DNA from: Halopiger xanaduensis SH-6
GTDB taxonomy: Archaea > Halobacteriota > Halobacteria > Halobacteriales > Natrialbaceae
Direction: 5' to 3'
DNA: 64,000 nt
Assembly: GCF_000217715.1 (NCBI RefSeq)
Contig: NC_015666.1
Location: forward strand, 1,128,270 to 1,192,269
Below, one piece after another: positions 1 to 64,000 of the stretch. The notes under the pieces are model-generated. The model made no database searches. It was not told the origin of the DNA and saw nothing but the letters and a program-made list of their open reading frames with translations. Every line of letters starts with the position of its first letter. Positions within the stretch are counted from its first letter, which is position 1. The position numbers were made by a program, and so were the translations under genes.

Positions 1-2
1 GC

Positions 3-2135
3 GAGACCAGAAGCGGCCTTCTCGAACCGTACGACGAATCGGACGAGCTGATGAGCGATGCCGACTCGCTCGAGTCCGGCGGCATGGAGGCCGGCCCGGC
101 CCAGGGAGTGCTCGCAACTGACGACGCGTTCGCCGGCGAGTCCTACGTCGTCGGCTACGCGTCGGTCCCCGGAACGGACTGGGTGACGCTCGTCCACACG
201 CCGACCGAGCAGGCCTACGGGTTCGTCGAGGACGTCCGCACGTACGGCACGTTCGCGACGGCCGGCGCCGTGTTGCTCATCGGCCTCGTCGGCGCGGGCT
301 TCGGCTGGAACACCTCCAGATCGATCGACCGGCTGACCACGAAGGCCGCCCGCATGGAGGAGGGCGACCTCGACGTCGATCTCGACTCCCCCCGGATCGA
401 CAGCATCGGGCGGCTCTACGACGGGTTCGACAGCATGCGCGACTCCCTGCAGACCCAGATCGAGGAGACCACTCAGGCCCGCGAGGAGGCCGAAGCGGCC
501 CGCGCCGAGGCCGAACGGCTCAACGACCACCTCGAGGCGAAAGCCGACGAGTACAGCGACGTGATGCAGACCGCGGCCGACGGCGACCTCACCGCGCGGA
601 TGGACCCCGAGAGCGAGAACGAGGCGATGACCGAGATCGCCGCGGAGTTCAACGACATGATCGCCGAAATCGAGGCGACGACGGCCGAGGTCAAGTCCTT
701 CGCGACCGAGGTCGCGACGGCCTCCGAGGAAGTGACCGCCTCGAGCGAAGAAGTTCGGTCCGCGTCCGGTCAGGTCGCGGAGTCCATTCAGGAGATTTCC
801 GAGGGTGCCGACCGGCAGAACGACAGCCTCCAGTCGGTCACCCAGGAGATGAACGGCCTCTCGACGACGATCGAGGAGATCGCCGCCTCCTCGAACCAGG
901 TCGCCGAACTCGCCGAGCGGACGGCCGAGACCGGCGAACGCGGTCGCGAAGCCGCCCAGGAGGCCATCGAGGGGATGCAGGAGATCGAAACCGACTCCGA
1001 GTCCGCCGTCGAGGAGATCGAACGCCTCGAGGAGGAGATGGCGCAGATCGACGACCTGCTCGAGTTCATCACCGAGGTCGCCGAGCAGACCAACATGCTG
1101 GCGCTGAACGCCAACATCGAGGCCTCGCGCTCGAGCAGTTCCAACGAGGGCTTCTCGGCGGTCGCCGGCGAGGTCAAGGAACTCGCCGAGGACACCCGCG
1201 AAGCCGCGGCCGACATCGAAGACCGACTCGAACAGATCAAGGAACAGACCGACCGCACCGCGACGGAGGTCCAGCGCACCAGCGACCGGGTCTCCGAGCA
1301 CACCGACTCGGTCGAACGCGCCGCGGACGCGCTCGACGAGATCGCCGACTACGCGACCGAGACCAACACCGGCGTGCAGGAAATCTCCAACGCCAGCGAC
1401 GAGCAGGCGGCCTCGACCCAGCAGGTCGTCGCGATGGTCGACGACGTCGCGGCGATCGCCGAGCAGACCAGTTCCGAGAGCGAGACGGTCGCCGCCGCCG
1501 CCGAGGAGCAGACGACCGCGCTCACCGAGGTCTCCCGCAGCGCCGGCGAACTCGCGAACCGCGCCTCCCACCTCTCGGAGACGCTCGACAACTTCGAGAC
1601 CGACGCGGACGTCGAACCCGGCGCCGCTGCTGACCTCGAGTCCGAACCGGAGTTCGATTCCGATTCCGTTTCGGACGCCGGATTCGACGCGGCCGACGGC
1701 GACGCGCTCGAGACCGACCTATCGAACGGGACGTGGAGCAACGAGGACGACGATTCGGACGCCGAGACCGTGATCGGCGGTACGGACGGTGACGACGTGA
1801 TCGGCGGTCACGGTGACGATGATGATGACGGGGACGCCGGATTCAAACTCGCCGAAGACGCCGCGAATGAGTCGGACGAGGACGTCGCGGAGGGCGACGA
1901 GGTCATCTCCTTCGACGAATCGGGCGTCGAACTGAACGAATCGGACAACGAACCCGACCAGTCGCAGAAATCCGCGGCCGACGCGGAGAACGCGGACGAC
2001 ACCGACCCCGTTGACGACGCGATCGAGGACGCGGAGGCCGGCGACCCAGAAGACGACAGCGAGGCCGTCGAAACGGACGACGGCGCGGACCCGCTCTCGG
2101 ACTCGTTCCAGTTCGATCGCTCGGACGACGAGTAA
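3..2135 (+). CDS. Methyl-accepting chemotaxis transducer (Htr type), 5'-truncated
   Basis: This is a haloarchaeal chemotaxis/phototaxis transducer that relays a membrane signal to CheA/CheW. The frame is open to the first base of the window, so the N-terminus, probably most of an extracellular Cache-like sensor, is missing. Counting from the first internal ATG at 51: the end of the sensor (DWVTLVHTP), one membrane helix at about residues 75-95, a HAMP domain at about 85-140, a coiled-coil methylation and signalling region, and the hairpin tip with EQTNMLALNANIEAS near 345. After about residue 500 comes a roughly 180-residue, very Asp/Glu-rich tail with no recognised domain. That tail contains GTDGDDVIGGHGDDD, which resembles a single RTX calcium-binding repeat. 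The identity is secure; the ligand is unknown. Confidence 0.95.
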   Translation, partial: ETRSGLLEPYDESDELMSDADSLESGGMEAGPAQGVLATDDAFAGESYVVGYASVPGTDWVTLVHTPTEQAYGFVEDVRTYGTFATAGAVLLIGLVGAGFGWNTSRSIDRLTTKAARMEEGDLDVDLDSPRIDSIGRLYDGFDSMRDSLQTQIEETTQAREEAEAARAEAERLNDHLEAKADEYSDVMQTAADGDLTARMDPESENEAMTEIAAEFNDMIAEIEATTAEVKSFATEVATASEEVTASSEEVRSASGQVAESIQEISEGADRQNDSLQSVTQEMNGLSTTIEEIAASSNQVAELAERTAETGERGREAAQEAIEGMQEIETDSESAVEEIERLEEEMAQIDDLLEFITEVAEQTNMLALNANIEASRSSSSNEGFSAVAGEVKELAEDTREAAADIEDRLEQIKEQTDRTATEVQRTSDRVSEHTDSVERAADALDEIADYATETNTGVQEISNASDEQAASTQQVVAMVDDVAAIAEQTSSESETVAAAAEEQTTALTEVSRSAGELANRASHLSETLDNFETDADVEPGAAADLESEPEFDSDSVSDAGFDAADGDALETDLSNGTWSNEDDDSDAETVIGGTDGDDVIGGHGDDDDDGDAGFKLAEDAANESDEDVAEGDEVISFDESGVELNESDNEPDQSQKSAADAENADDTDPVDDAIEDAEAGDPEDDSEAVETDDGADPLSDSFQFDRSDDE

Positions 2136-2192
2136 TCGAACTCGAGCGGCCGAACCGTCACCTACTTTTTTACCCTCTCCTAAAGCCCGCCA

Positions 2193-3035
2193 ATGGAACT
2201 TCTGGAGCGCCGTCGGGCGCTAATTGAGGAGCGTCTCGTCGACGTTATCGACGGGGTCGATCCCGAGACGCTCAACGAGGAAGTTCGCCACGTCGCGCTG
2301 TCCGGCGGGAAGCGCGTGCGGCCGATGGTGACGGTGCTGGCCTGCGAAACGGTCGGCGGAACGGCCGAGGACGCGGTCGAGTTCGGCGTCGGCATCGAAC
2401 TCGTCCACAACGCGTCGCTCGTCATCGACGACATCATCGACCGCTCGGAGCTTCGCCGCGGGACGCCGAGCGCCTGGGCCGAGTTCGGCTACGGGCCGGC
2501 GATCATCGCCAGCGACGGCCTGCTCGGCGAGGCCTTTAGCCTCTTCTCGGCGGATCCGGACGCGACGCGAGTCGTCGCCGACGCGATGGTCGAACTCGGC
2601 ATCGGGGAGGCGACGGAGCTCTCGGCCAAGCCGGAAAACGAAGCGGAGTACATGACGCTGGCCCGCCGTAAGACCGGCGCGCTGTTCCGCGCCGCCGCCG
2701 AACTCGGCGCGATCGCCGCCGACTCCGAGCCGGTCACCGTCGAGGCGCTGGGCGAGTACGCCGAGCGCGTCGGGATCGCCTTCCAGATCCGGGACGACGT
2801 GTTAGACGCCGTTTCCGACCCCGAGGAACTCGGCAAACCGACCGGCCACGATGCCGCCCTCGAGCGCCCGTCGGTCGTCCAGGTGACGGACCTCACACCC
2901 GAGGAAGCGAACGCACGCGCGCGAGCGGAAGCCGACCGCGCGATCGACGCGCTCGACCGAGTCGAGGTCGCCGATTCGGAGGCCGAGGAGTACCTGCTCG
3001 AGCTGGCGGAGTTCGTCGTCGAGCGCGAGCGGTAA
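2193..3035 (+). CDS. idsA: Polyprenyl (geranylgeranyl-type) diphosphate synthase
   Basis: This trans-prenyltransferase condenses isopentenyl diphosphate with allylic diphosphates. In haloarchaea such enzymes supply C20/C25 precursors for archaeol lipids, carotenoids and quinones. Visible motifs are GGKR at residues 38-41, the first Asp-rich motif DDIID at 79-83, a KTGALF motif, and the second Asp-rich motif IRDDVLD near 200. All the metal-binding aspartates are present. It has 280 residues, slightly short for the family. A T-rich TATA-like stretch near 2164 sits about 29 nt before the ATG, which suggests a leaderless transcript. Product chain length cannot be read reliably from the sequence. 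Confidence 0.9.
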   Translation: MELLERRRALIEERLVDVIDGVDPETLNEEVRHVALSGGKRVRPMVTVLACETVGGTAEDAVEFGVGIELVHNASLVIDDIIDRSELRRGTPSAWAEFGYGPAIIASDGLLGEAFSLFSADPDATRVVADAMVELGIGEATELSAKPENEAEYMTLARRKTGALFRAAAELGAIAADSEPVTVEALGEYAERVGIAFQIRDDVLDAVSDPEELGKPTGHDAALERPSVVQVTDLTPEEANARARAEADRAIDALDRVEVADSEAEEYLLELAEFVVERER

Positions 3036-3068
3036 GGAGCGCCGTTTTCGGAAATCGGATCGGCAGAC

Positions 3069-4205
3069 TCAGACGCTATCCGCCTTGCGCCGACCCTCGG
3101 CGTCCGTTTCTGACTCTGACTCGTCCTCCGAGTCCGCGTACCGCGACTCGAGGACGGCAAAGGCGAGCGTGCTCGCGATGCCCAGCAGCGTTCCGGCGGT
3201 CAGCGCCGCCGCGAGGTAGCTGATCGCCACCCTGTCGAGGAAGAAGGCGCTAACCGCGCGCAGGACGAGCGCGATCGAGACGACGTAGAACGGCGCGTTG
3301 AGGTACCGCCACTCGAGGCTGCCGGCGATGTACTCGTCGGTGATCTGGCCGAGGCTGGTCGTCACGCCGGCGGCGGCGAGCCACTGGATCGAGCCGTAGA
3401 CCAGCGCGGCGAGCATGACCGGCGCGCTGACCTCGCCGGCCGTCGACTCCCGGACGGCCTCGAGTTCGTTCGTGCCGCTGACGCCGCCGAGGACGAACAG
3501 GGCGGCGGCGACGACGTACGCGAGCAGCGTCGTCCGACCGGCGTACAGCGAGCGCCGGGCGCGTTCGACCGCGGTATCGAGTCGGTCGCCCAACCGCAAC
3601 CCGCGGGAGATGAGGTAGAGCCCGAGCAGCGCCGAGGTCGTCCCGAGGACGAAGCCGGGCATCTCGAGGGCGCTGCCGATCAGCGCGAGCGGGTAGATCA
3701 GCAGTAAGATCCCGAGCGGGATCAGGACGGTCCCCCGCGTCTCGGGGTCGTCCAACACCTGCTTGATGGTGTAGTACATCGACTCCAGGTTCTGGGCCTG
3801 CCGGACGACGACCCGTCGGACGCCGTCGATGGGGACCCGCGAGCGGATCACCGGGATGACGGATTCGTCCTGCGCCCCGTCGGTGATGACCAGGGCGGTG
3901 ACGTCCTCGGCGGTCGAGAGGCTCGCGAGGACGGTATCGACTTCGTCCCCGACCTCGCGGTTGGCGGCGACGTCGCCGTCCTCGTTGCCGGTGACGACGG
4001 CAACCTCGACGCTCTCATCGCGCTCGTCCAGATCGTCGTAGACGTGTAACCCCTGGAAAATGACGTTGACGTCGGAGTCCTCGGGGTCTTCCGTCGCGAG
4101 GGCGATCGCCGCCTCTTCGACGGGGTCGCGGCCGATCACCGGCGTCGTGAAGCCGGTCTTGCGACCCAGGTCGTCGTCGAGGTCGACGCACAGGACCAGC
4201 AGCAT
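3069..4205 (-). CDS. DUF373 family membrane protein
   Basis: Protein of 378 residues matching the archaeal DUF373 family. The soluble N-terminal half (about 1-150) begins MLLVLCVDLDDDLGRK and has alternating beta/alpha character. The C-terminal half (about 155-350) holds roughly seven hydrophobic segments and ends in an acidic tail. The family's biochemical function is not established. It is convergent with the prenyl synthase gene, with 33 nt between stop codons, so the two are not an operon. Confidence 0.85.
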   Translation of the reverse strand: MLLVLCVDLDDDLGRKTGFTTPVIGRDPVEEAAIALATEDPEDSDVNVIFQGLHVYDDLDERDESVEVAVVTGNEDGDVAANREVGDEVDTVLASLSTAEDVTALVITDGAQDESVIPVIRSRVPIDGVRRVVVRQAQNLESMYYTIKQVLDDPETRGTVLIPLGILLLIYPLALIGSALEMPGFVLGTTSALLGLYLISRGLRLGDRLDTAVERARRSLYAGRTTLLAYVVAAALFVLGGVSGTNELEAVRESTAGEVSAPVMLAALVYGSIQWLAAAGVTTSLGQITDEYIAGSLEWRYLNAPFYVVSIALVLRAVSAFFLDRVAISYLAAALTAGTLLGIASTLAFAVLESRYADSEDESESETDAEGRRKADSV

Positions 4206-4368
4206 CGTCCCGTGGTTCGCGGGCGTGGTATTTCCGTTTTCTGGGTTCTCGAGGGATCGACTGCCGTCCGAATGAGATCGGCGGGAATAGCTTTGTTATA
4301 GGACGTAATTACCCGTTATGCTCGAACTGTGCGGATGTATCTCGTCGGTCGAGGGCTCTCCGTCCCCG

Positions 4369-4971
4369 CTACCGGGATGCGTTTTCATCGTCCTGTCGCT
4401 CGACGATCTCGAACTCCGTCGCTAACGCCAGCGGATCTCCCGGCGAGTCGTCTGGTAATCCCCAGAAGAGCAGCCGATAGCGTCCGATGGTCGGCGTCGA
4501 GCAGAAGGCATAGTGCTCGAGGCCGCTGTCGTGGATCGACGCGTGGAGGTCCCACGATCGTTCGTCACCCGGTGCAAGCGGCTCCGTCCGTTCGGTCCAC
4601 TCGTAGTCCTTCTCGACGCCGAAAATCGTGTACCACGCTCCGTCGTCACCGCGGGCCTGAACGGCGAGCCGGTCGTCAGCGTAAATCTCGATCTCGTGGT
4701 TACTGCTGTTCGTAAGCGTGACGGTGAAATCCGTCAACTCTTCGACTTCTGCGGGGACCTCGAGTGACACGCCGGGAATCTGCTCGTCGTAGACCACTGT
4801 CCGGCCCTCGAATTCCGGGGTGAGGTATCGATGGTGGTCGTCCCGGCATCGCAAGTCGTCCTCGTTGTCAGTGTCGCCTAACTCGAGGCCGTCGGCGCAG
4901 CCGCTCCCGAGCGCAATCGCTCCGCTAGCGATCCCGACGAGCAGTTGTCGTCGTCCGGGTCCGTTCGGCAT
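4369..4971 (-). CDS. Secreted lipoprotein of unknown function
   Basis: 200-residue protein. The N-terminus has a GRRQLLVG twin-arginine motif, a hydrophobic stretch and a lipobox ending LGSGC with Cys near residue 24, so it is predicted to be exported by Tat and lipid-anchored on the outer face of the membrane. The mature part is beta-rich (VTLTNSSNHEIEIYADD, WDLHASIHDSG) and may be an immunoglobulin-like fold. No enzymatic motif is visible and I do not recognise a named family. The flanking genes give no functional hint. Confidence 0.75.
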   Translation of the reverse strand: MPNGPGRRQLLVGIASGAIALGSGCADGLELGDTDNEDDLRCRDDHHRYLTPEFEGRTVVYDEQIPGVSLEVPAEVEELTDFTVTLTNSSNHEIEIYADDRLAVQARGDDGAWYTIFGVEKDYEWTERTEPLAPGDERSWDLHASIHDSGLEHYAFCSTPTIGRYRLLFWGLPDDSPGDPLALATEFEIVERQDDENASR

Positions 4972-5162
4972 TTTGATTACCGTTGGCGATGCACATCGCG
5001 GTCGGATGATATATGTTTTCTCATCGTCATGAGAGCGATGACAGCAACGTCACCGTCGATCCCGACGGACGGCGCGCACGCATGGTTCGCCGCGGGACAC
5101 CCACTCACACACCGTTTCGAACCCGGTTCGCTTATTCCGCTGGAACCGCTCAGTGCGAGTAG
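4972..5162. other. Divergent intergenic region (lipoprotein / radical SAM)
   Basis: About 190 bases between two divergent genes. It holds a small inverted repeat (CTCAT-cgtc-ATGAG near 5022-5035) and an AT-rich box (gatatatg) facing the lipoprotein gene. TTATTCC near 5130 lies about 30 nt before the radical SAM start. No ORF or RNA gene is visible. Confidence 0.4.
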
Positions 5163-6158
5163 ATGATCTCAAAGGGCTGTGAGCAGTGCGCGAAAGGCGG
5201 CAAGATGGTCCTGTTCGTCTACGGTTACTGCGACCAGCGCGACTGCTTCTACTGCCCGCTCGGCGAGAACCGCAAGAACGTCACCAACGTCTACGCCAAC
5301 GAGCGACAGGTCGAGGACGACGAGGACGTCATCACCGAGGCCAAGCGGATGGACGCGCTGGGGACCTCGATCACCGGCGGCGAGCCCCAGGAGGCGCTGG
5401 ACCGAACCTGCCACTACCTCGAACTGCTGAAGGACGAGTTCGGCGAGGACCACCACACCCACCTTTACACCGGCATCACCGGCGGCCGCGAGAACATGCG
5501 CCGCCTCTCGGAGGCCGGTCTCGACGAAATTCGGTTCCACCCGCCCTACGAGCAGTGGGGTGACCTCCACGGCACCGAGTGGGAGGACATCCTCTACATC
5601 GCCCGCGAGGAAGGGCTGACCCCCGCCTTCGAGATTCCCGGCATCCGCGCCGAGGAGGAGTTCCTCGAGTTCTTGGACGAGGGCGCCGCCGACTTCTGCA
5701 ACGTCAACGAGTTCGAGATGTCACAGGGCAACTACCGCCGGATGCAGGATCAGGGCTTCGAACTCAAGGAAGACCACATGAGCGCCGTCGAGGGCTCTCG
5801 CGAGGACATTCTCGAGGTCATGGGCGACCACGAGCAGGTCTACTTCTGTACCTCCGTCTTCAAGGATGCCGCCCAGCACCGCCGCCGCCTGAAGCGCATG
5901 GCCCGCAACGTCCGCCGCGAGTTCGACGACGTCACCGACGACGGGACGCTCGTCTACGGGAAAACGTACGCCGACCCCGAACGCTTCGCGGAACTCGGCG
6001 TCCCCGAAGAGTTCTACACCGTCAAATCGAACCACGTCGAGGTCGCCTGGTGGCTCCTCGAGGAGATGATCGAGGAGGGCGACCTCGAGGACGGCGAAAT
6101 CGTCGAGCAGTATCCGAGTTACGACGGGCAAGTCGTCGAGCGGACGCCGCTAGCGTAG
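5163..6158 (+). CDS. Radical SAM protein (COG2108-like)
   Basis: 331-residue predicted radical S-adenosylmethionine enzyme related to pyruvate formate-lyase activating proteins. The cluster-binding cysteines sit near residues 22-30 in YCDQRDCFYC, which reads C-x4-C-x2-C. The usual spacing is C-x3-C-x2-C, so one residue appears extra. A GGEP motif (SITGGEPQ), typical of SAM binding, follows near residue 75. An additional GCEQC pair sits at the N-terminus. The substrate is unknown. A partial second copy of its 3' end lies at 6258-6321. Confidence 0.8.
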   Translation: MISKGCEQCAKGGKMVLFVYGYCDQRDCFYCPLGENRKNVTNVYANERQVEDDEDVITEAKRMDALGTSITGGEPQEALDRTCHYLELLKDEFGEDHHTHLYTGITGGRENMRRLSEAGLDEIRFHPPYEQWGDLHGTEWEDILYIAREEGLTPAFEIPGIRAEEEFLEFLDEGAADFCNVNEFEMSQGNYRRMQDQGFELKEDHMSAVEGSREDILEVMGDHEQVYFCTSVFKDAAQHRRRLKRMARNVRREFDDVTDDGTLVYGKTYADPERFAELGVPEEFYTVKSNHVEVAWWLLEEMIEEGDLEDGEIVEQYPSYDGQVVERTPLA

Positions 6159-6340
6159 TGATTACACCGCGAGTGAGCGGAGCGAACGAGCGGCTTTTTG
6201 GTGCAGATTTTTGGAGGAGGGTGAGCGGAGCGAACCCGACGAGAAAAAGGTGCGCGTAAATCGTCGAGCAGTACCCGAGTTACGACGGGCAAGTCGTCGA
6301 GCGGATGCCACTGGCGTAGTGGTCGGACGCGAGTGAGCGG
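6097..6340 (+). repeat. Direct repeat of the radical SAM gene 3' end
   Basis: Bases 6097-6160, the last 20 codons and the stop, recur at 6258-6321, shifted by 161 bases. I count four mismatches over 64 bases. Three are synonymous in the original frame and one changes Thr to Met. Sequence after the stop (gcgagtgagcgg) is also repeated at 6169-6180 and 6329-6340. The spacer 6181-6257 carries two copies of gtgagcggagcgaac. The rest of the gap, to 6546, shows nothing recognisable. Confidence 0.85.
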
Positions 6341-6546
6341 CGTCTGCGGGCCGGACCGATGTCTCGAATCCTTCAACGATTGACGAGTAAATGACCGACC
6401 GACTCCCGTCCCAACTTCGAAGTCAATTGTCTCGAGTAACGTACCAAGATACGTGTGTCAGAAGCAAAAAGTTAGACGTGTTAGTTTTCGGACTGCTATT
6501 CGATGGCACGTCTTGACTGGCACACACGAATACAGGGAGGGGACGG

Positions 6547-6870
6547 ATGAGTCACACCGAACTCGAGGCCGTCGAGAGTGCGACGTCCGTCTCGTTCGTC
6601 TGCGACGACTGCGGTCGGGTCCACAACCGAAACAACCTGCCGTGTAACAACTGTGGGTCGATGAGCCTCTCGGCTGCTGCCGACGAGGACATCGACAACA
6701 CGCAGGAGATTGACGAGGAGGAGTCGTGGCGAATCGTCCGCGACGCCAGTCGCGGGATTACCGGTCTGGGCGTGTTCGTCTACCTCGTCGGAACCTTGAC
6801 GCTGCTCGTCGGCCTAGCGATACTGGCGCTCGGCGGCGTGATCTACGGGAATTTGCTCCTTGGCGGCTGA
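6547..6870 (+). CDS. Zinc-ribbon membrane protein, probably cut short by an in-frame TGA
   Basis: 107 residues: an N-terminal zinc ribbon (CDDCG at about 20 and CNNCG at about 34) and one hydrophobic helix (VYLVGTLTLLVGLAILALGG). A strong Shine-Dalgarno-like GGAGGGG ends 5 nt before the ATG. Directly after the TGA at 6868-6870 the same frame continues for 20 codons of hydrophobic residues (LVGVAWTVAGFVVIPAIRWD) to a second stop at 6931-6933, as expected for a second membrane helix. The annotated product is therefore probably a truncated version of a two-helix protein of about 127 residues. Confidence 0.65.
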   Translation: MSHTELEAVESATSVSFVCDDCGRVHNRNNLPCNNCGSMSLSAAADEDIDNTQEIDEEESWRIVRDASRGITGLGVFVYLVGTLTLLVGLAILALGGVIYGNLLLGG

Positions 6871-7102
6871 CTCGTCGGCGTCGCATGGACCGTCGCCGGA
6901 TTCGTGGTGATTCCGGCCATTCGGTGGGATTGAGGATCGGGTTGCCATCTATCTCTCTTCCCGAGCGGTTCTGGGTTGCTATCTGGCACTTGTCGGAGGG
7001 AGTTTGGCGCTCGCTGCCGCACTGTGACGTCTTATTTCTCGAGTCTCGATTATACGGGCGAAATACGAACCGCAAACCAAGTGAACGTGAACAGCGACTG
7101 TG

Positions 7103-8425
7103 TTAATCCACTTCGGTCGGATCGACTTCCGGCAGCGTGATGAGGTTCTCCCGACCGATCCGTAACTTCTCGATCTCGCCGTCGTCGTCCATCTGCGAGA
7201 GCAACTGCGAAACCTTCGCGTTCGACCAACCGGTTTCGTTGACGATCGCCGCCTGTTTCATTCGACCGCCGTTTCGTTTGAGCATCCGCTGAACCCGCTC
7301 TTCGTCGCTCAACAGTTCGGGATCGATATCGTCGTCGGGCTCCTCGTACTCGAGTTGAGTCTGCGCCGCGGCCGCCGTCGAGTCGGCGCTCGATCCCGAC
7401 GCCGATTCGCCACCGGATCCGACGAGTTCGGAGCCAGATCGCGTTTTTGTCTCCGACGCGTGGCTCTGTCCCCGTTCGAGCAGCGGGATCCGATCGATCG
7501 GTAAGTCGAAGCGTTCGGACCGCGCCGCGTATCGGTAGGCGAAGTAGCCGCCGATTCCGGCGGCGATCAGAATTCCGAGCGCCGACCCGGCGAGCCATAC
7601 TGAACCGGGAAACATCGATTGTGGGCCGGCGGGGCCGCGCAGGAACACGATTTCTAGTTCTTCTTCCTCGAACTGGTGGGGACCGTTCCACGTGAGCGAG
7701 GAGGGCGTCTCGAGGGCGTAGTTCTGCGGGGGTTCGATGACGAGCCGTTGGTCATCGTACAACGGTAACCAGCTCTCGGTGTCCTCGTCGGGAGTCTGCA
7801 ACGCTTCACCGAAGTAAATGCGGTCGTCGTCGACGGTCGCGAAGTTCGTCCACGTAACGGAGTACGTGATGACTCCGATTCGCGTCCCGTTGTTGAGATC
7901 GTTGCTTTCGGGCTCTCTAATCTGCGGTTCGTCCCAGCCGGCGTTTCGAAGTTCCATCTCCCGGTCCGTCACGGTTTCCGCCTGCGTGACGTACCGTTCG
8001 AACAGCTGCACGTCGTATCCGGTATTTATTCGTCCCGTTCTGACAGCGTCGGCGAACTCGCGAAAGGTGGCTACGTCGTCGTCATCGGCGATCAGAAATC
8101 GGGATTCGATTTCCCAGCGGACGTCGCCGTTGCTCGAGACGTTCAGTCGAATGATCTGCTTTGGATCGGCGGCGGGGAGGGGTGTCTCCGTCTGGGACTG
8201 AACCGAAGCGGGACTCGAGGTTGACATGGCGTGCTGATCATACTCATCAGAGAGGGAGGAACGAACGAGAGCAGTATCGAGCGCTGTGGGCGCCGCTGAT
8301 GGGGATCGGTCGGCCACCGCTTCTGAACCGGTTGTCGGTGTCGAAGCGGCGGCGGCGATCGGTCCCAGAGCGGCCGTAGCGAGGAGGACGGTGAGGGCGA
8401 TCGTAACGGCGGGGGATAACCGCAT
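7103..8425 (-). CDS. Membrane-anchored winged-helix regulator with exported N-terminal domain
   Basis: 440 residues from an ATG at 8425. I chose this start because MRLSPAVTIALTVLLATAALGPIAAAAS is a convincing signal peptide, while the upstream in-frame extension is not. The order is signal peptide, an extracytoplasmic beta-rich domain of about 200 residues, one membrane helix (WLAGSALGILIAAGIGGYFAYRY), a low-complexity linker, and a cytoplasmic winged helix at the C-terminus (VQRMLKRNGGRMKQAAIVNETGWSNAKVSQLLSQM). The topology suggests signal transmission from outside to DNA. It is divergent from the secreted-protein gene at 8616, its likely partner or target. Confidence 0.8.
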   Translation of the reverse strand: MRLSPAVTIALTVLLATAALGPIAAAASTPTTGSEAVADRSPSAAPTALDTALVRSSLSDEYDQHAMSTSSPASVQSQTETPLPAADPKQIIRLNVSSNGDVRWEIESRFLIADDDDVATFREFADAVRTGRINTGYDVQLFERYVTQAETVTDREMELRNAGWDEPQIREPESNDLNNGTRIGVITYSVTWTNFATVDDDRIYFGEALQTPDEDTESWLPLYDDQRLVIEPPQNYALETPSSLTWNGPHQFEEEELEIVFLRGPAGPQSMFPGSVWLAGSALGILIAAGIGGYFAYRYAARSERFDLPIDRIPLLERGQSHASETKTRSGSELVGSGGESASGSSADSTAAAAQTQLEYEEPDDDIDPELLSDEERVQRMLKRNGGRMKQAAIVNETGWSNAKVSQLLSQMDDDGEIEKLRIGRENLITLPEVDPTEVD

Positions 8426-8475
8426 GCGTACCAACGGGTGGTCCCCCCGGGGAAAAAACCCTTTCCATCGAAAAT

Positions 8476-8513
8476 AAAACGTCATTGACCCTCGTAAAAC
8501 GTCGTGAAACGTC
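8476..8513. promoter_or_regulatory. Three phased AAACGTC direct repeats
   Basis: A/GAAACGTC occurs at 8476-8483, 8496-8503 and 8506-8513. The starts are 20 and 10 bases apart, so all three face the same side of the helix. They lie between the divergent regulator (start 8425) and secreted-protein (start 8616) genes, which suggests an operator. The binding protein is unknown; the regulator encoded at 7103-8425 is the obvious candidate. Confidence 0.5.
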
Positions 8514-8615
8514 ACCACGGCGAACGCCGGAACCACTCAAGTCGGGTAACATCAGTATAGGCGGACGGTAACTGGTGCGACCATCTTTTATATCAGGAGG
8601 GCATACGGTAGGCCG

Positions 8616-9872
8616 ATGACCCGCGCGCTACCTGCCCTCCTCACAGTACTCGTCCTCTTTTCCCTTCCTGCGACAGTTCTTGTCGGGGCGGACACCGAGG
8701 TCGGAACCGGGACTCAATCCGACGGACAGCAGACCGCCCAACAACAAACGCCGGTTACCGTCGAAAACACGACGAATCGACTCCCGCTCGAGGGGGAAAC
8801 GATGGGCGGATACGTCGAACACACCCCGGATCTCGGCACGGCGCTCGCAAACGCCGACGACAAGCTTCGAATCGATCATGAACAGTACGTCATCGTCGAG
8901 AGCGAGTTTGACGAAGCAAGTGCCGACGAGCGCGAGGCGATGATCGAGGCCGCCTATAATCGGACTCAAAACCGAACTGAAGCGCTTGAGGAACGCGAAC
9001 GGGACGCTATCGAGGCATACGTCGCCGGGGAACAGAGCGAAACCGAGGTTCTCGGAACGATCGCTCGAAATTACCACGAAGCGGTGCTGTTAGACGAGGC
9101 GATTAACGATCTCGAAACCAAGTCCTATCGGACGTCCGGCTACTCCCTGCCGTCCGATCGAATGCGAGCCGATCGAACGATTCTCGAGGCGCACCGCACG
9201 GAACTTCGAGCGGGAATCGCGACGACGTCCGACTCCGAGACGTATTCGGTGCTGTTCGAAGCGTCCGCGAACGCGAGCGGCTACCGGCTCTCCGCGATCG
9301 ACGGCAGTAATTATCTTACCGAAACCGTTCGGTTCGACAATCGCGATCCGACCCAACCCGATCAGTTCGCCGAGTACGAGTCGATCGATCGGGCCGATTC
9401 TCTCTATCCGTGGGCTGCCGATTCGATCAGCGGCGATTTCCCGAGTTCGCAGGATCACAGTACACTGAAGAACCTCTACTGGATCGAATACGCTCACGAG
9501 AAGGGGAACCTCGAGGTCTATCTCGACGGCGGAACCGGGCACGTGTACCGCGAGGTGCAGGTCCTCTCGGTCGGATCGCTTCCCGTTGCCGGCGAGCGGA
9601 CGCATTCGGAGGACGGGATCGAACTGTCGCTCGACGAAACGCCGGCGAACGGTCCCGCCGAGATTACCGTCGTCGATTCGGCGACGGACGAGCCGGAATC
9701 GGCGACGATTTCGATCGACGGATTCGAGATCGGAACGACTGATCCCGACGACGGGACGCACTGGATCGTCCCGCCGAGCGGCGGGGAGTACGAACTACAG
9801 GTCGAGACGCCATCCGAAACCCTCAACGTGACCGTTTCGTCCGCGGATTTTAGGTCGAATACAAGTCGTTAA
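8616..9872 (+). CDS. Secreted protein with C-terminal Ig-like domain
   Basis: 418 residues. It has a Sec-type signal peptide (MTRALPALLTVLVLFSLPATVLVGA), a charged helical N-terminal part of about 100-150 residues, a beta-rich middle, and a C-terminal segment at about 345-410 (ITVVDSATDEPESATISIDGF) that looks like a carboxypeptidase-regulatory or Ig-like fold. It resembles a haloarchaeal DUF7096/DUF7094-type protein, from memory only. TTTATAT at about 8586 lies 30 nt before the ATG, so the transcript is probably leaderless. It pairs divergently with the wHTH gene and is followed by a pilin-like gene. Confidence 0.7.
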   Translation: MTRALPALLTVLVLFSLPATVLVGADTEVGTGTQSDGQQTAQQQTPVTVENTTNRLPLEGETMGGYVEHTPDLGTALANADDKLRIDHEQYVIVESEFDEASADEREAMIEAAYNRTQNRTEALEERERDAIEAYVAGEQSETEVLGTIARNYHEAVLLDEAINDLETKSYRTSGYSLPSDRMRADRTILEAHRTELRAGIATTSDSETYSVLFEASANASGYRLSAIDGSNYLTETVRFDNRDPTQPDQFAEYESIDRADSLYPWAADSISGDFPSSQDHSTLKNLYWIEYAHEKGNLEVYLDGGTGHVYREVQVLSVGSLPVAGERTHSEDGIELSLDETPANGPAEITVVDSATDEPESATISIDGFEIGTTDPDDGTHWIVPPSGGEYELQVETPSETLNVTVSSADFRSNTSR

Positions 9873-9953
9873 GCGAACCGCTCTTTCGGAGCCGCGGTCA
9901 TTCTTTCCGGCTGTGGGAAGACGACGGCTCGAGACACCACTCCGATCCGACGG

Positions 9954-9960
9954 TTTATAT
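9954..9960 (+). promoter_or_regulatory. TATA box deciding a GTG start
   Basis: TTTATAT lies exactly 30 nt before the GTG at 9984. That spacing is typical of leaderless archaeal transcripts and supports GTG as the start of the following gene. Confidence 0.55.
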
Positions 9961-9983
9961 GTGTATCCGCGGCCAAAACCGCC

Positions 9984-10475
9984 GTGATCCGGCGAGCGTC
10001 GGTTTGCAAGACCCCATCCGATCGAAGCGTCAGTTCCGTTGTCGGAACGATCCTTCTGCTCGTCATCGCGGTCAGCGTCGCGGGCGTCATCTTGATCGGC
10101 GTCTCGACGTGGACTCCCGAATCGCCGGCGATGACGGCCTTCGAACTATCGGCCGATAGCGACCGGTCGACGATCACAATCGAACACCGCGTGGGGGACA
10201 CGATCGACGTTCGAGAACTGTCGATTACGGTGATCGTCGACGGCACGGAACTGACCGAACAGCCACCGGTCCCGTTCGTCGGTGCGACCGGGTTCGACGG
10301 CGCGCCGACGGGGCCGTTCAATGCGAAGGCCGATCCCAAGTGGAGCGCCGGCGAGCGAGCGTCGTTCGCCGTTGCGTCAACGAACGAGCCGTCGTTCAAG
10401 ATGGGCGATCTGGTTCGGGTCAGGCTGGTCGTCGACGGGCAGGTGATCGCGGATCTCGAGGCGGTCGCGCGGTAG
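9984..10475 (+). CDS. Type IV pilin-like protein (DUF1628 N-terminus)
   Basis: 163 residues with a GTG start. Near the N-terminus a short positively charged leader (KTPSDR) precedes a hydrophobic helix (SVSSVVGTILLLVIAVSVAG) typical of archaeal type IV pilins and archaellin-like proteins cleaved by the PibD prepilin peptidase. The remainder is a beta-rich, extracytoplasmic domain with no cysteine. It follows the secreted protein by about 110 nt in the same direction, so the two may form an envelope locus. Whether it forms pili is not known. Confidence 0.75.
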   Translation: MIRRASVCKTPSDRSVSSVVGTILLLVIAVSVAGVILIGVSTWTPESPAMTAFELSADSDRSTITIEHRVGDTIDVRELSITVIVDGTELTEQPPVPFVGATGFDGAPTGPFNAKADPKWSAGERASFAVASTNEPSFKMGDLVRVRLVVDGQVIADLEAVAR

Positions 10476-10476
10476 C

Positions 10477-11100
10477 CTATTCCGGCGCGCGACCGATCGT
10501 CGTAATCGCGACTTCCGGATCGTAGGAGGGGCCCATGAACGCGTGTTTCACGTCCTCGAAGCCGGCGGTCTTGAACATCGCGTCGGCCTCGTACTCGTCG
10601 TAAAACAGCATTATCGAGTCGGCCAGATACTGGGCGAGCACGTTGTCGGGGTAGTTCGGGCCGACGACCAGCACCTGGCCGCCGGGTTTCAGCACGCGGC
10701 GGAACTCCCGGAGGGCGAGAATCGGGTTCGGCCAGTACTCGATCGAGCCCGAGGACCAGACGACGTCGAAGGTGTCGGTCGCGAAGGGGAGTCGCTCGGC
10801 GTCGCCGCGGTGGAAGTGGACCGGCGGCGCCCGTTTGCCGAACTTCGCGTAGGCCTGCTCGAGCTGGTGTTCGCTCTGGTCGAGCGCGTAGACTTCGTCG
10901 ACGTGCTCGAGCAGCCCCTCGGTCGCGAAGCCGGTGCCGCAGCCGACGTCGAGTACCGTCATGTCGTCCTCGAGGTCGAGCAGACCGAGCGCGTCCGCGC
11001 GCATCTCCTCGGTCCAGATGAAGGGGTTCACCTGGTCGTAGACCTTCGAGAGGTACTTGTAGAACAGCCGGGCCCGGGCTTTGTTCTCGAGAATTCCCAT
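10477..11100 (-). CDS. Class I SAM-dependent methyltransferase (quinone methyltransferase-like)
   Basis: 207 residues from the ATG at 11100 (MGILENKAR). The track-length extension upstream overlaps the atp promoter and is unlikely. The SAM-binding motif VLDVGCGTG lies near 50-58, followed by acidic motif II (VYALDQS) and GDAERLPF with DVVWSSGSIEYWP. The protein resembles haloarchaeal homologues of plant MPBQ/MSBQ methyltransferase, which are proposed to methylate menaquinone precursors; that function is inference. The stop is one base from the convergent pilin gene's stop. Confidence 0.75.
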   Translation of the reverse strand: MGILENKARARLFYKYLSKVYDQVNPFIWTEEMRADALGLLDLEDDMTVLDVGCGTGFATEGLLEHVDEVYALDQSEHQLEQAYAKFGKRAPPVHFHRGDAERLPFATDTFDVVWSSGSIEYWPNPILALREFRRVLKPGGQVLVVGPNYPDNVLAQYLADSIMLFYDEYEADAMFKTAGFEDVKHAFMGPSYDPEVAITTIGRAPE

Positions 11101-11255
11101 TGGAAGCGACTTTCGGGGCGATCGGGATATGTCTGCTGTTCCCGGTTCCACAGGGTTCGGTAATCGAAAGCTACCCGTCGATCGCGCAACCGGTGCGCGG
11201 GTGGCTTTCGCAACTACCATATACGCGCTCTATCAAACGTTCGCTTGCTTAGAGT

Positions 11256-11588
11256 ATGCCGAGGCCAGAGGTTCTCGAACGAATACAGTCGGCGGAGTCG
11301 GACGCCGATGAAATCGTCGCACAGGCGGAACAGGACCGCGACGAGCGAATAGCCGAGGCCCGGGAACGAGCCGAGGAGATTCGCACGGAAGCGGACCAAG
11401 AGGCACAGGAACTCAAAGAGCGCCGCCTCGAGGAGGCGCGCGAAGAAATCGATCAGGAGTGCGAACGCGTCCTCGAGGAGGGCGAGCGCGAGCGGGAGGC
11501 GCTGGCCGACCGCGCGCGGGATCGGGTCGACGAAGTGACCGACCACGTCGTCGAACTGTTCCAGGAGGACGTCCATGCTCAGACCTGA
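11256..11588 (+). CDS. atpH: A-type ATP synthase subunit H
   Basis: 110-residue, almost entirely helical and highly charged protein (repeated EAxERAEEIR and EEAREEI segments). It matches archaeal AhaH, which forms part of the peripheral stalk with subunit E. It is the first gene of an operon in the order H-I-K-E-C-F-A-B. It overlaps atpI by 14 bases, which implies translational coupling. An AT-rich box (atata, 11219-11223) lies about 35 nt upstream. Confidence 0.9.
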   Translation: MPRPEVLERIQSAESDADEIVAQAEQDRDERIAEARERAEEIRTEADQEAQELKERRLEEAREEIDQECERVLEEGEREREALADRARDRVDEVTDHVVELFQEDVHAQT

Positions 11589-13815
11589 GCGCATGAGCAA
11601 GGTCTCGGTGGCCGGTTCCAAGGGCGTCATGCCCGCGGTCATCGAGACGATCCACGAGCTGAACCTCGTTCACCTCTCGGACTACGACGGCTCCTGGGAG
11701 GGCTTCGACAACGGCAACCCGATCGAAGGGGCGGACGACGCCTCCGAGAAGCTGGTGACCGTTCGCGCCCTCGAGAGCACGCTCGACCTCGCGGATGCCG
11801 ACGTCGAACCCCAGCGGGGACAGCTCGACGAAAACTGGGAGAACCGGCTCGAGGAGATCCGCACGCGGGTCAACGAGCTCGACGACCAGCGCAGCGACGT
11901 GCGCGACGACCTGCGGCAGGTCGAGGAGCGAATCAACCGCGTCGCACCGTTCGCGGAGTTGGGCATCGACCTCGACCTGCTGTCGGGGTACGAGACGATC
12001 GACGTCGTCGTCGGCGAGGGCCGCGTCGACGCGATCGAGGACGCTCTCGAAGCGTCCGACGAGATCCGCGCGTACGAGACGTTCACCGGCGGCGACGTCG
12101 TCGCCGTCGCGGCCGCGCCGACCGACGACGCCGGCGCGAACCCGATCGACGACGCGCTCGTCGGCGTCGAGTTCACCCGTCACGAGGTGCCAGACACCGA
12201 GAAGAGCCCGTCGGCCTACGTCGACGACCTCGAGTCGCGCAAGGCCGACCTCGAGTCGCGTCTCGAGGAGATCGACGCCGAACTCGCGGAGATCCGCCGC
12301 AAGGAGGGATCGTTCCTCCTGCAGGTCGAATCGGAACTGTCGATCGAGGTCCAGCGCGCGGAGGCGCCGCTGCAGTTCGCGACGACGGGCCGCGCGTTCG
12401 TCGCCGAGGGCTGGATCCCGACCGACGAGTACGACCGACTCCGCTCCGCGCTGCGGGACGCAGTCGGCGATAGCGTCGAGATCGAGGAGTTAGAGCGGGC
12501 CGACTACGACCGTCACGGCGCTCACTCCCACACGGAAGAGGTTCAGAAGGGCGCACCCGCCGCCGAAGACGAGGACGACGAACCGTCCCCCGAGGCCGAC
12601 GAGGAGCCCCAGAAGGCCGTCACCGACGGCGGCTCCGCGGTGACGATGGGCGACGAACCGCCGACGGTCCAGAACAACCCCGGACCGGCCAGGCCGTTCG
12701 AGGTGCTGGTCCAGGCGGTCAACCGTCCCAAGTACAGCGAACTCGACCCGACGATCTTCCTGTTCCTGACGTTCCCGGCGTTCTTCGGGTTCATGATCGG
12801 GGACTTCGGGTACGGGCTCCTGTACGTCGCCATCGGCGCGTACATGGCTACGCAGTTCGACAGTAAGGGCATCACCAGCCTCGGCGGCGTCGCCATCTGG
12901 GCCGGCTTGTTCACGATGCTGTTCGGCATCATCTACGGCGAGATCTTCGGGCTGCACGTACTCGGCGAGTGGCTCTTCGGCGGGAGCGACCTCCTGCCGC
13001 TCAACAAGGGTCTCGAGCCGGCGGCAGCCGACTTCGCGCTCGGGTGGATGGTCGTGAGCGTGCTCGCCGGGATCGTCCACCTGAACATCGGGTACATCCT
13101 GGACTTCTACGAGAACCTCAGCCACGGCGTCAAGGACGCCGTCTTCCACAGCGGCTCGTGGCTCCTGATGCTCAACGGCATCTGGATCTGGATCTTCTCG
13201 CGACAGGCAGCGGGCACGAAGCCCGGTTTCCTGTTCGAGACGTTCGCGAGCGACGGCCCGTTCCCCATCGGGTTCACCGGCTTCCCGGAGTGGGTGCTCG
13301 TGACGATCCCGCTGGGGATCGCCGACTTCCCGCTCTCGGCGCCGCTGCTCGTCTTCTTCATCGGGTTCGCGCTGCTCATCATCAGCGAACCGGTCGAAGC
13401 GGTCGAGTTCATCGACGTCATCGTCAACGTCTTCTCGTACACCCGAATGGGCGCAGTGTTGCTCGCGAAGGCCGGGATGGCCTTCGTCGTCAACCTGCTG
13501 TTCTTCGGGGCGTACCGGGACCCGGAGGGCGCATTCCACTTCCTGCGGAACCACGAACCGAGCTACGTCGCCGAACACTACGGCGAAGGCGCCGAGGTCA
13601 TCTTCGGCGGCCTCATGCACTCGGGGACCGCAGGGCTGCTCGGCGGTCTGATCATTCTAGTGGTCGGACACATCGTCGTGCTAGCGCTTGGCGTGACAAG
13701 CGCCGGCTTACAGGCTGTGCGCCTCGAGTACGTCGAGTTCTTTAACAAGTTTTATGATGGCGGTGGGGAGAAATACGAACCGTTCGGACACGATCGAACC
13801 TACAGCGAGGACTAA
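11575..13815 (+). CDS. atpI: A-type ATP synthase subunit I
   Basis: 746 residues. Subunit I (a-like) holds the proton or sodium half-channels and the stator. The N-terminus MLRPERMSKV is the family signature. It is followed by about 320 residues of coiled-coil-rich cytoplasmic domain, an acidic Pro/Glu linker (about 325-360), and a membrane domain with seven to eight helices from about 390, including EPVEAVEFIDVIVNVFSYTRM with the functionally important Arg. The start at 11575 lies inside atpH. A second ATG at 11593 is possible but less typical. Confidence 0.93.
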   Translation: MLRPERMSKVSVAGSKGVMPAVIETIHELNLVHLSDYDGSWEGFDNGNPIEGADDASEKLVTVRALESTLDLADADVEPQRGQLDENWENRLEEIRTRVNELDDQRSDVRDDLRQVEERINRVAPFAELGIDLDLLSGYETIDVVVGEGRVDAIEDALEASDEIRAYETFTGGDVVAVAAAPTDDAGANPIDDALVGVEFTRHEVPDTEKSPSAYVDDLESRKADLESRLEEIDAELAEIRRKEGSFLLQVESELSIEVQRAEAPLQFATTGRAFVAEGWIPTDEYDRLRSALRDAVGDSVEIEELERADYDRHGAHSHTEEVQKGAPAAEDEDDEPSPEADEEPQKAVTDGGSAVTMGDEPPTVQNNPGPARPFEVLVQAVNRPKYSELDPTIFLFLTFPAFFGFMIGDFGYGLLYVAIGAYMATQFDSKGITSLGGVAIWAGLFTMLFGIIYGEIFGLHVLGEWLFGGSDLLPLNKGLEPAAADFALGWMVVSVLAGIVHLNIGYILDFYENLSHGVKDAVFHSGSWLLMLNGIWIWIFSRQAAGTKPGFLFETFASDGPFPIGFTGFPEWVLVTIPLGIADFPLSAPLLVFFIGFALLIISEPVEAVEFIDVIVNVFSYTRMGAVLLAKAGMAFVVNLLFFGAYRDPEGAFHFLRNHEPSYVAEHYGEGAEVIFGGLMHSGTAGLLGGLIILVVGHIVVLALGVTSAGLQAVRLEYVEFFNKFYDGGGEKYEPFGHDRTYSED

Positions 13816-13818
13816 CCA

Positions 13819-14094
13819 ATGATGGAACCACTGACAGCGTTCACGGAAGTTGTACTGCAGAACGGAGAATCAGCCGGAAACGCCGCGCCGTTCCTTACTG
13901 ACGCGGGTGCCGCTGCGATCGCGGTCGGTCTCGCTGCGCTCGCATCGGGGTACGCCGAGCGCGGTATCGGTGCGGCTGCCGTCGGCGCACTGGCCGAGGA
14001 CGACGACCTGTTCGTCCCGGGCCTGATCATGACCGTCCTGCCTGAGACGCTCGTGATCCTGGCCCTGGTCGTCGTCTTCATCGTCGGAGCATAA
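13819..14094 (+). CDS. atpK: A-type ATP synthase subunit K (c-ring proteolipid)
   Basis: 91 residues. Two helices are visible: about 28-50 (AAAIAVGLAALASGYAERGIG) and 64-90. The ion-binding carboxylate is Glu76 in VLPETLVILALVV. It is therefore a two-helix subunit, which in haloarchaea couples protons. It starts 3 nt after the atpI stop; 24 nt separate it from atpE. Confidence 0.92.
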   Translation: MMEPLTAFTEVVLQNGESAGNAAPFLTDAGAAAIAVGLAALASGYAERGIGAAAVGALAEDDDLFVPGLIMTVLPETLVILALVVVFIVGA

Positions 14095-14118
14095 CCGCCT
14101 TCCCCGTTTCTTTCACCA

Positions 14119-14706
14119 ATGAGTTTGGACACAGTCGTTGAAGACATTCGGGAAGAGGCCCACGCGCGTGCGGAGGAAATCCGTGCCGAGGGCGAGTCTC
14201 GAGCCGACGAGATCGAGTCGGCCGCCGAGGAAGACGCCGAGGCGACCCTCGAGGAGGCCGAGCGGGAGGTCGACCGCGAGATCGACCAACTGCGCGAACA
14301 GCGCCTCTCCAGCGCGAAGCTGGAGGCGAAACAGAAGCGCCTGGAGGCGCGCCGCGACGTCCTCGGCGAGGTCCGCGAGCAGGTCGAGGAAGAACTCGCC
14401 TCGCTCGACGGGAACACCCGCGAGGAGCTCACCCGCGCCCTGCTCGAGGCCGCCGGCACCGAGTTCGACGCGGGCGACGACGTCAGCGTCTACGGTCGCG
14501 AGGACGACCGGGAGCTGATCGAGTCGATCCTCGAGGACGACGCGTTCGACGGCTACGAGTACGCCGGCGAGCGCGACTGCCTCGGCGGCGTCGTCGTCGA
14601 GAGCGACCAGTCCCGCGTCCGGGTCAACAACACGTTCGACTCGGTGCTCGAGGACGTCTGGGAGGACAACCTCCAGGCAATCAGCAACCGACTCTTCGAA
14701 CAATGA
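14119..14706 (+). CDS. atpE: A-type ATP synthase subunit E
   Basis: 195 residues. It has a long charged N-terminal coiled coil (about 1-110) and a globular C-terminal domain with CLGGVVVESDQSRVRVNNTFDSVL, the E-subunit signature. It forms the peripheral stalk with H. It overlaps atpC by 4 bases (ATGA). Confidence 0.92.
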   Translation: MSLDTVVEDIREEAHARAEEIRAEGESRADEIESAAEEDAEATLEEAEREVDREIDQLREQRLSSAKLEAKQKRLEARRDVLGEVREQVEEELASLDGNTREELTRALLEAAGTEFDAGDDVSVYGREDDRELIESILEDDAFDGYEYAGERDCLGGVVVESDQSRVRVNNTFDSVLEDVWEDNLQAISNRLFEQ

Positions 14707-15752
14707 GCCTCGGTGCCTCGAACACGGAGTACGTCAACGCTCGCGTTCGGTCGCGACGAGCCAAGCTGTTCGACGACGAGGATTACCGCAAGCTGGTCCG
14801 GATGGGACCGAGCGAGATCGCTCGGTTCATGGAGGAGTCGGAGTACGAACGCGAGATCAACGAGCTCGGGGCACGCTTTTCGGGAGTCGATCTGATCGAG
14901 TACGCGTTGAACCGCAACCTCGCGAAGCACTTCCAGGACCTGCTGGACTGGGCGGAGGGACGGCTCTACGACCTGATCAGCCGGTACCTCCGGAAGTTCG
15001 ACGTCTGGAACGTCAAGACGATTATCCGCGGGATCTACACCGACACGCCCGCGGAGGGAATCCAGACGGACCTCATCCGCGCCGGCGAACTCGACGACGC
15101 GACGCTCGATCGGCTGCTCGAGGTCGACGAGATCGAAGACGTCGTCGAACTCCTCTCGGACACCATCTACTACGAGCCGCTCTCGGAGGGGCTCGAGGAG
15201 TTCGAGGAGACCGGGACTCTCGTCCCGCTCGAGAACGCCCTCGACCGGGAGTTCTACGAGCACCTGCTCGACGACCTCGGCCGTCCCGAGGAGGGGCCGG
15301 AAGCGAAGTACGTCGAGTTCCTGGAAGCGGAGATCGACTTCCGCAACGCCCGCAACGCCCTGCGGCTCGCTCGCAGCGGTGCCGACCTCGATCCCGCGGC
15401 CTACTACATCGCGGGCGGCGTGCTGTTCGACGAGTCGGAGCTGAGTCGGCTCGTCGCCGACTACGACGAACTCGTCGACCACATCGACGACAGTCGGTAC
15501 GGCGACCGGCTCTCGGGCGCGCTGGATCAGCTGCGCGACGCTGACAGCCTTATCCAGTTCGAGCACGCACTAGACGCTGCGCTGCTCGAGTACGCGGACA
15601 CGCTCTCGAGCATCTATCCGGTGTCGGTGTCGGCCGTGCTGTCGTACATCCTCGCGAAGGAGCGCGAGGTCGAGAACATCCGCGCGATCGCGCGGGGCCG
15701 CGAGGTCGGGCTCGACGAGAGCGAGATCGAAGAGGAGCTGGTGATCCTATGA
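14703..15752 (+). CDS. atpC: A-type ATP synthase subunit C
   Basis: 349 residues matching the d/C subunit that links the central rotor to the c-ring. The all-helical protein has three repeats, with landmarks YVNARVRSRRAKLF near the N-terminus and YILAKEREVENIRAIARG at the C-terminus. It overlaps both neighbours by 4 bases (ATGA). Confidence 0.92.
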   Translation: MSLGASNTEYVNARVRSRRAKLFDDEDYRKLVRMGPSEIARFMEESEYEREINELGARFSGVDLIEYALNRNLAKHFQDLLDWAEGRLYDLISRYLRKFDVWNVKTIIRGIYTDTPAEGIQTDLIRAGELDDATLDRLLEVDEIEDVVELLSDTIYYEPLSEGLEEFEETGTLVPLENALDREFYEHLLDDLGRPEEGPEAKYVEFLEAEIDFRNARNALRLARSGADLDPAAYYIAGGVLFDESELSRLVADYDELVDHIDDSRYGDRLSGALDQLRDADSLIQFEHALDAALLEYADTLSSIYPVSVSAVLSYILAKEREVENIRAIARGREVGLDESEIEEELVIL

Positions 15753-16081
15753 GCCAGGAAATCGCAGTCGTCGGCAGTCCGGAGTTTACGACCGGCTTCC
15801 GCCTCGCGGGAGTCCGTCGCTTCGAGAACGTCCCGGACGACGAGAAAGGCACAGACTTAGACGACGCCGTCACGGACGTCTTGAACGACGACGACGTCGG
15901 TATCGTCGTCATGCACGACGACGACCTCGAGTACCTCTCTCGAGGCGTTCGCCAGGACGTCGAGACGAGCGTCGAGCCGGTCGTCGTCACCATCGGGAGC
16001 GGCACCGGTGGCGGCGGACTCCGCGACCAGATCAAGCGTGCGATCGGTATCGACCTGATGGAAGAGGACGAAGAGAGCTAA
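15749..16081 (+). CDS. atpF: A-type ATP synthase subunit F
   Basis: 110 residues. IAVVGSPEFTTGFRLAGV and IVVMHDDDLEYL identify the central-stalk F subunit. It has a Rossmann-like N-terminal domain and a C-terminal helix (LRDQIKRAIGIDL). Its ATG overlaps the atpC stop, and atpA starts 3 nt after its own stop. Confidence 0.92.
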   Translation: MSQEIAVVGSPEFTTGFRLAGVRRFENVPDDEKGTDLDDAVTDVLNDDDVGIVVMHDDDLEYLSRGVRQDVETSVEPVVVTIGSGTGGGGLRDQIKRAIGIDLMEEDEES

Positions 16082-16084
16082 ACT

Positions 16085-17848
16085 ATGAGCCAGGCAGAAG
16101 ACATCGAATCCGTCGACGAAGACGGTGTAATCGAAAGCGTGAGCGGTCCGGTCGTGACCGCCACGGACCTCGACGCCCGGATGAACGACGTCGTCTACGT
16201 CGGCGACGAAGGGCTGATGGGCGAGGTCATCGAGATCGAAGGAAACCTGACCACGATTCAGGTCTACGAGGAAACGTCCGGCGTCGGCCCGGGCGAACCC
16301 GTCGAGAACACGGGCGAGCCCCTTTCCGTCGACCTCGGACCCGGCATGCTCGACTCCATCTACGACGGTGTCCAGCGTCCGCTGGACGTCCTCGAGGACA
16401 AGATGGGGACCGCGTTCCTCGACCGCGGGGTCGACGCGCCCGGTATCGACCTCGAGAAGCAGTGGGAGTTCACGGCCGAAGTCGAGGAAGGCGACGAGGT
16501 CGAACCCGGCGACGTCGTCGGGGTCGTCCCCGAGACGGTCACCATCGACCACAAGGTCATGGTGCCGCCGGACTACGAGGGCGGCGAAGTGACGTCGATC
16601 GAGAGCGGCGAGTTCACCGTCGAGGAGACCGTCGCCGAACTCTCCTCCGGCGAGGAAATCCAGATGCACCAGGAGTGGCCGGTCCGCGAGGCCCGTCCCG
16701 CCGGCAACAAGGAGACGCCGACCGAGCCGCTGGTGACGGGCCAGCGCGTCCAAGACGGCCTGTTCCCGCTCGCGAAGGGCGGGACGGCCGCGATTCCCGG
16801 TCCCTTCGGTTCCGGGAAGACCGTCACCCAGCAGCAACTCGCCAAGTGGTCCGACGCGGACATCGTCGTCTACATCGGCTGCGGCGAGCGCGGCAACGAG
16901 ATGACCGAGGTCATCGAGGACTTCCCGGAACTGCCGGACCCGCAGACCGGGAATCCGCTAATGGCCCGGACCTGCCTCATCGCCAACACGTCGAACATGC
17001 CCGTTGCAGCCCGCGAATCCTGCATTTACACGGGCATCACAATCGCGGAGTACTACCGCGACATGGGCTACGACGTCGCGCTGATGGCCGACTCCACCTC
17101 CCGGTGGGCCGAGGCCATGCGCGAAATCTCCTCCCGACTTGAGGAGATGCCCGGCGAGGAGGGGTACCCCGCATATCTGGCGGCCGCGCTCTCGGAGTTC
17201 TACGAGCGCGCCGGCAAGTTCCAGCTGATGAACGGCGACGAGGGGTCGATTTCGGTCGTCGGCGCGGTCTCGCCGCCGGGCGGCGACTTCTCCGAGCCGG
17301 TCACCCAGAACACGCTGCGTATCGTCAAGACGTTCTGGGCGCTGGACGCCGACCTCGCGGAACGTCGGCACTTCCCCTCGATCAACTGGAACGAGTCCTA
17401 CTCGCTGTACAAGGACCAGCTCGACCCGTGGTGGGAGGAAAACGTCGAAGACGACTGGGCGGAGACCCGCCAGTGGGCGGTCGACGTGTTAGACGAGGAG
17501 GACGAACTGCAGGAGATCGTCCAGCTCGTCGGGAAGGACGCCCTGCCGGAGGACCAGCAGCTCACGCTCGAGGTCGCTCGCTACCTGCGTGAGGCCTGGC
17601 TCCAGCAGAACGCCTTGCACGACGTCGACACCTACTGCGAACCGGAGAAGACCTACCGGATGCTCCAGGCCATCAAGACGTTCAACGACGAGGCGTTCGA
17701 GGCGCTGGATGCGGGCGTCCCGGTCGATGAGATTCAGGACATCGACGCCGCGCCGCGGCTCAACCGGATGGGTACCGCCGAGGACTGGGAGGACTTCATC
17801 GGCGAGATCGAAGCAGATCTCAAGGAACAACTGCGAGCACTGTACTAA
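16085..17848 (+). CDS. atpA: A-type ATP synthase catalytic subunit A
   Basis: 587 residues, the normal family length, with no intein. It contains the Walker A motif GPFGSGKT at about 238-245, the catalytic GERGNEM segment, the Walker B region ([14 protein letters not shown]), and the non-homologous insertion region typical of A/V subunits. It hydrolyses or synthesises ATP at the A-B interface. It is followed by atpB after 2 nt. Confidence 0.96.
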
Positions 17849-17850
17849 CG

Positions 17851-19260
17851 ATGAAAGAATATCAAACGATCACGGAAATCAGCGGTCCGCTGGTGTTCGC
17901 CGAGGTCGACGAACCCGTCGGCTACGACGAGATCGTCGAGATCGAAACGCCGCAGGGAGAGACCCTGCGCGGACAGGTACTGGAATCGAGCGAGGGAATC
18001 GTCTCGATCCAGGTGTTCGAGGGGACCGGCGGCATCGACCGCAACGCCTCCGTGCGCTTCCTGGGCGAGACGATGAAGATGCCCGTCACCGAGGACCTGC
18101 TCGGACGGGTGCTCGACGGCTCCGGGAACCCGATCGACGGCGGTCCGGAGATCGTCCCCGACAAGCGCCAGGACATCGTCGGCAAGGCGATCAACCCCTA
18201 CTCGCGGGAGTATCCGGAGGAGTTCATCCAGACCGGCGTGTCGGCCATCGACGGCATGAACACGCTGGTTCGCGGCCAGAAGCTGCCGATCTTCTCCGGC
18301 TCCGGCCTGCCCCACAACGAACTCGCGCTCCAGATCGCCCGACAGGCGACCGTGCCGGAAGAGGAGGGCGAAGGCGGCTCCGAGTTCGCCGTCATCTTCG
18401 GCGCGATGGGGATCACCCAGGAAGAGGCAAACGAGTTCATGGACGACTTCGAGCGCACGGGCGCACTCGAGCGCTCGGTCGTCTTCATGAACCTCGCGGA
18501 CGACCCGGCCGTCGAGCGTCAGGTCACCCCGCGACTCGCGCTCACCACGGCCGAGTACCTGGCCTTCGAGAAGGACTACCATGTGCTGGTCATCCTCACG
18601 GACATGACCAACTACTGTGAGGCGCTGCGCGAGATCGGCGCCGCACGCGAGGAGGTCCCGGGACGCCGTGGCTACCCCGGGTACATGTACACCGACCTGG
18701 CCCAACTCTACGAGCGGGCCGGTCGTATCGAGGGCAAGGACGGATCGGTCACCCAGATCCCGATCCTGACGATGCCCGGCGACGACGACACCCACCCGAT
18801 TCCGGACCTGACGGGCTACATTACCGAGGGTCAGATCGTGATGGATCGGGACCTCAACAGCCAGGGTATCGAGCCGCCGATCAACGTTCTCCCGTCGCTG
18901 TCCCGACTGATGGACGACGGGATCGGCGAGGGCCTGACCCGCGAGGACCACGGCGACGTCTCCGACCAGATGTACGCCGCGTACGCGGAGGGTGAGGACC
19001 TGCGCGACCTCGTCAACATTGTCGGTCGCGAAGCCCTCTCCGAGCGGGACAACAAGTTCCTCGACTTCGCCGACCGCTTCGAGGAGGAGTTCGTCCAGCA
19101 GGGGTACGACACCAACCGCTCGATCGACGACACCCTCGAGCTCGGCTGGGACCTGCTGTCGGATCTCCCGAAGGCGGAACTCAACCGTATCGACGAGGAG
19201 CTCATCGAGGAGCACTACCGCGAAGACGAGACCGAAGCGGCCGAAGTGACGGCCGACTGA
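17851..19260 (+). CDS. atpB: A-type ATP synthase regulatory subunit B
   Basis: 469 residues. It is homologous to A, but the P-loop is degenerate ([11 protein letters not shown]), as in all B subunits, so it binds nucleotide without catalysis. [12 protein letters not shown] and [13 protein letters not shown] are family signatures. It is the last gene of the contiguous operon. atpD, which normally follows, is 927 bases further on behind two small genes. Confidence 0.95.
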
Positions 19261-19414
19261 TCGCGGCTCGTCGCTCGCCCCTTCCGACTCTCGGATCGTC
19301 CGCTCGATGACCGGTTTTCCCTTGTTTCATCGCCTACCGGTCAGCTGTAGCTCTCTGCTGGGATTCGATTTCGCAGTTCTACGGTAACTGCTGCTCGCGA
19401 GGAAGATGCCAAGA

Positions 19415-19762
19415 TTAGCGGTTCCGGTCGTCTCGAGTCCCCTCGTCTCGATTGTCGCTCCACGATGAACCGGTCCCGCGCTCTTCCGGCGGCGTTCCCC
19501 ATCCGGTAGCCGCGTCACTGTCGTCGTCCACGCGATCCGCGATCGTGTACTCTCGGTCGGACTCGCTCGAGCCAGCCCACGTCTCCGAAGCCGATCCGTT
19601 CGATCGCGACCCGCTACGGCCGCCGCGTTCTTTCGCGATCCGTTCGGCGTCCGTGCGGTCCATAACGGTCGCATTCGACGTCTCCCCCTCGATCGCAACC
19701 CAGAGCACGAGCGGGATCAGCACTGCAAACAGGAGCACGAGGACGACGAACGCCGCGGACAT
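19415..19762 (-). CDS. Small single-pass membrane protein
   Basis: 115 residues from the ATG at 19762. One N-terminal hydrophobic helix (FVVLVLLFAVLIPLVLWVAIEG) is followed by a hydrophilic Ser/Gly/Asp-rich cytoplasmic or extracellular tail with no motif. It is transcribed against the atp operon and sits between atpB and atpD. I recognise no family. Confidence 0.55.
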   Translation of the reverse strand: MSAAFVVLVLLFAVLIPLVLWVAIEGETSNATVMDRTDAERIAKERGGRSGSRSNGSASETWAGSSESDREYTIADRVDDDSDAATGWGTPPEERGTGSSWSDNRDEGTRDDRNR

Positions 19763-19820
19763 AGCTAGCTCTCGTCCGCTCGAGCACAAAGACTTTACCG
19801 AATGACACGAACTCCGAGAT

Positions 19821-20024
19821 ATGAAAGACGACGAGCGCGGCTGTCCGAAGTGCGGTCACACGGAGACCGAAATGGACGAGATCGCGACGACCGGTTCCGG
19901 GCTGTCGAAGATGTTCGATATCCAGAACCGCAAGTTCATGGTCGTCAGTTGCACGAACTGCGGCTACTCCGAGCTGTACCGCGGCCAGAGCTCGGGGAAC
20001 ATGGTCGACCTCTTCCTGGGCTGA
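19821..20024 (+). CDS. Zinc-ribbon protein (nucleic-acid-binding type)
   Basis: 67 residues. Two CxxCG knuckles (CPKCGH at 8-12 and CTNCGY at about 46-50) flank a conserved core (MFDIQNRKFMVVSC), as in short archaeal proteins annotated as zinc-ribbon nucleic-acid-binding proteins. A pyrimidine-rich TATA-like box (ctttacc) lies about 29 nt upstream. It is co-directional with the atp genes, but its function is unknown. Confidence 0.75.
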   Translation: MKDDERGCPKCGHTETEMDEIATTGSGLSKMFDIQNRKFMVVSCTNCGYSELYRGQSSGNMVDLFLG

Positions 20025-20142
20025 ACCGGTCATCGAGGCTTGTTTTCTTCCGAATCCTCGAGCCTGCCGAACGGCACACCGCGATTGGCGATCGCGGCCA
20101 GCGCCCTCCGCCACCGCATCACCACCGACGGACGCCGCAGAA

Positions 20143-20156
20143 AACTGTAAACAGTT
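20143..20156. promoter_or_regulatory. 14-bp palindrome in the atpD promoter
   Basis: AACTGT-AA-ACAGTT is a perfect inverted repeat placed 31-44 bases before the atpD ATG, exactly where a TATA box would lie. It could be an operator specific to atpD or a coincidental AT-rich box. Confidence 0.4.
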
Positions 20157-20186
20157 ATCCGACTGGGGGCGCAACGTTCCTCCAAG

Positions 20187-20936
20187 ATGGCCAAGGACGT
20201 CAAGCCCACCCGCAAGAACCTGATGGAGATCGAGGACCGCATCGAACTCTCCGAGCGGGGGCACGGCACACTCGAGAAGAAACGGGACGGGCTGATCATG
20301 GAGTTCATGGACATCCTGGACAAGGCCCAGGACGTCCGCGGTGATCTGGCCGACGACTACGAGGCGGCCCAGAAGAAGATCAACATGGCGCGGGCCATGG
20401 AAGGCGACGTCGCGGTTCGCGGCGCCGCCGCCGCGCTGCAGGAACACCCCGAGATCACCACCGAGTCCAAGAACATCATGGGCGTCGTCGTCCCGCAGAT
20501 CGAATCCTCCCGCGTCTCCAAAAGCCTCGACGAGCGCGGCTACGGGATCATGGGCTCGTCGGCCCGCATCGACGAGGCCGCCGAGGCCTACGAGGACCTG
20601 CTCGAGAGCATCATCCTCGCGGCCGAAGTGGAGACGGCGATGAAGAAGATGCTCCGCGAGATCGAGACGACGAAGCGACGCGTCAACGCCCTCGAGTTCA
20701 AGCTCCTGCCCGAACTCTACGACAGCCAGGAGTACATCGAGCAGAAACTCGAGGAACAGGAGCGCGAGGAGACCTTCCGCCTGAAGAAGATCAAGGAGAA
20801 GAAGGAAGCCGAGGAGAAGGAAGAACAGCGCAAGGCGGCCGAGGAAGCCGACGCCGCCGAAGCGGAGGCGAAACAGGACGAACTCGAGGACGTCCAGCCC
20901 GATACGGCCGCGCAGTCGCCTGCGGCGAACCAGTAA
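20187..20936 (+). CDS. atpD: A-type ATP synthase subunit D
   Basis: 249 residues. The central rotor stalk subunit begins [19 protein letters not shown] and has long coiled coils at both ends ([13 protein letters not shown] in the C-terminal helix) plus a Glu/Ala/Lys tail. It is separated from atpB by two small genes and has its own promoter region, so its expression may be set separately from the rest of the complex. Confidence 0.93.
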
Positions 20937-21011
20937 CACGGCAGTCGGCGAAACGGTCGTCCGCCCGCCTCGTTTCGTCGCTGCGATCGATCTGCCCGTC
21001 TTTCACTCTCG

Positions 21012-21443
21012 ATGACCCGTCCACAGTCTCAGTCCTGTCCCGCGTGTAGCACGTCGATGCTTCTCGTTTCGGTCCCCGACGAGTACCGCGAACACACGCC
21101 CGACGAAGCGCCAGCCGTCGCGTTCTGTCCGCAGTGTCTCGCTCTCGAGTCTCTCGAGCCGGCGTCCGTCGCCGACACGCCGATTGACGAGGAACCCGAC
21201 TTTCGCCGCGTCAGCGATGCGTTCCCGACCGATCCCGAGCGGGCGATTCCGCTCGCCCTCGCGCTCGGACTGTGCTCGTCGCTGGCGACGAACCGCCCGG
21301 CGATCGAATCGCTGCTCCGCGCGGTTGAACGCGCCGGGACGGACCCGCTCCTCGTGATTGATCGCCTCATTTCCGATCCCGCCGTCGAGCCGGCGATCGA
21401 CCTCGAGCGACGGCAACACCAACTCGAGCAACTCCTTTACTGA
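21012..21443 (+). CDS. DUF6276-like small zinc protein
   Basis: 143 residues. An N-terminal zinc ribbon (CPACST at about 9 and CPQCLALE at about 38) is followed by an all-helical domain (AIPLALALGLCSSLATNRPAIESLL). It resembles haloarchaeal DUF6276 proteins of unknown function. It stands alone, about 75 nt after atpD. Confidence 0.7.
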   Translation: MTRPQSQSCPACSTSMLLVSVPDEYREHTPDEAPAVAFCPQCLALESLEPASVADTPIDEEPDFRRVSDAFPTDPERAIPLALALGLCSSLATNRPAIESLLRAVERAGTDPLLVIDRLISDPAVEPAIDLERRQHQLEQLLY

Positions 21444-21600
21444 CACGTCGCGTTCGACTCGAAGCACGATAGCGCGCGTGCTACGCTGGAGAAGCGGAAT
21501 CGAACTGACGGGAGACCGCGACACGGCAGTCGGTAGCCGGCAGTCACGTTGGAGCAATTGGAAACGATACTGCAACGCAAAACGGCGGTAAGCTCTCCGT

Positions 21601-21999
21601 CTACTTCGCGGTCGGCTTGACGTTGTTGCTCATCGCCTGCTTCATCTGGAGCGCGGCGCTGGCGGCCAGCCCGCGGGCGACTTCGTCGCGTTCGTCTGGA
21701 TCGATGACCTCGCCCTCGGACGCGTCTTCCTCGAAATTCGGCGTGAAGCCGGCGCTGACGGCGTGGCCGACCGGTGGACGAACGGCGACGGTCACCTGCG
21801 GCCCGGTCGCGCCGGTCGAGATCTGGGAGTCGACGACGTACTCGTCGGGGAGGAACTCCCGCGTGCGGGCCGCAATCCGGGAGACGTCGCGGTGGAGCAG
21901 CCGTTTCTGTGCGCTCGAGAGGTCGGGAACGTCCGCTGCGGCGCGCTGCCCTGCGGCCGTCTCTCCCGGCAACCCTGCGTACGGCGTATTTCCGTTCAT
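21601..21999 (-). CDS. DUF5811 family protein
   Basis: 132 residues, beginning MNGNTPYAGLPGE, with a conserved core (LLHRDVSRIAARTREFLPDEY and VAVRPPVGHAVSAGF). It resembles haloarchaeal DUF5811 proteins. It has no membrane helix or catalytic motif, and its function is unknown. Confidence 0.7.
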   Translation of the reverse strand: MNGNTPYAGLPGETAAGQRAAADVPDLSSAQKRLLHRDVSRIAARTREFLPDEYVVDSQISTGATGPQVTVAVRPPVGHAVSAGFTPNFEEDASEGEVIDPDERDEVARGLAASAALQMKQAMSNNVKPTAK

Positions 22000-22097
22000 G
22001 AGAAGTGTGTATGGATATCATGGTTCCGACGGATCAAAAGGGTTCGGCTTCGCGCAGTCTCGAGTTGCGGTCGGTCCGTCGGCCGTCGCTCGCAGCG

Positions 22098-22583
22098 TCA
22101 GAGAATCGGCTCGCTCTCGCCGTAGACGGCCAGCACCAGCGCCGTCGTGTACGTTCCGGACTCAGCCTGGCTGCTCTCGACGGCGACCCGCGGGTCGGTA
22201 AACTCCCAGTCGCGCAGTTCCTGGCCGGCAGCCAGCCCCTCGCGGACGCGTCGCTCGACGTCCTCGCGGTCCGTCTCGCCGGCCGTCTCGTAGAACAGGC
22301 CCGGTCCGTCGTCGACCGACTGAGACCAGGCCAGCGCCGCGCTGACCCGGCCCGGCCCGGCGGAGGTGGCTCGCGCCTCGACGACGGTCAGCCGCTCGCC
22401 GGCGGGGCCGAGGTCGGGCGCGGTGCCGACGGCCTCGACGTCGACATCCGCCGGAATCACGGACGAGACGGAGACGAGATTGTAGTTCTCGACGCCCGCT
22501 TCCGCCAGCGCGGCGTCGTAGGAGGCCATCGCCGTGGGCGCCGAGGCGGCGCCCCAGACGACGCGAATCGTACTCGAGGTCAT
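22098..22583 (-). CDS. pdaD: Pyruvoyl-dependent arginine decarboxylase
   Basis: 161 residues. It decarboxylates arginine to agmatine, the precursor of polyamines and, in archaea, of agmatidine in tRNA-Ile2. The proenzyme self-cleaves between two serines to create the pyruvoyl group. The expected site is VSVSSVIP with Ser40-Ser41. Length and the GAGRVSAALAW-like segment (GPGRVSAALAW) agree with PdaD. It stands alone, upstream of the convergent region before PAN. Confidence 0.9.
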   Translation of the reverse strand: MTSSTIRVVWGAASAPTAMASYDAALAEAGVENYNLVSVSSVIPADVDVEAVGTAPDLGPAGERLTVVEARATSAGPGRVSAALAWSQSVDDGPGLFYETAGETDREDVERRVREGLAAGQELRDWEFTDPRVAVESSQAESGTYTTALVLAVYGESEPIL

Positions 22584-22964
22584 ACCTGTGTTCGGGGACG
22601 GGCGGCGTAAGGGCTTGCGATTCGCGGGTGGCTCGAGACGGAATGAACGCTGCGAACATAACTGATCGAACCATCGTGGCCGCGAGCAGCGGCCGAAGAA
22701 TTGAGGCCGCTGCGAGCCGGGGAAGGGCAGGCTATCACACCGAATTGACCGCGAGCGAGGCCACAGGTCGAGCGAGTAGATCGACGACCGATATAAAGAG
22801 CGTGAAGTGTCCGGAACGGAGGGAGGAGTGTCTTCGTGAGCGGAGCGAACGAAGGCTCGGAAGTCGCAGCCCGCGAACGGAGTGAGCAGGAACGTCTTCC
22901 GTTGCTTTTAATCGAATTTTTGCTGAGGGCCGCCAACGGCGGCCCGTAGCGCAAAACTTCGGTT
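22584..22964. other. 381-base gap with hairpins between pdaD and PAN genes
   Basis: No credible ORF. It holds a plus-strand TATA-like box (gatataaag, about 22788-22797), a hairpin with arms CTTCGT/ACGAAG around a gagcggagcga loop (near 22832-22855), and a perfect 8-bp hairpin GGGCCGCC-aac-GGCGGCCC at 22927-22945. The TATA box plus two hairpins leaves room for a small plus-strand RNA of about 130-150 nt, but this is only a possibility. Confidence 0.4.
22927..22945 (-). terminator. Perfect hairpin downstream of the PAN gene
   Basis: An 8-bp perfect GC stem with a 3-nt loop lies 20-38 bases after the PAN stop on the minus strand. It lacks a strong following T-run on that strand, so it may be a processing or stability element rather than a classic terminator. 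Confidence 0.35.
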
Positions 22965-24197
22965 CTACTGGTAGAAGTAACCCGCCGAGGAGATCACGTC
23001 GCTCGAGTCGTCGTCCTCGATCTTCTCCAAGGCGTCGACGAAGTCCTTGTGGGTGACTTCGTTGCGTTCGTTGCGGATGGCGAACATGCCGGCCTCGGTG
23101 GCGAGGCTCTCGATGTCGGCCCCGGAGTAGCCCTCGGTCTCGTCGGCGATCGCGTCGAAGTCGACCCCGTCGGCGATGTTCATGTCTCGGGTGTGGATCT
23201 CGAGGATCTGCTCGCGGCCGTCGCGGTCGGGTTCGGGGACCTCGATGAGGCGGTCGAACCGGCCGGGACGAAGAATGGCGCGATCGAGCATGTCGAAGCG
23301 GTTCGTGGCGGCGATGATGCGGATTTCGCCGCGTGCCTCGAAGCCGTCCATCTCGGAGAGCAGTTGCATCATCGTCCGCTGGACCTCGGCGTCGCCCGAC
23401 GTCTTCGACTCCGACCGCGTTGTGGCGATCGCGTCGATCTCGTCGATGAAGATGATGGCGGGTTCGCGCTCGCGGGCCATCTCGAAGAGGTCGCGGACGA
23501 GCCGCGAGCCTTCGCCGATGAACTTTCGGACGAGTTCGGAGCCGGCCATCTTGATGAAGGTGGCGTCGGTCTTGTTGGCGACGGCTTTCGCGAGCATCGT
23601 CTTGCCGGTGCCCGGCGGGCCGTACAGCAGGACGCCGCTCGGGGGTTCGATGCCGACCTCGTCGAAGACCTCGGGCTCGGAGAGGGGCTGCTCGACGGCC
23701 TCGCGGACCTCGCGGACCTGCTCGTCGATGCCGCCGATGTCCTCGTAGCCGACCTCGGGCTTGGCGGTGATCTCCATCGACTGGGCGCGCGCGTCGGTCT
23801 CGGCGTCCAGCACGGTCTGGATCGCGAAGGAGTCGTTGACGGCGACGCGATCGCCGGGTTCGACGCGGTCGGCGACGCGCGGCGAGACTTCGGTGAGCAC
23901 CTCCTGGTTGTTGCCGTGTTGCTTGACGACGACCTCGTCGTCGGCCATCACGTCCTCGACGGTCGCGATGTACAGCGAGGAGCTCTTGAGGGTCTCGTTC
24001 TCGCGCTCGACGCGGTCGACTTTCTCGCGGAGTTGCTCGCGCCGCTGCTCGGCCTCGTCGAGCTGGTCGGTGAGCTGTTCGTGGACGTCGACGATATCCT
24101 CGAAATGATCGCGCAGCGCCTCGAGCCGCTCGTCGTCGGGCAGATCGGGGTCGATATCGCGATGGGGTCGTTCGGGAAGAGAGGGGCTTCGAGACAT
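22965..24197 (-). CDS. pan: Proteasome-activating nucleotidase (PAN)
   Basis: 410 residues from the ATG at 24197. A TTTATC box about 33 nt upstream supports this start over the GTG at 24209. This AAA+ ATPase ring unfolds substrates for the 20S proteasome. The order is N-terminal coiled coil (about 25-70), OB domain (YIATVEDV to VNDSFAIQTVL), and AAA domain with Walker A GPPGTGKT, Walker B IIFIDEIDA, and second region of homology (ATNRFDMLDRAILRPGRFDR). The C-terminus is FYQ, a perfect HbYX motif for docking into and opening the 20S gate. All key residues are intact. Confidence 0.96.
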   Translation of the reverse strand: MSRSPSLPERPHRDIDPDLPDDERLEALRDHFEDIVDVHEQLTDQLDEAEQRREQLREKVDRVERENETLKSSSLYIATVEDVMADDEVVVKQHGNNQEVLTEVSPRVADRVEPGDRVAVNDSFAIQTVLDAETDARAQSMEITAKPEVGYEDIGGIDEQVREVREAVEQPLSEPEVFDEVGIEPPSGVLLYGPPGTGKTMLAKAVANKTDATFIKMAGSELVRKFIGEGSRLVRDLFEMAREREPAIIFIDEIDAIATTRSESKTSGDAEVQRTMMQLLSEMDGFEARGEIRIIAATNRFDMLDRAILRPGRFDRLIEVPEPDRDGREQILEIHTRDMNIADGVDFDAIADETEGYSGADIESLATEAGMFAIRNERNEVTHKDFVDALEKIEDDDSSDVISSAGYFYQ

Positions 24198-24410
24198 CTT
24201 GACGTACACGGATAAGTCCCCGGCGATAAATGTGCCTTTGGGTCCCGGACGGTTTTCTGATCGGTCACGCGTATGGAGCCTGCAAATGACGGTGTCACCG
24301 TGATTACAGTGGCGGCCGCTCGGTGTGGGGCCGACGGAAAAGGCGACGGGTGAGTACGGATCTGCACTCGAATGCGGTCGACGATCGTCGCGTGCGACGG
24401 GGCGGCTCAG

Positions 24411-26204
24411 TTACTCGAGTAGCCCCTCGAGTTCGTCCAGCCGGTCGCCGTAGGTCTCGAGCGCGCGCTCGATCGGCTCGGAACTGCTCATGTCGACGCC
24501 GGCGATCCGCAGGAGTTCCAGCGGGTACTCCCGGGAGCCCTGTCGGAGGAACTCGAGGTAGTCCTCGGCGGCCGCAGTGCCTTCGTCGAAGATGCGATCC
24601 GTGATCGCGAGCGCGGCGGAGATGCCGGTCGCGTACTGGTAGACGTAGAAGGCCCGGTAGAAGTGCGGGATGCGCATCCACTCGCGGGCGATCCGGTCGT
24701 CGATCGCGGCGGGCTCGTAGTACTGCGCCTTGAGCTCGCGGTAGAGTTCGTCCAGTCGGTCGGCGGTGAGCGCCTCGCCCTCTTCCTCGAGGCGGTGGGC
24801 CTCGTGCTCGAACTCGGCGAACAGCGTTTGCCGGTAGAGCGTCGAGCGGACGCGCTCCAAGAACTCGTTTAAGACGTGCTTCTTGAACTCGGGGTCCTCG
24901 ACGGTCTCGAGCAGGTGCTTCGTCAGCAGCGCCTCGTTGACCGTGCTGGCGACCTCGGCGACGAAGATCTCGTAGCCCGAGTAGACGAAGGGTTGTTCCT
25001 CCTTCGTCAGCTCCGAGTGCATCGAGTGGCCGAGCTCGTGAGCCAGCGTGTACATCGAGGAGATGTCGTCCTGGTAGTTCATCAGGATAAAGGGCTGGGT
25101 GTCGTAGGTGCCGCCCGAGTACGCGCCGGACTGCTTGCCCTCGTTCTCGTAGACGTCGACCCAGCGCGAGTCCAGGCCCTCCGCGACGCGTGACTGGTAC
25201 TCCTCGCCCAGCGGCTCGAGCGAATCGACGACGTACTCCGTCGCCTGGTCGTACTCGAGGTCGGGTCCCTCGTCGCCGGTCAGCGGCATGTAGAGGTCCC
25301 ACATCTGGAGCTCCTCGACGTCCAGTGCCTCGCGCTTGAGCTCGGCGTGGTGGTGGAGCTTATCGAGGTTATCGTGGACGGTGTCGACGAGAGTGTCGTA
25401 GACCTCGACGGGGACGTTCGGGCCGTCCAGCGCGGCCTCGCGAGCGGTGTCGTAGTTGCGGGCTCGAGCCGTCTTGACGTCGGCCTTGACGCTGTTCTTG
25501 TACGCACTTGCGACCGTGTTCCGGACCGACTCCCACTCGTCGAAGTACCCCTCGTAGACCTCTCGGCGGAAGTCCCGGTCGGGGCGCTTGAGCAGGTTCG
25601 TGAAGTTGCTCTGGGTGATCTCGACCGCCTCACCCTCAGGGTCCTCGACCGTCGGGAACTCCATGTCCGCGTTCGAGAGCATGTTGTACACTTCGCCCGT
25701 CGCCCCGGTGACCTCGCTCAGTTCCGCGAGCACCTCCTCGACCTCGGCCGAGCGCGTGTGGGGTTTCATCCGGAGGACGTCGTCGACGTAGTGGTCGTAG
25801 GTCTCGAGGTCGGGTTCCTCGTCGACCATCTCGTCGAACTCCTCGCGGGTGAGTTCCTGAATCTCGGGATCGATGAAGGAGGCCGCCGACTGGGCGTCGG
25901 CCGCCAGCGACTGGGCGCGGGCGGTCAGCGCCTGGTACTGCTGGTCCGTCGTGTCCTCGTCGCGGCGCATGCGGGCGTAGGCCGCGACGGTCGACACCTC
26001 GCGCATGATCTCGTCGCGCAGTTGGAGGACCGAAAGCAGCGTCTCGGCGTTCTCGGTGACCTGCCCCTCGTAGGTCTGTAGCTCCTCGACGCGCTCGGCG
26101 ACGGCCTCGTAGGCCGCCTCCCAGTCCTCGTCGGTCGCGTAGACGCTCTCGAGATCCCAGGTGTACTCCTCGTCGACCTCGGATCGTTCGGGTACGGAAC
26201 TCAT
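24411..26204 (-). CDS. pepF: Oligoendopeptidase F
   Basis: 597 residues from the ATG at 26204 (MSSVPERSEVDEEYTWDL), the normal family length. The M3 family zinc peptidase motif HELGHSMH lies in the C-terminal half, with downstream Glu (YEIFVAEVASTVNEA) as third ligand. Typical flanking residues (YSGGTYDTQPFILMNY, and HFYRAFYVYQYATG near the end) confirm PepF. It cleaves short peptides in the cytoplasm, probably downstream of the proteasome. The longer upstream frame is not credible. Confidence 0.94.
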   Translation of the reverse strand: MSSVPERSEVDEEYTWDLESVYATDEDWEAAYEAVAERVEELQTYEGQVTENAETLLSVLQLRDEIMREVSTVAAYARMRRDEDTTDQQYQALTARAQSLAADAQSAASFIDPEIQELTREEFDEMVDEEPDLETYDHYVDDVLRMKPHTRSAEVEEVLAELSEVTGATGEVYNMLSNADMEFPTVEDPEGEAVEITQSNFTNLLKRPDRDFRREVYEGYFDEWESVRNTVASAYKNSVKADVKTARARNYDTAREAALDGPNVPVEVYDTLVDTVHDNLDKLHHHAELKREALDVEELQMWDLYMPLTGDEGPDLEYDQATEYVVDSLEPLGEEYQSRVAEGLDSRWVDVYENEGKQSGAYSGGTYDTQPFILMNYQDDISSMYTLAHELGHSMHSELTKEEQPFVYSGYEIFVAEVASTVNEALLTKHLLETVEDPEFKKHVLNEFLERVRSTLYRQTLFAEFEHEAHRLEEEGEALTADRLDELYRELKAQYYEPAAIDDRIAREWMRIPHFYRAFYVYQYATGISAALAITDRIFDEGTAAAEDYLEFLRQGSREYPLELLRIAGVDMSSSEPIERALETYGDRLDELEGLLE

Positions 26205-26300
26205 GGCCGCGTTTTCGGAGCGAAGGTGGTAAAGCGTGTCGGAGACCCGCAGGCGGCGTGCGCGCCGGTAACTTTTGCCGCTCGAGGCGAATGCGTTCGT

Positions 26301-27767
26301 ATGGACGGGGCGGACGACTCCGACGGCGATCAGGGCACCGATCGCGACCGCAACCGCGATCGTGACGCTCGTGACGCGACTCTTGAGCGCGCGCTCGGTC
26401 GCGCGTGGACCGACGATCGAGCCTGGGACCTGCTGACGCGACTGACCGAACTCCCCCACCGGATGGGCGGCTCCGAAGGCGAGCGCCGAGCCGCCGAGAT
26501 CGTCCGCGAGACGTTTTCAGCGGTCGGTCTCGAGGACGTTCGGCTCGAGAAGTTTCCGATGCAGCAGTGGGACCGAAGAAAAACGGAATTCACCGTTCTG
26601 GGCGGCGATCCGGCGACCGGCGACCAGCACAACGCCGCCCCCTCCGACAGCGACGCGACGGACGCGGGCCGCGTCGAGCGCTCCTTCGAGGCGATCGCGC
26701 TCCCGTACTCGCCGCCCGCCGAGGTGGAAGGGCCGCTCGTCGACGTCGGCTCCGGAACTCCCGAGGAAATTGCGGACGCCGATCTGCGGGGTGCGGTCGC
26801 CGTCGCGAGCACGACCACCCCGGAGGGCCAGCGGTTCGTCCACCGCATGGAAAAGTTCGGTCACGCCGTCGACGCGGGCGCCGAGGCGTTCGTCTTCGCT
26901 AACCACGTTCCCGGCCAACTCCCGCCGACCGGCGCGTTGAAGTTCAACGCCGAAGCGGCCGTTCCCGGGATCGGCGTCAGCGCCGAAACCGGCGACTGGC
27001 TCTCGGAGTACGCCGAACGGGGTACGCGAGCCCGGATTCGAGTCGACGCGCAGACCCGGGAGGGATCGAGTCAGAACGTCCACGGCCGACTCGGACCGGA
27101 AACGGACGAGGAGGTGGTCGTCGTCGCCCACTACGACGCCCACGACATCACGGAGGGCGCGCTCGACAACGGCTGCGGCATCGCGACCGTCGCCGCCGCG
27201 AGCGGAATTCTGGCCGACGTCGAGGAAGACCTCGAGCGCACCGTCCGGATCGTCGGCGTCGGCTGCGAAGAGATCGGCTTGCTCGGGTCCGAGGCGCTGG
27301 CCGACCAACTGGACCTCGAGTCGGTGCGGGCGGTCGTCAACGTCGACGGCGCGGGTCGGTTCCGTAACCTGCGGGCGCTCGCGCACGGCTCCGAGCCGCT
27401 CGCCGAGCTCGCCGAAGAAATCGCGAGTGAGGCGGGACAGCCGGTTTCTCGCGAACCCGATCCCCATCCGTTCAGCGATCACTGGCCGTTCCTGCGCGCC
27501 GGCGTCCCGTCGCTGCAACTCCACAGCGAGCCGCCGGAGGGACGCGAGCGGGGCCGCGGCTGGGGCCACACGACGGCGGACACGCGTGATAAGGCCGATC
27601 CGCGGAATCTGCGCGAACACGCCATGTTGACGGCGTTGCTGGTGCGTGAACTGACAGACCAGTCCGTGCCGCGAATCGACGAGGAAGAACTACGCGAGCG
27701 ACTCCGAGAACGGGAGTACGAGCCGGGAATGCGGGCTGCGGAGATCTGGCCGCCGACGTGGGCCTGA
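26301..27767 (+). CDS. M28 family zinc peptidase
   Basis: 488 residues from the ATG at 26301. The M28 di-zinc catalytic core is in the C-terminal half: HYDAHDITEGALDNG (His and bridging Asp), the catalytic glutamate in GCEEIGLLGSEA, NVDGAGR, and SDHWPF with the last ligand. A protease-associated (PA) domain-like insert lies before it (about 150-260). There is no signal peptide, so it is likely cytoplasmic. It is divergent from pepF, 96 nt apart. Confidence 0.88.
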   Translation: MDGADDSDGDQGTDRDRNRDRDARDATLERALGRAWTDDRAWDLLTRLTELPHRMGGSEGERRAAEIVRETFSAVGLEDVRLEKFPMQQWDRRKTEFTVLGGDPATGDQHNAAPSDSDATDAGRVERSFEAIALPYSPPAEVEGPLVDVGSGTPEEIADADLRGAVAVASTTTPEGQRFVHRMEKFGHAVDAGAEAFVFANHVPGQLPPTGALKFNAEAAVPGIGVSAETGDWLSEYAERGTRARIRVDAQTREGSSQNVHGRLGPETDEEVVVVAHYDAHDITEGALDNGCGIATVAAASGILADVEEDLERTVRIVGVGCEEIGLLGSEALADQLDLESVRAVVNVDGAGRFRNLRALAHGSEPLAELAEEIASEAGQPVSREPDPHPFSDHWPFLRAGVPSLQLHSEPPEGRERGRGWGHTTADTRDKADPRNLREHAMLTALLVRELTDQSVPRIDEEELRERLREREYEPGMRAAEIWPPTWA

Positions 27768-27805
27768 GGACTGAGGACCGAGCGTGTCGGGTTCAGCGGC
27801 CGGCC

Positions 27806-28615
27806 TCAAGCCGGTTCGCTGTCGGCCTCGTCGACCGCGTTCGGGGACTCGTTGCGGTCGGTCACGCCCGGCAGGTTCGGATCGCGGTACGGGTTGCGGC
27901 CGTAGGCCGGAAGCTCGTCCTCGAGTTGCTCCTTCAGGACGCGTCGGAGCCGGTTCAGGCTCGTCGTGTCGAGGCCGTACTTGGCGGCGAGTTTCTTGAA
28001 CGTCTCCTCCTCGGTGATGTCGTGGGCGCGGTACTGCGCGAACAGTTCCTCCATGCGGTCGGCCGACAGCGCCTGCGCGTCGATGTCGTCCAGCCCGAAG
28101 TACGACCGCCGGTCGACGTCGACCACGTGGCGGATCACGACCAGCGCGACCTTCTCGATCGCGCGCTGGCTGCCGAACTCCGTCAGATCGATCTCGTCCA
28201 TGACGCCCAGCGCGAGGTCGCGCTGCCACGGCGTCACCTCGAGGGCGTTACACAGCGCCTGCGTCGTCCGCAGCCGGTCCAGCCGGTGGGCGCGCTCGCT
28301 GTAGCCCGGCGTCGCCGCGTGCTGTTCGTCGTGGAGGCGGCGGACGCTCTCGGAGAGGTCCGCGTCGGGGGACTCGGGACGACCGATGACGGTCGCGCTG
28401 GGCGTGACGACACCCCACTGGCGGACCGTCGAGTCGCGCTGGACGTCCGCACGGGAGAGCGATCCGGACCCGGGACGGGTCTCGAGGCGGCGTTCGGGGT
28501 CGGCGCCGGTGCCGGACGCTCGATACGACTCGTCGCCGTACTCGCCGGCGACGGCCGCCTCGCGGCCGACACCGTCTGGACCGCCCGGACCGGGTTCGGA
28601 ACCGTCGTCTCTCAT
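27806..28615 (-). CDS. Haloarchaeal 'RNA polymerase subunit epsilon' family protein
   Basis: 269 residues. The N-terminal 60 residues are disordered and Gly/Asp-rich. Then comes the conserved core VQRDSTVRQWGVVTPSATVIGR, a helical cyclin-like region (LRTTQALCNALEVTPWQRDLALGVMDEIDL and GSQRAIEKVALVVIRHVVD) and a C-terminal helix-turn-helix-like segment. From memory, this family is annotated as DNA-directed RNA polymerase subunit epsilon in haloarchaea. The repeated cyclin-like fold resembles TFB-type factors, so a transcription role is plausible but not proven. Its 5' end faces the structured-RNA array. Confidence 0.65.
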   Translation of the reverse strand: MRDDGSEPGPGGPDGVGREAAVAGEYGDESYRASGTGADPERRLETRPGSGSLSRADVQRDSTVRQWGVVTPSATVIGRPESPDADLSESVRRLHDEQHAATPGYSERAHRLDRLRTTQALCNALEVTPWQRDLALGVMDEIDLTEFGSQRAIEKVALVVIRHVVDVDRRSYFGLDDIDAQALSADRMEELFAQYRAHDITEEETFKKLAAKYGLDTTSLNRLRRVLKEQLEDELPAYGRNPYRDPNLPGVTDRNESPNAVDEADSEPA

Positions 28616-28675
28616 CGTGGTATTCGCTCAGACAGGGAGACGGAAAAAGGCTCGCTCGTTTTTGCGGAGTAGTAC

Positions 28676-28761
28676 GAAAATGATAATGACAGCAATCGTG
28701 TGTGAGCGACGACAGCGCCGTCGCTGCTCAATCAGCATCGGCGTCGCGAAAAGCCCTTCGT
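28676..28761 (-). ncRNA. Candidate structured small RNA, unit 1
   Basis: Predicted to start at 28761, 30 nt below the first T of the promoter repeat at 28761-28791. The 5' end ACGAAGGGC forms a hairpin with CGAA (nt 2-5) and TTCG (nt 12-15). A larger GCGAC/GTCGC hairpin follows. The 3' end is uncertain; a TTTT run at 28680-28677 is a candidate. No ORF with coding character fits. It lies 61 bases from the start of the epsilon-family gene, so it could instead be that gene's leader. Confidence 0.4.
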
Positions 28762-28791
28762 AGCTTCACCTTGTGACCAGAAGCACTTAAA
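28761..28791 (-). promoter_or_regulatory. Promoter repeat 1 (TTTAAGT ... CACAAGGTGAAGCTA)
   Basis: One of eight 31-nt elements on the minus strand. TATA-like TTTAAGT is at 28791-28785, the conserved core CACAAGGTG is in the middle, and a conserved A lies exactly 30 nt below the first T. Confidence 0.65.
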
Positions 28792-28895
28792 GAACGTCGG
28801 CGGTGACCGGGGCGCGCCGAACTACCGGTCCGACGCAGTAGTATCGACGGACCGGTGGCTACGAGAGGCAGTATACATCGGAAAATCTTCTTCGT
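28792..28895 (-). ncRNA. Candidate structured small RNA, unit 2
   Basis: About 104 nt between promoter repeat 2 and the TATA box of repeat 1. Its main domain is a perfect 9-bp stem (ACCGGTCCG at 28824-28832 with CGGACCGGT at 28848-28856, 15-nt loop), the strongest hairpin of the array. The 5' end belongs to the ACGAAG class, with a weak GAA/TTC terminal hairpin. No ORF is present. Confidence 0.5.
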
Positions 28896-28925
28896 ATCTT
28901 CAGCTTGTATCGAGAACCACTTAAA
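28895..28925 (-). promoter_or_regulatory. Promoter repeat 2
   Basis: TTTAAGT at 28925-28919, core ATACAAGCTGAAGAT. It is the most divergent of the eight, but the 30-nt TATA-to-A distance is kept. Confidence 0.55.
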
Positions 28926-29016
28926 GCGATTCGGGGACGCTACGATTCGCAGCGAGTGCCGGTCGATAACCGTCGCTACCGAATTGAGGACTCGAGAAGC
29001 GACGACTTCCCGTCAT
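28926..29016 (-). ncRNA. Candidate structured small RNA, unit 3
   Basis: About 91 nt beginning ATGACGGGAAGTCG. The 5' hairpin pairs GGGAA (nt 6-10) with TTCTC (nt 19-23). The second hairpin pairs AGCGA/TCGCT (28951-28955 with 28973-28977) with an inner CGGT/ACCG stem. ATTCGG pairs with CCGAAT near the 3' end. An ATG at the 5' end opens no meaningful ORF. Confidence 0.5.
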
Positions 29017-29046
29017 AGCTCTACTTTGTAGCCAGAAGAACTTAAA
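29016..29046 (-). promoter_or_regulatory. Promoter repeat 3
   Basis: TTTAAGT at 29046-29040, core TACAAAGTAGAGCTA, conserved A 30 nt below the first T. Confidence 0.65.
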
Positions 29047-29151
29047 CGAGTGACGCGATCGGTCGACCCGCAACCGGGAGTACGGCAGTTGCGGGCCGCC
29101 CGAGAGAAGCAACTACTGAGAATGGGACACCGCAGAACGTCTTCCCGTCAT
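29047..29151 (-). ncRNA. Candidate structured small RNA, unit 4
   Basis: About 105 nt beginning ATGACGGGAAGACG. It contains a perfect 8-bp stem (CCCGCAAC at 29067-29074 with GTTGCGGG at 29088-29095). TGACG at its 5' end (29150-29146) pairs with CGTCA at the 3' side (complement of 29051-29055), closing the molecule. The terminal GGAA/TTCT hairpin is also possible. It lies just downstream of the nucleotidyltransferase gene. Confidence 0.5.
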
Positions 29152-29181
29152 AGCTCCACTTTGTGACCAGAGTGACTTAAA
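29151..29181 (-). promoter_or_regulatory. Promoter repeat 4
   Basis: TTTAAGT at 29181-29175, core CACAAAGTGGAGCTA, conserved A 30 nt below the first T. It begins 50 bases after the nucleotidyltransferase stop codon. Confidence 0.65.
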
Positions 29182-29230
29182 GGAGCGTTGACGGTCGGTG
29201 ATCGGGGCGCTCCATCGGCGATGGGGCCGA

Positions 29231-30160
29231 TCATCGCACCGCTTCGATCACGTCGTCGATGAACGCGTTCAGTCGTTCGCAATCGGGGCCGTCCCGCACG
29301 TGTACTGCGGGATCGATCCGCTTCGGCGGGTGGGCGAACTCGCGTCCGACCCGATCGCCGACGCGGACGCCGCCCTCTCCGCGGCGCTTCCGCTCGAGCA
29401 GCGTCTGCGCCCGATCGATTCGATCGGCATCGAAGACCGCCGGCGCCTGCTCGGCCAGGAACTTCTCGAAGTCGATCGCCGGCAGGTTGTGGTCGCCGCG
29501 CTCGCCGGTTTCCTTCAAATAGCGAGCGTACATCGCCGCGCGGAAGACCGTGAGGTTCCGTTTCACCGTCGGCCGGGTCCGCGTTTCCTCGAATCGCTCG
29601 TCGTCGGCCGCGATCGTCATCGTCCCGGTGTCGCTGTCAGCGGCTTCGACGACGTAACCGTTCTCGGTTCGCTCGAGGATCGGAAAGATCGCGTCGTCGC
29701 TGCGGACCAGGTGGTCGGAGAGGTACTTCCGGTAGTTGTTCGCGGCGATCGCCCGCCAGTCGTGGTAGCACTCGATCGGGTTGTACGCACGCGTAATGTA
29801 CTCCATCAGATCGTCGGGGTCGTACAGGACGCGGTACCGAACCGGACTCCGTAGGAGATCGATCGCGCCCTCGTTGGAGTCGGCGAGCAACCCCGCGAAC
29901 TTGCGGACGTTCAGTCCCTGGAACTCGACGTCGCCACCGCTGTCGGTGATCGTCTCGCTCGCTCCCTCGAGGTGTGCGTAGGTCCGGAGGTCGTCGGGGA
30001 CGTAGACGAAGCCGACGTCGTAGTCGCTCTCCGGGCTCGCGGCGCCCCACGCGTGACTGCCGCGGGCGACCGCGAACGCGACGGTGACGTCGTGGCGCTG
30101 CTCGAGGGCTGCGAGACGGTCGTCGATTGTCTCGTGGACGTGCGTCGGAACGGCTGTCAT
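29231..30160 (-). CDS. Predicted nucleotidyltransferase (COG3541-like, DNA polymerase beta superfamily)
   Basis: 309 residues. The nucleotidyltransferase signature GSHAWGAASPESDYDVGF (GS, then DxD) lies at about 33-50. A later acidic residue in GGDVEFQGLNVRKF probably completes the metal triad. The rest is helical (NYRKYLSDHLV, AAMYARYLKETGE). Members of this family are predicted to transfer nucleotides to a macromolecule; the substrate here is unknown. It is flanked by seven structured-RNA units and driven by the same promoter element (30226-30256) that precedes each of them. A role in modifying those RNAs is my inference. Confidence 0.85.
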   Translation of the reverse strand: MTAVPTHVHETIDDRLAALEQRHDVTVAFAVARGSHAWGAASPESDYDVGFVYVPDDLRTYAHLEGASETITDSGGDVEFQGLNVRKFAGLLADSNEGAIDLLRSPVRYRVLYDPDDLMEYITRAYNPIECYHDWRAIAANNYRKYLSDHLVRSDDAIFPILERTENGYVVEAADSDTGTMTIAADDERFEETRTRPTVKRNLTVFRAAMYARYLKETGERGDHNLPAIDFEKFLAEQAPAVFDADRIDRAQTLLERKRRGEGGVRVGDRVGREFAHPPKRIDPAVHVRDGPDCERLNAFIDDVIEAVR

Positions 30161-30225
30161 CGCATCGTTCGGAAACGGCGGCGCAACTGCTCGCGGGGAT
30201 AACTGTCGACGAAAATCTCCCTTCG

Positions 30226-30256
30226 TAGCTCCACTTTGTAATCAGAACCACTTAAA
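30226..30256 (-). promoter_or_regulatory. Promoter repeat 5, upstream of the nucleotidyltransferase
   Basis: TTTAAGT at 30256-30250, core TACAAAGTGGAGCTA. The predicted transcript starts at 30226 and has a 66-nt leader before the ATG at 30160. The leader begins with an ACGAA/TTCGT hairpin (nt 1-5 with 14-18), matching the 5' hairpin of the RNA units. This copy fixes the reading direction of the whole array. Confidence 0.7.
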
Positions 30257-30342
30257 GGAACGTCGCTGACTCGAGTCGCCGATCGCTCGCGCCACCGGTT
30301 GCTGTCGAGTATAGTAGTCCGCGGAGAACGACTTCCCGTCAT
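30257..30342 (-). ncRNA. Candidate structured small RNA, unit 6
   Basis: About 86 nt beginning ATGACGGGAAGTCG. Two alternatives use the same 5' bases: a local hairpin GGGAA/TTCTC, or a closing stem of CGACTTCC (30329-30336) with GGAACGTCG (30257-30265) containing one bulged base. An internal GACTCGAGTC palindrome lies at 30268-30277. No ORF is present. Confidence 0.5.
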
Positions 30343-30372
30343 AGCTCTACCTTGTGAGCAGAGATACTTAAA
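30342..30372 (-). promoter_or_regulatory. Promoter repeat 6
   Basis: TTTAAGT at 30372-30366, core CACAAGGTAGAGCTA, conserved A 30 nt below the first T. Confidence 0.65.
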
Positions 30373-30476
30373 ACGACGACGGGTTAGCGGGATAGTTCAC
30401 CACCGGTCAATAGCAGCCACTGACCGGCGAGCTACCGGTGAACGAATGCGCCTCGAGAACGGCGAGTCTCCGTCGT
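30373..30476 (-). ncRNA. Candidate structured small RNA, unit 7
   Basis: About 104 nt, the clearest fold of the array. The predicted first seven bases ACGACGG (30476-30470) pair with CCGTCGT near the 3' end (complement of 30376-30382). Inside, GTTCACC/GGTGAAC (30395-30401 with 30437-30443) encloses CCGGTCA/TGACCGG (30403-30409 with 30421-30427). All arms pair perfectly. No ORF is present. Confidence 0.55.
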
Positions 30477-30506
30477 ATCTATACCTTGTGGGCAGAATCA
30501 CTTAAA
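30476..30506 (-). promoter_or_regulatory. Promoter repeat 7
   Basis: TTTAAGT at 30506-30500, core CACAAGGTATAGATA, conserved A 30 nt below the first T. Confidence 0.6.
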
Positions 30507-30578
30507 CCCGAATCGGCAATGCGGACGGAGTCGAGACTCGGTCGGTAGCGATCCCGAGAGAACCCGTCGTTCCGTCAT
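30507..30578 (-). ncRNA. Candidate structured small RNA, unit 8
   Basis: About 72 nt, the shortest unit, beginning ATGACGGAACGACGG. The 5' GACGGA (30576-30571) pairs with TCCGTC (complement of 30524-30529). CTCGG/CCGAG (30537-30541 with 30554-30558) forms an inner stem. An alternative local hairpin pairs GAAC (nt 7-10) with GTTC (nt 16-19). Confidence 0.45.
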
Positions 30579-30608
30579 AGCTTCACCTTGTGACTAGAGC
30601 GACTTAAA
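30578..30608 (-). promoter_or_regulatory. Promoter repeat 8
   Basis: TTTAAGT at 30608-30602, core CACAAGGTGAAGCTA, conserved A 30 nt below the first T. It is the first element of the array in the direction of transcription. Confidence 0.65.
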
Positions 30609-30718
30609 GAAATCCGGCGTCGTACTCGGCCGTCACACCACGGCGCAGCCGGCGACCGCGAGGCGCCGTCCGAGCCGCGGCACCCACCCTTTTGTCGATT
30701 CGACGCGAACGGCCGCGT

Positions 30719-30955
30719 ATGGTAACGCTGTACCAGCTCGACGGCTGTCCGTACTGCGAGGCCGTCGCCGACCGACTCGAGGAACTCGACATCGACTACG
30801 AGAGCGTCTGGGTCGACGCGCCCCACTCCGAGCGCGACGAGGTCAAGCGCGTTTCCGGGCAGCGCCAGGTCCCCGTCATCGTCGACGAGGAGTACGGCGT
30901 GACGATGGCCGAATCCGAGCGGATCCTCGACTTCCTCGAGACGAGCTACGCCTGA
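30719..30955 (+). CDS. Glutaredoxin-like protein
   Basis: 78 residues from the ATG at 30719. The thioredoxin-fold redox motif CPYC lies at about 10-13 (LDGCPYCEAV). The conserved cis-Pro segment is QVPVIVD, followed by the C-terminal helix. It probably reduces disulfides with small thiols such as gamma-glutamylcysteine, known from haloarchaea. It stands alone and is divergent from the RNA array. Confidence 0.88.
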   Translation: MVTLYQLDGCPYCEAVADRLEELDIDYESVWVDAPHSERDEVKRVSGQRQVPVIVDEEYGVTMAESERILDFLETSYA

Positions 30956-30985
30956 CACCGGCCTCGACGAGTCCAGCCGAGCCCG

Positions 30986-31525
30986 TCACTCGAAGACGAC
31001 GGCGCTGTCCGCGTCCGAAACGACCGCCCCGTCCTGTGCCGCGAACGCCTCGTGGAGATTGTCGTACGTGTCCTCGAGCGCCTCGACGATAACGGCGGTA
31101 TCGCTGATGACGGGCATGAAGTTCGTGTCGCCCTCCCAGCGCGGGACGACGTGGGTGTGTAGATGATCGTCGATCGAGCCGCCGGCGCCGTCGCCGAGAT
31201 TGAGTCCGGCGTTGAACCCGTCGGGTTCGAGGGCGTCCTCGAGGGCGTCGAACGTGCGCTGTTTCAACCGGGCGTGGTCGAGCAGCTGTTCGTCCTCGAG
31301 CTCGCCGTAGTCGCCGGTGTGGGCGCGGGGAATGACCATCACGTGGCCCGGGTTGTAGGGGTAGTTGTTCAGCATGACGAAGGCGTGCTCGCTGCGCGCG
31401 ACGAGCAGGTTTTCCCGGTCGTCGTGCTGCTCGGGGAACTCGCAGAAGACGCAGTCCTCGACGTCGGCGTTTTTCTCGTCGCGTCTGATCCACTCGATCC
31501 GCCACGGTGCGAACACCTGCTCCAT
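30986..31525 (-). CDS. HIT family hydrolase
   Basis: 179 residues from the ATG at 31525 (MEQVFAPWRIEWI). The histidine-triad motif is HLHTHVVPRW near 125, with GLNLGDGAGGSIDDH before it. An N-terminal CVFCEF pair probably binds zinc with a later His. The protein resembles the AP4A phosphorylase/galactose-1-phosphate-like branch of the HIT family, acting on nucleoside polyphosphates. It is convergent with the glutaredoxin gene. Confidence 0.88.
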   Translation of the reverse strand: MEQVFAPWRIEWIRRDEKNADVEDCVFCEFPEQHDDRENLLVARSEHAFVMLNNYPYNPGHVMVIPRAHTGDYGELEDEQLLDHARLKQRTFDALEDALEPDGFNAGLNLGDGAGGSIDDHLHTHVVPRWEGDTNFMPVISDTAVIVEALEDTYDNLHEAFAAQDGAVVSDADSAVVFE

Positions 31526-31610
31526 ACGCGGGGGCATTCGCGCCGGCCCTATACTGGTTGCGCACGAGCGCGGCGCGCGACGGGTTGTGGCAAGAACTGC
31601 CGACAGCGGC

Positions 31611-31750
31611 CGTCGGTAATAGCAAATTACTACGATTTCAGGAAATTCCTGTGAGCGTTACATACGCGCTGAGAAACACACATAAACGATATCGAACTAT
31701 CTCAGCGCGTTTCGTCCCGGAGCGGCCTGCTCCGGCCCGTTTCGACTCAC
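31611..31750. other. Intergenic cluster of perfect inverted repeats
   Basis: Between the divergent HIT and DUF7835 genes, in order: GTAAT/ATTAC (31616-31620 with 31626-31630), the palindrome CAGGAAATTCCTG (31639-31651), a 10-bp perfect stem CGCGCTGAGA/TCTCAGCGCG (31665-31674 with 31700-31709), and a 7-bp hairpin CCGGAGC-ggcct-GCTCCGG (31717-31735). The last two stems are enclosed by GTGAG/CTCAC (31651-31655 with 31746-31750), giving a three-way-junction shape. It may be a structured RNA or an operator cluster. Confidence 0.45.
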
Positions 31751-31802
31751 ATCTCGAAATGAAGCGGGGCTTTAAGCTACGACTAACGCAAGTAAACCGG
31801 TA

Positions 31803-32003
31803 ATGGCAACGACAGATGACTCATTCAATGGGATGACCGAACACTGTGACGACTGCGACCTGGATACGTTACACGAGGTGTCGGTCCAGATTCGAACCGA
31901 GAGCCTCAAAGAGGAGAACTCGCAGTTCTCCCGCGAGCCCTACCGCGTCAGCGAGTGCCAGCGCTGTGGCAATCGCACGAGTCAGCGGATGAACAACGCG
32001 TAA
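31803..32003 (+). CDS. Small zinc-finger protein (DUF7835-like)
   Basis: 66 residues. Two zinc knuckles (CDDCDLDTLHEV at about 15-18 and CQRCGNRTSQRM near the end) are joined by a short segment. It resembles a conserved haloarchaeal single-gene family (DUF7835-like, from memory). TTTAAGC at 31771-31777 lies about 32 nt before the ATG. Function unknown. Confidence 0.75.
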   Translation: MATTDDSFNGMTEHCDDCDLDTLHEVSVQIRTESLKEENSQFSREPYRVSECQRCGNRTSQRMNNA

Positions 32004-32112
32004 TCCGGCCCACCCCCAGAACAGCAATCGACTACCGCCCTGATCTCTCTCCGCTCTCCACTCCAGGTCGCCGCCCGTACGGGCGTCACCGGTTGGGAAC
32101 CGCGATCCTGGA

Positions 32113-33027
32113 CTACTCGTTTTCGTCCTTCGTCGTTACCTCACAGCCGTCTTCGGTGACGATGACGGTGTGTTCCTTCTGACTGACGAGGTAGCCGTCG
32201 TCCTCCTTGAGCACGGGGTAGCCGTGGACGATATCGTTTCGCTTGAGCCGTCGCAGCGCCATCTCCGGGCGATCCGTCTCGAGCCAGCGCGTCGCGAACG
32301 GCAGCGTCCGGAATTCCTCGGTGATCTGGTCGAGCGCTGCGCGGGCTTGGCGATTCCGAACGGTCCCCTCGTGCTCGAGCGCGAAAATCTCCTCGCTGGC
32401 GCCCTCGGTGACCTTGCCGCCGCCGTCGGTCGCGAACGGTTCGATGGCGACGACGTCGCCGACCTCGAGCGTCGCGCCCTGCGAGACGGCGCGGTTGGGG
32501 ATGTTGGGACTGGTGTGCTGTTCCCAGTGGCCCAGCCCGTGCCCGGTGAGGTTGACGACGGGGTTGTAGCCGTAGCCGTCGATGACGTCCTCGATCTCGG
32601 CGCCGATCTCGCCGGTCTCGACGCCCGGTTCGACGACCTCGAGGGCGGCCTCCAGCGCTTGTTCCGAGGCTTCGGCCAGTTCGGGATTGCCCGAGAGGTC
32701 GACGGTGATCGCGGTGTCCGCGAGCCAGCCGTCGACGTGGACGCCGATGTCCAGGTTCACCATCTCCTCGCCGAAGGTGGTGTCGTCGTCGATCGACGGC
32801 GTGGCGTGGGCGGCTTCCTCGTCGATCGAGATGTTGACCGGGAACGCCGGCTCGCCGCCGAGTTCGCGGATTCGATCTTCGGCGTACTCGGCGACCTCGA
32901 GGTGGCTCGCACCGACCTCGACGCGGTCGGCCGCCTCCTCGCGTACCTGCGCGAGAATTCGGCCCGCTTCGCGGTGTTTCTCGTACTTCTCGGACTCGAG
33001 GTCCACCTCCTCGTCGGATTCGGCCAT
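32113..33027 (-). CDS. map: Methionine aminopeptidase, type II
   Basis: 304 residues from the ATG at 33027 (MAESDEEVDLE). The upstream extension is not credible. It removes the initiator Met. Metal ligands are visible in order: NLDIGVHVDGWLADTAITVDL (two Asp), the GHGLGHWEQH segment (His), AIEPFATDG (Glu), and KEHTVIVTEDG (final Glu). The long insertion before the final ligand marks the type II (archaeal/eukaryotic) form. Confidence 0.94.
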   Translation of the reverse strand: MAESDEEVDLESEKYEKHREAGRILAQVREEAADRVEVGASHLEVAEYAEDRIRELGGEPAFPVNISIDEEAAHATPSIDDDTTFGEEMVNLDIGVHVDGWLADTAITVDLSGNPELAEASEQALEAALEVVEPGVETGEIGAEIEDVIDGYGYNPVVNLTGHGLGHWEQHTSPNIPNRAVSQGATLEVGDVVAIEPFATDGGGKVTEGASEEIFALEHEGTVRNRQARAALDQITEEFRTLPFATRWLETDRPEMALRRLKRNDIVHGYPVLKEDDGYLVSQKEHTVIVTEDGCEVTTKDENE

Positions 33028-33381
33028 GTTCCCGGGTTGGTTCGGTCGACAAAAAGAGGTTCCGCCTCCGGGCGGCGTACCGAATGCCGTCGTTTGCGCT
33101 GCTAACCTCCCGTAAACCGGCCGGAACGCGACGAAACGGTCGCGCCGAATTATACCGGATCGGGCCATTCCCACGACCGGCGCGAAAGCGCCAGCGACCA
33201 CCCCGGGTACTTCGTTCGACGAGCGTCGTGATCGTGAACCGGGTCGCCTCGAGACCGTCGAACTGTCCGTCTACAGGTGGACCCTCGTCGCGGTCTCGAG
33301 GCGACTTCGCTCTCCGGAATGGGTGCCGAGAGCGGATTCGGACTCGTCCTCGAGTTCAGTTTCGGCCGTAGACGATCGCAG
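33028..33381. other. 354-base gap with a 15-bp perfect inverted repeat
   Basis: No ORF with coding character. GTCGCCTCGAGACCG (33243-33257) is perfectly complementary to CGGTCTCGAGGCGAC (33291-33305) around a 33-nt loop that can form a small GTCC/GGAC stem. The map promoter lies at the left edge. No other feature is recognised. Confidence 0.5.
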
Positions 33382-34302
33382 TTAGCGTTCCGCTCGCGCC
33401 GTTTGCATCGCCGCACTGTTGTACGCCGAACCGAGCCTTCCCTCCGCGTCGACGGCGATGACGCCGGCGCTCGAGCCGGTCAGTTCGCCGAACTCCTCGA
33501 TCGCCGTCTCGGCCGCCGCCTGCGCGTCGAGGCCGCGTTCGACGTGACTCGCGACCCGACGCGAGAGGGTGACTCGAGCGATGTCCTCGCCCGCGCCCGT
33601 CGCGCTCGCGGCCGCGGCGGGCGAACAGTAGAAGCCGGCGCCGACTTGCGGGACGTCGCCGACCCGGCCGGCGAGCGCGAGCCACCGGCCGCCGGTCGAG
33701 GTCGCCGCCGCGAGGGCGTCGCCGTCGACTGCGACCGCGCCGACGGTATCGTGGTCCTGCGGATCGTTGCTCGCCCGATCTCGTCCGTCGTCGTGATCGC
33801 GGCCGTCGGGGTCCGATTCCGACCGGCCGTACCGCTCGCGGACCCACTCGAGTTCCGCCGTCGTCCCGCCGGTCGGCGGCTCGAGGTCGGCCCACCGCTC
33901 GCGCGTGCGGTCCGCCCAGAGGTCGACGCCGGTCTCGATATCGAACGCCTCGGCCAGCGAGACGGCGTGCTCGCCCGAGACGAACCCGTGGGGCGTCTCC
34001 GCCATGACGACGCGGGCGACGCTGATCGCCCGCTCGACGCCGGGCATCGAGCAGGCCGCGCCGACCGATCGGTCGTCGGTCATGATCCCCGCATCCGTCC
34101 GGATCTCGCCGTCGCTCTGGACGGCGCTGCCGACGCCCGCGTTGAACCGCGGCGAGGACTCGAGGACGTTCACCGCTGCTTCGACCGCGTCGACCGGCGT
34201 CGATCGCTCCGCGCCGGTTTCGGCCGCGCGCTCGAGGACCGCCGCTCTGGGCGCCGGCTCGTCGGGCTCGCTGCCGGCGCCGCCGTGGACGAGTAGCTGC
34301 AT
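33382..34302 (-). CDS. Isoaspartyl peptidase / L-asparaginase (Ntn hydrolase)
   Basis: 306 residues. It begins MQLLVHGGAGS, as family members do. The N-terminal nucleophile exposed by self-cleavage is the Thr in HDTVGAVAVD near residue 186, preceded by a flexible Asp-rich linker. RVGDVPQVGAGFYCS and GTGAGE-like ATGAGEDIAR are substrate-side motifs. The enzyme hydrolyses beta-aspartyl peptides and/or asparagine. Confidence 0.88.
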   Translation of the reverse strand: MQLLVHGGAGSEPDEPAPRAAVLERAAETGAERSTPVDAVEAAVNVLESSPRFNAGVGSAVQSDGEIRTDAGIMTDDRSVGAACSMPGVERAISVARVVMAETPHGFVSGEHAVSLAEAFDIETGVDLWADRTRERWADLEPPTGGTTAELEWVRERYGRSESDPDGRDHDDGRDRASNDPQDHDTVGAVAVDGDALAAATSTGGRWLALAGRVGDVPQVGAGFYCSPAAAASATGAGEDIARVTLSRRVASHVERGLDAQAAAETAIEEFGELTGSSAGVIAVDAEGRLGSAYNSAAMQTARAER

Positions 34303-34394
34303 ACGCGGTTCGACGGGCGTCCGGGATAACGATGTTCTGGGATCGAATCGAAACCCCTACACTTACGACCGCGGCTTGTGAACCGACGGCGACG

Positions 34395-34700
34395 ATGACG
34401 CCGGTCGCCCTCCTCGTCGCGTTCTGTGCCGTCATGTCGGCGGTTGCGCTCGGGCGCGTGCTGCGCGCGGCGTCGCGGGATCCGGTCGACGTCGGCGCGG
34501 CGCAGGTCGTCGTCGGAATTACGCTCGGGACCGTTCTGTGGGTCGGCTCCGTCGAATCCTGGCTGACGGGGGTCACGCGGATCGTCGTCGGTATCCTCGC
34601 CCTGGCAGCGATCTGTCTCGGCGTCACGACGATCGTTCGATACTGGGACGATCCCGGCCGAGAGCGGCCGCGGTGCGATCAGGATGAACCTTCACGATAA
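34395..34700 (+). CDS. Small membrane protein of unknown function
   Basis: 101 residues from the ATG at 34395. Three hydrophobic segments are visible (VALLVAFCAVMSAVALG, AQVVVGITLGTVLWVG, IVVGILALAAICLGVTTIV) followed by a charged tail. No family is recognised. An upstream ATG at 34332 would add a 21-residue hydrophilic extension and is less likely. Confidence 0.55.
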   Translation: MTPVALLVAFCAVMSAVALGRVLRAASRDPVDVGAAQVVVGITLGTVLWVGSVESWLTGVTRIVVGILALAAICLGVTTIVRYWDDPGRERPRCDQDEPSR

Positions 34701-34963
34701 TACAATATAGACGAATGCCGGGTTTGCCGGCGTTCTCCCGCGAGTATCGTCGACCGCAAGTTTGGATTTTCAGCCCGATACGCCCGTTATACGACGAATG
34801 TTTATACGACCGTGAATTCCGATCCGGTGGGAGTTTCGCGATTACACGCGCTGTCGCTCATTATTATCGACGAATACGACCCCTGCTAATCGACGAACGA
34901 CGTTCACGGACGGGGAAAGAAATGGTAGGTCTTTTACCCCCATCGGGGCACCGTACAGACGAA
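34701..34963. promoter_or_regulatory. Region upstream of icd
   Basis: 263 bases without a credible gene; the in-frame extension of icd through here looks non-coding. A CTTTTACC box near 34931-34938 lies about 30 nt before the icd ATG, consistent with a leaderless transcript. Confidence 0.5.
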
Positions 34964-36220
<1,257 letters not shown>

Positions 36221-36241
<21 letters not shown>

Positions 36242-36355
36242 AAAGCTTCTCGTCCTCTCGCGGCTGCGCCGCGAGAACATCGAAAAACTCTCGTAGAGAG
36301 TTTTTCGAGCAGTCAGAACGCTGCTCGTTCTGACGATATCGAGAAACTGTCGTAA
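36221..36355 (+). repeat. Iterated icd 3' end with perfect hairpins
   Basis: Three copies of the terminal codons N/D-I-E-K-L-S-stop lie at 36221-36241 (the gene itself), 36276-36296 and 36335-36355. They differ only at synonymous positions apart from Asn to Asp and TAG to TAA. Four perfect hairpins are interleaved: 36226-36252 (11 bp, loop cgtag containing the stop codon), 36256-36276 (8 bp), 36280-36308 (12 bp, loop cgtag containing the copied stop), and 36312-36334 (9 bp). Confidence 0.85.
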
Positions 36356-36494
36356 GCCGCACTGACGACGATCCGCGGTTTTCACTCTCTTTCATTTTTG
36401 TCACCGATTGCCTCTCAGCGGGAGCTGTGCGCTCTCGAGTCCCGCTTGGACCGTGTCGTAACGTTCTCACGACGGGACTCCCTATCCCGTCGTA

Positions 36495-36947
36495 ATGACT
36501 GCCGTACGCGTTGCCGACGACGAGCACCGACGAGCGGACGCGTTCGCCGTCCGACAAACCGTCTTCGTCGAGGAACAGGGCGTCGACGAGGACCTCGAGT
36601 ACGACGAACACGACGAACCGGACGCGGACGCCGTCCACTTCGTCGCCTACGCCGGCGGCCAGCCGGTCGGGGCCGCGCGGCTCCGCGAGTACGAGACCGA
36701 CGACGGTGATGTCGTCGGCAAAGTCGAACGCGTCGCCGTCCTCGAGTCCCACCGCGAGGCCGGCGTCGGCCGCGAACTAATGGATGCTACTGAAGCGGCG
36801 GCTCGAGAACGCGGGTTCGGGGCGATCAAACTCCACGCGCAGATGCGCGTCGAGGGATTCTACCGCTCGCTCGGCTACGAGTCGCGGGGCGAGGAGTTCG
36901 AAGAGGCCGGCATTCCGCACGTCGAGATGCGCAAGTCGCTGGACTGA
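36495..36947 (+). CDS. GNAT family N-acetyltransferase
   Basis: 150 residues. The acetyl-CoA binding loop is in VERVAVLESHREAGVGRELM (V-x-x-x-R-G-x-G/A-like), with the expected strand before it (GAARLRE). The end has GFYRSLGYESRGEEFEEAGIPHVEM, as in ElaA-like acetyltransferases. The substrate is unknown. The short spacing after the icd hairpin array suggests an independent transcript. Confidence 0.85.
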   Translation: MTAVRVADDEHRRADAFAVRQTVFVEEQGVDEDLEYDEHDEPDADAVHFVAYAGGQPVGAARLREYETDDGDVVGKVERVAVLESHREAGVGRELMDATEAAARERGFGAIKLHAQMRVEGFYRSLGYESRGEEFEEAGIPHVEMRKSLD

Positions 36948-37016
36948 GCAAAACCGTAGTTGATCGCGTCCCGGCGAGTAGAATCGCGAGCGCTCGAGTC
37001 GCGTCGTCTTCTCTCT

Positions 37017-38396
37017 TCACTCGAGAAGCCGTTCTCGAGCGTACTTCCCGGCAAGACCGACGATCGCCAGCGCCATCGCCGCCGCGAAGACGATCACGAA
37101 CGCCGAGGCCGGTTCGGTCGCCGTCTGCAGTTCCTCGAGGACGAACTCGCCCGCGAGGGCAGCCGCGACGCCGAACAGGACGAGGCCACCGAGGTTCTCG
37201 AGGAGCGAGTTCGTCTTCGGTGCGGAGACGACGTCAGGATCATTCAGCAGGTAGAGGATCACGGCCAGCGCGAACGGCGTCCCGACGAGGCCGAAGGCCA
37301 GCACGAGGACGAGCACCTGCAGGAACGCGCCCTGCAGGAACGCGCCGGCGGCGGAGGCGAGCGCGACGGCGACCAGCGCCCCGCGGTAGCGCGGGTCGTC
37401 GACGGACCGCTCCCAGCCGAGTTTGTCGGCCAGCAGGTACGGCGGGACGATCGTGTTGCCACCGAGCGTCGACACCGCGGCGCCCCAGAGCCCGAGCAGG
37501 AAGATCCACATCGCGTACTCGCCGGCGACCGGCTCGAGCGCCTGAGCCGCTTGAATTTCATCGACCGTTCCGGGGTCGACGCCGGCCTCCGGGAGGATAC
37601 TCGCCGCGACGAGGAAGACGGCGAGGCTGAAGACGCCGAACGCGACCAGCATCGAGCTGACGACGTCGAAGGTCGCGATGTCGCGGTCGCGTTCGGTCCA
37701 GCCGCGGGCGCCCATCGTGTAGCTCTGCATCGTCAGCAGCGTGATGTGGACCGCGCCGCCGAGGATGCCGGCGGCGACGGCCGCGCCGCCGAGACCCGAG
37801 CCCGGAATTTCGGGGACGAGCCCGGTCGCTGCCGCGGCCGGATCGATCGGCGCGACGAGCGCCGACGCGACGAACGCGAGGACGACCAGCGAGACGAGCA
37901 CCTTGGCGCCCAGTTCGGCGATCCGGTAGCCCCCGCCGGCCAGCCCGAGCGCGAGGATTACGGCCCATCCGACGCCCCAGAACCGGGGATCGGCCAGCGC
38001 GGCGATTCCGATCCCGACGCTGCCGACGATCGTCGCGCTCACGTCCGCCAGCGTCAGCATGATCGCGAGTTGCGCCAGCCCCGCCGCGAGGACGGCGTCG
38101 ATCACGAGCACCCACGCCCAGAACGAGCCGAGGTGCTCCTCGACGACCGCGACGATCCCCTTCTCGGTCAACAGCCCCAGTCGCATCGCGAGGTACTGGC
38201 CGGTCGCGCCCAGCACCGCCGAAAGGAGGACGACCCACAGCAGCGCGTAGCCGTAGCTCGCCCCCGCGACGACGAGGCTGGCCATCGTCGCCGGACCGGC
38301 CGCGATCGCGCCGGCGAGCCAGGTCGGTCCCAGCCGTCTTAGAAACCGTCCGATTCGTCCGCCCGTCCACCGCTCTGAATGCGTCTCGGTTGCCAT
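37017..38396 (-). CDS. NRAMP-like divalent metal transporter with altered metal site
   Basis: 459 residues with about eleven hydrophobic helices in the LeuT-like NRAMP arrangement. The first helix is LGPTWLAGAIAAGPATMASLVVAGASYGY, so the canonical DPGN metal-binding motif is replaced by GPAT. The sixth helix reads GAVHITLLTMQSY in place of the usual MPH motif. Without those ligands the substrate may not be Mn2+/Fe2+. It stands alone with an AT-rich promoter region (actatataactgg, about 38416-38430). Confidence 0.75.
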   Translation of the reverse strand: MATETHSERWTGGRIGRFLRRLGPTWLAGAIAAGPATMASLVVAGASYGYALLWVVLLSAVLGATGQYLAMRLGLLTEKGIVAVVEEHLGSFWAWVLVIDAVLAAGLAQLAIMLTLADVSATIVGSVGIGIAALADPRFWGVGWAVILALGLAGGGYRIAELGAKVLVSLVVLAFVASALVAPIDPAAAATGLVPEIPGSGLGGAAVAAGILGGAVHITLLTMQSYTMGARGWTERDRDIATFDVVSSMLVAFGVFSLAVFLVAASILPEAGVDPGTVDEIQAAQALEPVAGEYAMWIFLLGLWGAAVSTLGGNTIVPPYLLADKLGWERSVDDPRYRGALVAVALASAAGAFLQGAFLQVLVLVLAFGLVGTPFALAVILYLLNDPDVVSAPKTNSLLENLGGLVLFGVAAALAGEFVLEELQTATEPASAFVIVFAAAMALAIVGLAGKYARERLLE

Positions 38397-38610
38397 CGAC
38401 GGTTCTTGCGAACTGAACTATATAACTGGATGGTATTTATCTGTGGTAGGTACGGTAGAACGGCGATTGATCCGCGTCGATCAGTCCGCTCGAGCCGACC
38501 GTCGGTACCTTACAGGAACCGAACCGCTCACCGGCGGTGAGTACGACGACCGCACGCTCGAGTACGATCAGAACATCGAATAGTCGTCGTTCGCGAGCGC
38601 CGTTTGCGCC

Positions 38611-38952
38611 CTATTCGTCCTGCCAGCTCGGATTCTCCCGCGGCGGGCTGAAGATGTCGACGCCGCGGACCGGTTCGTCGCCGCGGTTCTCGGCGGCGTG
38701 GGGCTGGTCGCCCGGAATCGCGTAGGAATCGCCGGGCCCGCAGGTGATCTCGTCATCCTCGGTCAGGAAGGTCAGTTCGCCCTCGTAGATGAAGCCGGTC
38801 TGTTCGTGGGGGTGGCTGTGCTCCTCGACCGTCGCGCCGGCTTCGATCTCGAAGTGCTGGACGTTCATCGACTCGGAGCCGGCCATCAGCGCCAGGTGGA
38901 CGCCGTCGGCCGCCTCCGCGGCCTCGAGGTCAGCGAGTGAGACGCGTTCCAT
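38611..38952 (-). CDS. Cupin domain protein
   Basis: 113 residues from the ATG at 38952. Cupin motif 1 is EEHSHPHEQTGFIYEGELTF, carrying two His and a Glu, and motif 2 is PGDSYAIPGDQPHAAEN with the last His. The complete metal site is present. Small single-domain cupins of this kind have unknown substrates. Confidence 0.85.
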   Translation of the reverse strand: MERVSLADLEAAEAADGVHLALMAGSESMNVQHFEIEAGATVEEHSHPHEQTGFIYEGELTFLTEDDEITCGPGDSYAIPGDQPHAAENRGDEPVRGVDIFSPPRENPSWQDE

Positions 38953-39117
38953 ACCGGCTAGCAGCGACGGTCTCGGACATAGTTCCTCGGGTCCTGCGAG
39001 AACCGACACCGGAACGGATACCGAGATCGATCCCGATCTCGATCGGACGCGGTGCGAACCACTTCCGCCGCGCGTACCGAAGGTTCAACTACCGCCCGAA
39101 CCCACCTCGAGACGAGC

Positions 39118-39642
39118 ATGTACGCCGTCGTCGGCTGTAGCGAGTGTTCGAACCTCTGGATCATCGAAGGGCGGTCGGAGACGACCCAGTGTCCCCGCTG
39201 CGGCGCCCGAAAGGCCTACGAGAAGCGCAAGAAGTTCGTCGAGACCGACGACGCCGGCCACGCCCGGGACGTGCGCGCCTCGATGCTCGCGAACCGGCAA
39301 GGGGAGGGCGAGGCCTTCGCCGAACTGGACTCGTTCGACGCCCTCGAGGACGAGGTGGCCGACGGCGTCGTCGACGACGAAGAATACCTCGAGCAGTCCG
39401 GGCTGGACGTCGACGCGGTCGAAGCCGCCGGCGAGCGCGATCCGCGCGGGCCGACCCGCAGCGGCAGCAAGCAGGAGATCATCCGCGAGGCGCTGCGGGA
39501 ACTCGAGCGGCCGACGGAGGACGAGGTCGTCGAGTACGCCGGCGAGCGCGGCGTTTCAGCCGATGACGTTCGGACGGGGCTCGAGAAACTGACGCGACGC
39601 GGCGACGTCAGCGAGAGTCGCGGGCGGTACCGACTGTTGTAA
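39118..39642 (+). CDS. DUF5817 protein (zinc ribbon plus winged helix)
   Basis: 174 residues from the ATG at 39118. The N-terminal zinc ribbon (CSECSNLWIIE and CPRCGARKAYEKRKK) is followed by an acidic linker and a C-terminal winged-helix domain (KQEIIREALRELERPTEDEVVEYAGERGVSADDVRTGLEKL). It resembles haloarchaeal DUF5817 proteins and probably binds DNA or RNA. Confidence 0.75.
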   Translation: MYAVVGCSECSNLWIIEGRSETTQCPRCGARKAYEKRKKFVETDDAGHARDVRASMLANRQGEGEAFAELDSFDALEDEVADGVVDDEEYLEQSGLDVDAVEAAGERDPRGPTRSGSKQEIIREALRELERPTEDEVVEYAGERGVSADDVRTGLEKLTRRGDVSESRGRYRLL

Positions 39643-39660
39643 TCGCGCTACTCCGGGTCG

Positions 39661-40911
39661 CTACCGACCGAGATCCTCGTGGGCGCTCGCCAGATGTCGC
39701 GACGAGAGCGCCGCGAGCAGCGAGAGTTCGCCGGCGAGCGCGCCGACGGCGATGATTTCGGCCAGCGCGTCGGCGTTCGAGCCCGGCGGGTCGCCGCCGC
39801 CTCGCAGGCCGAGGATGTCGAGCGCCTCGGCCTGAGTCGGGAGCTTCGTGCCGCCGCCGACGGTGCCGACCTCGAGGGAAGCCAGCGAGACGCTGGCGTA
39901 GAGGTCCGCGGGGCCGCCGTCTTCAGATCCGCGCGTGTCCATCGTCGTGATCGCGTTCGCGCCCTCGACGACCTGGGCCTCGTCCTGCCCGGTCGCGAGG
40001 AATGCCGCAGCGACGACGTTCGCGGCGTGGGCGTTGAAGCCGAGGCTGCCGGCCTTGGCGCTTCCCGTGAGATTCTTGCGGGTGTTGGCCTCGACGATGG
40101 CCTCGGCGGTCGTGTGCAGGCGCTCCTCGACGAGTTCGCCGGGGATCACGACGTCCGCGGTGACCGAGCGGCCCCGGCCCTCGACGGCGTTGACGGCGGC
40201 GGGTTTCTTGTCCGAGCAGAGGTTCCCGGACAGGGCGACGAGGTCGGCCGGCGTCTCGTTCTCGACGACCTCGCAGGCCTCGCCGGTGGCGATCGTGGCC
40301 ATGTTCATCCCCATCGCGTCCTTGGTGTCGTAGGCAAAGCGCAGGTAGACCGAGTCCCCGACGACGTAGGGTTCGACGTCGATCAGTTCGCCGTGGCTGG
40401 TCGTGGACTCGGCGGCCTCGCGCAGGGCGTCGGTGTTGTCGTCGACCCACTCGACGACCTCGGCGGCCTCGGCGACGCCGTCGACCCGAAAGACCGGCGC
40501 GCGGGTCATCCCGTTTTTCGTCACCCGGGCGTCTGCGCCGCCTGCCGAGCGGATCACCGAGAGTCCCCGATTCACGGACGCCAGCAGCGCGCCCTCCGTC
40601 GTCGCGAGCGGGAGGTAGTGTTCGCCGTCAGCTGCGCCGCCGTCAATCGGCACGGGGCCGACGACGCCCATCGGCACCTGCGCCGCGCCGATCATGTTCT
40701 CGATGTTCGGGTCGGCCTGCTCGGCGTCGAACGTGTAATCGCCGACCGCCTCGAGGTCGGCGTCGGTTTCCCGCTCGACGAGCAGCCGGCGGGCTTCGGC
40801 GGCGGCGTCGTAGTCGGCGTGCTCCTCGAGTTCGTGGATGCGGAGGTCGCCACTCTGGACCCGGTCGGCGAGGGTTGACGGGTCGGGATCGGCGTCCGAA
40901 TCGCTGGTCAT
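39661..40911 (-). CDS. hmgA: HMG-CoA reductase (class I)
   Basis: 416 residues. It catalyses the NADPH-dependent step to mevalonate for archaeal lipids. ENMIGAAQVPMGVVGP, the catalytic Glu in ATTEGALLASV, DAMGMNM (NADP loop), the catalytic Lys in SDKKPAAVN, the Asp in GQDEAQVVE, and the C-terminal His in SRHLASAHEDLGR are all present. It is the target of statins, which inhibit haloarchaea. Confidence 0.96.
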   Translation of the reverse strand: MTSDSDADPDPSTLADRVQSGDLRIHELEEHADYDAAAEARRLLVERETDADLEAVGDYTFDAEQADPNIENMIGAAQVPMGVVGPVPIDGGAADGEHYLPLATTEGALLASVNRGLSVIRSAGGADARVTKNGMTRAPVFRVDGVAEAAEVVEWVDDNTDALREAAESTTSHGELIDVEPYVVGDSVYLRFAYDTKDAMGMNMATIATGEACEVVENETPADLVALSGNLCSDKKPAAVNAVEGRGRSVTADVVIPGELVEERLHTTAEAIVEANTRKNLTGSAKAGSLGFNAHAANVVAAAFLATGQDEAQVVEGANAITTMDTRGSEDGGPADLYASVSLASLEVGTVGGGTKLPTQAEALDILGLRGGGDPPGSNADALAEIIAVGALAGELSLLAALSSRHLASAHEDLGR

Positions 40912-41000
40912 GACTCAGAAGAGCGGGTGCCCGGTCCTAAGGATTGCTGATTCCGGCGTCGGGACGACACGAGAGGTACGGCTCCGTCGCTGGTTCCCGC

Positions 41001-41420
41001 TCACGGCGCAGTATCTGCCGTACTCGATCGGTACCCCTCCAGTACCTCGTAACAGAGCAGGCCCGCGAACGCGCCGATACCGATCGCGCCGAGCAGCGTG
41101 TACTGGACCGTCTCGAGGTCGTCGAACGCGATCGACCACGACCAGTCAACGTCCGCACCGCCGACGATGACGAGCGCGAACACGCCGCTGAAGGCGACAG
41201 CGAACCGCACTCGCGTCCGCGGCGACACGTCCCCGCTACCGGTGGCCGCGAGGTAGAGCTGCGGGGCGACGACCGGCAGTCCGTAGACGACGAGAAACGC
41301 GACCAGAGGGTACTCGCCGGCGGCGACGCCGGTCACAGTCTCGAGGGCGAGCAGTCCGACGATCGCGAGCACGAAGAGGACGAACGAACCGGCGATAACG
41401 CGGTTCTCGCGGGAGACCAT
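41001..41420 (-). CDS. Four-helix membrane protein of unknown function
   Basis: 139 residues with four hydrophobic segments (about 9-30, 37-58, 72-90 and 108-125) and short polar ends. No family motif is recognised. It lies between the hmgA start and a divergent amidohydrolase gene. Confidence 0.55.
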   Translation of the reverse strand: MVSRENRVIAGSFVLFVLAIVGLLALETVTGVAAGEYPLVAFLVVYGLPVVAPQLYLAATGSGDVSPRTRVRFAVAFSGVFALVIVGGADVDWSWSIAFDDLETVQYTLLGAIGIGAFAGLLCYEVLEGYRSSTADTAP

Positions 41421-41557
41421 ACGAACGAATCGTGGCGCGGAACTATCAACGTTGCTTCTTGTCGATCGATAGACACTGTCCTCGGCTCCTCGAGCGCTAC
41501 CGCGAGCGAACGGCCGCCTTCACAACCGTTTTGCGCCTCGCACGCGCGCTTGCAAGC

Positions 41558-43144
41558 ATGACCGAGGCCGCCGACCGCCTGTTTACGAACGCGGAGATCC
41601 ACTCGCTGACGGAGCCCGATACCGTCTACGAAGCCGCGGCCGTCCGCGACGGCGAAATCGTCCGTCTCGCGGACGCCTACGAAGTCGAGTTCCTCGCCGG
41701 CGTCGAGACCGAGGTGATCGACTGCGGCGGACGGGTCGTCCTCCCCGGGTTCATCGACGCCCACACGCACATGGAGCAACTCGGCCAGCACTTGGTCCAC
41801 GCGGACCTTTCGCAGGCCGACAGCGCCGACGAGTGTCTCGAGTTGCTCGCCGCGGAGGCCGAGCGCACCGCTGCGGACGCCGACGGCGACGCGTCGGACG
41901 ACTGGATCCTCGGCTTCGGCTACGACGAGAGCGAGTGGACCGATCGCTCGAGCAGACTCACCCGCGCCGACCTCGATGCGGTCAGCGAGGACCGGCCGAT
42001 CGCCGCGCTGCGGGTGGACCTGCACACCGTCTCGCTGAACTCCGCCGCCCTCGAGCGGCTGGCGGACGACCTTCCGGAGTCGGATCTACACTACGAGGAC
42101 GGCGAGCCGACCGGCGTCGCCGTCGAGGACGCCGCCGAGGCCGTCCGCCGGGAGGTTACGGCCGACCGCGAGGCGATGCGCGAGGTCCTCGAGGCGGCGA
42201 CCGAGCGCGCCGTCGAACTCGGCGTCACGGGGGTCCACGACAAAGTTCGCAATTCCAAGGCGCCCCGCGTCTACCGCGAGCTGGCCGCCGACGGCGACCT
42301 CCCGCTGCGCGTGCGGATCGACTACTGGAGCGACCACCTCGAGAGCCTGGTCGATGTCGGGTTGACGACCAACGCCGGCGGCGACCTGGTGCGGACGGGG
42401 GCGATAAAGTCCTTTTCGGACGGCAGTCTGGGAAGTCAGACGGCGAAGCTCCGGGAGCCGTACGCCGATGCGGCCGACGATGGCGAGGACGAGGACGCCC
42501 GCGGCCAGTGGGTCGTCGACCCCGACGACCTCGCCGCCCTCGTCGAGCGCGCCGACGACGACGGCTACCAGCTTACCGTCCACGCCATCGGCGACGAGGC
42601 CATCGAGGAGACGCTGACGCGACTCGAGGACACCGCCGATCCGGCCGGGAGCCGCCACCGAATCGAACACGCCGAACTCGCGACCGACGACCAGTTCGAG
42701 CGCATGGCCGAGGCGGGAATCGTCGCCTCCATGCAGCCGAACTTCCACCGCTGGGCCGATGAGGGCGGCCTCTACGATCAACGACTCGGGGAGGAGCGGC
42801 GCAAGCGGACCAACCGGTTCCGGCGCGCCCTCGAGGCGGGCGCCCCGCTCGCGTTCGGCTCGGACTGCATGCCGCTGGATCCGCTGCTGGGGGTCCACCA
42901 CGCGGTCAACGCGCCGACCGAGCCCCAGCGGCTCTCGGTGACCGAGGCGCTGCGCGCGTACACGTCCGGCGCCGCCTACGCCGGCTTCGACGAGGACCGG
43001 CTCGGCACCCTCGAGGTCGGCAAGCGGGCGGATCTGGTCGTGCTCGAGGAATCGCCGTGGGAGCGAGCCGACCGGATCGACGAGATCGACGTGGCGATGA
43101 CCGTCGTCGACGGAGAGCCGGTCTTCGACGGTCGCGATCAGTAG
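41558..43144 (+). CDS. YtcJ-like metal-dependent amidohydrolase
   Basis: 528 residues from the ATG at 41558 (MTEAADRLFTNAEI). The metal-binding HTH motif is in LPGFIDAHTHMEQLG. Later ligands are in TVHAIGDEAIEETL, HRIEHAEL and FGSDCMPLDP. The carboxy-terminal beta-sandwich is completed by GKRADLVVLEESPW. Homologues of YtcJ type act on exoenzyme-derived or aryl amides; the substrate is not predictable. Confidence 0.86.
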   Translation: MTEAADRLFTNAEIHSLTEPDTVYEAAAVRDGEIVRLADAYEVEFLAGVETEVIDCGGRVVLPGFIDAHTHMEQLGQHLVHADLSQADSADECLELLAAEAERTAADADGDASDDWILGFGYDESEWTDRSSRLTRADLDAVSEDRPIAALRVDLHTVSLNSAALERLADDLPESDLHYEDGEPTGVAVEDAAEAVRREVTADREAMREVLEAATERAVELGVTGVHDKVRNSKAPRVYRELAADGDLPLRVRIDYWSDHLESLVDVGLTTNAGGDLVRTGAIKSFSDGSLGSQTAKLREPYADAADDGEDEDARGQWVVDPDDLAALVERADDDGYQLTVHAIGDEAIEETLTRLEDTADPAGSRHRIEHAELATDDQFERMAEAGIVASMQPNFHRWADEGGLYDQRLGEERRKRTNRFRRALEAGAPLAFGSDCMPLDPLLGVHHAVNAPTEPQRLSVTEALRAYTSGAAYAGFDEDRLGTLEVGKRADLVVLEESPWERADRIDEIDVAMTVVDGEPVFDGRDQ

Positions 43145-43205
43145 CGGACCGCAGTATTGAGGATCGGTACCAACTCTCATTGTCCTCGGCGGGGTACCTC
43201 GAGGT

Positions 43206-43865
43206 ATGAGCGCCTCGCGAGTCATCGCCGAACTCACGCTCGCCCACCCGGAGCTCGTGCTCGCGCCGACGATCGAGGCCGTCCCCGAGGTGTCCGCCGA
43301 ACTCGAGTACCAGACGATCGCCGGGCCGGGCGAGTACTACCTCTTCTTCGAGGTGTACGGCGGCGATTTCGGTCGCTTCGACCGGGCGATCGCAGACGAT
43401 CCGACGGTGTCGGAGCCGTCGATCATCATCGACGGCGGTGACTTCCGCGTGTACCGGATGCGGCTGACGTCGGCGGAGCGACTCGTCCTGCCCCGCGCCG
43501 CCGAACTCGGCATGCGCGTCCTCCGCGCCGAGAGCGCCCCCGGCGGCTGGGCGGCGACGCTCGAGGTTCCCGACCTCGACGACTTGCGGGCGTTTCGAGA
43601 GCACTGTCGGGACAAAGATGTCGACGTTATCGTCGATCGGCTCTATCACGCCGACGACACCAGCGCGGAGTCGGGCGGCGCCTACGGGCTGACGGCGGTT
43701 CAACGGGAAACCCTCGCAGCTGCGTACGACGCCGGCTACTTCAACGAGCCGCGGGACGCCTCGGTCGCAGATCTGGCCGATCGGCTCGGGATCTCCTCGT
43801 CCGCGGCAAGTAGCCGGCTCCGTCGGGCAATGCGTGCGCTCGTCCAGAGTACCCTTCGCCGGTGA
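43206..43865 (+). CDS. Bat-type HTH transcription regulator
   Basis: 219 residues. The N-terminal sensory-like domain of about 150 residues resembles the bacterioopsin-activator family. The C-terminal HTH_10 motif is LTAVQRETLAAAYDAGYFNEPRDASVADLADRLGISSSAASSRLRRAMRALV. It probably binds DNA as a regulator; targets are unknown. The stop codon overlaps a possible GGTGAC/GTCACC hairpin at 43861-43889. Confidence 0.85.
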   Translation: MSASRVIAELTLAHPELVLAPTIEAVPEVSAELEYQTIAGPGEYYLFFEVYGGDFGRFDRAIADDPTVSEPSIIIDGGDFRVYRMRLTSAERLVLPRAAELGMRVLRAESAPGGWAATLEVPDLDDLRAFREHCRDKDVDVIVDRLYHADDTSAESGGAYGLTAVQRETLAAAYDAGYFNEPRDASVADLADRLGISSSAASSRLRRAMRALVQSTLRR

Positions 43866-43971
43866 CCGTCCCCCTGCTGGCGTGTCACCGACCGCAGCGT
43901 CCAGCCTGAGTATATAAAACCGGGCATATGCCGTACGCCGATTCAACCGGTCGCCGGGAGTACACTCCCCA

Positions 43972-44370
43972 ATGCACTCCGTTCTCGCCGATCACGACCG
44001 GGCGCTCGTCCACCGCGCCCACTTCGATCCCGCCGCGCCCGATCAACTGGTGGACGCGATCGTCACTGCGGTCGCGACCGTCGCCGATCGGGAGCCCGCG
44101 TCGATCCCGCCGCTGGCCGAGACGACCGACATCGACGCGCTCGAGGCGCTGATCGCCCACGCGCGGACGACCGGGTCCGCGATCGATACAACTGCCGTCG
44201 TCGAGGGGCTGGACGTTCGGGTGGTGTCCGACGGGCGAATTCTGGTGTACGACCGCACCGGGTTGGACGCCGTCGCGGCGGCCGCCTCGCCGCAGCCGTC
44301 GGCACAATCCGCGTCCGCATCCGCGGGCGAGCCAGCACACGACTCCGGAACTGACGCCGAAAGCAACTGA
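43972..44370 (+). CDS. HalOD1 output-domain protein
   Basis: 132 residues. The HalOD1 core (VDAIVTAVATVADREPASIPPLAETTDIDALEALIAHA and VVEGLDVRVVSDGRILVYD) is followed by a low-complexity Ser/Ala tail. Haloarchaeal HalOD1 domains are predicted signalling outputs. A clear TATATAAAA box lies at 43911-43919, giving a leader of about 34 nt. Confidence 0.8.
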   Translation: MHSVLADHDRALVHRAHFDPAAPDQLVDAIVTAVATVADREPASIPPLAETTDIDALEALIAHARTTGSAIDTTAVVEGLDVRVVSDGRILVYDRTGLDAVAAAASPQPSAQSASASAGEPAHDSGTDAESN

Positions 44371-44474
44371 GGGCACAGCCGGGCCGATTCTGTCCGCCAC
44401 GGCAGCCGCACAAACTTGCGCATTCCGGTGGAGTGGCTTTCTCGAGTGCCGTCCTCAGTGTCTTCTGATCCACT

Positions 44475-44942
44475 ATGACGTCCGAGACGAGCTACACCGA
44501 TTTCGTCGGCGAAGTACAGCACCGTATCGAAGCCGGCCGGCAGGCCGAAGCCGTCCGCACGACGCGGGCCGTCCTCGAGACGCTCGGCGAACGCGTTGAG
44601 GAGGGCGCCGCGACGGACGTCGCGAGCCCGCTGCCGATGGAGATCGACCGCTACCTGCTCGCGGCCGACCACGGCCAGCAGTTCGACTTCGACGAGTTCG
44701 TCACCCGCGTCCGCGAGCGGCTGAACTACGAGGATCTGGACCTCGAGACCGGCTACGGCCGGCCGTCGGGGATCGACGAATCGGACGCGGTGTTCCGAGC
44801 CAAGGCCGTCGTCGCGCTGCTGGCCGAGCGGGTCCCCGGCGGCGAGATAGGCAACATCGAGGCCCAACTCCCCGACGAGTACGGAGAGCTGTTCGAACTC
44901 GTCGACGCCGAGACGACGCCCTGGGAACAACGACAGGGATAG
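44475..44942 (+). CDS. DUF2267 family protein
   Basis: 155 residues of two repeated helical halves, with TRAVLETLGERVEEGAATDVASPLP and KAVVALLAERVPGGEIGNIEAQLP in corresponding positions, as in DUF2267 proteins. It is probably a stress-related soluble helical protein; its molecular role is not known. Confidence 0.8.
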   Translation: MTSETSYTDFVGEVQHRIEAGRQAEAVRTTRAVLETLGERVEEGAATDVASPLPMEIDRYLLAADHGQQFDFDEFVTRVRERLNYEDLDLETGYGRPSGIDESDAVFRAKAVVALLAERVPGGEIGNIEAQLPDEYGELFELVDAETTPWEQRQG

Positions 44943-45011
44943 ATCACGACAGCGGTGTCGAGCGGCAGTTTCGGTTTTCCGGCTCTGGATTCCCAGTACG
45001 GGTTTCGATCG

Positions 45012-45542
45012 CTACGTGCCGTGCAGGCACTCGAGTTCGTCGCCCGCCGCGCTCGTCACGGTGCCCCCGTCGCAGCCGAACTCCTCGTAGCGCGCTTCGG
45101 CCACGACGGCACCGGCCGGATCCCTGACGCGGACGGTCCCGTTCGTCTCGAGGCCGGATTCGGCCGAGCCGGCGTCGTTGTCGGCACCCGTGTACCGGAG
45201 GTAGACCGGCGGACTCGACAACAGGGTCGAATCGTCCCCATTTTCGTGGACGACTGCGAGTTGCGCCCCCGCCTCGAGCGTCAGGTCCGTAATCCGGTAC
45301 CGCCGATCGGCGGGGTGTTCGACGACGTATCCGGAGACGTTTCGGGGTTCGTCGGCGCCGTTCTCGAGGGCGACGTACGGGCCGTCGATGAAGTCGCGAT
45401 CCGCGTCGGCCGCGTAGACGCCGACGATGCGCAAACTATCGTCCGTTCCGGCGGGCCGGTTTCGGCGCTCGAGCGGTGCGAGGCAGCCGCCGAGTCCGGC
45501 GGCGGTGACGACGCTCGCCGCGAGAAGTTCCCGTCGGTTCAC
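45012..45542 (-). CDS. Tat-exported lipoprotein of unknown function
   Basis: 176 residues. A twin-arginine leader (MNRRELLAASVVTAAGLGGC) ends in a lipobox with Cys20, so it is predicted to be lipid-anchored outside. The mature domain is beta-rich (YVALENGADEPRNVSGYVVEHP, TLEAGAQLAVVHENG) and looks like a lamin-tail or Ig-like fold. No enzymatic motif is present. Confidence 0.75.
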   Translation of the reverse strand: MNRRELLAASVVTAAGLGGCLAPLERRNRPAGTDDSLRIVGVYAADADRDFIDGPYVALENGADEPRNVSGYVVEHPADRRYRITDLTLEAGAQLAVVHENGDDSTLLSSPPVYLRYTGADNDAGSAESGLETNGTVRVRDPAGAVVAEARYEEFGCDGGTVTSAAGDELECLHGT

Positions 45543-45603
45543 GGGTGGTACTCATCGTGGGCGACTAAAGCGCTGGTCCAAGGTCAAATCGCGATTTCAC
45601 CGG

Positions 45604-46674
45604 TCACTCGAGCGCGACCCGCCGTTCCGTCTCGGCCGACTCGTAGGCGGCCTCGATCGCACGCAGATCCGCCACGCCGTCCGCCCCGTCCGGTTCGGGA
45701 TCGGCGCCGGTCAACACGCAGTACCCGAAGTAGTCGAACTCTTCGCAAACTTCGTCGACCGGCGGGCCGGTGTACTCCGTCCGCATCTCGCCGCTCTCGA
45801 CGACGATGTCCTGCGGGACGACGCCGCCGAACGGCGACGAAATCGCGATCTTGCCGTCGGTGCCGACCAGCTCGAGCTGGCTGCTGGCGTGGGCGTCGAA
45901 ACTCGCCGTACAGGAGGCCGTCGCGCCCGTCGGAAACTCGAGCTGGAAGGCGACGTGCTCGTCGACGTCCGCGAACGGGCCGCCGTTCGAGCGGGTCGTC
46001 GCGTAGACGGCCGTCGGATCGCAGTCGAGCACGTATCGCGTGGTGTTCAGCGGGTAGACCCCGAGGTCGACGAGCGCGCCGCCGCCGGCGAGGTCGGGAT
46101 CGAGGCGCCAGGTGTCTGGGCCGGCGTGGTCCAACAGCGGGTGAGCGAACCCGCCGTGGACCTGCACGACCTCCCCGATGACGCCGTCGCGGACGAACTC
46201 GCGGGTTCGGCGAACCACCGGCTCGGTCTGGAGCCGGTAGGCCGTCATCAGCGTCACGCCGTTGTCGCTGCAGGCGTCGACGATTTCCTCGGCGCGGTCG
46301 ACCGTCGTCTCGAGCGGTTTCTCGCAGAGGACGTGTTTCCCGTGCTCGGCGGCGGCGATCGCGTATTCACCGTGAGTCGAATTCGGCGTCGCGACGTAGA
46401 CCGCGTCGTACGTCTCCGCGTGATTGCCGGCGCGAAACGCGTCGTAGCCGATGACGTGCTCGACGTCGAACTCTCCGGCGATCGTCCGCGCGCGGTCGGG
46501 CGAACCCGTGACCAGCGCCGTCGTCTCGCAGTAGCGACCGGCGGCGATTCCCGGGAGTGCGCGGTTACGAGCGAAGCCGCCGATTCCGACGACGGCGAGC
46601 CGAACCGTGCCGTCGACGGTCTCCTGCACCCAGTCGCGGTGGGTGAAGTCGTCGAACGCGTCCTCGAGTGCCAT
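45604..46674 (-). CDS. Gfo/Idh/MocA dehydrogenase, D-xylose 1-dehydrogenase-like
   Basis: 356 residues. The N-terminal Rossmann motif VVGIGGFARNRALPG is followed by VYVATPNSTHGEYAIAAAEHGKHVLCEKPLETT, with the EKP catalytic lysine. The C-terminal domain has WRLDPDLAGGGALVDLGVYPLN. It appears close to the haloarchaeal NADP-dependent D-xylose dehydrogenase (Gfo6) by overall pattern, from memory. The sugar substrate should be treated as inferred. Confidence 0.78.
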   Translation of the reverse strand: MALEDAFDDFTHRDWVQETVDGTVRLAVVGIGGFARNRALPGIAAGRYCETTALVTGSPDRARTIAGEFDVEHVIGYDAFRAGNHAETYDAVYVATPNSTHGEYAIAAAEHGKHVLCEKPLETTVDRAEEIVDACSDNGVTLMTAYRLQTEPVVRRTREFVRDGVIGEVVQVHGGFAHPLLDHAGPDTWRLDPDLAGGGALVDLGVYPLNTTRYVLDCDPTAVYATTRSNGGPFADVDEHVAFQLEFPTGATASCTASFDAHASSQLELVGTDGKIAISSPFGGVVPQDIVVESGEMRTEYTGPPVDEVCEEFDYFGYCVLTGADPEPDGADGVADLRAIEAAYESAETERRVALE

Positions 46675-46878
46675 ACCACTGCTAGGGACTGCACCGAAAA
46701 GTCACCAACCCACGATCGGCGGACAGTCTGGCTCGAGAACCTCTTTACTGGCCTGAACGACTGGCTTCGGTGTTTCGATCGCGGAACCAGTCGATGGTAT
46801 CCTACCGGAATCTGCTATCGAAGGAAAAAATTATTCAATAGTGCCCTGTGAGGTGAGAGTACCAATAGGTGTCGCACG
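46675..46878 (+). promoter_or_regulatory. nad operon promoter region
   Basis: 204 bases before nadA. An AT-rich stretch (aaaaaattattcaat, about 46825-46840) is the likely TATA region, giving a short leader with aggtg about 8 nt before the ATG. No ORF or RNA structure is obvious. Confidence 0.45.
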
Positions 46879-48012
46879 ATGGTCACAATGGAAACGACGG
46901 AACTGGATACCGATCTGAGTCTGTTCAAATACGACAACCTCGAACAACTACCGCCCCGGTACCGGGAGCTCGAAGAGGAAGCGCGAACGGAGCGCATCGA
47001 GGCGGCACTCGAGGAGTTAGGCGACGACGTCGTAATTTTGGGACACAACTACCAGCGCCGGGAGATCGTCGAACACGCGGACTTCGTCGGCGACTCCTAC
47101 CAGCTCTCGAAGGAGGCCGCCGAGGCCGACGCCGAGTACGTGATCTTCGGTGGCGTGACGTTCATGGCCGAGAGCGCGGACATCATTACTGACGACGACC
47201 AGACGGTCATCCTCCCGTCGATGGAGGCGTCGTGTCCGATGGCCGGGATGGCCGAGGCCCTGCAGGTCGACAGCGCGTGGGCCGAGATCACCGCGGCCGC
47301 GCCCGACGCCGACATCGTGCCGATCACCTACATGAACTCCTACGCGGACCTGAAGGCCTTCTGCGCGAGTCAGGGCGGGCTCGTCTGTACCTCCTCGAAC
47401 GCGCACAAGGCCTTCGAGTACGCCTTCGACAAGGGCGATAAGGTCCTGTTCCTCCCCGACAAGCACCTCGGGGAGAACACCGCGCACCGGCTGGACATGG
47501 AAAGCGAAATCGCCGAATGGGATCCGTGGGACCCCGAAGGCAAGGACGCCGCGGAGGTCGCCGAGCGCGACATCATCCTCTGGGACGGCTACTGCCAGGT
47601 CCACGAGCGCTTCCGCGAGGACCACATCGAGCAGATCCGCGAGGACCACCCCGAGGCGAACGTCGTCGTCCACCCCGAGTGCCGCCGCGAGGTCGTCGAG
47701 GCCGCCGACGTCGTCGGCTCGACCAGCACTATCTGCGAGACCGTCGCGAACGCCGACCCCGGCGAAACGTGGGCCATCGGCACCGAGATCCACCTCACTA
47801 ACCACCTCCAGCGCTGGCACCCCGAGGTCGAGGTGCTGCCGCTCTGCGGCGAGGCCTGCATGGACTGCAACGCCATGCGCCAGATCGATCCCAACTACCT
47901 GACGTGGGTCCTCGAGGAGCTCGTCGAGGGTCGCGAACGAAACGTGATCGAGGTCGCGCCGGAGGAGAAGGAACTCGCCGAGGTGGCGCTCGATCGAATG
48001 CTCGAGATTTAA
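46879..48012 (+). CDS. nadA: Quinolinate synthase
   Basis: 377 residues; a second ATG at 46888 is also possible. It condenses iminoaspartate with dihydroxyacetone phosphate to quinolinate using a [4Fe-4S] cluster. Recognised segments are ILGHNYQRREIVEHADFVGDSYQLS, MEASCPMAGMA, LVCTSSNAHKAFEYA, FLPDKHLGENTA, HPECRREVVEAAD and the final cysteine region CGEACMDCNAM. It is first of nadABC, 9 nt before nadB. Confidence 0.94.
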   Translation: MVTMETTELDTDLSLFKYDNLEQLPPRYRELEEEARTERIEAALEELGDDVVILGHNYQRREIVEHADFVGDSYQLSKEAAEADAEYVIFGGVTFMAESADIITDDDQTVILPSMEASCPMAGMAEALQVDSAWAEITAAAPDADIVPITYMNSYADLKAFCASQGGLVCTSSNAHKAFEYAFDKGDKVLFLPDKHLGENTAHRLDMESEIAEWDPWDPEGKDAAEVAERDIILWDGYCQVHERFREDHIEQIREDHPEANVVVHPECRREVVEAADVVGSTSTICETVANADPGETWAIGTEIHLTNHLQRWHPEVEVLPLCGEACMDCNAMRQIDPNYLTWVLEELVEGRERNVIEVAPEEKELAEVALDRMLEI

Positions 48013-48021
48013 CTACTACCG

Positions 48022-49569
48022 ATGACTGACACCACCTCAGACCGCGCGTACGACACCGCGGACGTCCTCGTCGTCGGCAGCGGTATCGCGGGCTGTGCGG
48101 CCGCGCTCGCCGCCGCCCGCGAGGGTGCCGACGTCCTACTGGTGACCAAGGCCGAACGCCCCGACGACGCCAGCACCGACTGGGCGCAGGGCGGCATCTC
48201 GACCACCCGCGGCGACCCCGAGTCGCTCAAGGAAGACATCATCGCGGCCAGCGACGGTACCGCCGATCCCGAGGCCGTCGACGTGCTCGTCGAAAACGCC
48301 GACGACGCCGTCGAGGACGTGCTCATCGACACGCTCGGGATCGAATTCGACGAGGCAGGGCGCAGTGACGACGGCGACGCCGCGTTCGACTACGCCCGCG
48401 AGGCCGCCCACTCCGAGGAGCGCATCCTCCACGTCGACGCCTCCACCGGCTCTCACATCCTGCGGCCGTTCCTGCACTACGTCGACGACCGCGAGCGCAT
48501 CGAGGTCCGGCAGGATACCGCAGCCCTGGAGTTGATCACCCACGAGGGACGCGTCCACGGCATCGTCAGCGACGAGGAACCGGAGGGCCACCCCATCTAC
48601 GCCGGCGCGACGATTCTGGCGACCGGCGGCATCGGCGCGCTCTACGGCCGATCGACCAACCCCGACGACGCGACCGGTGACGGGATCGCCATGGCCGCGC
48701 TCGCGGGCGCCGACGTGGCGGACCTCGAGTACGTGCAGTTCCATCCAACCGCCTATGCGGGGGACGACCCCTTCCTGCTCTCCGAAGCCTTGCGAGGGGA
48801 GGGCGCAGTGCTCCGCAACGGCGAGGACGAGCGGTTCATGCCCGACTACCACCCCGACGCCGAACTCGCATCCCGCGACGTCGTCGCCCGCGCGGTCGCG
48901 ACCGAGCGCGAGGCGACCGGCGAGGTCGTGCTGGACGTGAGCCCCCTCGAGTTTGAGACCGACTTTCCCGACCTCGCACAGAAGTGCCGCGAGCGCGGTC
49001 TCGAGGGCGACGAGATCCCCGTCGCGCCCTGCGAGCACTTCTGCTGCGGCGGCATCGACGTCGACGATCGCGGCCGGACATCGCTCGATCAGCTCTACGC
49101 CGTCGGCGAGTGCGCCCGGTCCGGCGTCCACGGCGCGAACCGGCTGGCGAGTACGAGCCTGCTCGAGGGGCTGGTCTGGGGGCTCCGCGCGGGGGAAGAT
49201 GCAGCCGCCGCAGACGTCGCGCCCGATGTCGTCGACGCCCCCGACCTCCTGAACCGCGACCCCGACCTCCCCGAGCGCTTCGCCGCCGAGAAGTTCACCC
49301 GCCTGAAGCAAACGATGGACGAGTATCTGGGCCTCGAGCGCGACCCCGACGAGATCGCCCGCGCGAGCGCCGTCCTTCGGCGACTCAAGGGCGAGGTCGA
49401 CGCGTACATCCGCACGCGGACGTCGCGGGACCTCTACGAACTCCGGAACGCAAGCGTCGTCGCGCTGCTGATCGCCCGCGCCGCGAGCGAGAATCCGGAG
49501 TCGAAGGGGTGTCACTACGTCGTCGACGGTGCGGCGGAACCGACCGCGGAGCCGCCGGCGGACGACTAA
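48022..49569 (+). CDS. nadB: L-aspartate oxidase
   Basis: 515 residues. The FAD-binding motif is VLVVGSGIAGCAAALAAA, with a second FAD segment DWAQGGIS. The substrate-binding Arg/His region is HTYRHADFR-like in the family; here FHPTAY, SEALRGEGA and NRLASTSLLEGLVWG are seen. It oxidises aspartate to iminoaspartate for NadA. It is separated from nadC by 3 nt. Confidence 0.94.
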   Translation: MTDTTSDRAYDTADVLVVGSGIAGCAAALAAAREGADVLLVTKAERPDDASTDWAQGGISTTRGDPESLKEDIIAASDGTADPEAVDVLVENADDAVEDVLIDTLGIEFDEAGRSDDGDAAFDYAREAAHSEERILHVDASTGSHILRPFLHYVDDRERIEVRQDTAALELITHEGRVHGIVSDEEPEGHPIYAGATILATGGIGALYGRSTNPDDATGDGIAMAALAGADVADLEYVQFHPTAYAGDDPFLLSEALRGEGAVLRNGEDERFMPDYHPDAELASRDVVARAVATEREATGEVVLDVSPLEFETDFPDLAQKCRERGLEGDEIPVAPCEHFCCGGIDVDDRGRTSLDQLYAVGECARSGVHGANRLASTSLLEGLVWGLRAGEDAAAADVAPDVVDAPDLLNRDPDLPERFAAEKFTRLKQTMDEYLGLERDPDEIARASAVLRRLKGEVDAYIRTRTSRDLYELRNASVVALLIARAASENPESKGCHYVVDGAAEPTAEPPADD

Positions 49570-49572
49570 CGT

Positions 49573-50388
49573 ATGATCACCGACGCGCAGATCGAACGCT
49601 GGCTCCGCGAGGACGTCGGCCACCACGACGTGACGAACGAGGTCCCCGGCGAGACGACCGGCCGCCTCGTCGCGAAAGAATCCGGCGTCGCCGCCGGCCT
49701 CGAGGCCGCGGCGAGCGTCTTCGAGTACCTCGGCGTCGACGTGGTCGATCGTCTCGAGGATGGGACGACCCTCGAGGAGGGCGACGGACTCCTCCAGGTC
49801 GAGGGCGCGGCCCGGGACGTCCTCCGGGGCGAGCGCGTCGCGGTCAACCTCGCGGGCCACGCCTCGGGAATCGCGACGCGAACCCGTCGCGTCGTCGACG
49901 AAGCCCGGGTGGAATCGGACGACGTGCGCATCGCTGCGACGCGAAAGACGACACCCGGCCTGCGGGGCCTCGAGAAGCGGGCCGTCGTCGCCGGCGGCGG
50001 CGATACCCACCGGCTCGACCTCTCGCACATGGTGATGGTCAAGGACAACCACGTCGCCGAGATGGGCCTCGAAGACGCGATCGCACACTTTCAGGAGCGA
50101 ACCTCGTTCGCCACGAAACTCGACGTCGAGGTCGAGACCGTCGCGGATGCACCGCGAGCGGCCGACGCGGGCGCCGACATCGTCCTGCTGGACAACATGA
50201 CGCCCGCGGAGACCCGCGAGGCGGTCGACGCGCTCGCCGACTACGAGGGCGTGCTCGCGGAGGCCAGCGGCGGCATTACGCTCGAGACGGTCGCCGACTA
50301 CGCCGCGACGGGCGTCGACGTCATCTCGATGGGATCGCTGACCCACTCGGCGCCGTCGCTGGATCTGTCGTTTCGGACCGGCGAGTGA
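49573..50388 (+). CDS. nadC: Quinolinate phosphoribosyltransferase
   Basis: 271 residues. The enzyme makes nicotinate mononucleotide from quinolinate and PRPP. Landmarks are LREDVGHHDVTNE near the N-terminus, ATRKTTPGLRGLEKRAVVAGGGDTHR, MVKDNH, DIVLLDNM and the final EASGGITLETVADYA and GVDVISMGSLTHS. It completes the de novo NAD route with nadA and nadB. Confidence 0.94.
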   Translation: MITDAQIERWLREDVGHHDVTNEVPGETTGRLVAKESGVAAGLEAAASVFEYLGVDVVDRLEDGTTLEEGDGLLQVEGAARDVLRGERVAVNLAGHASGIATRTRRVVDEARVESDDVRIAATRKTTPGLRGLEKRAVVAGGGDTHRLDLSHMVMVKDNHVAEMGLEDAIAHFQERTSFATKLDVEVETVADAPRAADAGADIVLLDNMTPAETREAVDALADYEGVLAEASGGITLETVADYAATGVDVISMGSLTHSAPSLDLSFRTGE

Positions 50389-50477
50389 CGGAGCGCGGGG
50401 CTCGAGCGGCGTCGAACGCTGAACGTCGAACAGCGATCAAGCGATCTTTTCCGCTCGAGCGTCCAGTTCCGCCTACC

Positions 50478-51143
50478 GTGACGGCACCGATTCGCACCTG
50501 TCCGACGCACGGACCGTTCTCGGCCGACGGCGGTGACGACTGTCCCGCCTGCGGCGAGCGCGGCTCCGAACTGCTCTCGAGCGAGCGCCGCCACCGGCTC
50601 TCGAAGTTCATGAGCGGCGCGCTCAGGCACTTCCCGTCGGACGCCGGCATCGACCTCGACGAGCGCGGCTGGGCGGCCTACGAGGACCTCGTGGCCGCGG
50701 TTGAGCGCAAATACGACTGGGCCGACGAGCGCCACGTCGCAGAGGTGATCGCGACGGATCCGAAGGGCCGATTCGAGCGAACGAGCGGCAACGACGGCGA
50801 ACGGAATCGCGTCCGCGCCGCCTACGGCCACTCCGTCGACGTCGACCTCGAACCGACAGCGGCGCCCGTACCTGACGAACTCTACCACGGCACCGCGCCC
50901 GAGAACCTCGAGCCGATCCGCGAGGAGGGGCTCAAGCCGATGTCGCGCCAGCAGGTCCACCTCTCGGAGAGCCGCGAGGCTGCCCGACAGGTCGGACAGC
51001 GCCACGCCGCCGATCCGGTCGTGTTAGTCGTCGACGCCGCGGCGATGCTCGCGGATGGCCACCGGATCACCAAGCGCGGCGAGGAAACCTACACGACCGA
51101 CGCGGTGCCGCCCGCGCACCTCGAGCGCGTGGCGTCGGCGTAG
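50478..51143 (+). CDS. kptA: RNA 2'-phosphotransferase (KptA/Tpt1)
   Basis: 221 residues from the GTG at 50478. It removes an internal 2'-phosphate from RNA by transferring it to NAD+. An N-terminal zinc ribbon (CPTHGPF and CPACGERG) precedes the KptA core: SKFMSGALRHFPSDAGIDLDERGW, GRFE, RAAYGHS, LYHGT, and VHLSE. All catalytic positions known for Tpt1 (Arg-His-Arg-Arg) have plausible counterparts. It lies 89 nt after nadC in the same direction. Its cosubstrate NAD+ is the product of the upstream genes' pathway. Confidence 0.9.
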   Translation: MTAPIRTCPTHGPFSADGGDDCPACGERGSELLSSERRHRLSKFMSGALRHFPSDAGIDLDERGWAAYEDLVAAVERKYDWADERHVAEVIATDPKGRFERTSGNDGERNRVRAAYGHSVDVDLEPTAAPVPDELYHGTAPENLEPIREEGLKPMSRQQVHLSESREAARQVGQRHAADPVVLVVDAAAMLADGHRITKRGEETYTTDAVPPAHLERVASA

Positions 51144-51441
51144 TCCGGCGACGCTCGAGCGTCAAGCGCCCGATTTCTCGAGGGAGTTGGCGCGTCTCGG
51201 CGGATTTCCTTTCTCGCCGCTCGCACCTGTAGTCCGAATACCATTTCGATTCCGACGCTACTGTCGAATGCGTAATATAGATGGGTTTATATTGGGTAAT
51301 CCGTAACTCTGGTGTAAGAATCGGCGACGGTACCGGTAGCGGCGCCGGGTCGGCGTGCCCTCCGTGCGGTCGACGGACCGCGGCTGCGGTGGCCCTGACG
51401 AGCGCAAGCGGGCCGCGTCCGGTGGCCCTGGTGAGATTCAC
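51144..51441 (+). promoter_or_regulatory. Long leader of the trkA-trkH genes
   Basis: 298 bases without a credible ORF. TTTATAT at 51286-51292 predicts a start near 51316 and a leader of about 125 nt. The 10-mer GGTGGCCCTG occurs twice (51388-51397 and 51421-51430). GGTGAG at 51430-51435 is a Shine-Dalgarno-like site 6 nt before the ATG, unusual for this mostly leaderless genome. Confidence 0.45.
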
Positions 51442-52110
51442 ATGTATATCGTAATCATCGGCGCGGGAAGCATCGGCTCGAACCTGATCGATCTCGCGGT
51501 CGACGACGGGAACGACGTGGTCGTCATCGAGAGCGACGAGGAGCGGGCCAACGAGGTCTCGGCGGAGTACGACTGCCTCGTCCTGAACGCCGACGCGACG
51601 AACCACGGCACGCTGCAGGACGCCGAGATCGACCGCGCGGATGCCGTGATTTCGACGACGGACGTCGACGCGGTCAACATCATGGTGATGTTGCTCGCGC
51701 AGGAACACGACGTGCCCAATCTGGTGAGCGTCGTCCACGACCCCGATAACCTGCCGGTGTTCGAAAAGATCGGCGTCACGCTGATCGAGAACCCGCAGCG
51801 GCTGATCGCCGACTACCTCTATCACTCCGTGCGCTACCCGAACGTCAGCGACTTCGTCGAGCTCGACGATCGGACGGAACTGGTCGAACTGACCGTGACC
51901 GAGGACGCGCCGATGAACGGGCAGGTGCTGTCGACGGCCCAGGAGAAGGGCCGACTTCCCGAGGGGTGTCTCGTCGTCGCCCTCGAGCGCGACGGTGAGG
52001 TACAAGCGCCGAAGGGCGGAACGACGATTCGCGCCGGCGATACGGTGACGGTCTTTACGGACGACGCGACGCTGTCGGACGCGGTCGCGGCGTTTACGAG
52101 TTCACAGTAA
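51442..52110 (+). CDS. trkA: TrkA-type potassium uptake regulator
   Basis: 222 residues from the ATG at 51442. It has an N-terminal RCK_N NAD-binding domain (MYIVIIGAGSIGSNLIDLA, with the acidic VVIESDEERA) and a C-terminal RCK_C domain (ELTVTEDAPMNGQVL ... IRAGDTVTVFTDD). It gates the TrkH channel by binding nucleotides. The stop overlaps the start of trkH (TAATG). Confidence 0.92.
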   Translation: MYIVIIGAGSIGSNLIDLAVDDGNDVVVIESDEERANEVSAEYDCLVLNADATNHGTLQDAEIDRADAVISTTDVDAVNIMVMLLAQEHDVPNLVSVVHDPDNLPVFEKIGVTLIENPQRLIADYLYHSVRYPNVSDFVELDDRTELVELTVTEDAPMNGQVLSTAQEKGRLPEGCLVVALERDGEVQAPKGGTTIRAGDTVTVFTDDATLSDAVAAFTSSQ

Positions 52111-53657
52111 TGAGAGTCGAGTTTCGGACGGTCTGCCGGGACGTCGGCCGCATCCTGCAGATCGTCTCGCTGATGATGTTCGTTTCGACTGGAATCGCGA
52201 TTCTCTACGACGAGTTCTACGCGATTCCGCCGCTCGTCGTCGCGGGGCTCGTCGTGTTCGGCGCCGGTGCCGGACTCGCACGCCAGTTTTCCGACGCGCC
52301 CGAACCGAACAAACTCCACGGGATGCTCATCGCGGCGGCCGCGTGGGCGGCGGTCGGCGTGCTCGGCGGGCTCCCATTCCTGCTGATCGCGTGGACGATC
52401 GCGATCGATCCGTTCCCCGCGTGGGCGAACGCCCCAGCGCTCAACGAGACGACCGCCGCCTTCCGCGATCCGCTGAACGGAATCTTCGAGAGCCTCAGCG
52501 GCTTCACCTCGACCGGGCTGACGATGGCCCGCACCGAGGAACAACTGCCGGCGACGCTCCTGTGGTGGCGCTCGTTCACCGAGTGGATCGGCGGCGTCGG
52601 CGTCATCGTCCTCACGGTTGCCATTTTGGCACGTCCCGGCAGCGGCTCGCTGACGCTGTACGAGAGCGAGGCTCGGTCGACGAAGATCCACCCCAGCATC
52701 GTCTCGACGGTCCGTGAGATCTGGAAGATTTACGTAATCCTTACCGTCGGCGGGATCGCGCTGCTCTTCGTCGCCGGCATGCCGCTGTGGGGCGCGATCA
52801 ACCACGCGATGACCGGCATCGCCACCGGCGGGTTCTCGATTCACGCCGACTCGATCGGCCACTACGACAGCGCCGCGATCGAGTACGCCGTCATCCCGAT
52901 CATGGTCGCCGGCAGCATTGCGTTTCCCGTCCATTACCTCCTGTTCAAGGGCGAACTCGAGAACTTCTACAAAGATCTGCAGACCCGCTGGGTGTTCATC
53001 TGGTTCACCGTCGGCTCGCTGGCCCTGACGGGCACGCTATACCTCCGGGGCACCTACGACACGCTCGAGGAGTCGTTCCGGCACGGGCTGTTCCAGTTCG
53101 TCTCCGGAACCTCCAACGCCGGGTTCGGCACGACGGCGATCGGCAACGGCGCCGAACAGATCTGGACCGCGGACGCCACGCTGATCGTCTGCGCCGGCAT
53201 GCTCACCGGCGCCGCGGCCGGGTCGACCGTCGGCGGCATCAAGCTCATCCGTGCGATCACGCTGGTCAGGGGAGCCCGCTGGCGGATCGCCGGCGTCTTC
53301 GAACCCTCCTCCGCGGTCCGCCGGCTCCGCATCGGCGACCGATCGCTCAGCGAGACGCAGGCCAGCAAGGAACTCGAGGAGGCGGCGATCGTGTTCGTCC
53401 TCTGGCTGCTCTTTCTCGCGGTCGGCGTCGCCGTCCTGCTGGCGACGCTGCCGACCGACGTCCGCGCCGAGTACGTACTGTTCGAGGTGATGAGCGCCCA
53501 GAGTACGGTCGGCCTCTCCGCCGGGATCACGGGCCCGGAGATGCCCACGGCCGCGAAGCTCGTCTTCCTGCTGAACATGTGGGTCGGCCGCCTCGAGATT
53601 ATCCCGGTGCTGGTGCTGTTCCGGGGCGCGTTGTTGCGAGCCGGGCTCTATCGATAG
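52110..53657 (+). CDS. trkH: TrkH family potassium uptake channel
   Basis: 515 residues with about ten membrane helices. Four pore loops are visible, for example ESLSGFTSTGLT, TGIATGGFS, NAGFGTT and QSTVGLSAG, including the conserved Gly of each selectivity filter. With TrkA it takes up K+, the main compatible solute of haloarchaea. It is translationally coupled to trkA. Confidence 0.93.
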   Translation: MRVEFRTVCRDVGRILQIVSLMMFVSTGIAILYDEFYAIPPLVVAGLVVFGAGAGLARQFSDAPEPNKLHGMLIAAAAWAAVGVLGGLPFLLIAWTIAIDPFPAWANAPALNETTAAFRDPLNGIFESLSGFTSTGLTMARTEEQLPATLLWWRSFTEWIGGVGVIVLTVAILARPGSGSLTLYESEARSTKIHPSIVSTVREIWKIYVILTVGGIALLFVAGMPLWGAINHAMTGIATGGFSIHADSIGHYDSAAIEYAVIPIMVAGSIAFPVHYLLFKGELENFYKDLQTRWVFIWFTVGSLALTGTLYLRGTYDTLEESFRHGLFQFVSGTSNAGFGTTAIGNGAEQIWTADATLIVCAGMLTGAAAGSTVGGIKLIRAITLVRGARWRIAGVFEPSSAVRRLRIGDRSLSETQASKELEEAAIVFVLWLLFLAVGVAVLLATLPTDVRAEYVLFEVMSAQSTVGLSAGITGPEMPTAAKLVFLLNMWVGRLEIIPVLVLFRGALLRAGLYR

Positions 53658-53735
53658 CCGACGGGAGTCGTCAGCACTCGACGATCCAATCCAATTCGGC
53701 GGCGCACTCGACGCTTGCGGTGTGTTCGTGACGAG

Positions 53736-53757
53736 TGCGAGGGTGGGATTTGAACCA
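53736..53757 (-). repeat. Partial duplicate of the tRNA-Leu 3' half
   Basis: 22 bases (tgcgagggt-gggatttgaacca) match the T-arm and acceptor 3' end of the tRNA at 53852-53873 with a one-base gap and one mismatch, 116 bases away. Such fragments are typical of past integration at a tRNA att site, although no integrase is present. Confidence 0.45.
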
Positions 53758-53851
53758 CGCCCGAGAACCTGCTCGCGGTGCTCGCAGAACCTCGGTCTGA
53801 TTCAAATTCCGCGTCCGATCGCTGCTGCTCGCGGATTGCTCGCAGCAGCAA

Positions 53852-53935
53852 TGCGAGGGTTGGGATTTGAACCCAAGGACCCCTACGGGAGCGGGTCTTA
53901 AGCCCACCGCCGTTGGCCTGCTTGGCTACCCTCGC
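53852..53935 (-). tRNA. tRNA-Leu (anticodon TAA)
   Basis: 84 nt, minus strand. The acceptor stem GCGAGGG/CCCTCGC is perfect with discriminator A. The D-arm has AGCCAAGCAGGCCAACGGC, the anticodon stem-loop is GTGGG-CTTAAGA-CCCGC with anticodon TAA, the long variable arm is typical of class II tRNAs, and the T-loop has GGTTCAAATCC. There is no encoded CCA and no intron. Confidence 0.95.
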
Positions 53936-54023
53936 ACAGAATGCAATCGCCCGTTGACGCCGGTTCGGGATGTGCGTTTCGGTGTGTCTCGAGCGGCTCG
54001 TCGTTCGGGATTCGAGGCCGTCG

Positions 54024-54374
54024 CTACCAGTCGACGCTCAGCGTGCCGTCGCCGTGCGGATCCGGCGCGATTTCCTCGTCGGTTCGCCGGTCGACGACGT
54101 GGATACAGCCGTCGTCCTTCTTCGCCGGGCAGACCGCCGCCGCGCGGACGTTGTGCTCGAGGTCCTCGTCGTCGATGAAGTACTCGTTCGGCTGGGCGAT
54201 CCCGGAGGCGATGGACATCTCCCAGTTGTCGCTGACCTCGGCGCACTTGCCCGCGCCGAAGCACTTGTTGGCCTCGAAGACGATCTTGTACGGCTTTTTC
54301 TCGACCGGCGGCGCGTCCGACGGGCCGACGTCGCTGGCGCGCTGGATACCGCTTTCGCTGTCGTCGTCGCTCAT
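54024..54374 (-). CDS. Ferredoxin-like protein, probably single [3Fe-4S] or [4Fe-4S] cluster
   Basis: 116 residues. The cysteines are in FEANKCFGAGKCAEV (C-x5-C) and AAVCPAKKDDGCIHV, a pattern close to small [3Fe-4S] ferredoxins that pair with oxygenases. N- and C-terminal extensions are acidic. It is divergent from nothing obvious; the SDR gene lies upstream in the same direction. Confidence 0.75.
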   Translation of the reverse strand: MSDDDSESGIQRASDVGPSDAPPVEKKPYKIVFEANKCFGAGKCAEVSDNWEMSIASGIAQPNEYFIDDEDLEHNVRAAAVCPAKKDDGCIHVVDRRTDEEIAPDPHGDGTLSVDW

Positions 54375-54465
54375 TAGCCGTAAATTCGGGCGAACGCCCT
54401 TTCGCGTTACGGTCGGGGCGAACGTGGCGTCGGTCCGGTTCCGGTATCGGAACCCGCCGACCGCG

Positions 54466-55458
54466 CTACGACGTCGCGACCGCTTCCTCGAGTTCGTCGC
54501 TCCCCTTCGGGCGGGGCAGGTCGTAGGTGACGCCGGTTAACTCCTCGGAGACGGCCCACAGCCGCCGGGCCGTCTCCTCGTTGTAGGAGCGGTCGGAGGA
54601 GGCCTGTCGCTTCGGGGTGCCGCGCATGTTCATGAAGCCGCCGGGGCCGTAGTATGCGCCGCCCTCGGCCTCCGGTTCGGTCGCGGCGTACAGCGTCGGA
54701 AGGGCACCCATCTCGGCCGGCTGAGCGAATAGCGTGTTCATGATCCGCATGGCGGCCATCCGAAGCCGGTCGCCGCTCTGCTCGGGGCCGCGGGTCTGCA
54801 ACTGCGTGTTCGCGTAGCCCGGGTGCACCGCCGTGCTCTTGGCGGCGACGTCGCCCGTGAGAAAGCGCCGCTCGAGTTCGTACGCGAACAGCACGTTCGC
54901 CAGCTTCGACTGCGCGTAGGCGTCCCACTCGTCGTAGGTCCGCTCGCTCTGGAGGTCCTCGAAGTCGATCTCGCCGCGCTCGTGGACGCCGCTCGAGACG
55001 GTCACGACGCGCGCGTCGCCGTCGTCGTCGCCGGCCTCGCCGGGGTCGGTGGCGAGCCGGTCGAGCAACAGTCCCGTGAGCGCGAAGTGGCCGAGGTGGT
55101 TGACGCCGAACTGCGTCTCGAATCCGTCGGCGGTTTCGCTGCGCGGAATCGCCATCACGCCGGCGTTGTTGATCAGCGCGTCGATCGTCGCGTCGTCCTG
55201 CAGCCGATCCGCGAACGCGCGCACCGACTCGAGGTCAGCCAGATCCAGTTCCTCGACGTGCAGATCGGCGTCGGGGACGTCCTCGCGGACGTCGTCCGCC
55301 GCGTCCTCGCCGCGCTCGACGCTCCGACACGCCATGACGACGGCGCCGCCGTTGCGCGCGAGTTCGCGGGTCGCCTCGAGGCCGATGCCGCTGTTCGCGC
55401 CGGTGATGACGAAGGTGCGTCCGCTCTGATCGGGGATGTCGTCGGCCGTCCAGCCCAT
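54466..55458 (-). CDS. Short-chain dehydrogenase/reductase
   Basis: 330 residues. The NAD(P)-binding TGANSGIG motif lies near 20, followed by ACRSVERGEDAA, the NNAG motif (LINNAGVMAI), and the catalytic Ser and YAQSK (SSGVHERGEI, WDAYAQSKLANVLFAYELE). It resembles retinol-dehydrogenase-like SDRs of haloarchaea. The substrate is unknown. Confidence 0.85.
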   Translation of the reverse strand: MGWTADDIPDQSGRTFVITGANSGIGLEATRELARNGGAVVMACRSVERGEDAADDVREDVPDADLHVEELDLADLESVRAFADRLQDDATIDALINNAGVMAIPRSETADGFETQFGVNHLGHFALTGLLLDRLATDPGEAGDDDGDARVVTVSSGVHERGEIDFEDLQSERTYDEWDAYAQSKLANVLFAYELERRFLTGDVAAKSTAVHPGYANTQLQTRGPEQSGDRLRMAAMRIMNTLFAQPAEMGALPTLYAATEPEAEGGAYYGPGGFMNMRGTPKRQASSDRSYNEETARRLWAVSEELTGVTYDLPRPKGSDELEEAVATS

Positions 55459-55543
55459 ACGCCCAGTACGGGCCGACTCGAGTAAACGGATGGGGTAGCC
55501 GGAGGCGTTACCGGTTGTCGCGCGCTCGCTCTCAGTTACGGGT

Positions 55544-58500
55544 CTAATCGCGCGACGCGGGGAGCGTGAACGAGAACGTCGAACCCTCGCCGGGTTCCGA
55601 GTCGACCCAGATCTCGCCGCCGTGGCGCTCGACGATCCGCTCGCAGAGCGCGAGGCCGATCCCGGTGCCCTCGTAGTCGGCGCGGCTGTGGAGCCGGTCG
55701 AAGATTGTGAACACCCGTTCCTGATCGTCGGGATCGATGCCGATCCCCCGGTCTTCGACGGCGATCACCCATTCGTCGCCCCGCCGATCGGCGCCGATCC
55801 GAACGCGGGGCGGCTCGTCGCCGCTGTAGGTGATCGCGTTCGACAGCAGGTTCTGGAACACCTGCCGCAACTGGCTGTCGTCGACTGCGAGTTCCGGCAG
55901 GTCCTCGACCGCGATCTCGGCGCCGCTCTCCTCGATGCGGAACTGCAGATCGGCGAGCACCTCGTCGACGACCGCGTTCAGGTCCGTCGGCTCGAACGGA
56001 TCGCCGCGGGTCTCCACCCGCGAGTACTCCAGCAGGCCGTCGATCATGTCGCGCATGCGCTCGGCGCCGTCGACCGCGAACTCGAGGAACTCCCGGCCGT
56101 CCTCGTCGAAGGCGTCGGCGTACCGGTTCTCGAGCAGGGTGAGGTAGCTCGTGACCATCCGCAGGGGCTCCTGCAAGTCGTGGCTCGCCGCGTAGGCGAA
56201 CCGCTCCAGGCGTTCGTTGGACTGCTCGAGGCGTCGCTCGTACTCGCGGCGTTCGGTGACGTCCTGAACGACGATCATTCCCGCGTAGATGTCGCCGGCC
56301 GCGTTCCTGACGGGGAGGGTGTAGCCGTGCAGGTGGCGCCCGTAGAACTCGACCTCGAACGAGTTCGGCTCGCCCTCGAGCGCGGCGTGGAAGTACGGCT
56401 CGACCTCCTCGACGAGCTCCTCGGGATAGAGTTCGTAGATGCTGCTGCCGACGCGGTCGGCCGGCGGAACGCCGACTTCGTCGAGCAGTTGGCCGCCCGC
56501 GACCGTGTACTCGAGGTTTTCGTCGAACAGCCCGACCGCGCCGTCGGGGAAGTTCTCGACGAGCGTCCGGTAGCGCCGCTCGGACTCCTCGAGCTGGCGT
56601 TCCCGCTCCTTCCGGTCGCTGATGTCGCGGGCGACGCCGACCCGGTGCCAGGCGCTGTCGTTCTCCGGCAGCATCGCGAAGTTCGCCTCGACGGGAACGG
56701 TGCCGCCGTCGGCGGTTCGAAGGTCGGCTTCCATCGTCGGCCACTCGTCGCCGCTCGTCGCGGTCGCCTCCAGTTCGGCGACCCGCTCGAGGATCTCGTC
56801 GTCGACCAGCAGCGAGACGTGTTCGCCGACGAGATCGTCGGGCTCGTAGCCGAGCATCTCCGCGTAGGTCTCGTTGACCATCGTGAAGTAGCCGTCCTCG
56901 TCGACCACGTAGACGCCGTCGTCGACCACCTCGACGATCGTCTCGTAGCGCTCGAGGTGGCGCTCGCGCTCGACCCGATCCGTGATGTCGCGGCCCATCC
57001 CCGCGAGCACGGTGTTGCCCCACGGATCTTCGAGCCGCGAGGCGTTGAACTCGAAGGGGATGCGTTCGCCGTCTTTCGTGCTGACTTCCAGTTCGGCGTT
57101 CACCGAGCCAGTCTCGAGCCCCGTCCGGATCGCGGCCGCGGCGGCGGCCGCCTGATCGTCCGCGAAGAAGTCGGTCGGACTCATCGCCTCGACTTCCTCG
57201 TTCGTGTAGCCCGTTACCGCCGCGAGGCTCCGGTTCCACCGCTGGAGGTCGCCGTCCTCGCTGACGACGTAGAACACGTCGTCGATCGCGTTCAGGATCG
57301 CGTCGGTGTACGCCTTGTACCGCTCGAGGCGGCGCTCGCGCTCGCGCAGTTTCCGCTCGCGTTCCTTGCGCTCGGTGATGTCGGTGATCGTGGCGACGCC
57401 GCGGACCACCTCGCCGCGCTCGTTCCGGATCGGCATCCCCTCCGCCCGGACGATCCGCCGCTCGCCGTCGCCGGTTTCGATCTCGAAGACGTCGGGCTCG
57501 GTCACCTCCTCGCCGTCGAGGACGCGCGCGAGGGTCAGTTCCTCGGGCGCGACCGGCTCGCCAGAATCGGCCCACCAGATCGGGTATTTCTCGTACTCCG
57601 CGACGGAGCCGGCGTCTAAGACGGCGCCGTCCCAGATGTCCCTGGCGGTGTCGTTGGTCTGGCGAATTTCGCCGTCGGCACCCGCAACGATGACGCCGAC
57701 CGGCAAGACGTCGAACAGCGTCTCGAGTTGTTCGTTGTTGCGCTCGAGTTGCAGTTGCGCGCGCTTTCGCTCCGTAATATCGGTGACTGCGCCGGTGAAT
57801 TTCTGGGGCTCCCCGTCCGCGTCGCACTCGACGCGACCGCGCGAGACGACCCAGCGGAGTTCGCCGTCGGCGTTGCGAACCCGGTACTCGGCCTCGTACT
57901 CGCCGCCGGCCTCGAGGGCCGCCGCTATCTTCGCCTCGACGCGGTCGCGGTCGTCTTCGTGGATCGCCGCGAGGAACCGCTCGCTCGAGACCCCCTCGCG
58001 GGCCGCCTCCGGATCGACGTCGAACGTCTCGGCGAACGTGGCGCCCGCGACCATCTCGTCGTCCTGCAAGTGCCACTCCCAGGTCCCGACGGCGCCGGCC
58101 TCGGTCGCCGCCTCGAGTCGGGATTTGGCGTCCTCGAGTTCCCGTTCGTACTCGTAGCGCTCGGTGATGTTCTGGGACATGCCGAGCGCGGCGAACACCT
58201 CGCCGTCGTCGTCGCGAATCGGAACGATTCGGAAGTCGAAGGTGCGGCCGTTGATGGTCGCCTCGAAGCCGCTCGATTCGCCCTCGAGCGCGGCCTCGTA
58301 ACGGGGGACGAGCTCCGCGGCCAGTTCCGCGGAAACGACCTCCGAGACGGATCGTCCTTCGATTTCCTCGGCCGGAGCGTCGGCGGTATACTGCGAGTCT
58401 CCGCCGACGGTTCGGTAGGTGAGGTCCTCGTCGACGAGCGCCACGACGCCGTTCGGGAAGTGATCGATCAGCGCCCGGTAGCGCTGCTCGCTCTCCGCGA

Positions 58501-59797
58501 GATCGGCTTCCAGTTGCTTGCGCTCCGTGATGTCGGCGATGATCCCTTCGATGGCCACGAGCTCGCCATCCTCGTCGAACAGGCCCCGCCCGTAGTCCCT
58601 GACCCACCGCCGTTCGCCGTCGGCGGTGTCGATACGGTAGGTCTCGGAGAACGTGCGGTCGGCCCCATCCGCGGCGGTCTCGCGCTGGACCGTCTCCCAC
58701 AGCTTCTCACGGTCTGCCTGCACCATCACGTCCTCGCCCCAGCTAACCTCTCCGCGCTCGAGCGCGTCCGGATCGTAGCCGGCCAAGTCCGCACAGGCGT
58801 CGCTGACGAACTCCATCGGCCATCCCCGCTCGTTCTCGCAGCGGTAGACCATTCCGGGGACGTTGTCCATCAGCGTCGACAGCCGCCGCTCGCGCTCCTC
58901 GCGCGCGGTAACGTCGCGGTCGGAGACGACGATCGACGTCACGTCGCCGTCGTCGTCCGTAACCGGGCGGAACGCACCCTCGATCGTGTACCGTTCCCCG
59001 GTCGGTTGGGTGAGATCCGCCTCGAACGTGACGTACTCGCCCGCGGCCGCGCGCTCGGTCCACTCCCTGACGTCGTCTCGGATCTCGTCGCCCTCACCCC
59101 ACCACGGCGTCTCCCAGAAGGGCTCGCCGGTCACGTCCGCGAGGTCGGCGGCGACGTACTCCATCGCCGTCCCGTTGATGTCGATCACCGTCCCGTCGGG
59201 CTCGAGCAGTCCCACGAGGATGTTCGGGTCCTCGAAGATCGCCTCGAAGCGCCGCTCCGTCCGCTCGAGATCGCGCCGCACGTCGGCGTTTTCGACCGCC
59301 GACGCGAGGACGGCCGCGACCCGCTCGAGGAACGCCAGATCGTCCTCGGTGAACGCGCGGCGATCGGTCGCGTACGCGCATAGTACTCCCCACGGATCGT
59401 CACGCGGGCCGATCCGCACGGCGGCGCTGTCGACGACGCCGTGATCGGTCAGGGGTGCCGGAGCGCCCTCGTCAGCGGGCCACTCGTCGACGACCGGCTC
59501 GTCGGCACGAAGGACGCGTTCGAACTGCGCCAACCGGTCCGCGGGCACCGTCGCGCCGACGCGCCCCGTCTCGAGGCCGCTTTCGGCTCTGGAGACGGCG
59601 CCGGTCCCGTCGGCGCGGCGCTCGACGATCGCACAGTACTCGAGGTCGAGGGCCGCCGCGACGGCCGCCGTCGCGTCGTCCAACAACTGATCGATAGCCG
59701 CCGCTCCCGTCTCGAGCGCCTGCTGACTCAGATCCGCGATGGCCTCCTGGCGACGAAGTTGCGCGCGGTGGTCCGCGTCGGTGGACGACGATCCCAT
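55544..59797 (-). CDS. Soluble multi-PAS sensor histidine kinase
   Basis: 1417 residues with no membrane helix or receiver domain. The order is an N-terminal GAF-like domain (about 1-170), then eight PAS modules each ending in a D-I/V-T/S-x-R-type junction (for example DRDVTAREE, IADITERKQ, SQNITERYE, VTDITERKR, TITDITERK, GRDITDRVE, ARDISDRKE, VQDVTERRE), then HisKA with the phospho-acceptor His in YAASHDLQEPLR, and HATPase_c with N-box FQNLLSNAITYSG, G1 DRGIGIDP and G2 GTGIGLALCERI. All kinase motifs are present. The cognate regulator is not in the window. Confidence 0.92.
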   Translation of the reverse strand: MGSSSTDADHRAQLRRQEAIADLSQQALETGAAAIDQLLDDATAAVAAALDLEYCAIVERRADGTGAVSRAESGLETGRVGATVPADRLAQFERVLRADEPVVDEWPADEGAPAPLTDHGVVDSAAVRIGPRDDPWGVLCAYATDRRAFTEDDLAFLERVAAVLASAVENADVRRDLERTERRFEAIFEDPNILVGLLEPDGTVIDINGTAMEYVAADLADVTGEPFWETPWWGEGDEIRDDVREWTERAAAGEYVTFEADLTQPTGERYTIEGAFRPVTDDDGDVTSIVVSDRDVTAREERERRLSTLMDNVPGMVYRCENERGWPMEFVSDACADLAGYDPDALERGEVSWGEDVMVQADREKLWETVQRETAADGADRTFSETYRIDTADGERRWVRDYGRGLFDEDGELVAIEGIIADITERKQLEADLAESEQRYRALIDHFPNGVVALVDEDLTYRTVGGDSQYTADAPAEEIEGRSVSEVVSAELAAELVPRYEAALEGESSGFEATINGRTFDFRIVPIRDDDGEVFAALGMSQNITERYEYERELEDAKSRLEAATEAGAVGTWEWHLQDDEMVAGATFAETFDVDPEAAREGVSSERFLAAIHEDDRDRVEAKIAAALEAGGEYEAEYRVRNADGELRWVVSRGRVECDADGEPQKFTGAVTDITERKRAQLQLERNNEQLETLFDVLPVGVIVAGADGEIRQTNDTARDIWDGAVLDAGSVAEYEKYPIWWADSGEPVAPEELTLARVLDGEEVTEPDVFEIETGDGERRIVRAEGMPIRNERGEVVRGVATITDITERKERERKLRERERRLERYKAYTDAILNAIDDVFYVVSEDGDLQRWNRSLAAVTGYTNEEVEAMSPTDFFADDQAAAAAAAIRTGLETGSVNAELEVSTKDGERIPFEFNASRLEDPWGNTVLAGMGRDITDRVERERHLERYETIVEVVDDGVYVVDEDGYFTMVNETYAEMLGYEPDDLVGEHVSLLVDDEILERVAELEATATSGDEWPTMEADLRTADGGTVPVEANFAMLPENDSAWHRVGVARDISDRKERERQLEESERRYRTLVENFPDGAVGLFDENLEYTVAGGQLLDEVGVPPADRVGSSIYELYPEELVEEVEPYFHAALEGEPNSFEVEFYGRHLHGYTLPVRNAAGDIYAGMIVVQDVTERREYERRLEQSNERLERFAYAASHDLQEPLRMVTSYLTLLENRYADAFDEDGREFLEFAVDGAERMRDMIDGLLEYSRVETRGDPFEPTDLNAVVDEVLADLQFRIEESGAEIAVEDLPELAVDDSQLRQVFQNLLSNAITYSGDEPPRVRIGADRRGDEWVIAVEDRGIGIDPDDQERVFTIFDRLHSRADYEGTGIGLALCERIVERHGGEIWVDSEPGEGSTFSFTLPASRD

Positions 59798-59922
59798 TCA
59801 CCGATATACAGCAGTGCGGGCGGTAAAACGTCTTTGTCTGACGTCCCGGCGCGAAACAAACCGTCCCGTCGACAGCACTCCGCCCGCTCGGATTGCACCC
59901 CTTCGAGAGGGCCGCTCCGTTC

Positions 59923-60621
59923 CTACTCGTCGTGGACGGTCACCGACTCGAGGCGCACGTCTTCCACCGGTCGATCGTTGCCGTCCGTCTCGACGCTGCC
60001 GATCTCGCGGACGATATCTAGCCCGCTGATAACCGTCCCGAAGACGGTGTGTCGCCCGTCGAGGTGCGGTTGGGGTGCGAGCGTGATGAAGAACTGCGAG
60101 CCGTTGGTATCGGGGCCCGAGTTAGCCATCGAGAGGACGCCCGCGTCGTCGTGGCGCAGTTCCTCGTGAAATTCGTCGTCGAATCGATAGCCGGGGCCGC
60201 CCCGTCCGGTGCCGGTCGGGTCGCCGGTCTGGATCATGAAGCCCTCGATAACCCGGTGGAAGAGGACGTCGTCGTACAGCGGTTCTCCCTCGAGTTCCTC
60301 CCCCGTTTCCGGATCCGTCCACGGCTGCTCGCCGGTCGCAAGACCGACAAAGTTCGCGACGGTCCGTGGTGCGCGCTCGCCGTACAGTTCGACGTCGATG
60401 TCGCCCGTGCTCGTGTGGAGAGTCGCCGTCGGACGTTCGCCCGCCGACCCGACCGGCTCGTCGTCGGTCGTCGGATCGGCTGCGTTCGACGGCTCCGTTT
60501 CCGGGGCCGATTTGCTTCCCTGCGCGTCCGATCCGTCGCTCGCACAGCCGGCCAGCGACGGTCCGAGCGACGCGGCCGCGACCGCGAGGACGGCACGTCG
60601 GGTGTGTGGTGCTGGACTAAT
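59923..60621 (-). CDS. Cyclophilin-type peptidyl-prolyl isomerase, Tat lipoprotein form, start uncertain
   Basis: 232 residues if translation begins at the ATT at 60621. From there the sequence reads as a typical Tat lipoprotein leader (SPAPHTRRAVLAVAAASLGPSLAGC). The cyclophilin core follows with [36 protein letters not shown] and HLDGRHTVFGTV. I see no in-frame ATG or GTG anywhere near this position; a CTG at 60669 would give 248 residues. A TATTTT box about 27 nt upstream favours 60621. It is nearly identical over the core to the gene at 60695. Confidence 0.7.
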   Translation of the reverse strand: MSPAPHTRRAVLAVAAASLGPSLAGCASDGSDAQGSKSAPETEPSNAADPTTDDEPVGSAGERPTATLHTSTGDIDVELYGERAPRTVANFVGLATGEQPWTDPETGEELEGEPLYDDVLFHRVIEGFMIQTGDPTGTGRGGPGYRFDDEFHEELRHDDAGVLSMANSGPDTNGSQFFITLAPQPHLDGRHTVFGTVISGLDIVREIGSVETDGNDRPVEDVRLESVTVHDE

Positions 60622-60694
60622 ACGCTCCGTGAGCGCAGCGAGAAAATAGCGGTATCGATCCGGGTCCAGGTCTGGAGCCGGTTCCTCGACGTCG

Positions 60695-61213
60695 TTACTC
60701 GTCGTGAACGGTGACCGACTCGAGGAGGACCTCCTCCTGCGGCCGGTCGTTGGCGTCGGTCGAGACGCTACCGATCTCGCGGACGACGTCCATCCCGTCG
60801 GTGACCGTGCCGAAGACGGCGTGGCGGTCGTCGAGGTGGGGCTGGGCGTCGAGCGTGATGAAGAACTGCGAGCCGTTGGTGTTCGGACCGGAGTTGGCCA
60901 TCGAGAGGACACCCGCGTCGTCGTGGCGCAGTTCGTCGTGGAACTCGTCGTCGAACTGGTAGCCGGGGCCGCCCCGTCCGGTGCCGGTCGGGTCGCCGGT
61001 CTGGATCATGAAGCCCTCGATGATCCGGTGGAAGAGGACGTCGTCGTACAGCGGTTCGCCGTCGACTTCTTCGCCCGTCTCGGGGTCCGTCCAGGTGCGC
61101 TCGCCGGTCGCGAGGCCGACGAAGTTCTCGACGGTCCGGGGCGCGCGCTCGTCGTACAGTTCGACGTCGATGTCGCCCTTGCTCGTGTGCAGGGTTGCAG
61201 TAAGGTCTCCCAT
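60695..61213 (-). CDS. Cyclophilin-type peptidyl-prolyl isomerase, cytoplasmic form
   Basis: 172 residues from the ATG at 61213 ([20 protein letters not shown]). It has the intact catalytic arginine-containing [19 protein letters not shown] and [11 protein letters not shown] motifs. There is no signal peptide, so it acts in the cytoplasm. It is tandem with the lipoprotein copy at 59923, which suggests duplication followed by gain of an export leader. Confidence 0.92.
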
Positions 61214-61359
61214 ACCCGCCGGGACGGCAGCGCGGGTGAAAACGGTAGTGGTCTCGCGATTCGTTCGGGCTCGGCTCCCGCCGTCTCGATCCCGCACCCG
61301 CTCCCGCGGCCGGCACACTGCCCCCGCAGGTACATACCGCCGGATCGCAAAGGGTCGGT

Positions 61360-62349
61360 ATGGGAACCGGGACGCACACGTCCGAGACGGTGACGCTCGC
61401 GCGACTCCCCTCCGGCGTCGAACTCGCGACGACCGTCCACACCTACCGCGGCGACGAATCGGCCAACGAATCGGAACCGACCCTCTACGTGCAGGCCGCC
61501 CAGCACGGCCGCGAGATAAACGGCACCGAGGTCCTCCGGCGCTTTCACGACCGCATCCCGCTCGAGTCGCTCTCGGGGACCGTCGTCGCCGTCCCCGTCG
61601 CAAACCCGCTCACCTTCGACCGCGTCTCCTACACGACCCCCGAAATTCTCGACAGCGTCAACCCCAACATGAACCGCGTCTGGCCCGGCGACGCCGACGG
61701 CACCCTCCACCAGCGCATGGCCGCCCGCCTCTGGGAGTACGCCGGGCGGGCCGACGCCATCGTCGACCTCCACACCGGCAGTCCGGACATGTACCCCCAC
61801 GTCGTCTTCCGCGAGGGCGACGAGCGCTCCCGGCGGCTCGCCGAGGCGTTCGGCTCCGACCTCCTGCTCGGCGAACAGGCGGACGAAGACGCCGACGACG
61901 AGTGGCACCGCCGGAACTTCAAGGGGAAGCTCCGGGTCGCCGCCTCGAACGAGGGAATCCCTTCGATCACGCCCGAACTCGCCCACAACAAGCAGATTCT
62001 CGACGACGTCGTCGAAAACGGCGTCGAGGGGCTGCTCGACGTGCTCCGGTACCTCGATCTGTTGCCCGGCGACGTCCCCGACCGCGAGCGCGAGCAGACG
62101 CTCGCGCGCAACCACCTCGGGCAGGTCAACGCCGCAGACTCCGGGCTGTTCCGACCGCAGCCGTCGCTCGAGGTCGGCGACCGGGTGACGGCCGGGACGC
62201 CCCTCGGAACGGTGTACCACCCGACGACGTACGAACCGCTGCAGGACGCTGTCGCCGACCGCGACGGGATTCTCTACGCGCTCACGCGCGAGGCGACCGT
62301 CGTCGCCGGCGACCAACTGGCGAGCGTCGCGCTGGTGCGCGAGGAGTAG
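61360..62349 (+). CDS. Succinylglutamate desuccinylase/aspartoacylase family protein
   Basis: 329 residues. The zinc ligands are in [13 protein letters not shown] (His and Glu) and VDLHTG (third His), as in M14-like desuccinylases. The catalytic Glu is probably in [10 protein letters not shown]. The C-terminal segment ([24 protein letters not shown]) is a lipoyl-like or barrel-sandwich domain. It probably hydrolyses N-acyl amino acids or peptides. Confidence 0.85.
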
Positions 62350-62370
62350 TCGCCGCCGGTCACTCCCTGC

Positions 62371-62781
62371 TCACACGCCGCCCGGCGGCCGTTCGTCGAT
62401 GTGCTCGTAGTCGAGCAACTCGCCGTCCTCCACGTCGACGAGCAGGAGGTCTCCCTCCGCGATCGCGTCGAACTCGTCGACGGAAACCACGAGTTGATCG
62501 ACCGGTTCGTCGTCCTTCTCGAGCAGGAGGACGACGTGCTCGCCGTCGACGATTCGATCGACGACGGCGACGTATCGGGTTGCGCCGTCGGGAACGTCGT
62601 CGCCATCACCACCGCCCGAACTATCGCTGCCATTGGTACCGTCGTCGCCATCACAGACATCTCCGTCGTCGCTCGAGTCGACTCGAGCGCTCGCGGACCC
62701 GGCGAGGCCGAGCGCCGCGATGGCGAGCGGGCCGATCGTTCGTATCACCGTTCGCCGCGACTGTCGGTGGCGAGCCGCCAT
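62371..62781 (-). CDS. Tat-exported DUF3006-like protein
   Basis: 136 residues. The twin-arginine leader (SRRTVIRTIGPLAIAALGLAGSASA) is followed by a Gly/Asp-rich spacer and a small beta-barrel-like domain (VDRIVDGEHVVLLLEKDDEPVDQLVV), as in DUF3006 proteins. No Cys follows the leader, so it is probably secreted rather than lipid-anchored. Confidence 0.72.
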   Translation of the reverse strand: MAARHRQSRRTVIRTIGPLAIAALGLAGSASARVDSSDDGDVCDGDDGTNGSDSSGGGDGDDVPDGATRYVAVVDRIVDGEHVVLLLEKDDEPVDQLVVSVDEFDAIAEGDLLLVDVEDGELLDYEHIDERPPGGV

Positions 62782-62927
62782 GCGCCGTCTGGCCGCGCGT
62801 TCCTATATAAATAGTCGCACGGGCCGGTACCGGTTCGAGCGGCAGCCGACCGCCGAAGCCCGGCGATCCGATCGACCGACCGAGTCGTTTCTGGCCGTTG
62901 ATCAGTTTCTGACGGCCGCTAGCGACC

Positions 62928-63040
62928 TTTCCTATTCCGGGGATAAGCATAGGCCCGGTTCGGGTGAATTCGGTCGTGAGAGTATCGCAGGGAGGCGTCG
63001 GCTTCGCCTTCCACCAAAGGTTTATCACTCGGATAGGAAA
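62928..63040. promoter_or_regulatory. Promoter and inverted repeat upstream of the SMC-like gene
   Basis: TTTATCAC at 63021-63028 lies 30 nt before the ATG at 63051. TTTCCTAT at 62928-62935 is the exact complement of ATAGGAAA at 63033-63040, a pair 98 bases apart that could be an operator. No ORF is visible in this 269-base gap. Confidence 0.4.
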
Positions 63041-63050
63041 GTAACTAACA

Positions 63051-64000
63051 ATGGCCACTCAGGAGTCCGTACCACGCGAGGCCCAACTCTGGGCCCGAAA
63101 TATCGGCGGTATCAACGAAACGACGGTCGAACTCGAGTCGGGGGTTACGGTTCTGGCCGGGCAGAACGCAACCAACCGTACATCGCTTCTCCAGGCGTTT
63201 ATGGCCGCTCTCGGCGGGGAATCTGCGTCACTCAAGGCCGACGCCGAAGAGGGCGAAGTCGAACTCGAACTCGACGGCGAAACGTACACGCGACAGCTTC
63301 GACGGGCCGGCAACACCGTCGTCACGGAGGGCGATCCGTACCTCGACGATCCGGAACTCGCCGAACTCTTCGCCTTCCTGCTCGAGTCGAACCCGGCGCG
63401 GCGCGCGGTGACGACGCAGGACGACCTCCGTGAGATCATCCTCCGGCCGATCGACACCGACGAGATCGAAGCCGAGATCACCCGGCTGACGGCCGAAAAG
63501 GACGAGATCTCCGACGAACTCGACCGCCTCGAGTCGCTCAAGAGCGACCTGCCCGAACTCGAGCGCCAGCGCACGGACATCGAGACCCAGATCGAGGAGA
63601 AGCGGGCCGAACTCGAGGAAGTCAAGGAAGCGATCGAGGCGGCCGAAGACGAGTCCGACGACCAGCAGGCCGAGTCCGACGAACTCGAGGAAAAACTCGA
63701 GGAGCTGCGCGAGCGCCGATCCGAACTCGAGGACGTCCGGTTCGATCTCGAGACCGAACGGGAGAGTCTCGCGGCGCTGCGCGAGGAGCGCGAAGACATC
63801 GAAGCCGAGCGCGACGAGTTGCCCGAGGCCGACGCGACGGATCAGGAGTCCATCGACGAGGAGATCGACCGGCTCCAGCGCCAGTCGCAGTCGATCGACG
63901 GCGTCGTGAGCCAGCTGCAGAGCATCGTCCAGTTCAACGAGGAGATGCTCGAGGGCTCCCACCCCGAGATTCGGGAGCTACTCGCCGCGGGCGACGACGA
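63051..64000 (+). CDS. Archaea-specific SMC-related protein, 3'-truncated by the window
   Basis: At least 316 residues, open to the window end. The N-terminus looks like an SMC/Rad50 ATPase head (LWARNIGGINETTVELESGVTVLAGQNATNRTSLLQAF), but the P-loop reads G-x-N-A-T-N-R-T, with Arg where the Walker A Lys is expected. From about residue 140 it is a continuous, highly charged coiled coil. It matches haloarchaeal proteins named archaea-specific SMC-related, from memory. These are often near the rod-determining factor rdfA, which is not seen here. Confidence 0.8.
   Translation, partial: MATQESVPREAQLWARNIGGINETTVELESGVTVLAGQNATNRTSLLQAFMAALGGESASLKADAEEGEVELELDGETYTRQLRRAGNTVVTEGDPYLDDPELAELFAFLLESNPARRAVTTQDDLREIILRPIDTDEIEAEITRLTAEKDEISDELDRLESLKSDLPELERQRTDIETQIEEKRAELEEVKEAIEAAEDESDDQQAESDELEEKLEELRERRSELEDVRFDLETERESLAALREEREDIEAERDELPEADATDQESIDEEIDRLQRQSQSIDGVVSQLQSIVQFNEEMLEGSHPEIRELLAAGDD

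Follow-up and report, generated by a model that had tools for sequence, protein, structure and literature searches.

The window analysed here, a 64-kb stretch of the Halopiger xanaduensis SH-6 genome, holds exactly eight copies of an element of about 37 nt with the core TTTAAGTnnnTCTnnnnACAA, all on the minus strand and grouped in two clusters on either side of a gene for an RlaP-family nucleotidyltransferase, with a gene for subunit epsilon of the DNA-directed RNA polymerase next to the array (Table 1). With up to three mismatches allowed in the core, these eight sites are the only ones in the whole window. Start-to-start spacings are 134, 121 and 135 nt in one cluster and 116, 134 and 102 nt in the other, with 1075 nt between the two. 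An earlier sequence-only reading of this DNA had placed the eight minus-strand elements at these same sites and had reported the same spacings within the clusters, along with a conserved A exactly 30 nt from the first T, which is present in every one of the eight copies. The conserved element of 31 nt that it described is there, but its extent is slightly greater. The same reading had seven copies followed by ORF-free intervals and one followed by a gene. Such intervals do follow six copies (72, 104, 86, 105, 91 and 104 nt), but two copies lead into genes, because the copy at 28791 is followed, 146 nt on, by the gene at 27806-28615; what had been taken for another small RNA behind element 1 is the leader of the epsilon gene. 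Leaders of the same class also precede epsilon in most Natrialbaceae.

Table 1. Features of the array region, in window coordinates; starts, leader and transcripts are predictions.
Feature	Coordinates	Strand	First T of element	Predicted start	Remarks
DNA-directed RNA polymerase subunit epsilon, 269 aa	27806..28615	-			named by homolog annotation; candidate dedicated promoter factor
Predicted 5' leader of epsilon mRNA	28616..28761	-			class ACGAAGGGCTTTTCGCG; 146 nt to ATG at 28615
Promoter element 1 (TTTAAGT...TAYGA)	28755..28791	-	28791	A 28761	leads into epsilon gene
Predicted short non-coding transcript 2	28792..28895	-			at most 104 nt before next TATA box
Promoter element 2	28889..28925	-	28925	28895	
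Predicted short non-coding transcript 3	28926..29016	-			promoter-free model R1, 39.6 bits, E 3e-11
Promoter element 3	29010..29046	-	29046	29016	
Predicted short non-coding transcript 4	29047..29151	-			R1 12.6 bits, E 0.011
Promoter element 4	29145..29181	-	29181	29151	
RlaP-family (PF10127) nucleotidyltransferase, 309 aa	29231..30160	-			catalytic GS...D-Y-D motif intact
Promoter element 5	30220..30256	-	30256	30226	drives RlaP
Predicted short non-coding transcript 6	30257..30342	-			R1 20.3 bits, E 4e-5
Promoter element 6	30336..30372	-	30372	30342	
Predicted short non-coding transcript 7	30373..30476	-			
Promoter element 7	30470..30506	-	30506	30476	
Predicted short non-coding transcript 8	30507..30578	-			72 nt
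Promoter element 8	30572..30608	-	30608	30578	

The nucleotidyltransferase matches its Pfam family at 104 bits against a cut-off of 23, with GSHAWG...SDYD conserved. The 269-aa product of the other gene has no Pfam or NCBIfam match, and it belongs by sequence homology, through the annotation of its homologs, to the haloarchaeal RNA polymerase subunit epsilon family; same-named RefSeq plasmid proteins of Halorussus, Halococcus and Halocatena share 56-61% identity with it across 77-87% of the query. Subunit epsilon of the haloarchaeal polymerase was found in 1983, and to our knowledge no role for it has become known since; its gene in Halobacterium salinarum, rpoeps, is OE_1279R. Haloferax volcanii seems to be without the subunit. 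A literature search on rpoeps returned nothing on target promoters or a regulon of epsilon. The subunit is present in Halobacterium salinarum and a subset of haloarchaea, and polymerase with epsilon transcribes native templates efficiently, but a 2021 review called the relevance of the subunit enigmatic; co-purification with RNA polymerase and native-DNA transcription are known for Halobacterium only (PMC8305020).

A distinct promoter class

The elements form one promoter class, far from chance. The 4.36-Mb SH-6 genome contains 13 exact matches and none to the reversed pattern, the five copies beyond the window lying at C1:224243 (-), C1:399200 (+) and C3:1205602, 1205721 and 1206720 (+), and the reversed pattern is likewise absent from all 125 genomes of the family, Natrialbaceae, and from all 394 genomes of the order. 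In a conservation profile built from 310 copies from many genomes, the order of conserved parts is a CCG-like box, pyrimidines, TTTAAGT, TCTGG, ACAAGG, AG, TAYGA around the presumed start, and GGG. TTTAAGT resembles a TATA box and lies at about -30 to -24 relative to a purine start, and an invariant TA follows 29-30 nt on. Relative to TTTAAGT, positions -6 to -1 are mostly pyrimidine, with the pyrimidines of the profile at -3 to -1, and the CCG-like box sits at -10 to -8, where a BRE is expected directly upstream of TATA; the usual purine-rich BRE was not found in the 310-copy profile. In TFIIB complexes the first cyclin repeat contacts DNA just downstream of TATA, and it is in this region that the conserved TCTGGTCACAA block is found. 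Comparison across genomes thus agrees with the earlier view of the copies as a single promoter class conserved across the TATA-to-start interval.

The Natrialbaceae copies contain a palindrome, TCACaagGTGA, which is not kept in other families (GCGAC...GGATA), and a simple dimer site is therefore unlikely. Tandem promoters are also a feature of haloarchaeal rRNA operons; the three rRNA operons of the SH-6 genome are without the element, at five or more mismatches. Alternatively, the copies could belong to a MITE-like repeat or mobile element, scattered through the genome and with one end that resembles a promoter, since they are multi-copy and, in some genera such as g54, dispersed. We find this already disfavoured explanation hardly credible, as the conserved block is only about 37 nt long, orientation and spacing are kept, there is no common second end, and the elements stand consistently before epsilon in several families and have functional start-site features.

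Elements and promoter types follow subunit epsilon

Across haloarchaea the elements occur almost only where epsilon occurs. They are present in 110 of the 125 Natrialbaceae genomes and in 141 of the 394 genomes of the order, and a profile search for epsilon in the same 394 genomes found 139 with element and full-length epsilon, two with the element only, 41 with epsilon only and 212 with neither (Fisher p ~1e-65, on counts uncorrected for phylogeny). One of the two element-only genomes (G263) is 87% complete and the other (G364) has a single marginal match, and in f5 the only genome with elements (G325, eight copies) is also the only one with full-length epsilon. Most of the epsilon-only cases arise because a divergent element escapes the strict pattern: at 26 of 30 epsilon loci from element-negative genomes, a set in which G001 and G230 each have one marginal match, a divergent element adjoins epsilon, at several of them as an array. 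Counting distinct epsilon loci, 82 of 92 have the core within 500 nt upstream at no more than two mismatches, where the reversed control never falls below five; loci L103, L127 and L128 have no recognisable element.

The TATA/ACAA half of the promoter is constant, and for the half around the start at least three versions exist: TAYGA (type I), ATATAGAC (type II) and TAGTRA (type III). Which of them a locus has goes with the clade of its epsilon and not with the family of its host. On a maximum-likelihood tree of epsilon, promoter type changes nine times, against a mean of 25.7 when types are shuffled, none of 200 shuffles being as low. The strongest evidence that epsilon and promoter belong together functionally comes from within Natrialbaceae, where the type III clade includes the epsilon of genera g2 and g10 and the type III promoter is found in exactly ten of the 125 family genomes (six g2, two g6 and the two g10 that have epsilon). 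The g2, g6 and two g10 species carry type III only, and three g10 species without epsilon have neither promoter type. Because the elements are nearly confined to epsilon genomes and change type with epsilon, they are probably targets of epsilon. The sequence-only reading had thought it probable that a dedicated regulator reads the elements, and the comparative evidence concurs, adding in epsilon a candidate that had not been seen.

It is nonetheless conceivable that another regulator, such as a paralog of TFB or a helix-turn-helix protein that lacks annotation, reads the elements and that epsilon is merely a co-inherited target. Co-distribution and autoregulation would fit another factor inherited together with epsilon equally well, the epsilon gene stands behind an element at most loci and is thus a likely target, and the SH-6 genome, with 20 cyclin-repeat matches, encodes about ten TFBs, which might serve special promoters. 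We nevertheless judge this unlikely: a target gene need not switch clade with its promoter, yet promoter type tracks the epsilon clade even within one family, loss of epsilon in the three g10 species accompanies loss of all elements, and no other gene is consistently found beside the arrays across families.

The predicted structure of epsilon bears on its candidacy as the factor. An AlphaFold2 model from nine sequences was poor, and a usable core was obtained only with 48, which gave a confident helical core at residues ~105-232 (pLDDT mostly >90). The highest-probability Foldseek matches are to TFIIB, Brf2 and cyclins (0.89-0.4; 7o4i_M at 0.89 and 7o72_M at 0.82), but all have E-values of at least 1 and are not significant. 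By sequence, homology of epsilon to TFB was rejected: the TFIIB Pfam model PF00382 gives no hit to epsilon even with E allowed up to 1, and hhalign against eight TFB loci of the SH-6 genome gives a probability of 0.2%. With Foldseek E-values that are not significant and sequence profiles unrelated to TFBs, the model weakly suggests that the core has a TFIIB-like or cyclin fold, and we use that term in preference to membership of the TFIIB/TFB family.

The intervals and protein genes behind the elements

Successive units are mostly 100-150 nt apart, and the intervals between them are best described as short, partly conserved and probably non-coding, on the assumption that they are transcribed. 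Many of them are variable in sequence. R1 is a model of sequence alone that omits the promoter, covers the 64 nt that follow the start and was trained on other Natrialbaceae genomes. It recovers held-out units both in the window (28965-29016 and 30286-30342) and, at the predicted start, in another family (L095, E 2e-8; L098, E 2.5e-7), so that at least some of the predicted transcript bodies are conserved. The unit bodies share GACGGGA, then UUCU further on, and an AG some 44 nt from the start. Small peptides were considered and rejected, as some copies have an ATG (TATGACG) where others have ACG, and the longest ORFs do not exceed those of shuffled sequences in length; no coding potential was seen in the transcribed units, and intrinsic T-run terminators are not enriched at unit ends. 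Comparison across genomes is in keeping with the earlier proposal of one regulon of mostly non-coding transcripts, which remain predicted.

The small RNAs had also been called structured. Folding energies are the same as those of shuffled sequences (mean z about -0.1), and RNAalifold was run on family sets as well as on 50 standalone units; the latter yielded no consensus pairs, and a few pairs came from one five-sequence set only. There is thus no shared secondary-structure or covariation signal, and the word should be dropped. Rfam covariance models found nothing in the array at gathering score and only chance-level matches at relaxed thresholds, and our literature search found no small-RNA arrays of this kind.

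The lack of such a signal bears on the idea of a regulon of structured small RNAs that a partner, RlaP, processes, tails or repairs. At all 37 RlaP loci found in Natrialbaceae, RlaP is flanked both upstream and downstream by an element on the same strand, and RlaP is a polymerase-beta family of RNA-repair type. Yet outside Natrialbaceae RlaP is unmatched in most of the element-plus-epsilon genomes tested, with only weak or remote matches in the rest, and the arrays persist there; Haloprofundus, moreover, has RlaP (48% identity) with no element near, and the units have no consensus structure, all of which makes this idea very improbable. RlaP is therefore not a core partner, its candidacy as a universal one was rejected, and the suggestion that the nucleotidyltransferase acts on the RNAs is not supported. 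A DsbA-like gene, seen in family f12 only, occupies the place of RlaP inside the array there. The constant core thus consists of epsilon and the tandem units, and the protein genes vary.

Bacterial RNA-repair operons, in which RtcR and RtcBA occur with Y RNA or tRNA-like RNAs, likewise place an enzyme of repair type next to small RNAs, with a single regulator in control (PMC7790460). They differ in that no rtcBA or Ro protein is encoded among the neighbouring genes examined here, no Y or tRNA-like RNA is matched in the array region by Rfam, and RlaP is dispensable for the array.

The array may also be chiefly a DNA device, in which tandem sites titrate epsilon and damp its autoregulation and transcripts are by-products. 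Arrays adjoin the epsilon gene, and the variable intervals without common RNA structure would suit such a role, but the recovery of held-out units by the promoter-free model, including those of another family, indicates that at least some bodies are conserved, and we rate this explanation as distinctly unlikely.

Epsilon as a candidate initiation factor

The explanation we favour, and consider likely, is that epsilon is a promoter-specific initiation factor that reads the elements and controls its own gene, the tandem short RNAs and a set of lineage-specific genes. Through its predicted TFIIB-like cyclin fold and predicted helix-turn-helix-like C-terminal end, epsilon would bind the conserved DNA between TATA and start directly, and would recruit or license RNA polymerase there, perhaps replacing the normal TFB contact, a possibility we raise because the promoters are without the usual purine-rich BRE. 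We posit activation rather than repression. Epsilon would switch on its own gene, the tandem units ~100-140 nt apart, each of which would give a short non-coding RNA, and genes that differ between lineages, namely RlaP in Natrialbaceae and the DsbA-like gene in a second family. The transcripts, acting as RNAs, may feed back on epsilon or the polymerase in a 6S-like manner, or the many sites may titrate the factor, although this is a guess. Counted against the epsilon reading is the report that the subunit aids native-DNA transcription generally and not one promoter class.

In its strongest form, which we regard as about evenly balanced between true and false, this proposal would make epsilon an alternative archaeal initiation factor that does not belong to the TFB family and has a promoter class to itself, steering polymerase to arrays of short RNAs and co-evolving with its promoters in the manner of a sigma factor. 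It would resemble alternative-factor regulons, those of bacterial sigma factors and of the multiple TFB and TBP proteins of haloarchaea, in its extended promoter, self-regulation and joint change of factor and promoter; unlike them, epsilon has no sequence similarity to TFBs, is known as a subunit of the polymerase, and would have mostly tandem short RNAs as outputs. If true, archaea possess a promoter-specificity factor other than TFB. The arrays offer concrete targets for epsilon that span the genome, occur in many genera and can be tested, and they bring to light a large number of probable small RNAs without a match in Rfam. The three matched promoter and factor types, swapped between lineages, would then constitute a natural experiment on the bases that epsilon reads.

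Location of arrays and single elements in H. xanaduensis and its relatives

Three additional units, each with a copy of the promoter element, lie near mptA (GTP cyclohydrolase) in the H. xanaduensis genome. Because the array associated with RlaP (the PF10127 nucleotidyltransferase) and RNA polymerase subunit epsilon itself adjoins mptA in several other Natrialbaceae, the mptA neighbourhood may be the ancestral site of the array. In one genus (g54; genomes G220, G272, G287 and G290), elements are single and scattered across the genome, not arrayed. Some are followed by near-identical downstream sequences (AAGATTTTCGCGGGCTGCTG...), which suggests that these are scattered copies of a single RNA.

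Protein genes within arrays or behind single elements

In a Halobacteriales family (f12; loci L132, L134 and L135), a DsbA/FrnE-like oxidoreductase gene upstream of epsilon is flanked by two unit groups, occupying the position held by RlaP in Natrialbaceae arrays. A lone element precedes an SfsA-like gene in H. xanaduensis, with a leader of ~128 nt.

Features outside the main array in the H. xanaduensis SH-6 genome
Feature	Locus position	Genome position	Strand
Three units near mptA	L011 5602-6760	C3:1205602-1206755	
Lone element upstream of SfsA-like gene	L009 4279	C1:224278	(-)

Variants and possible mobility of the epsilon gene

Elements lie on both sides of an epsilon gene on Halococcus dombrowskii plasmid NZ_CP095010.1 (L159), the first 115 nt upstream of it and the second just downstream, and this locus may represent a mobile epsilon/promoter module. 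In genus g87, the epsilon matches of G350, G415, G387, G312, G379 and G421 are each interrupted by a single in-frame stop codon, which may reflect a start-site artefact or decay. Some genomes carry short, distant epsilon paralogs (E 1e-8 to 1e-21; e.g. G144, G258, G274 and the second match of G167), those with listed coordinates covering the epsilon profile only in part; several of these genomes lack a full-length epsilon.
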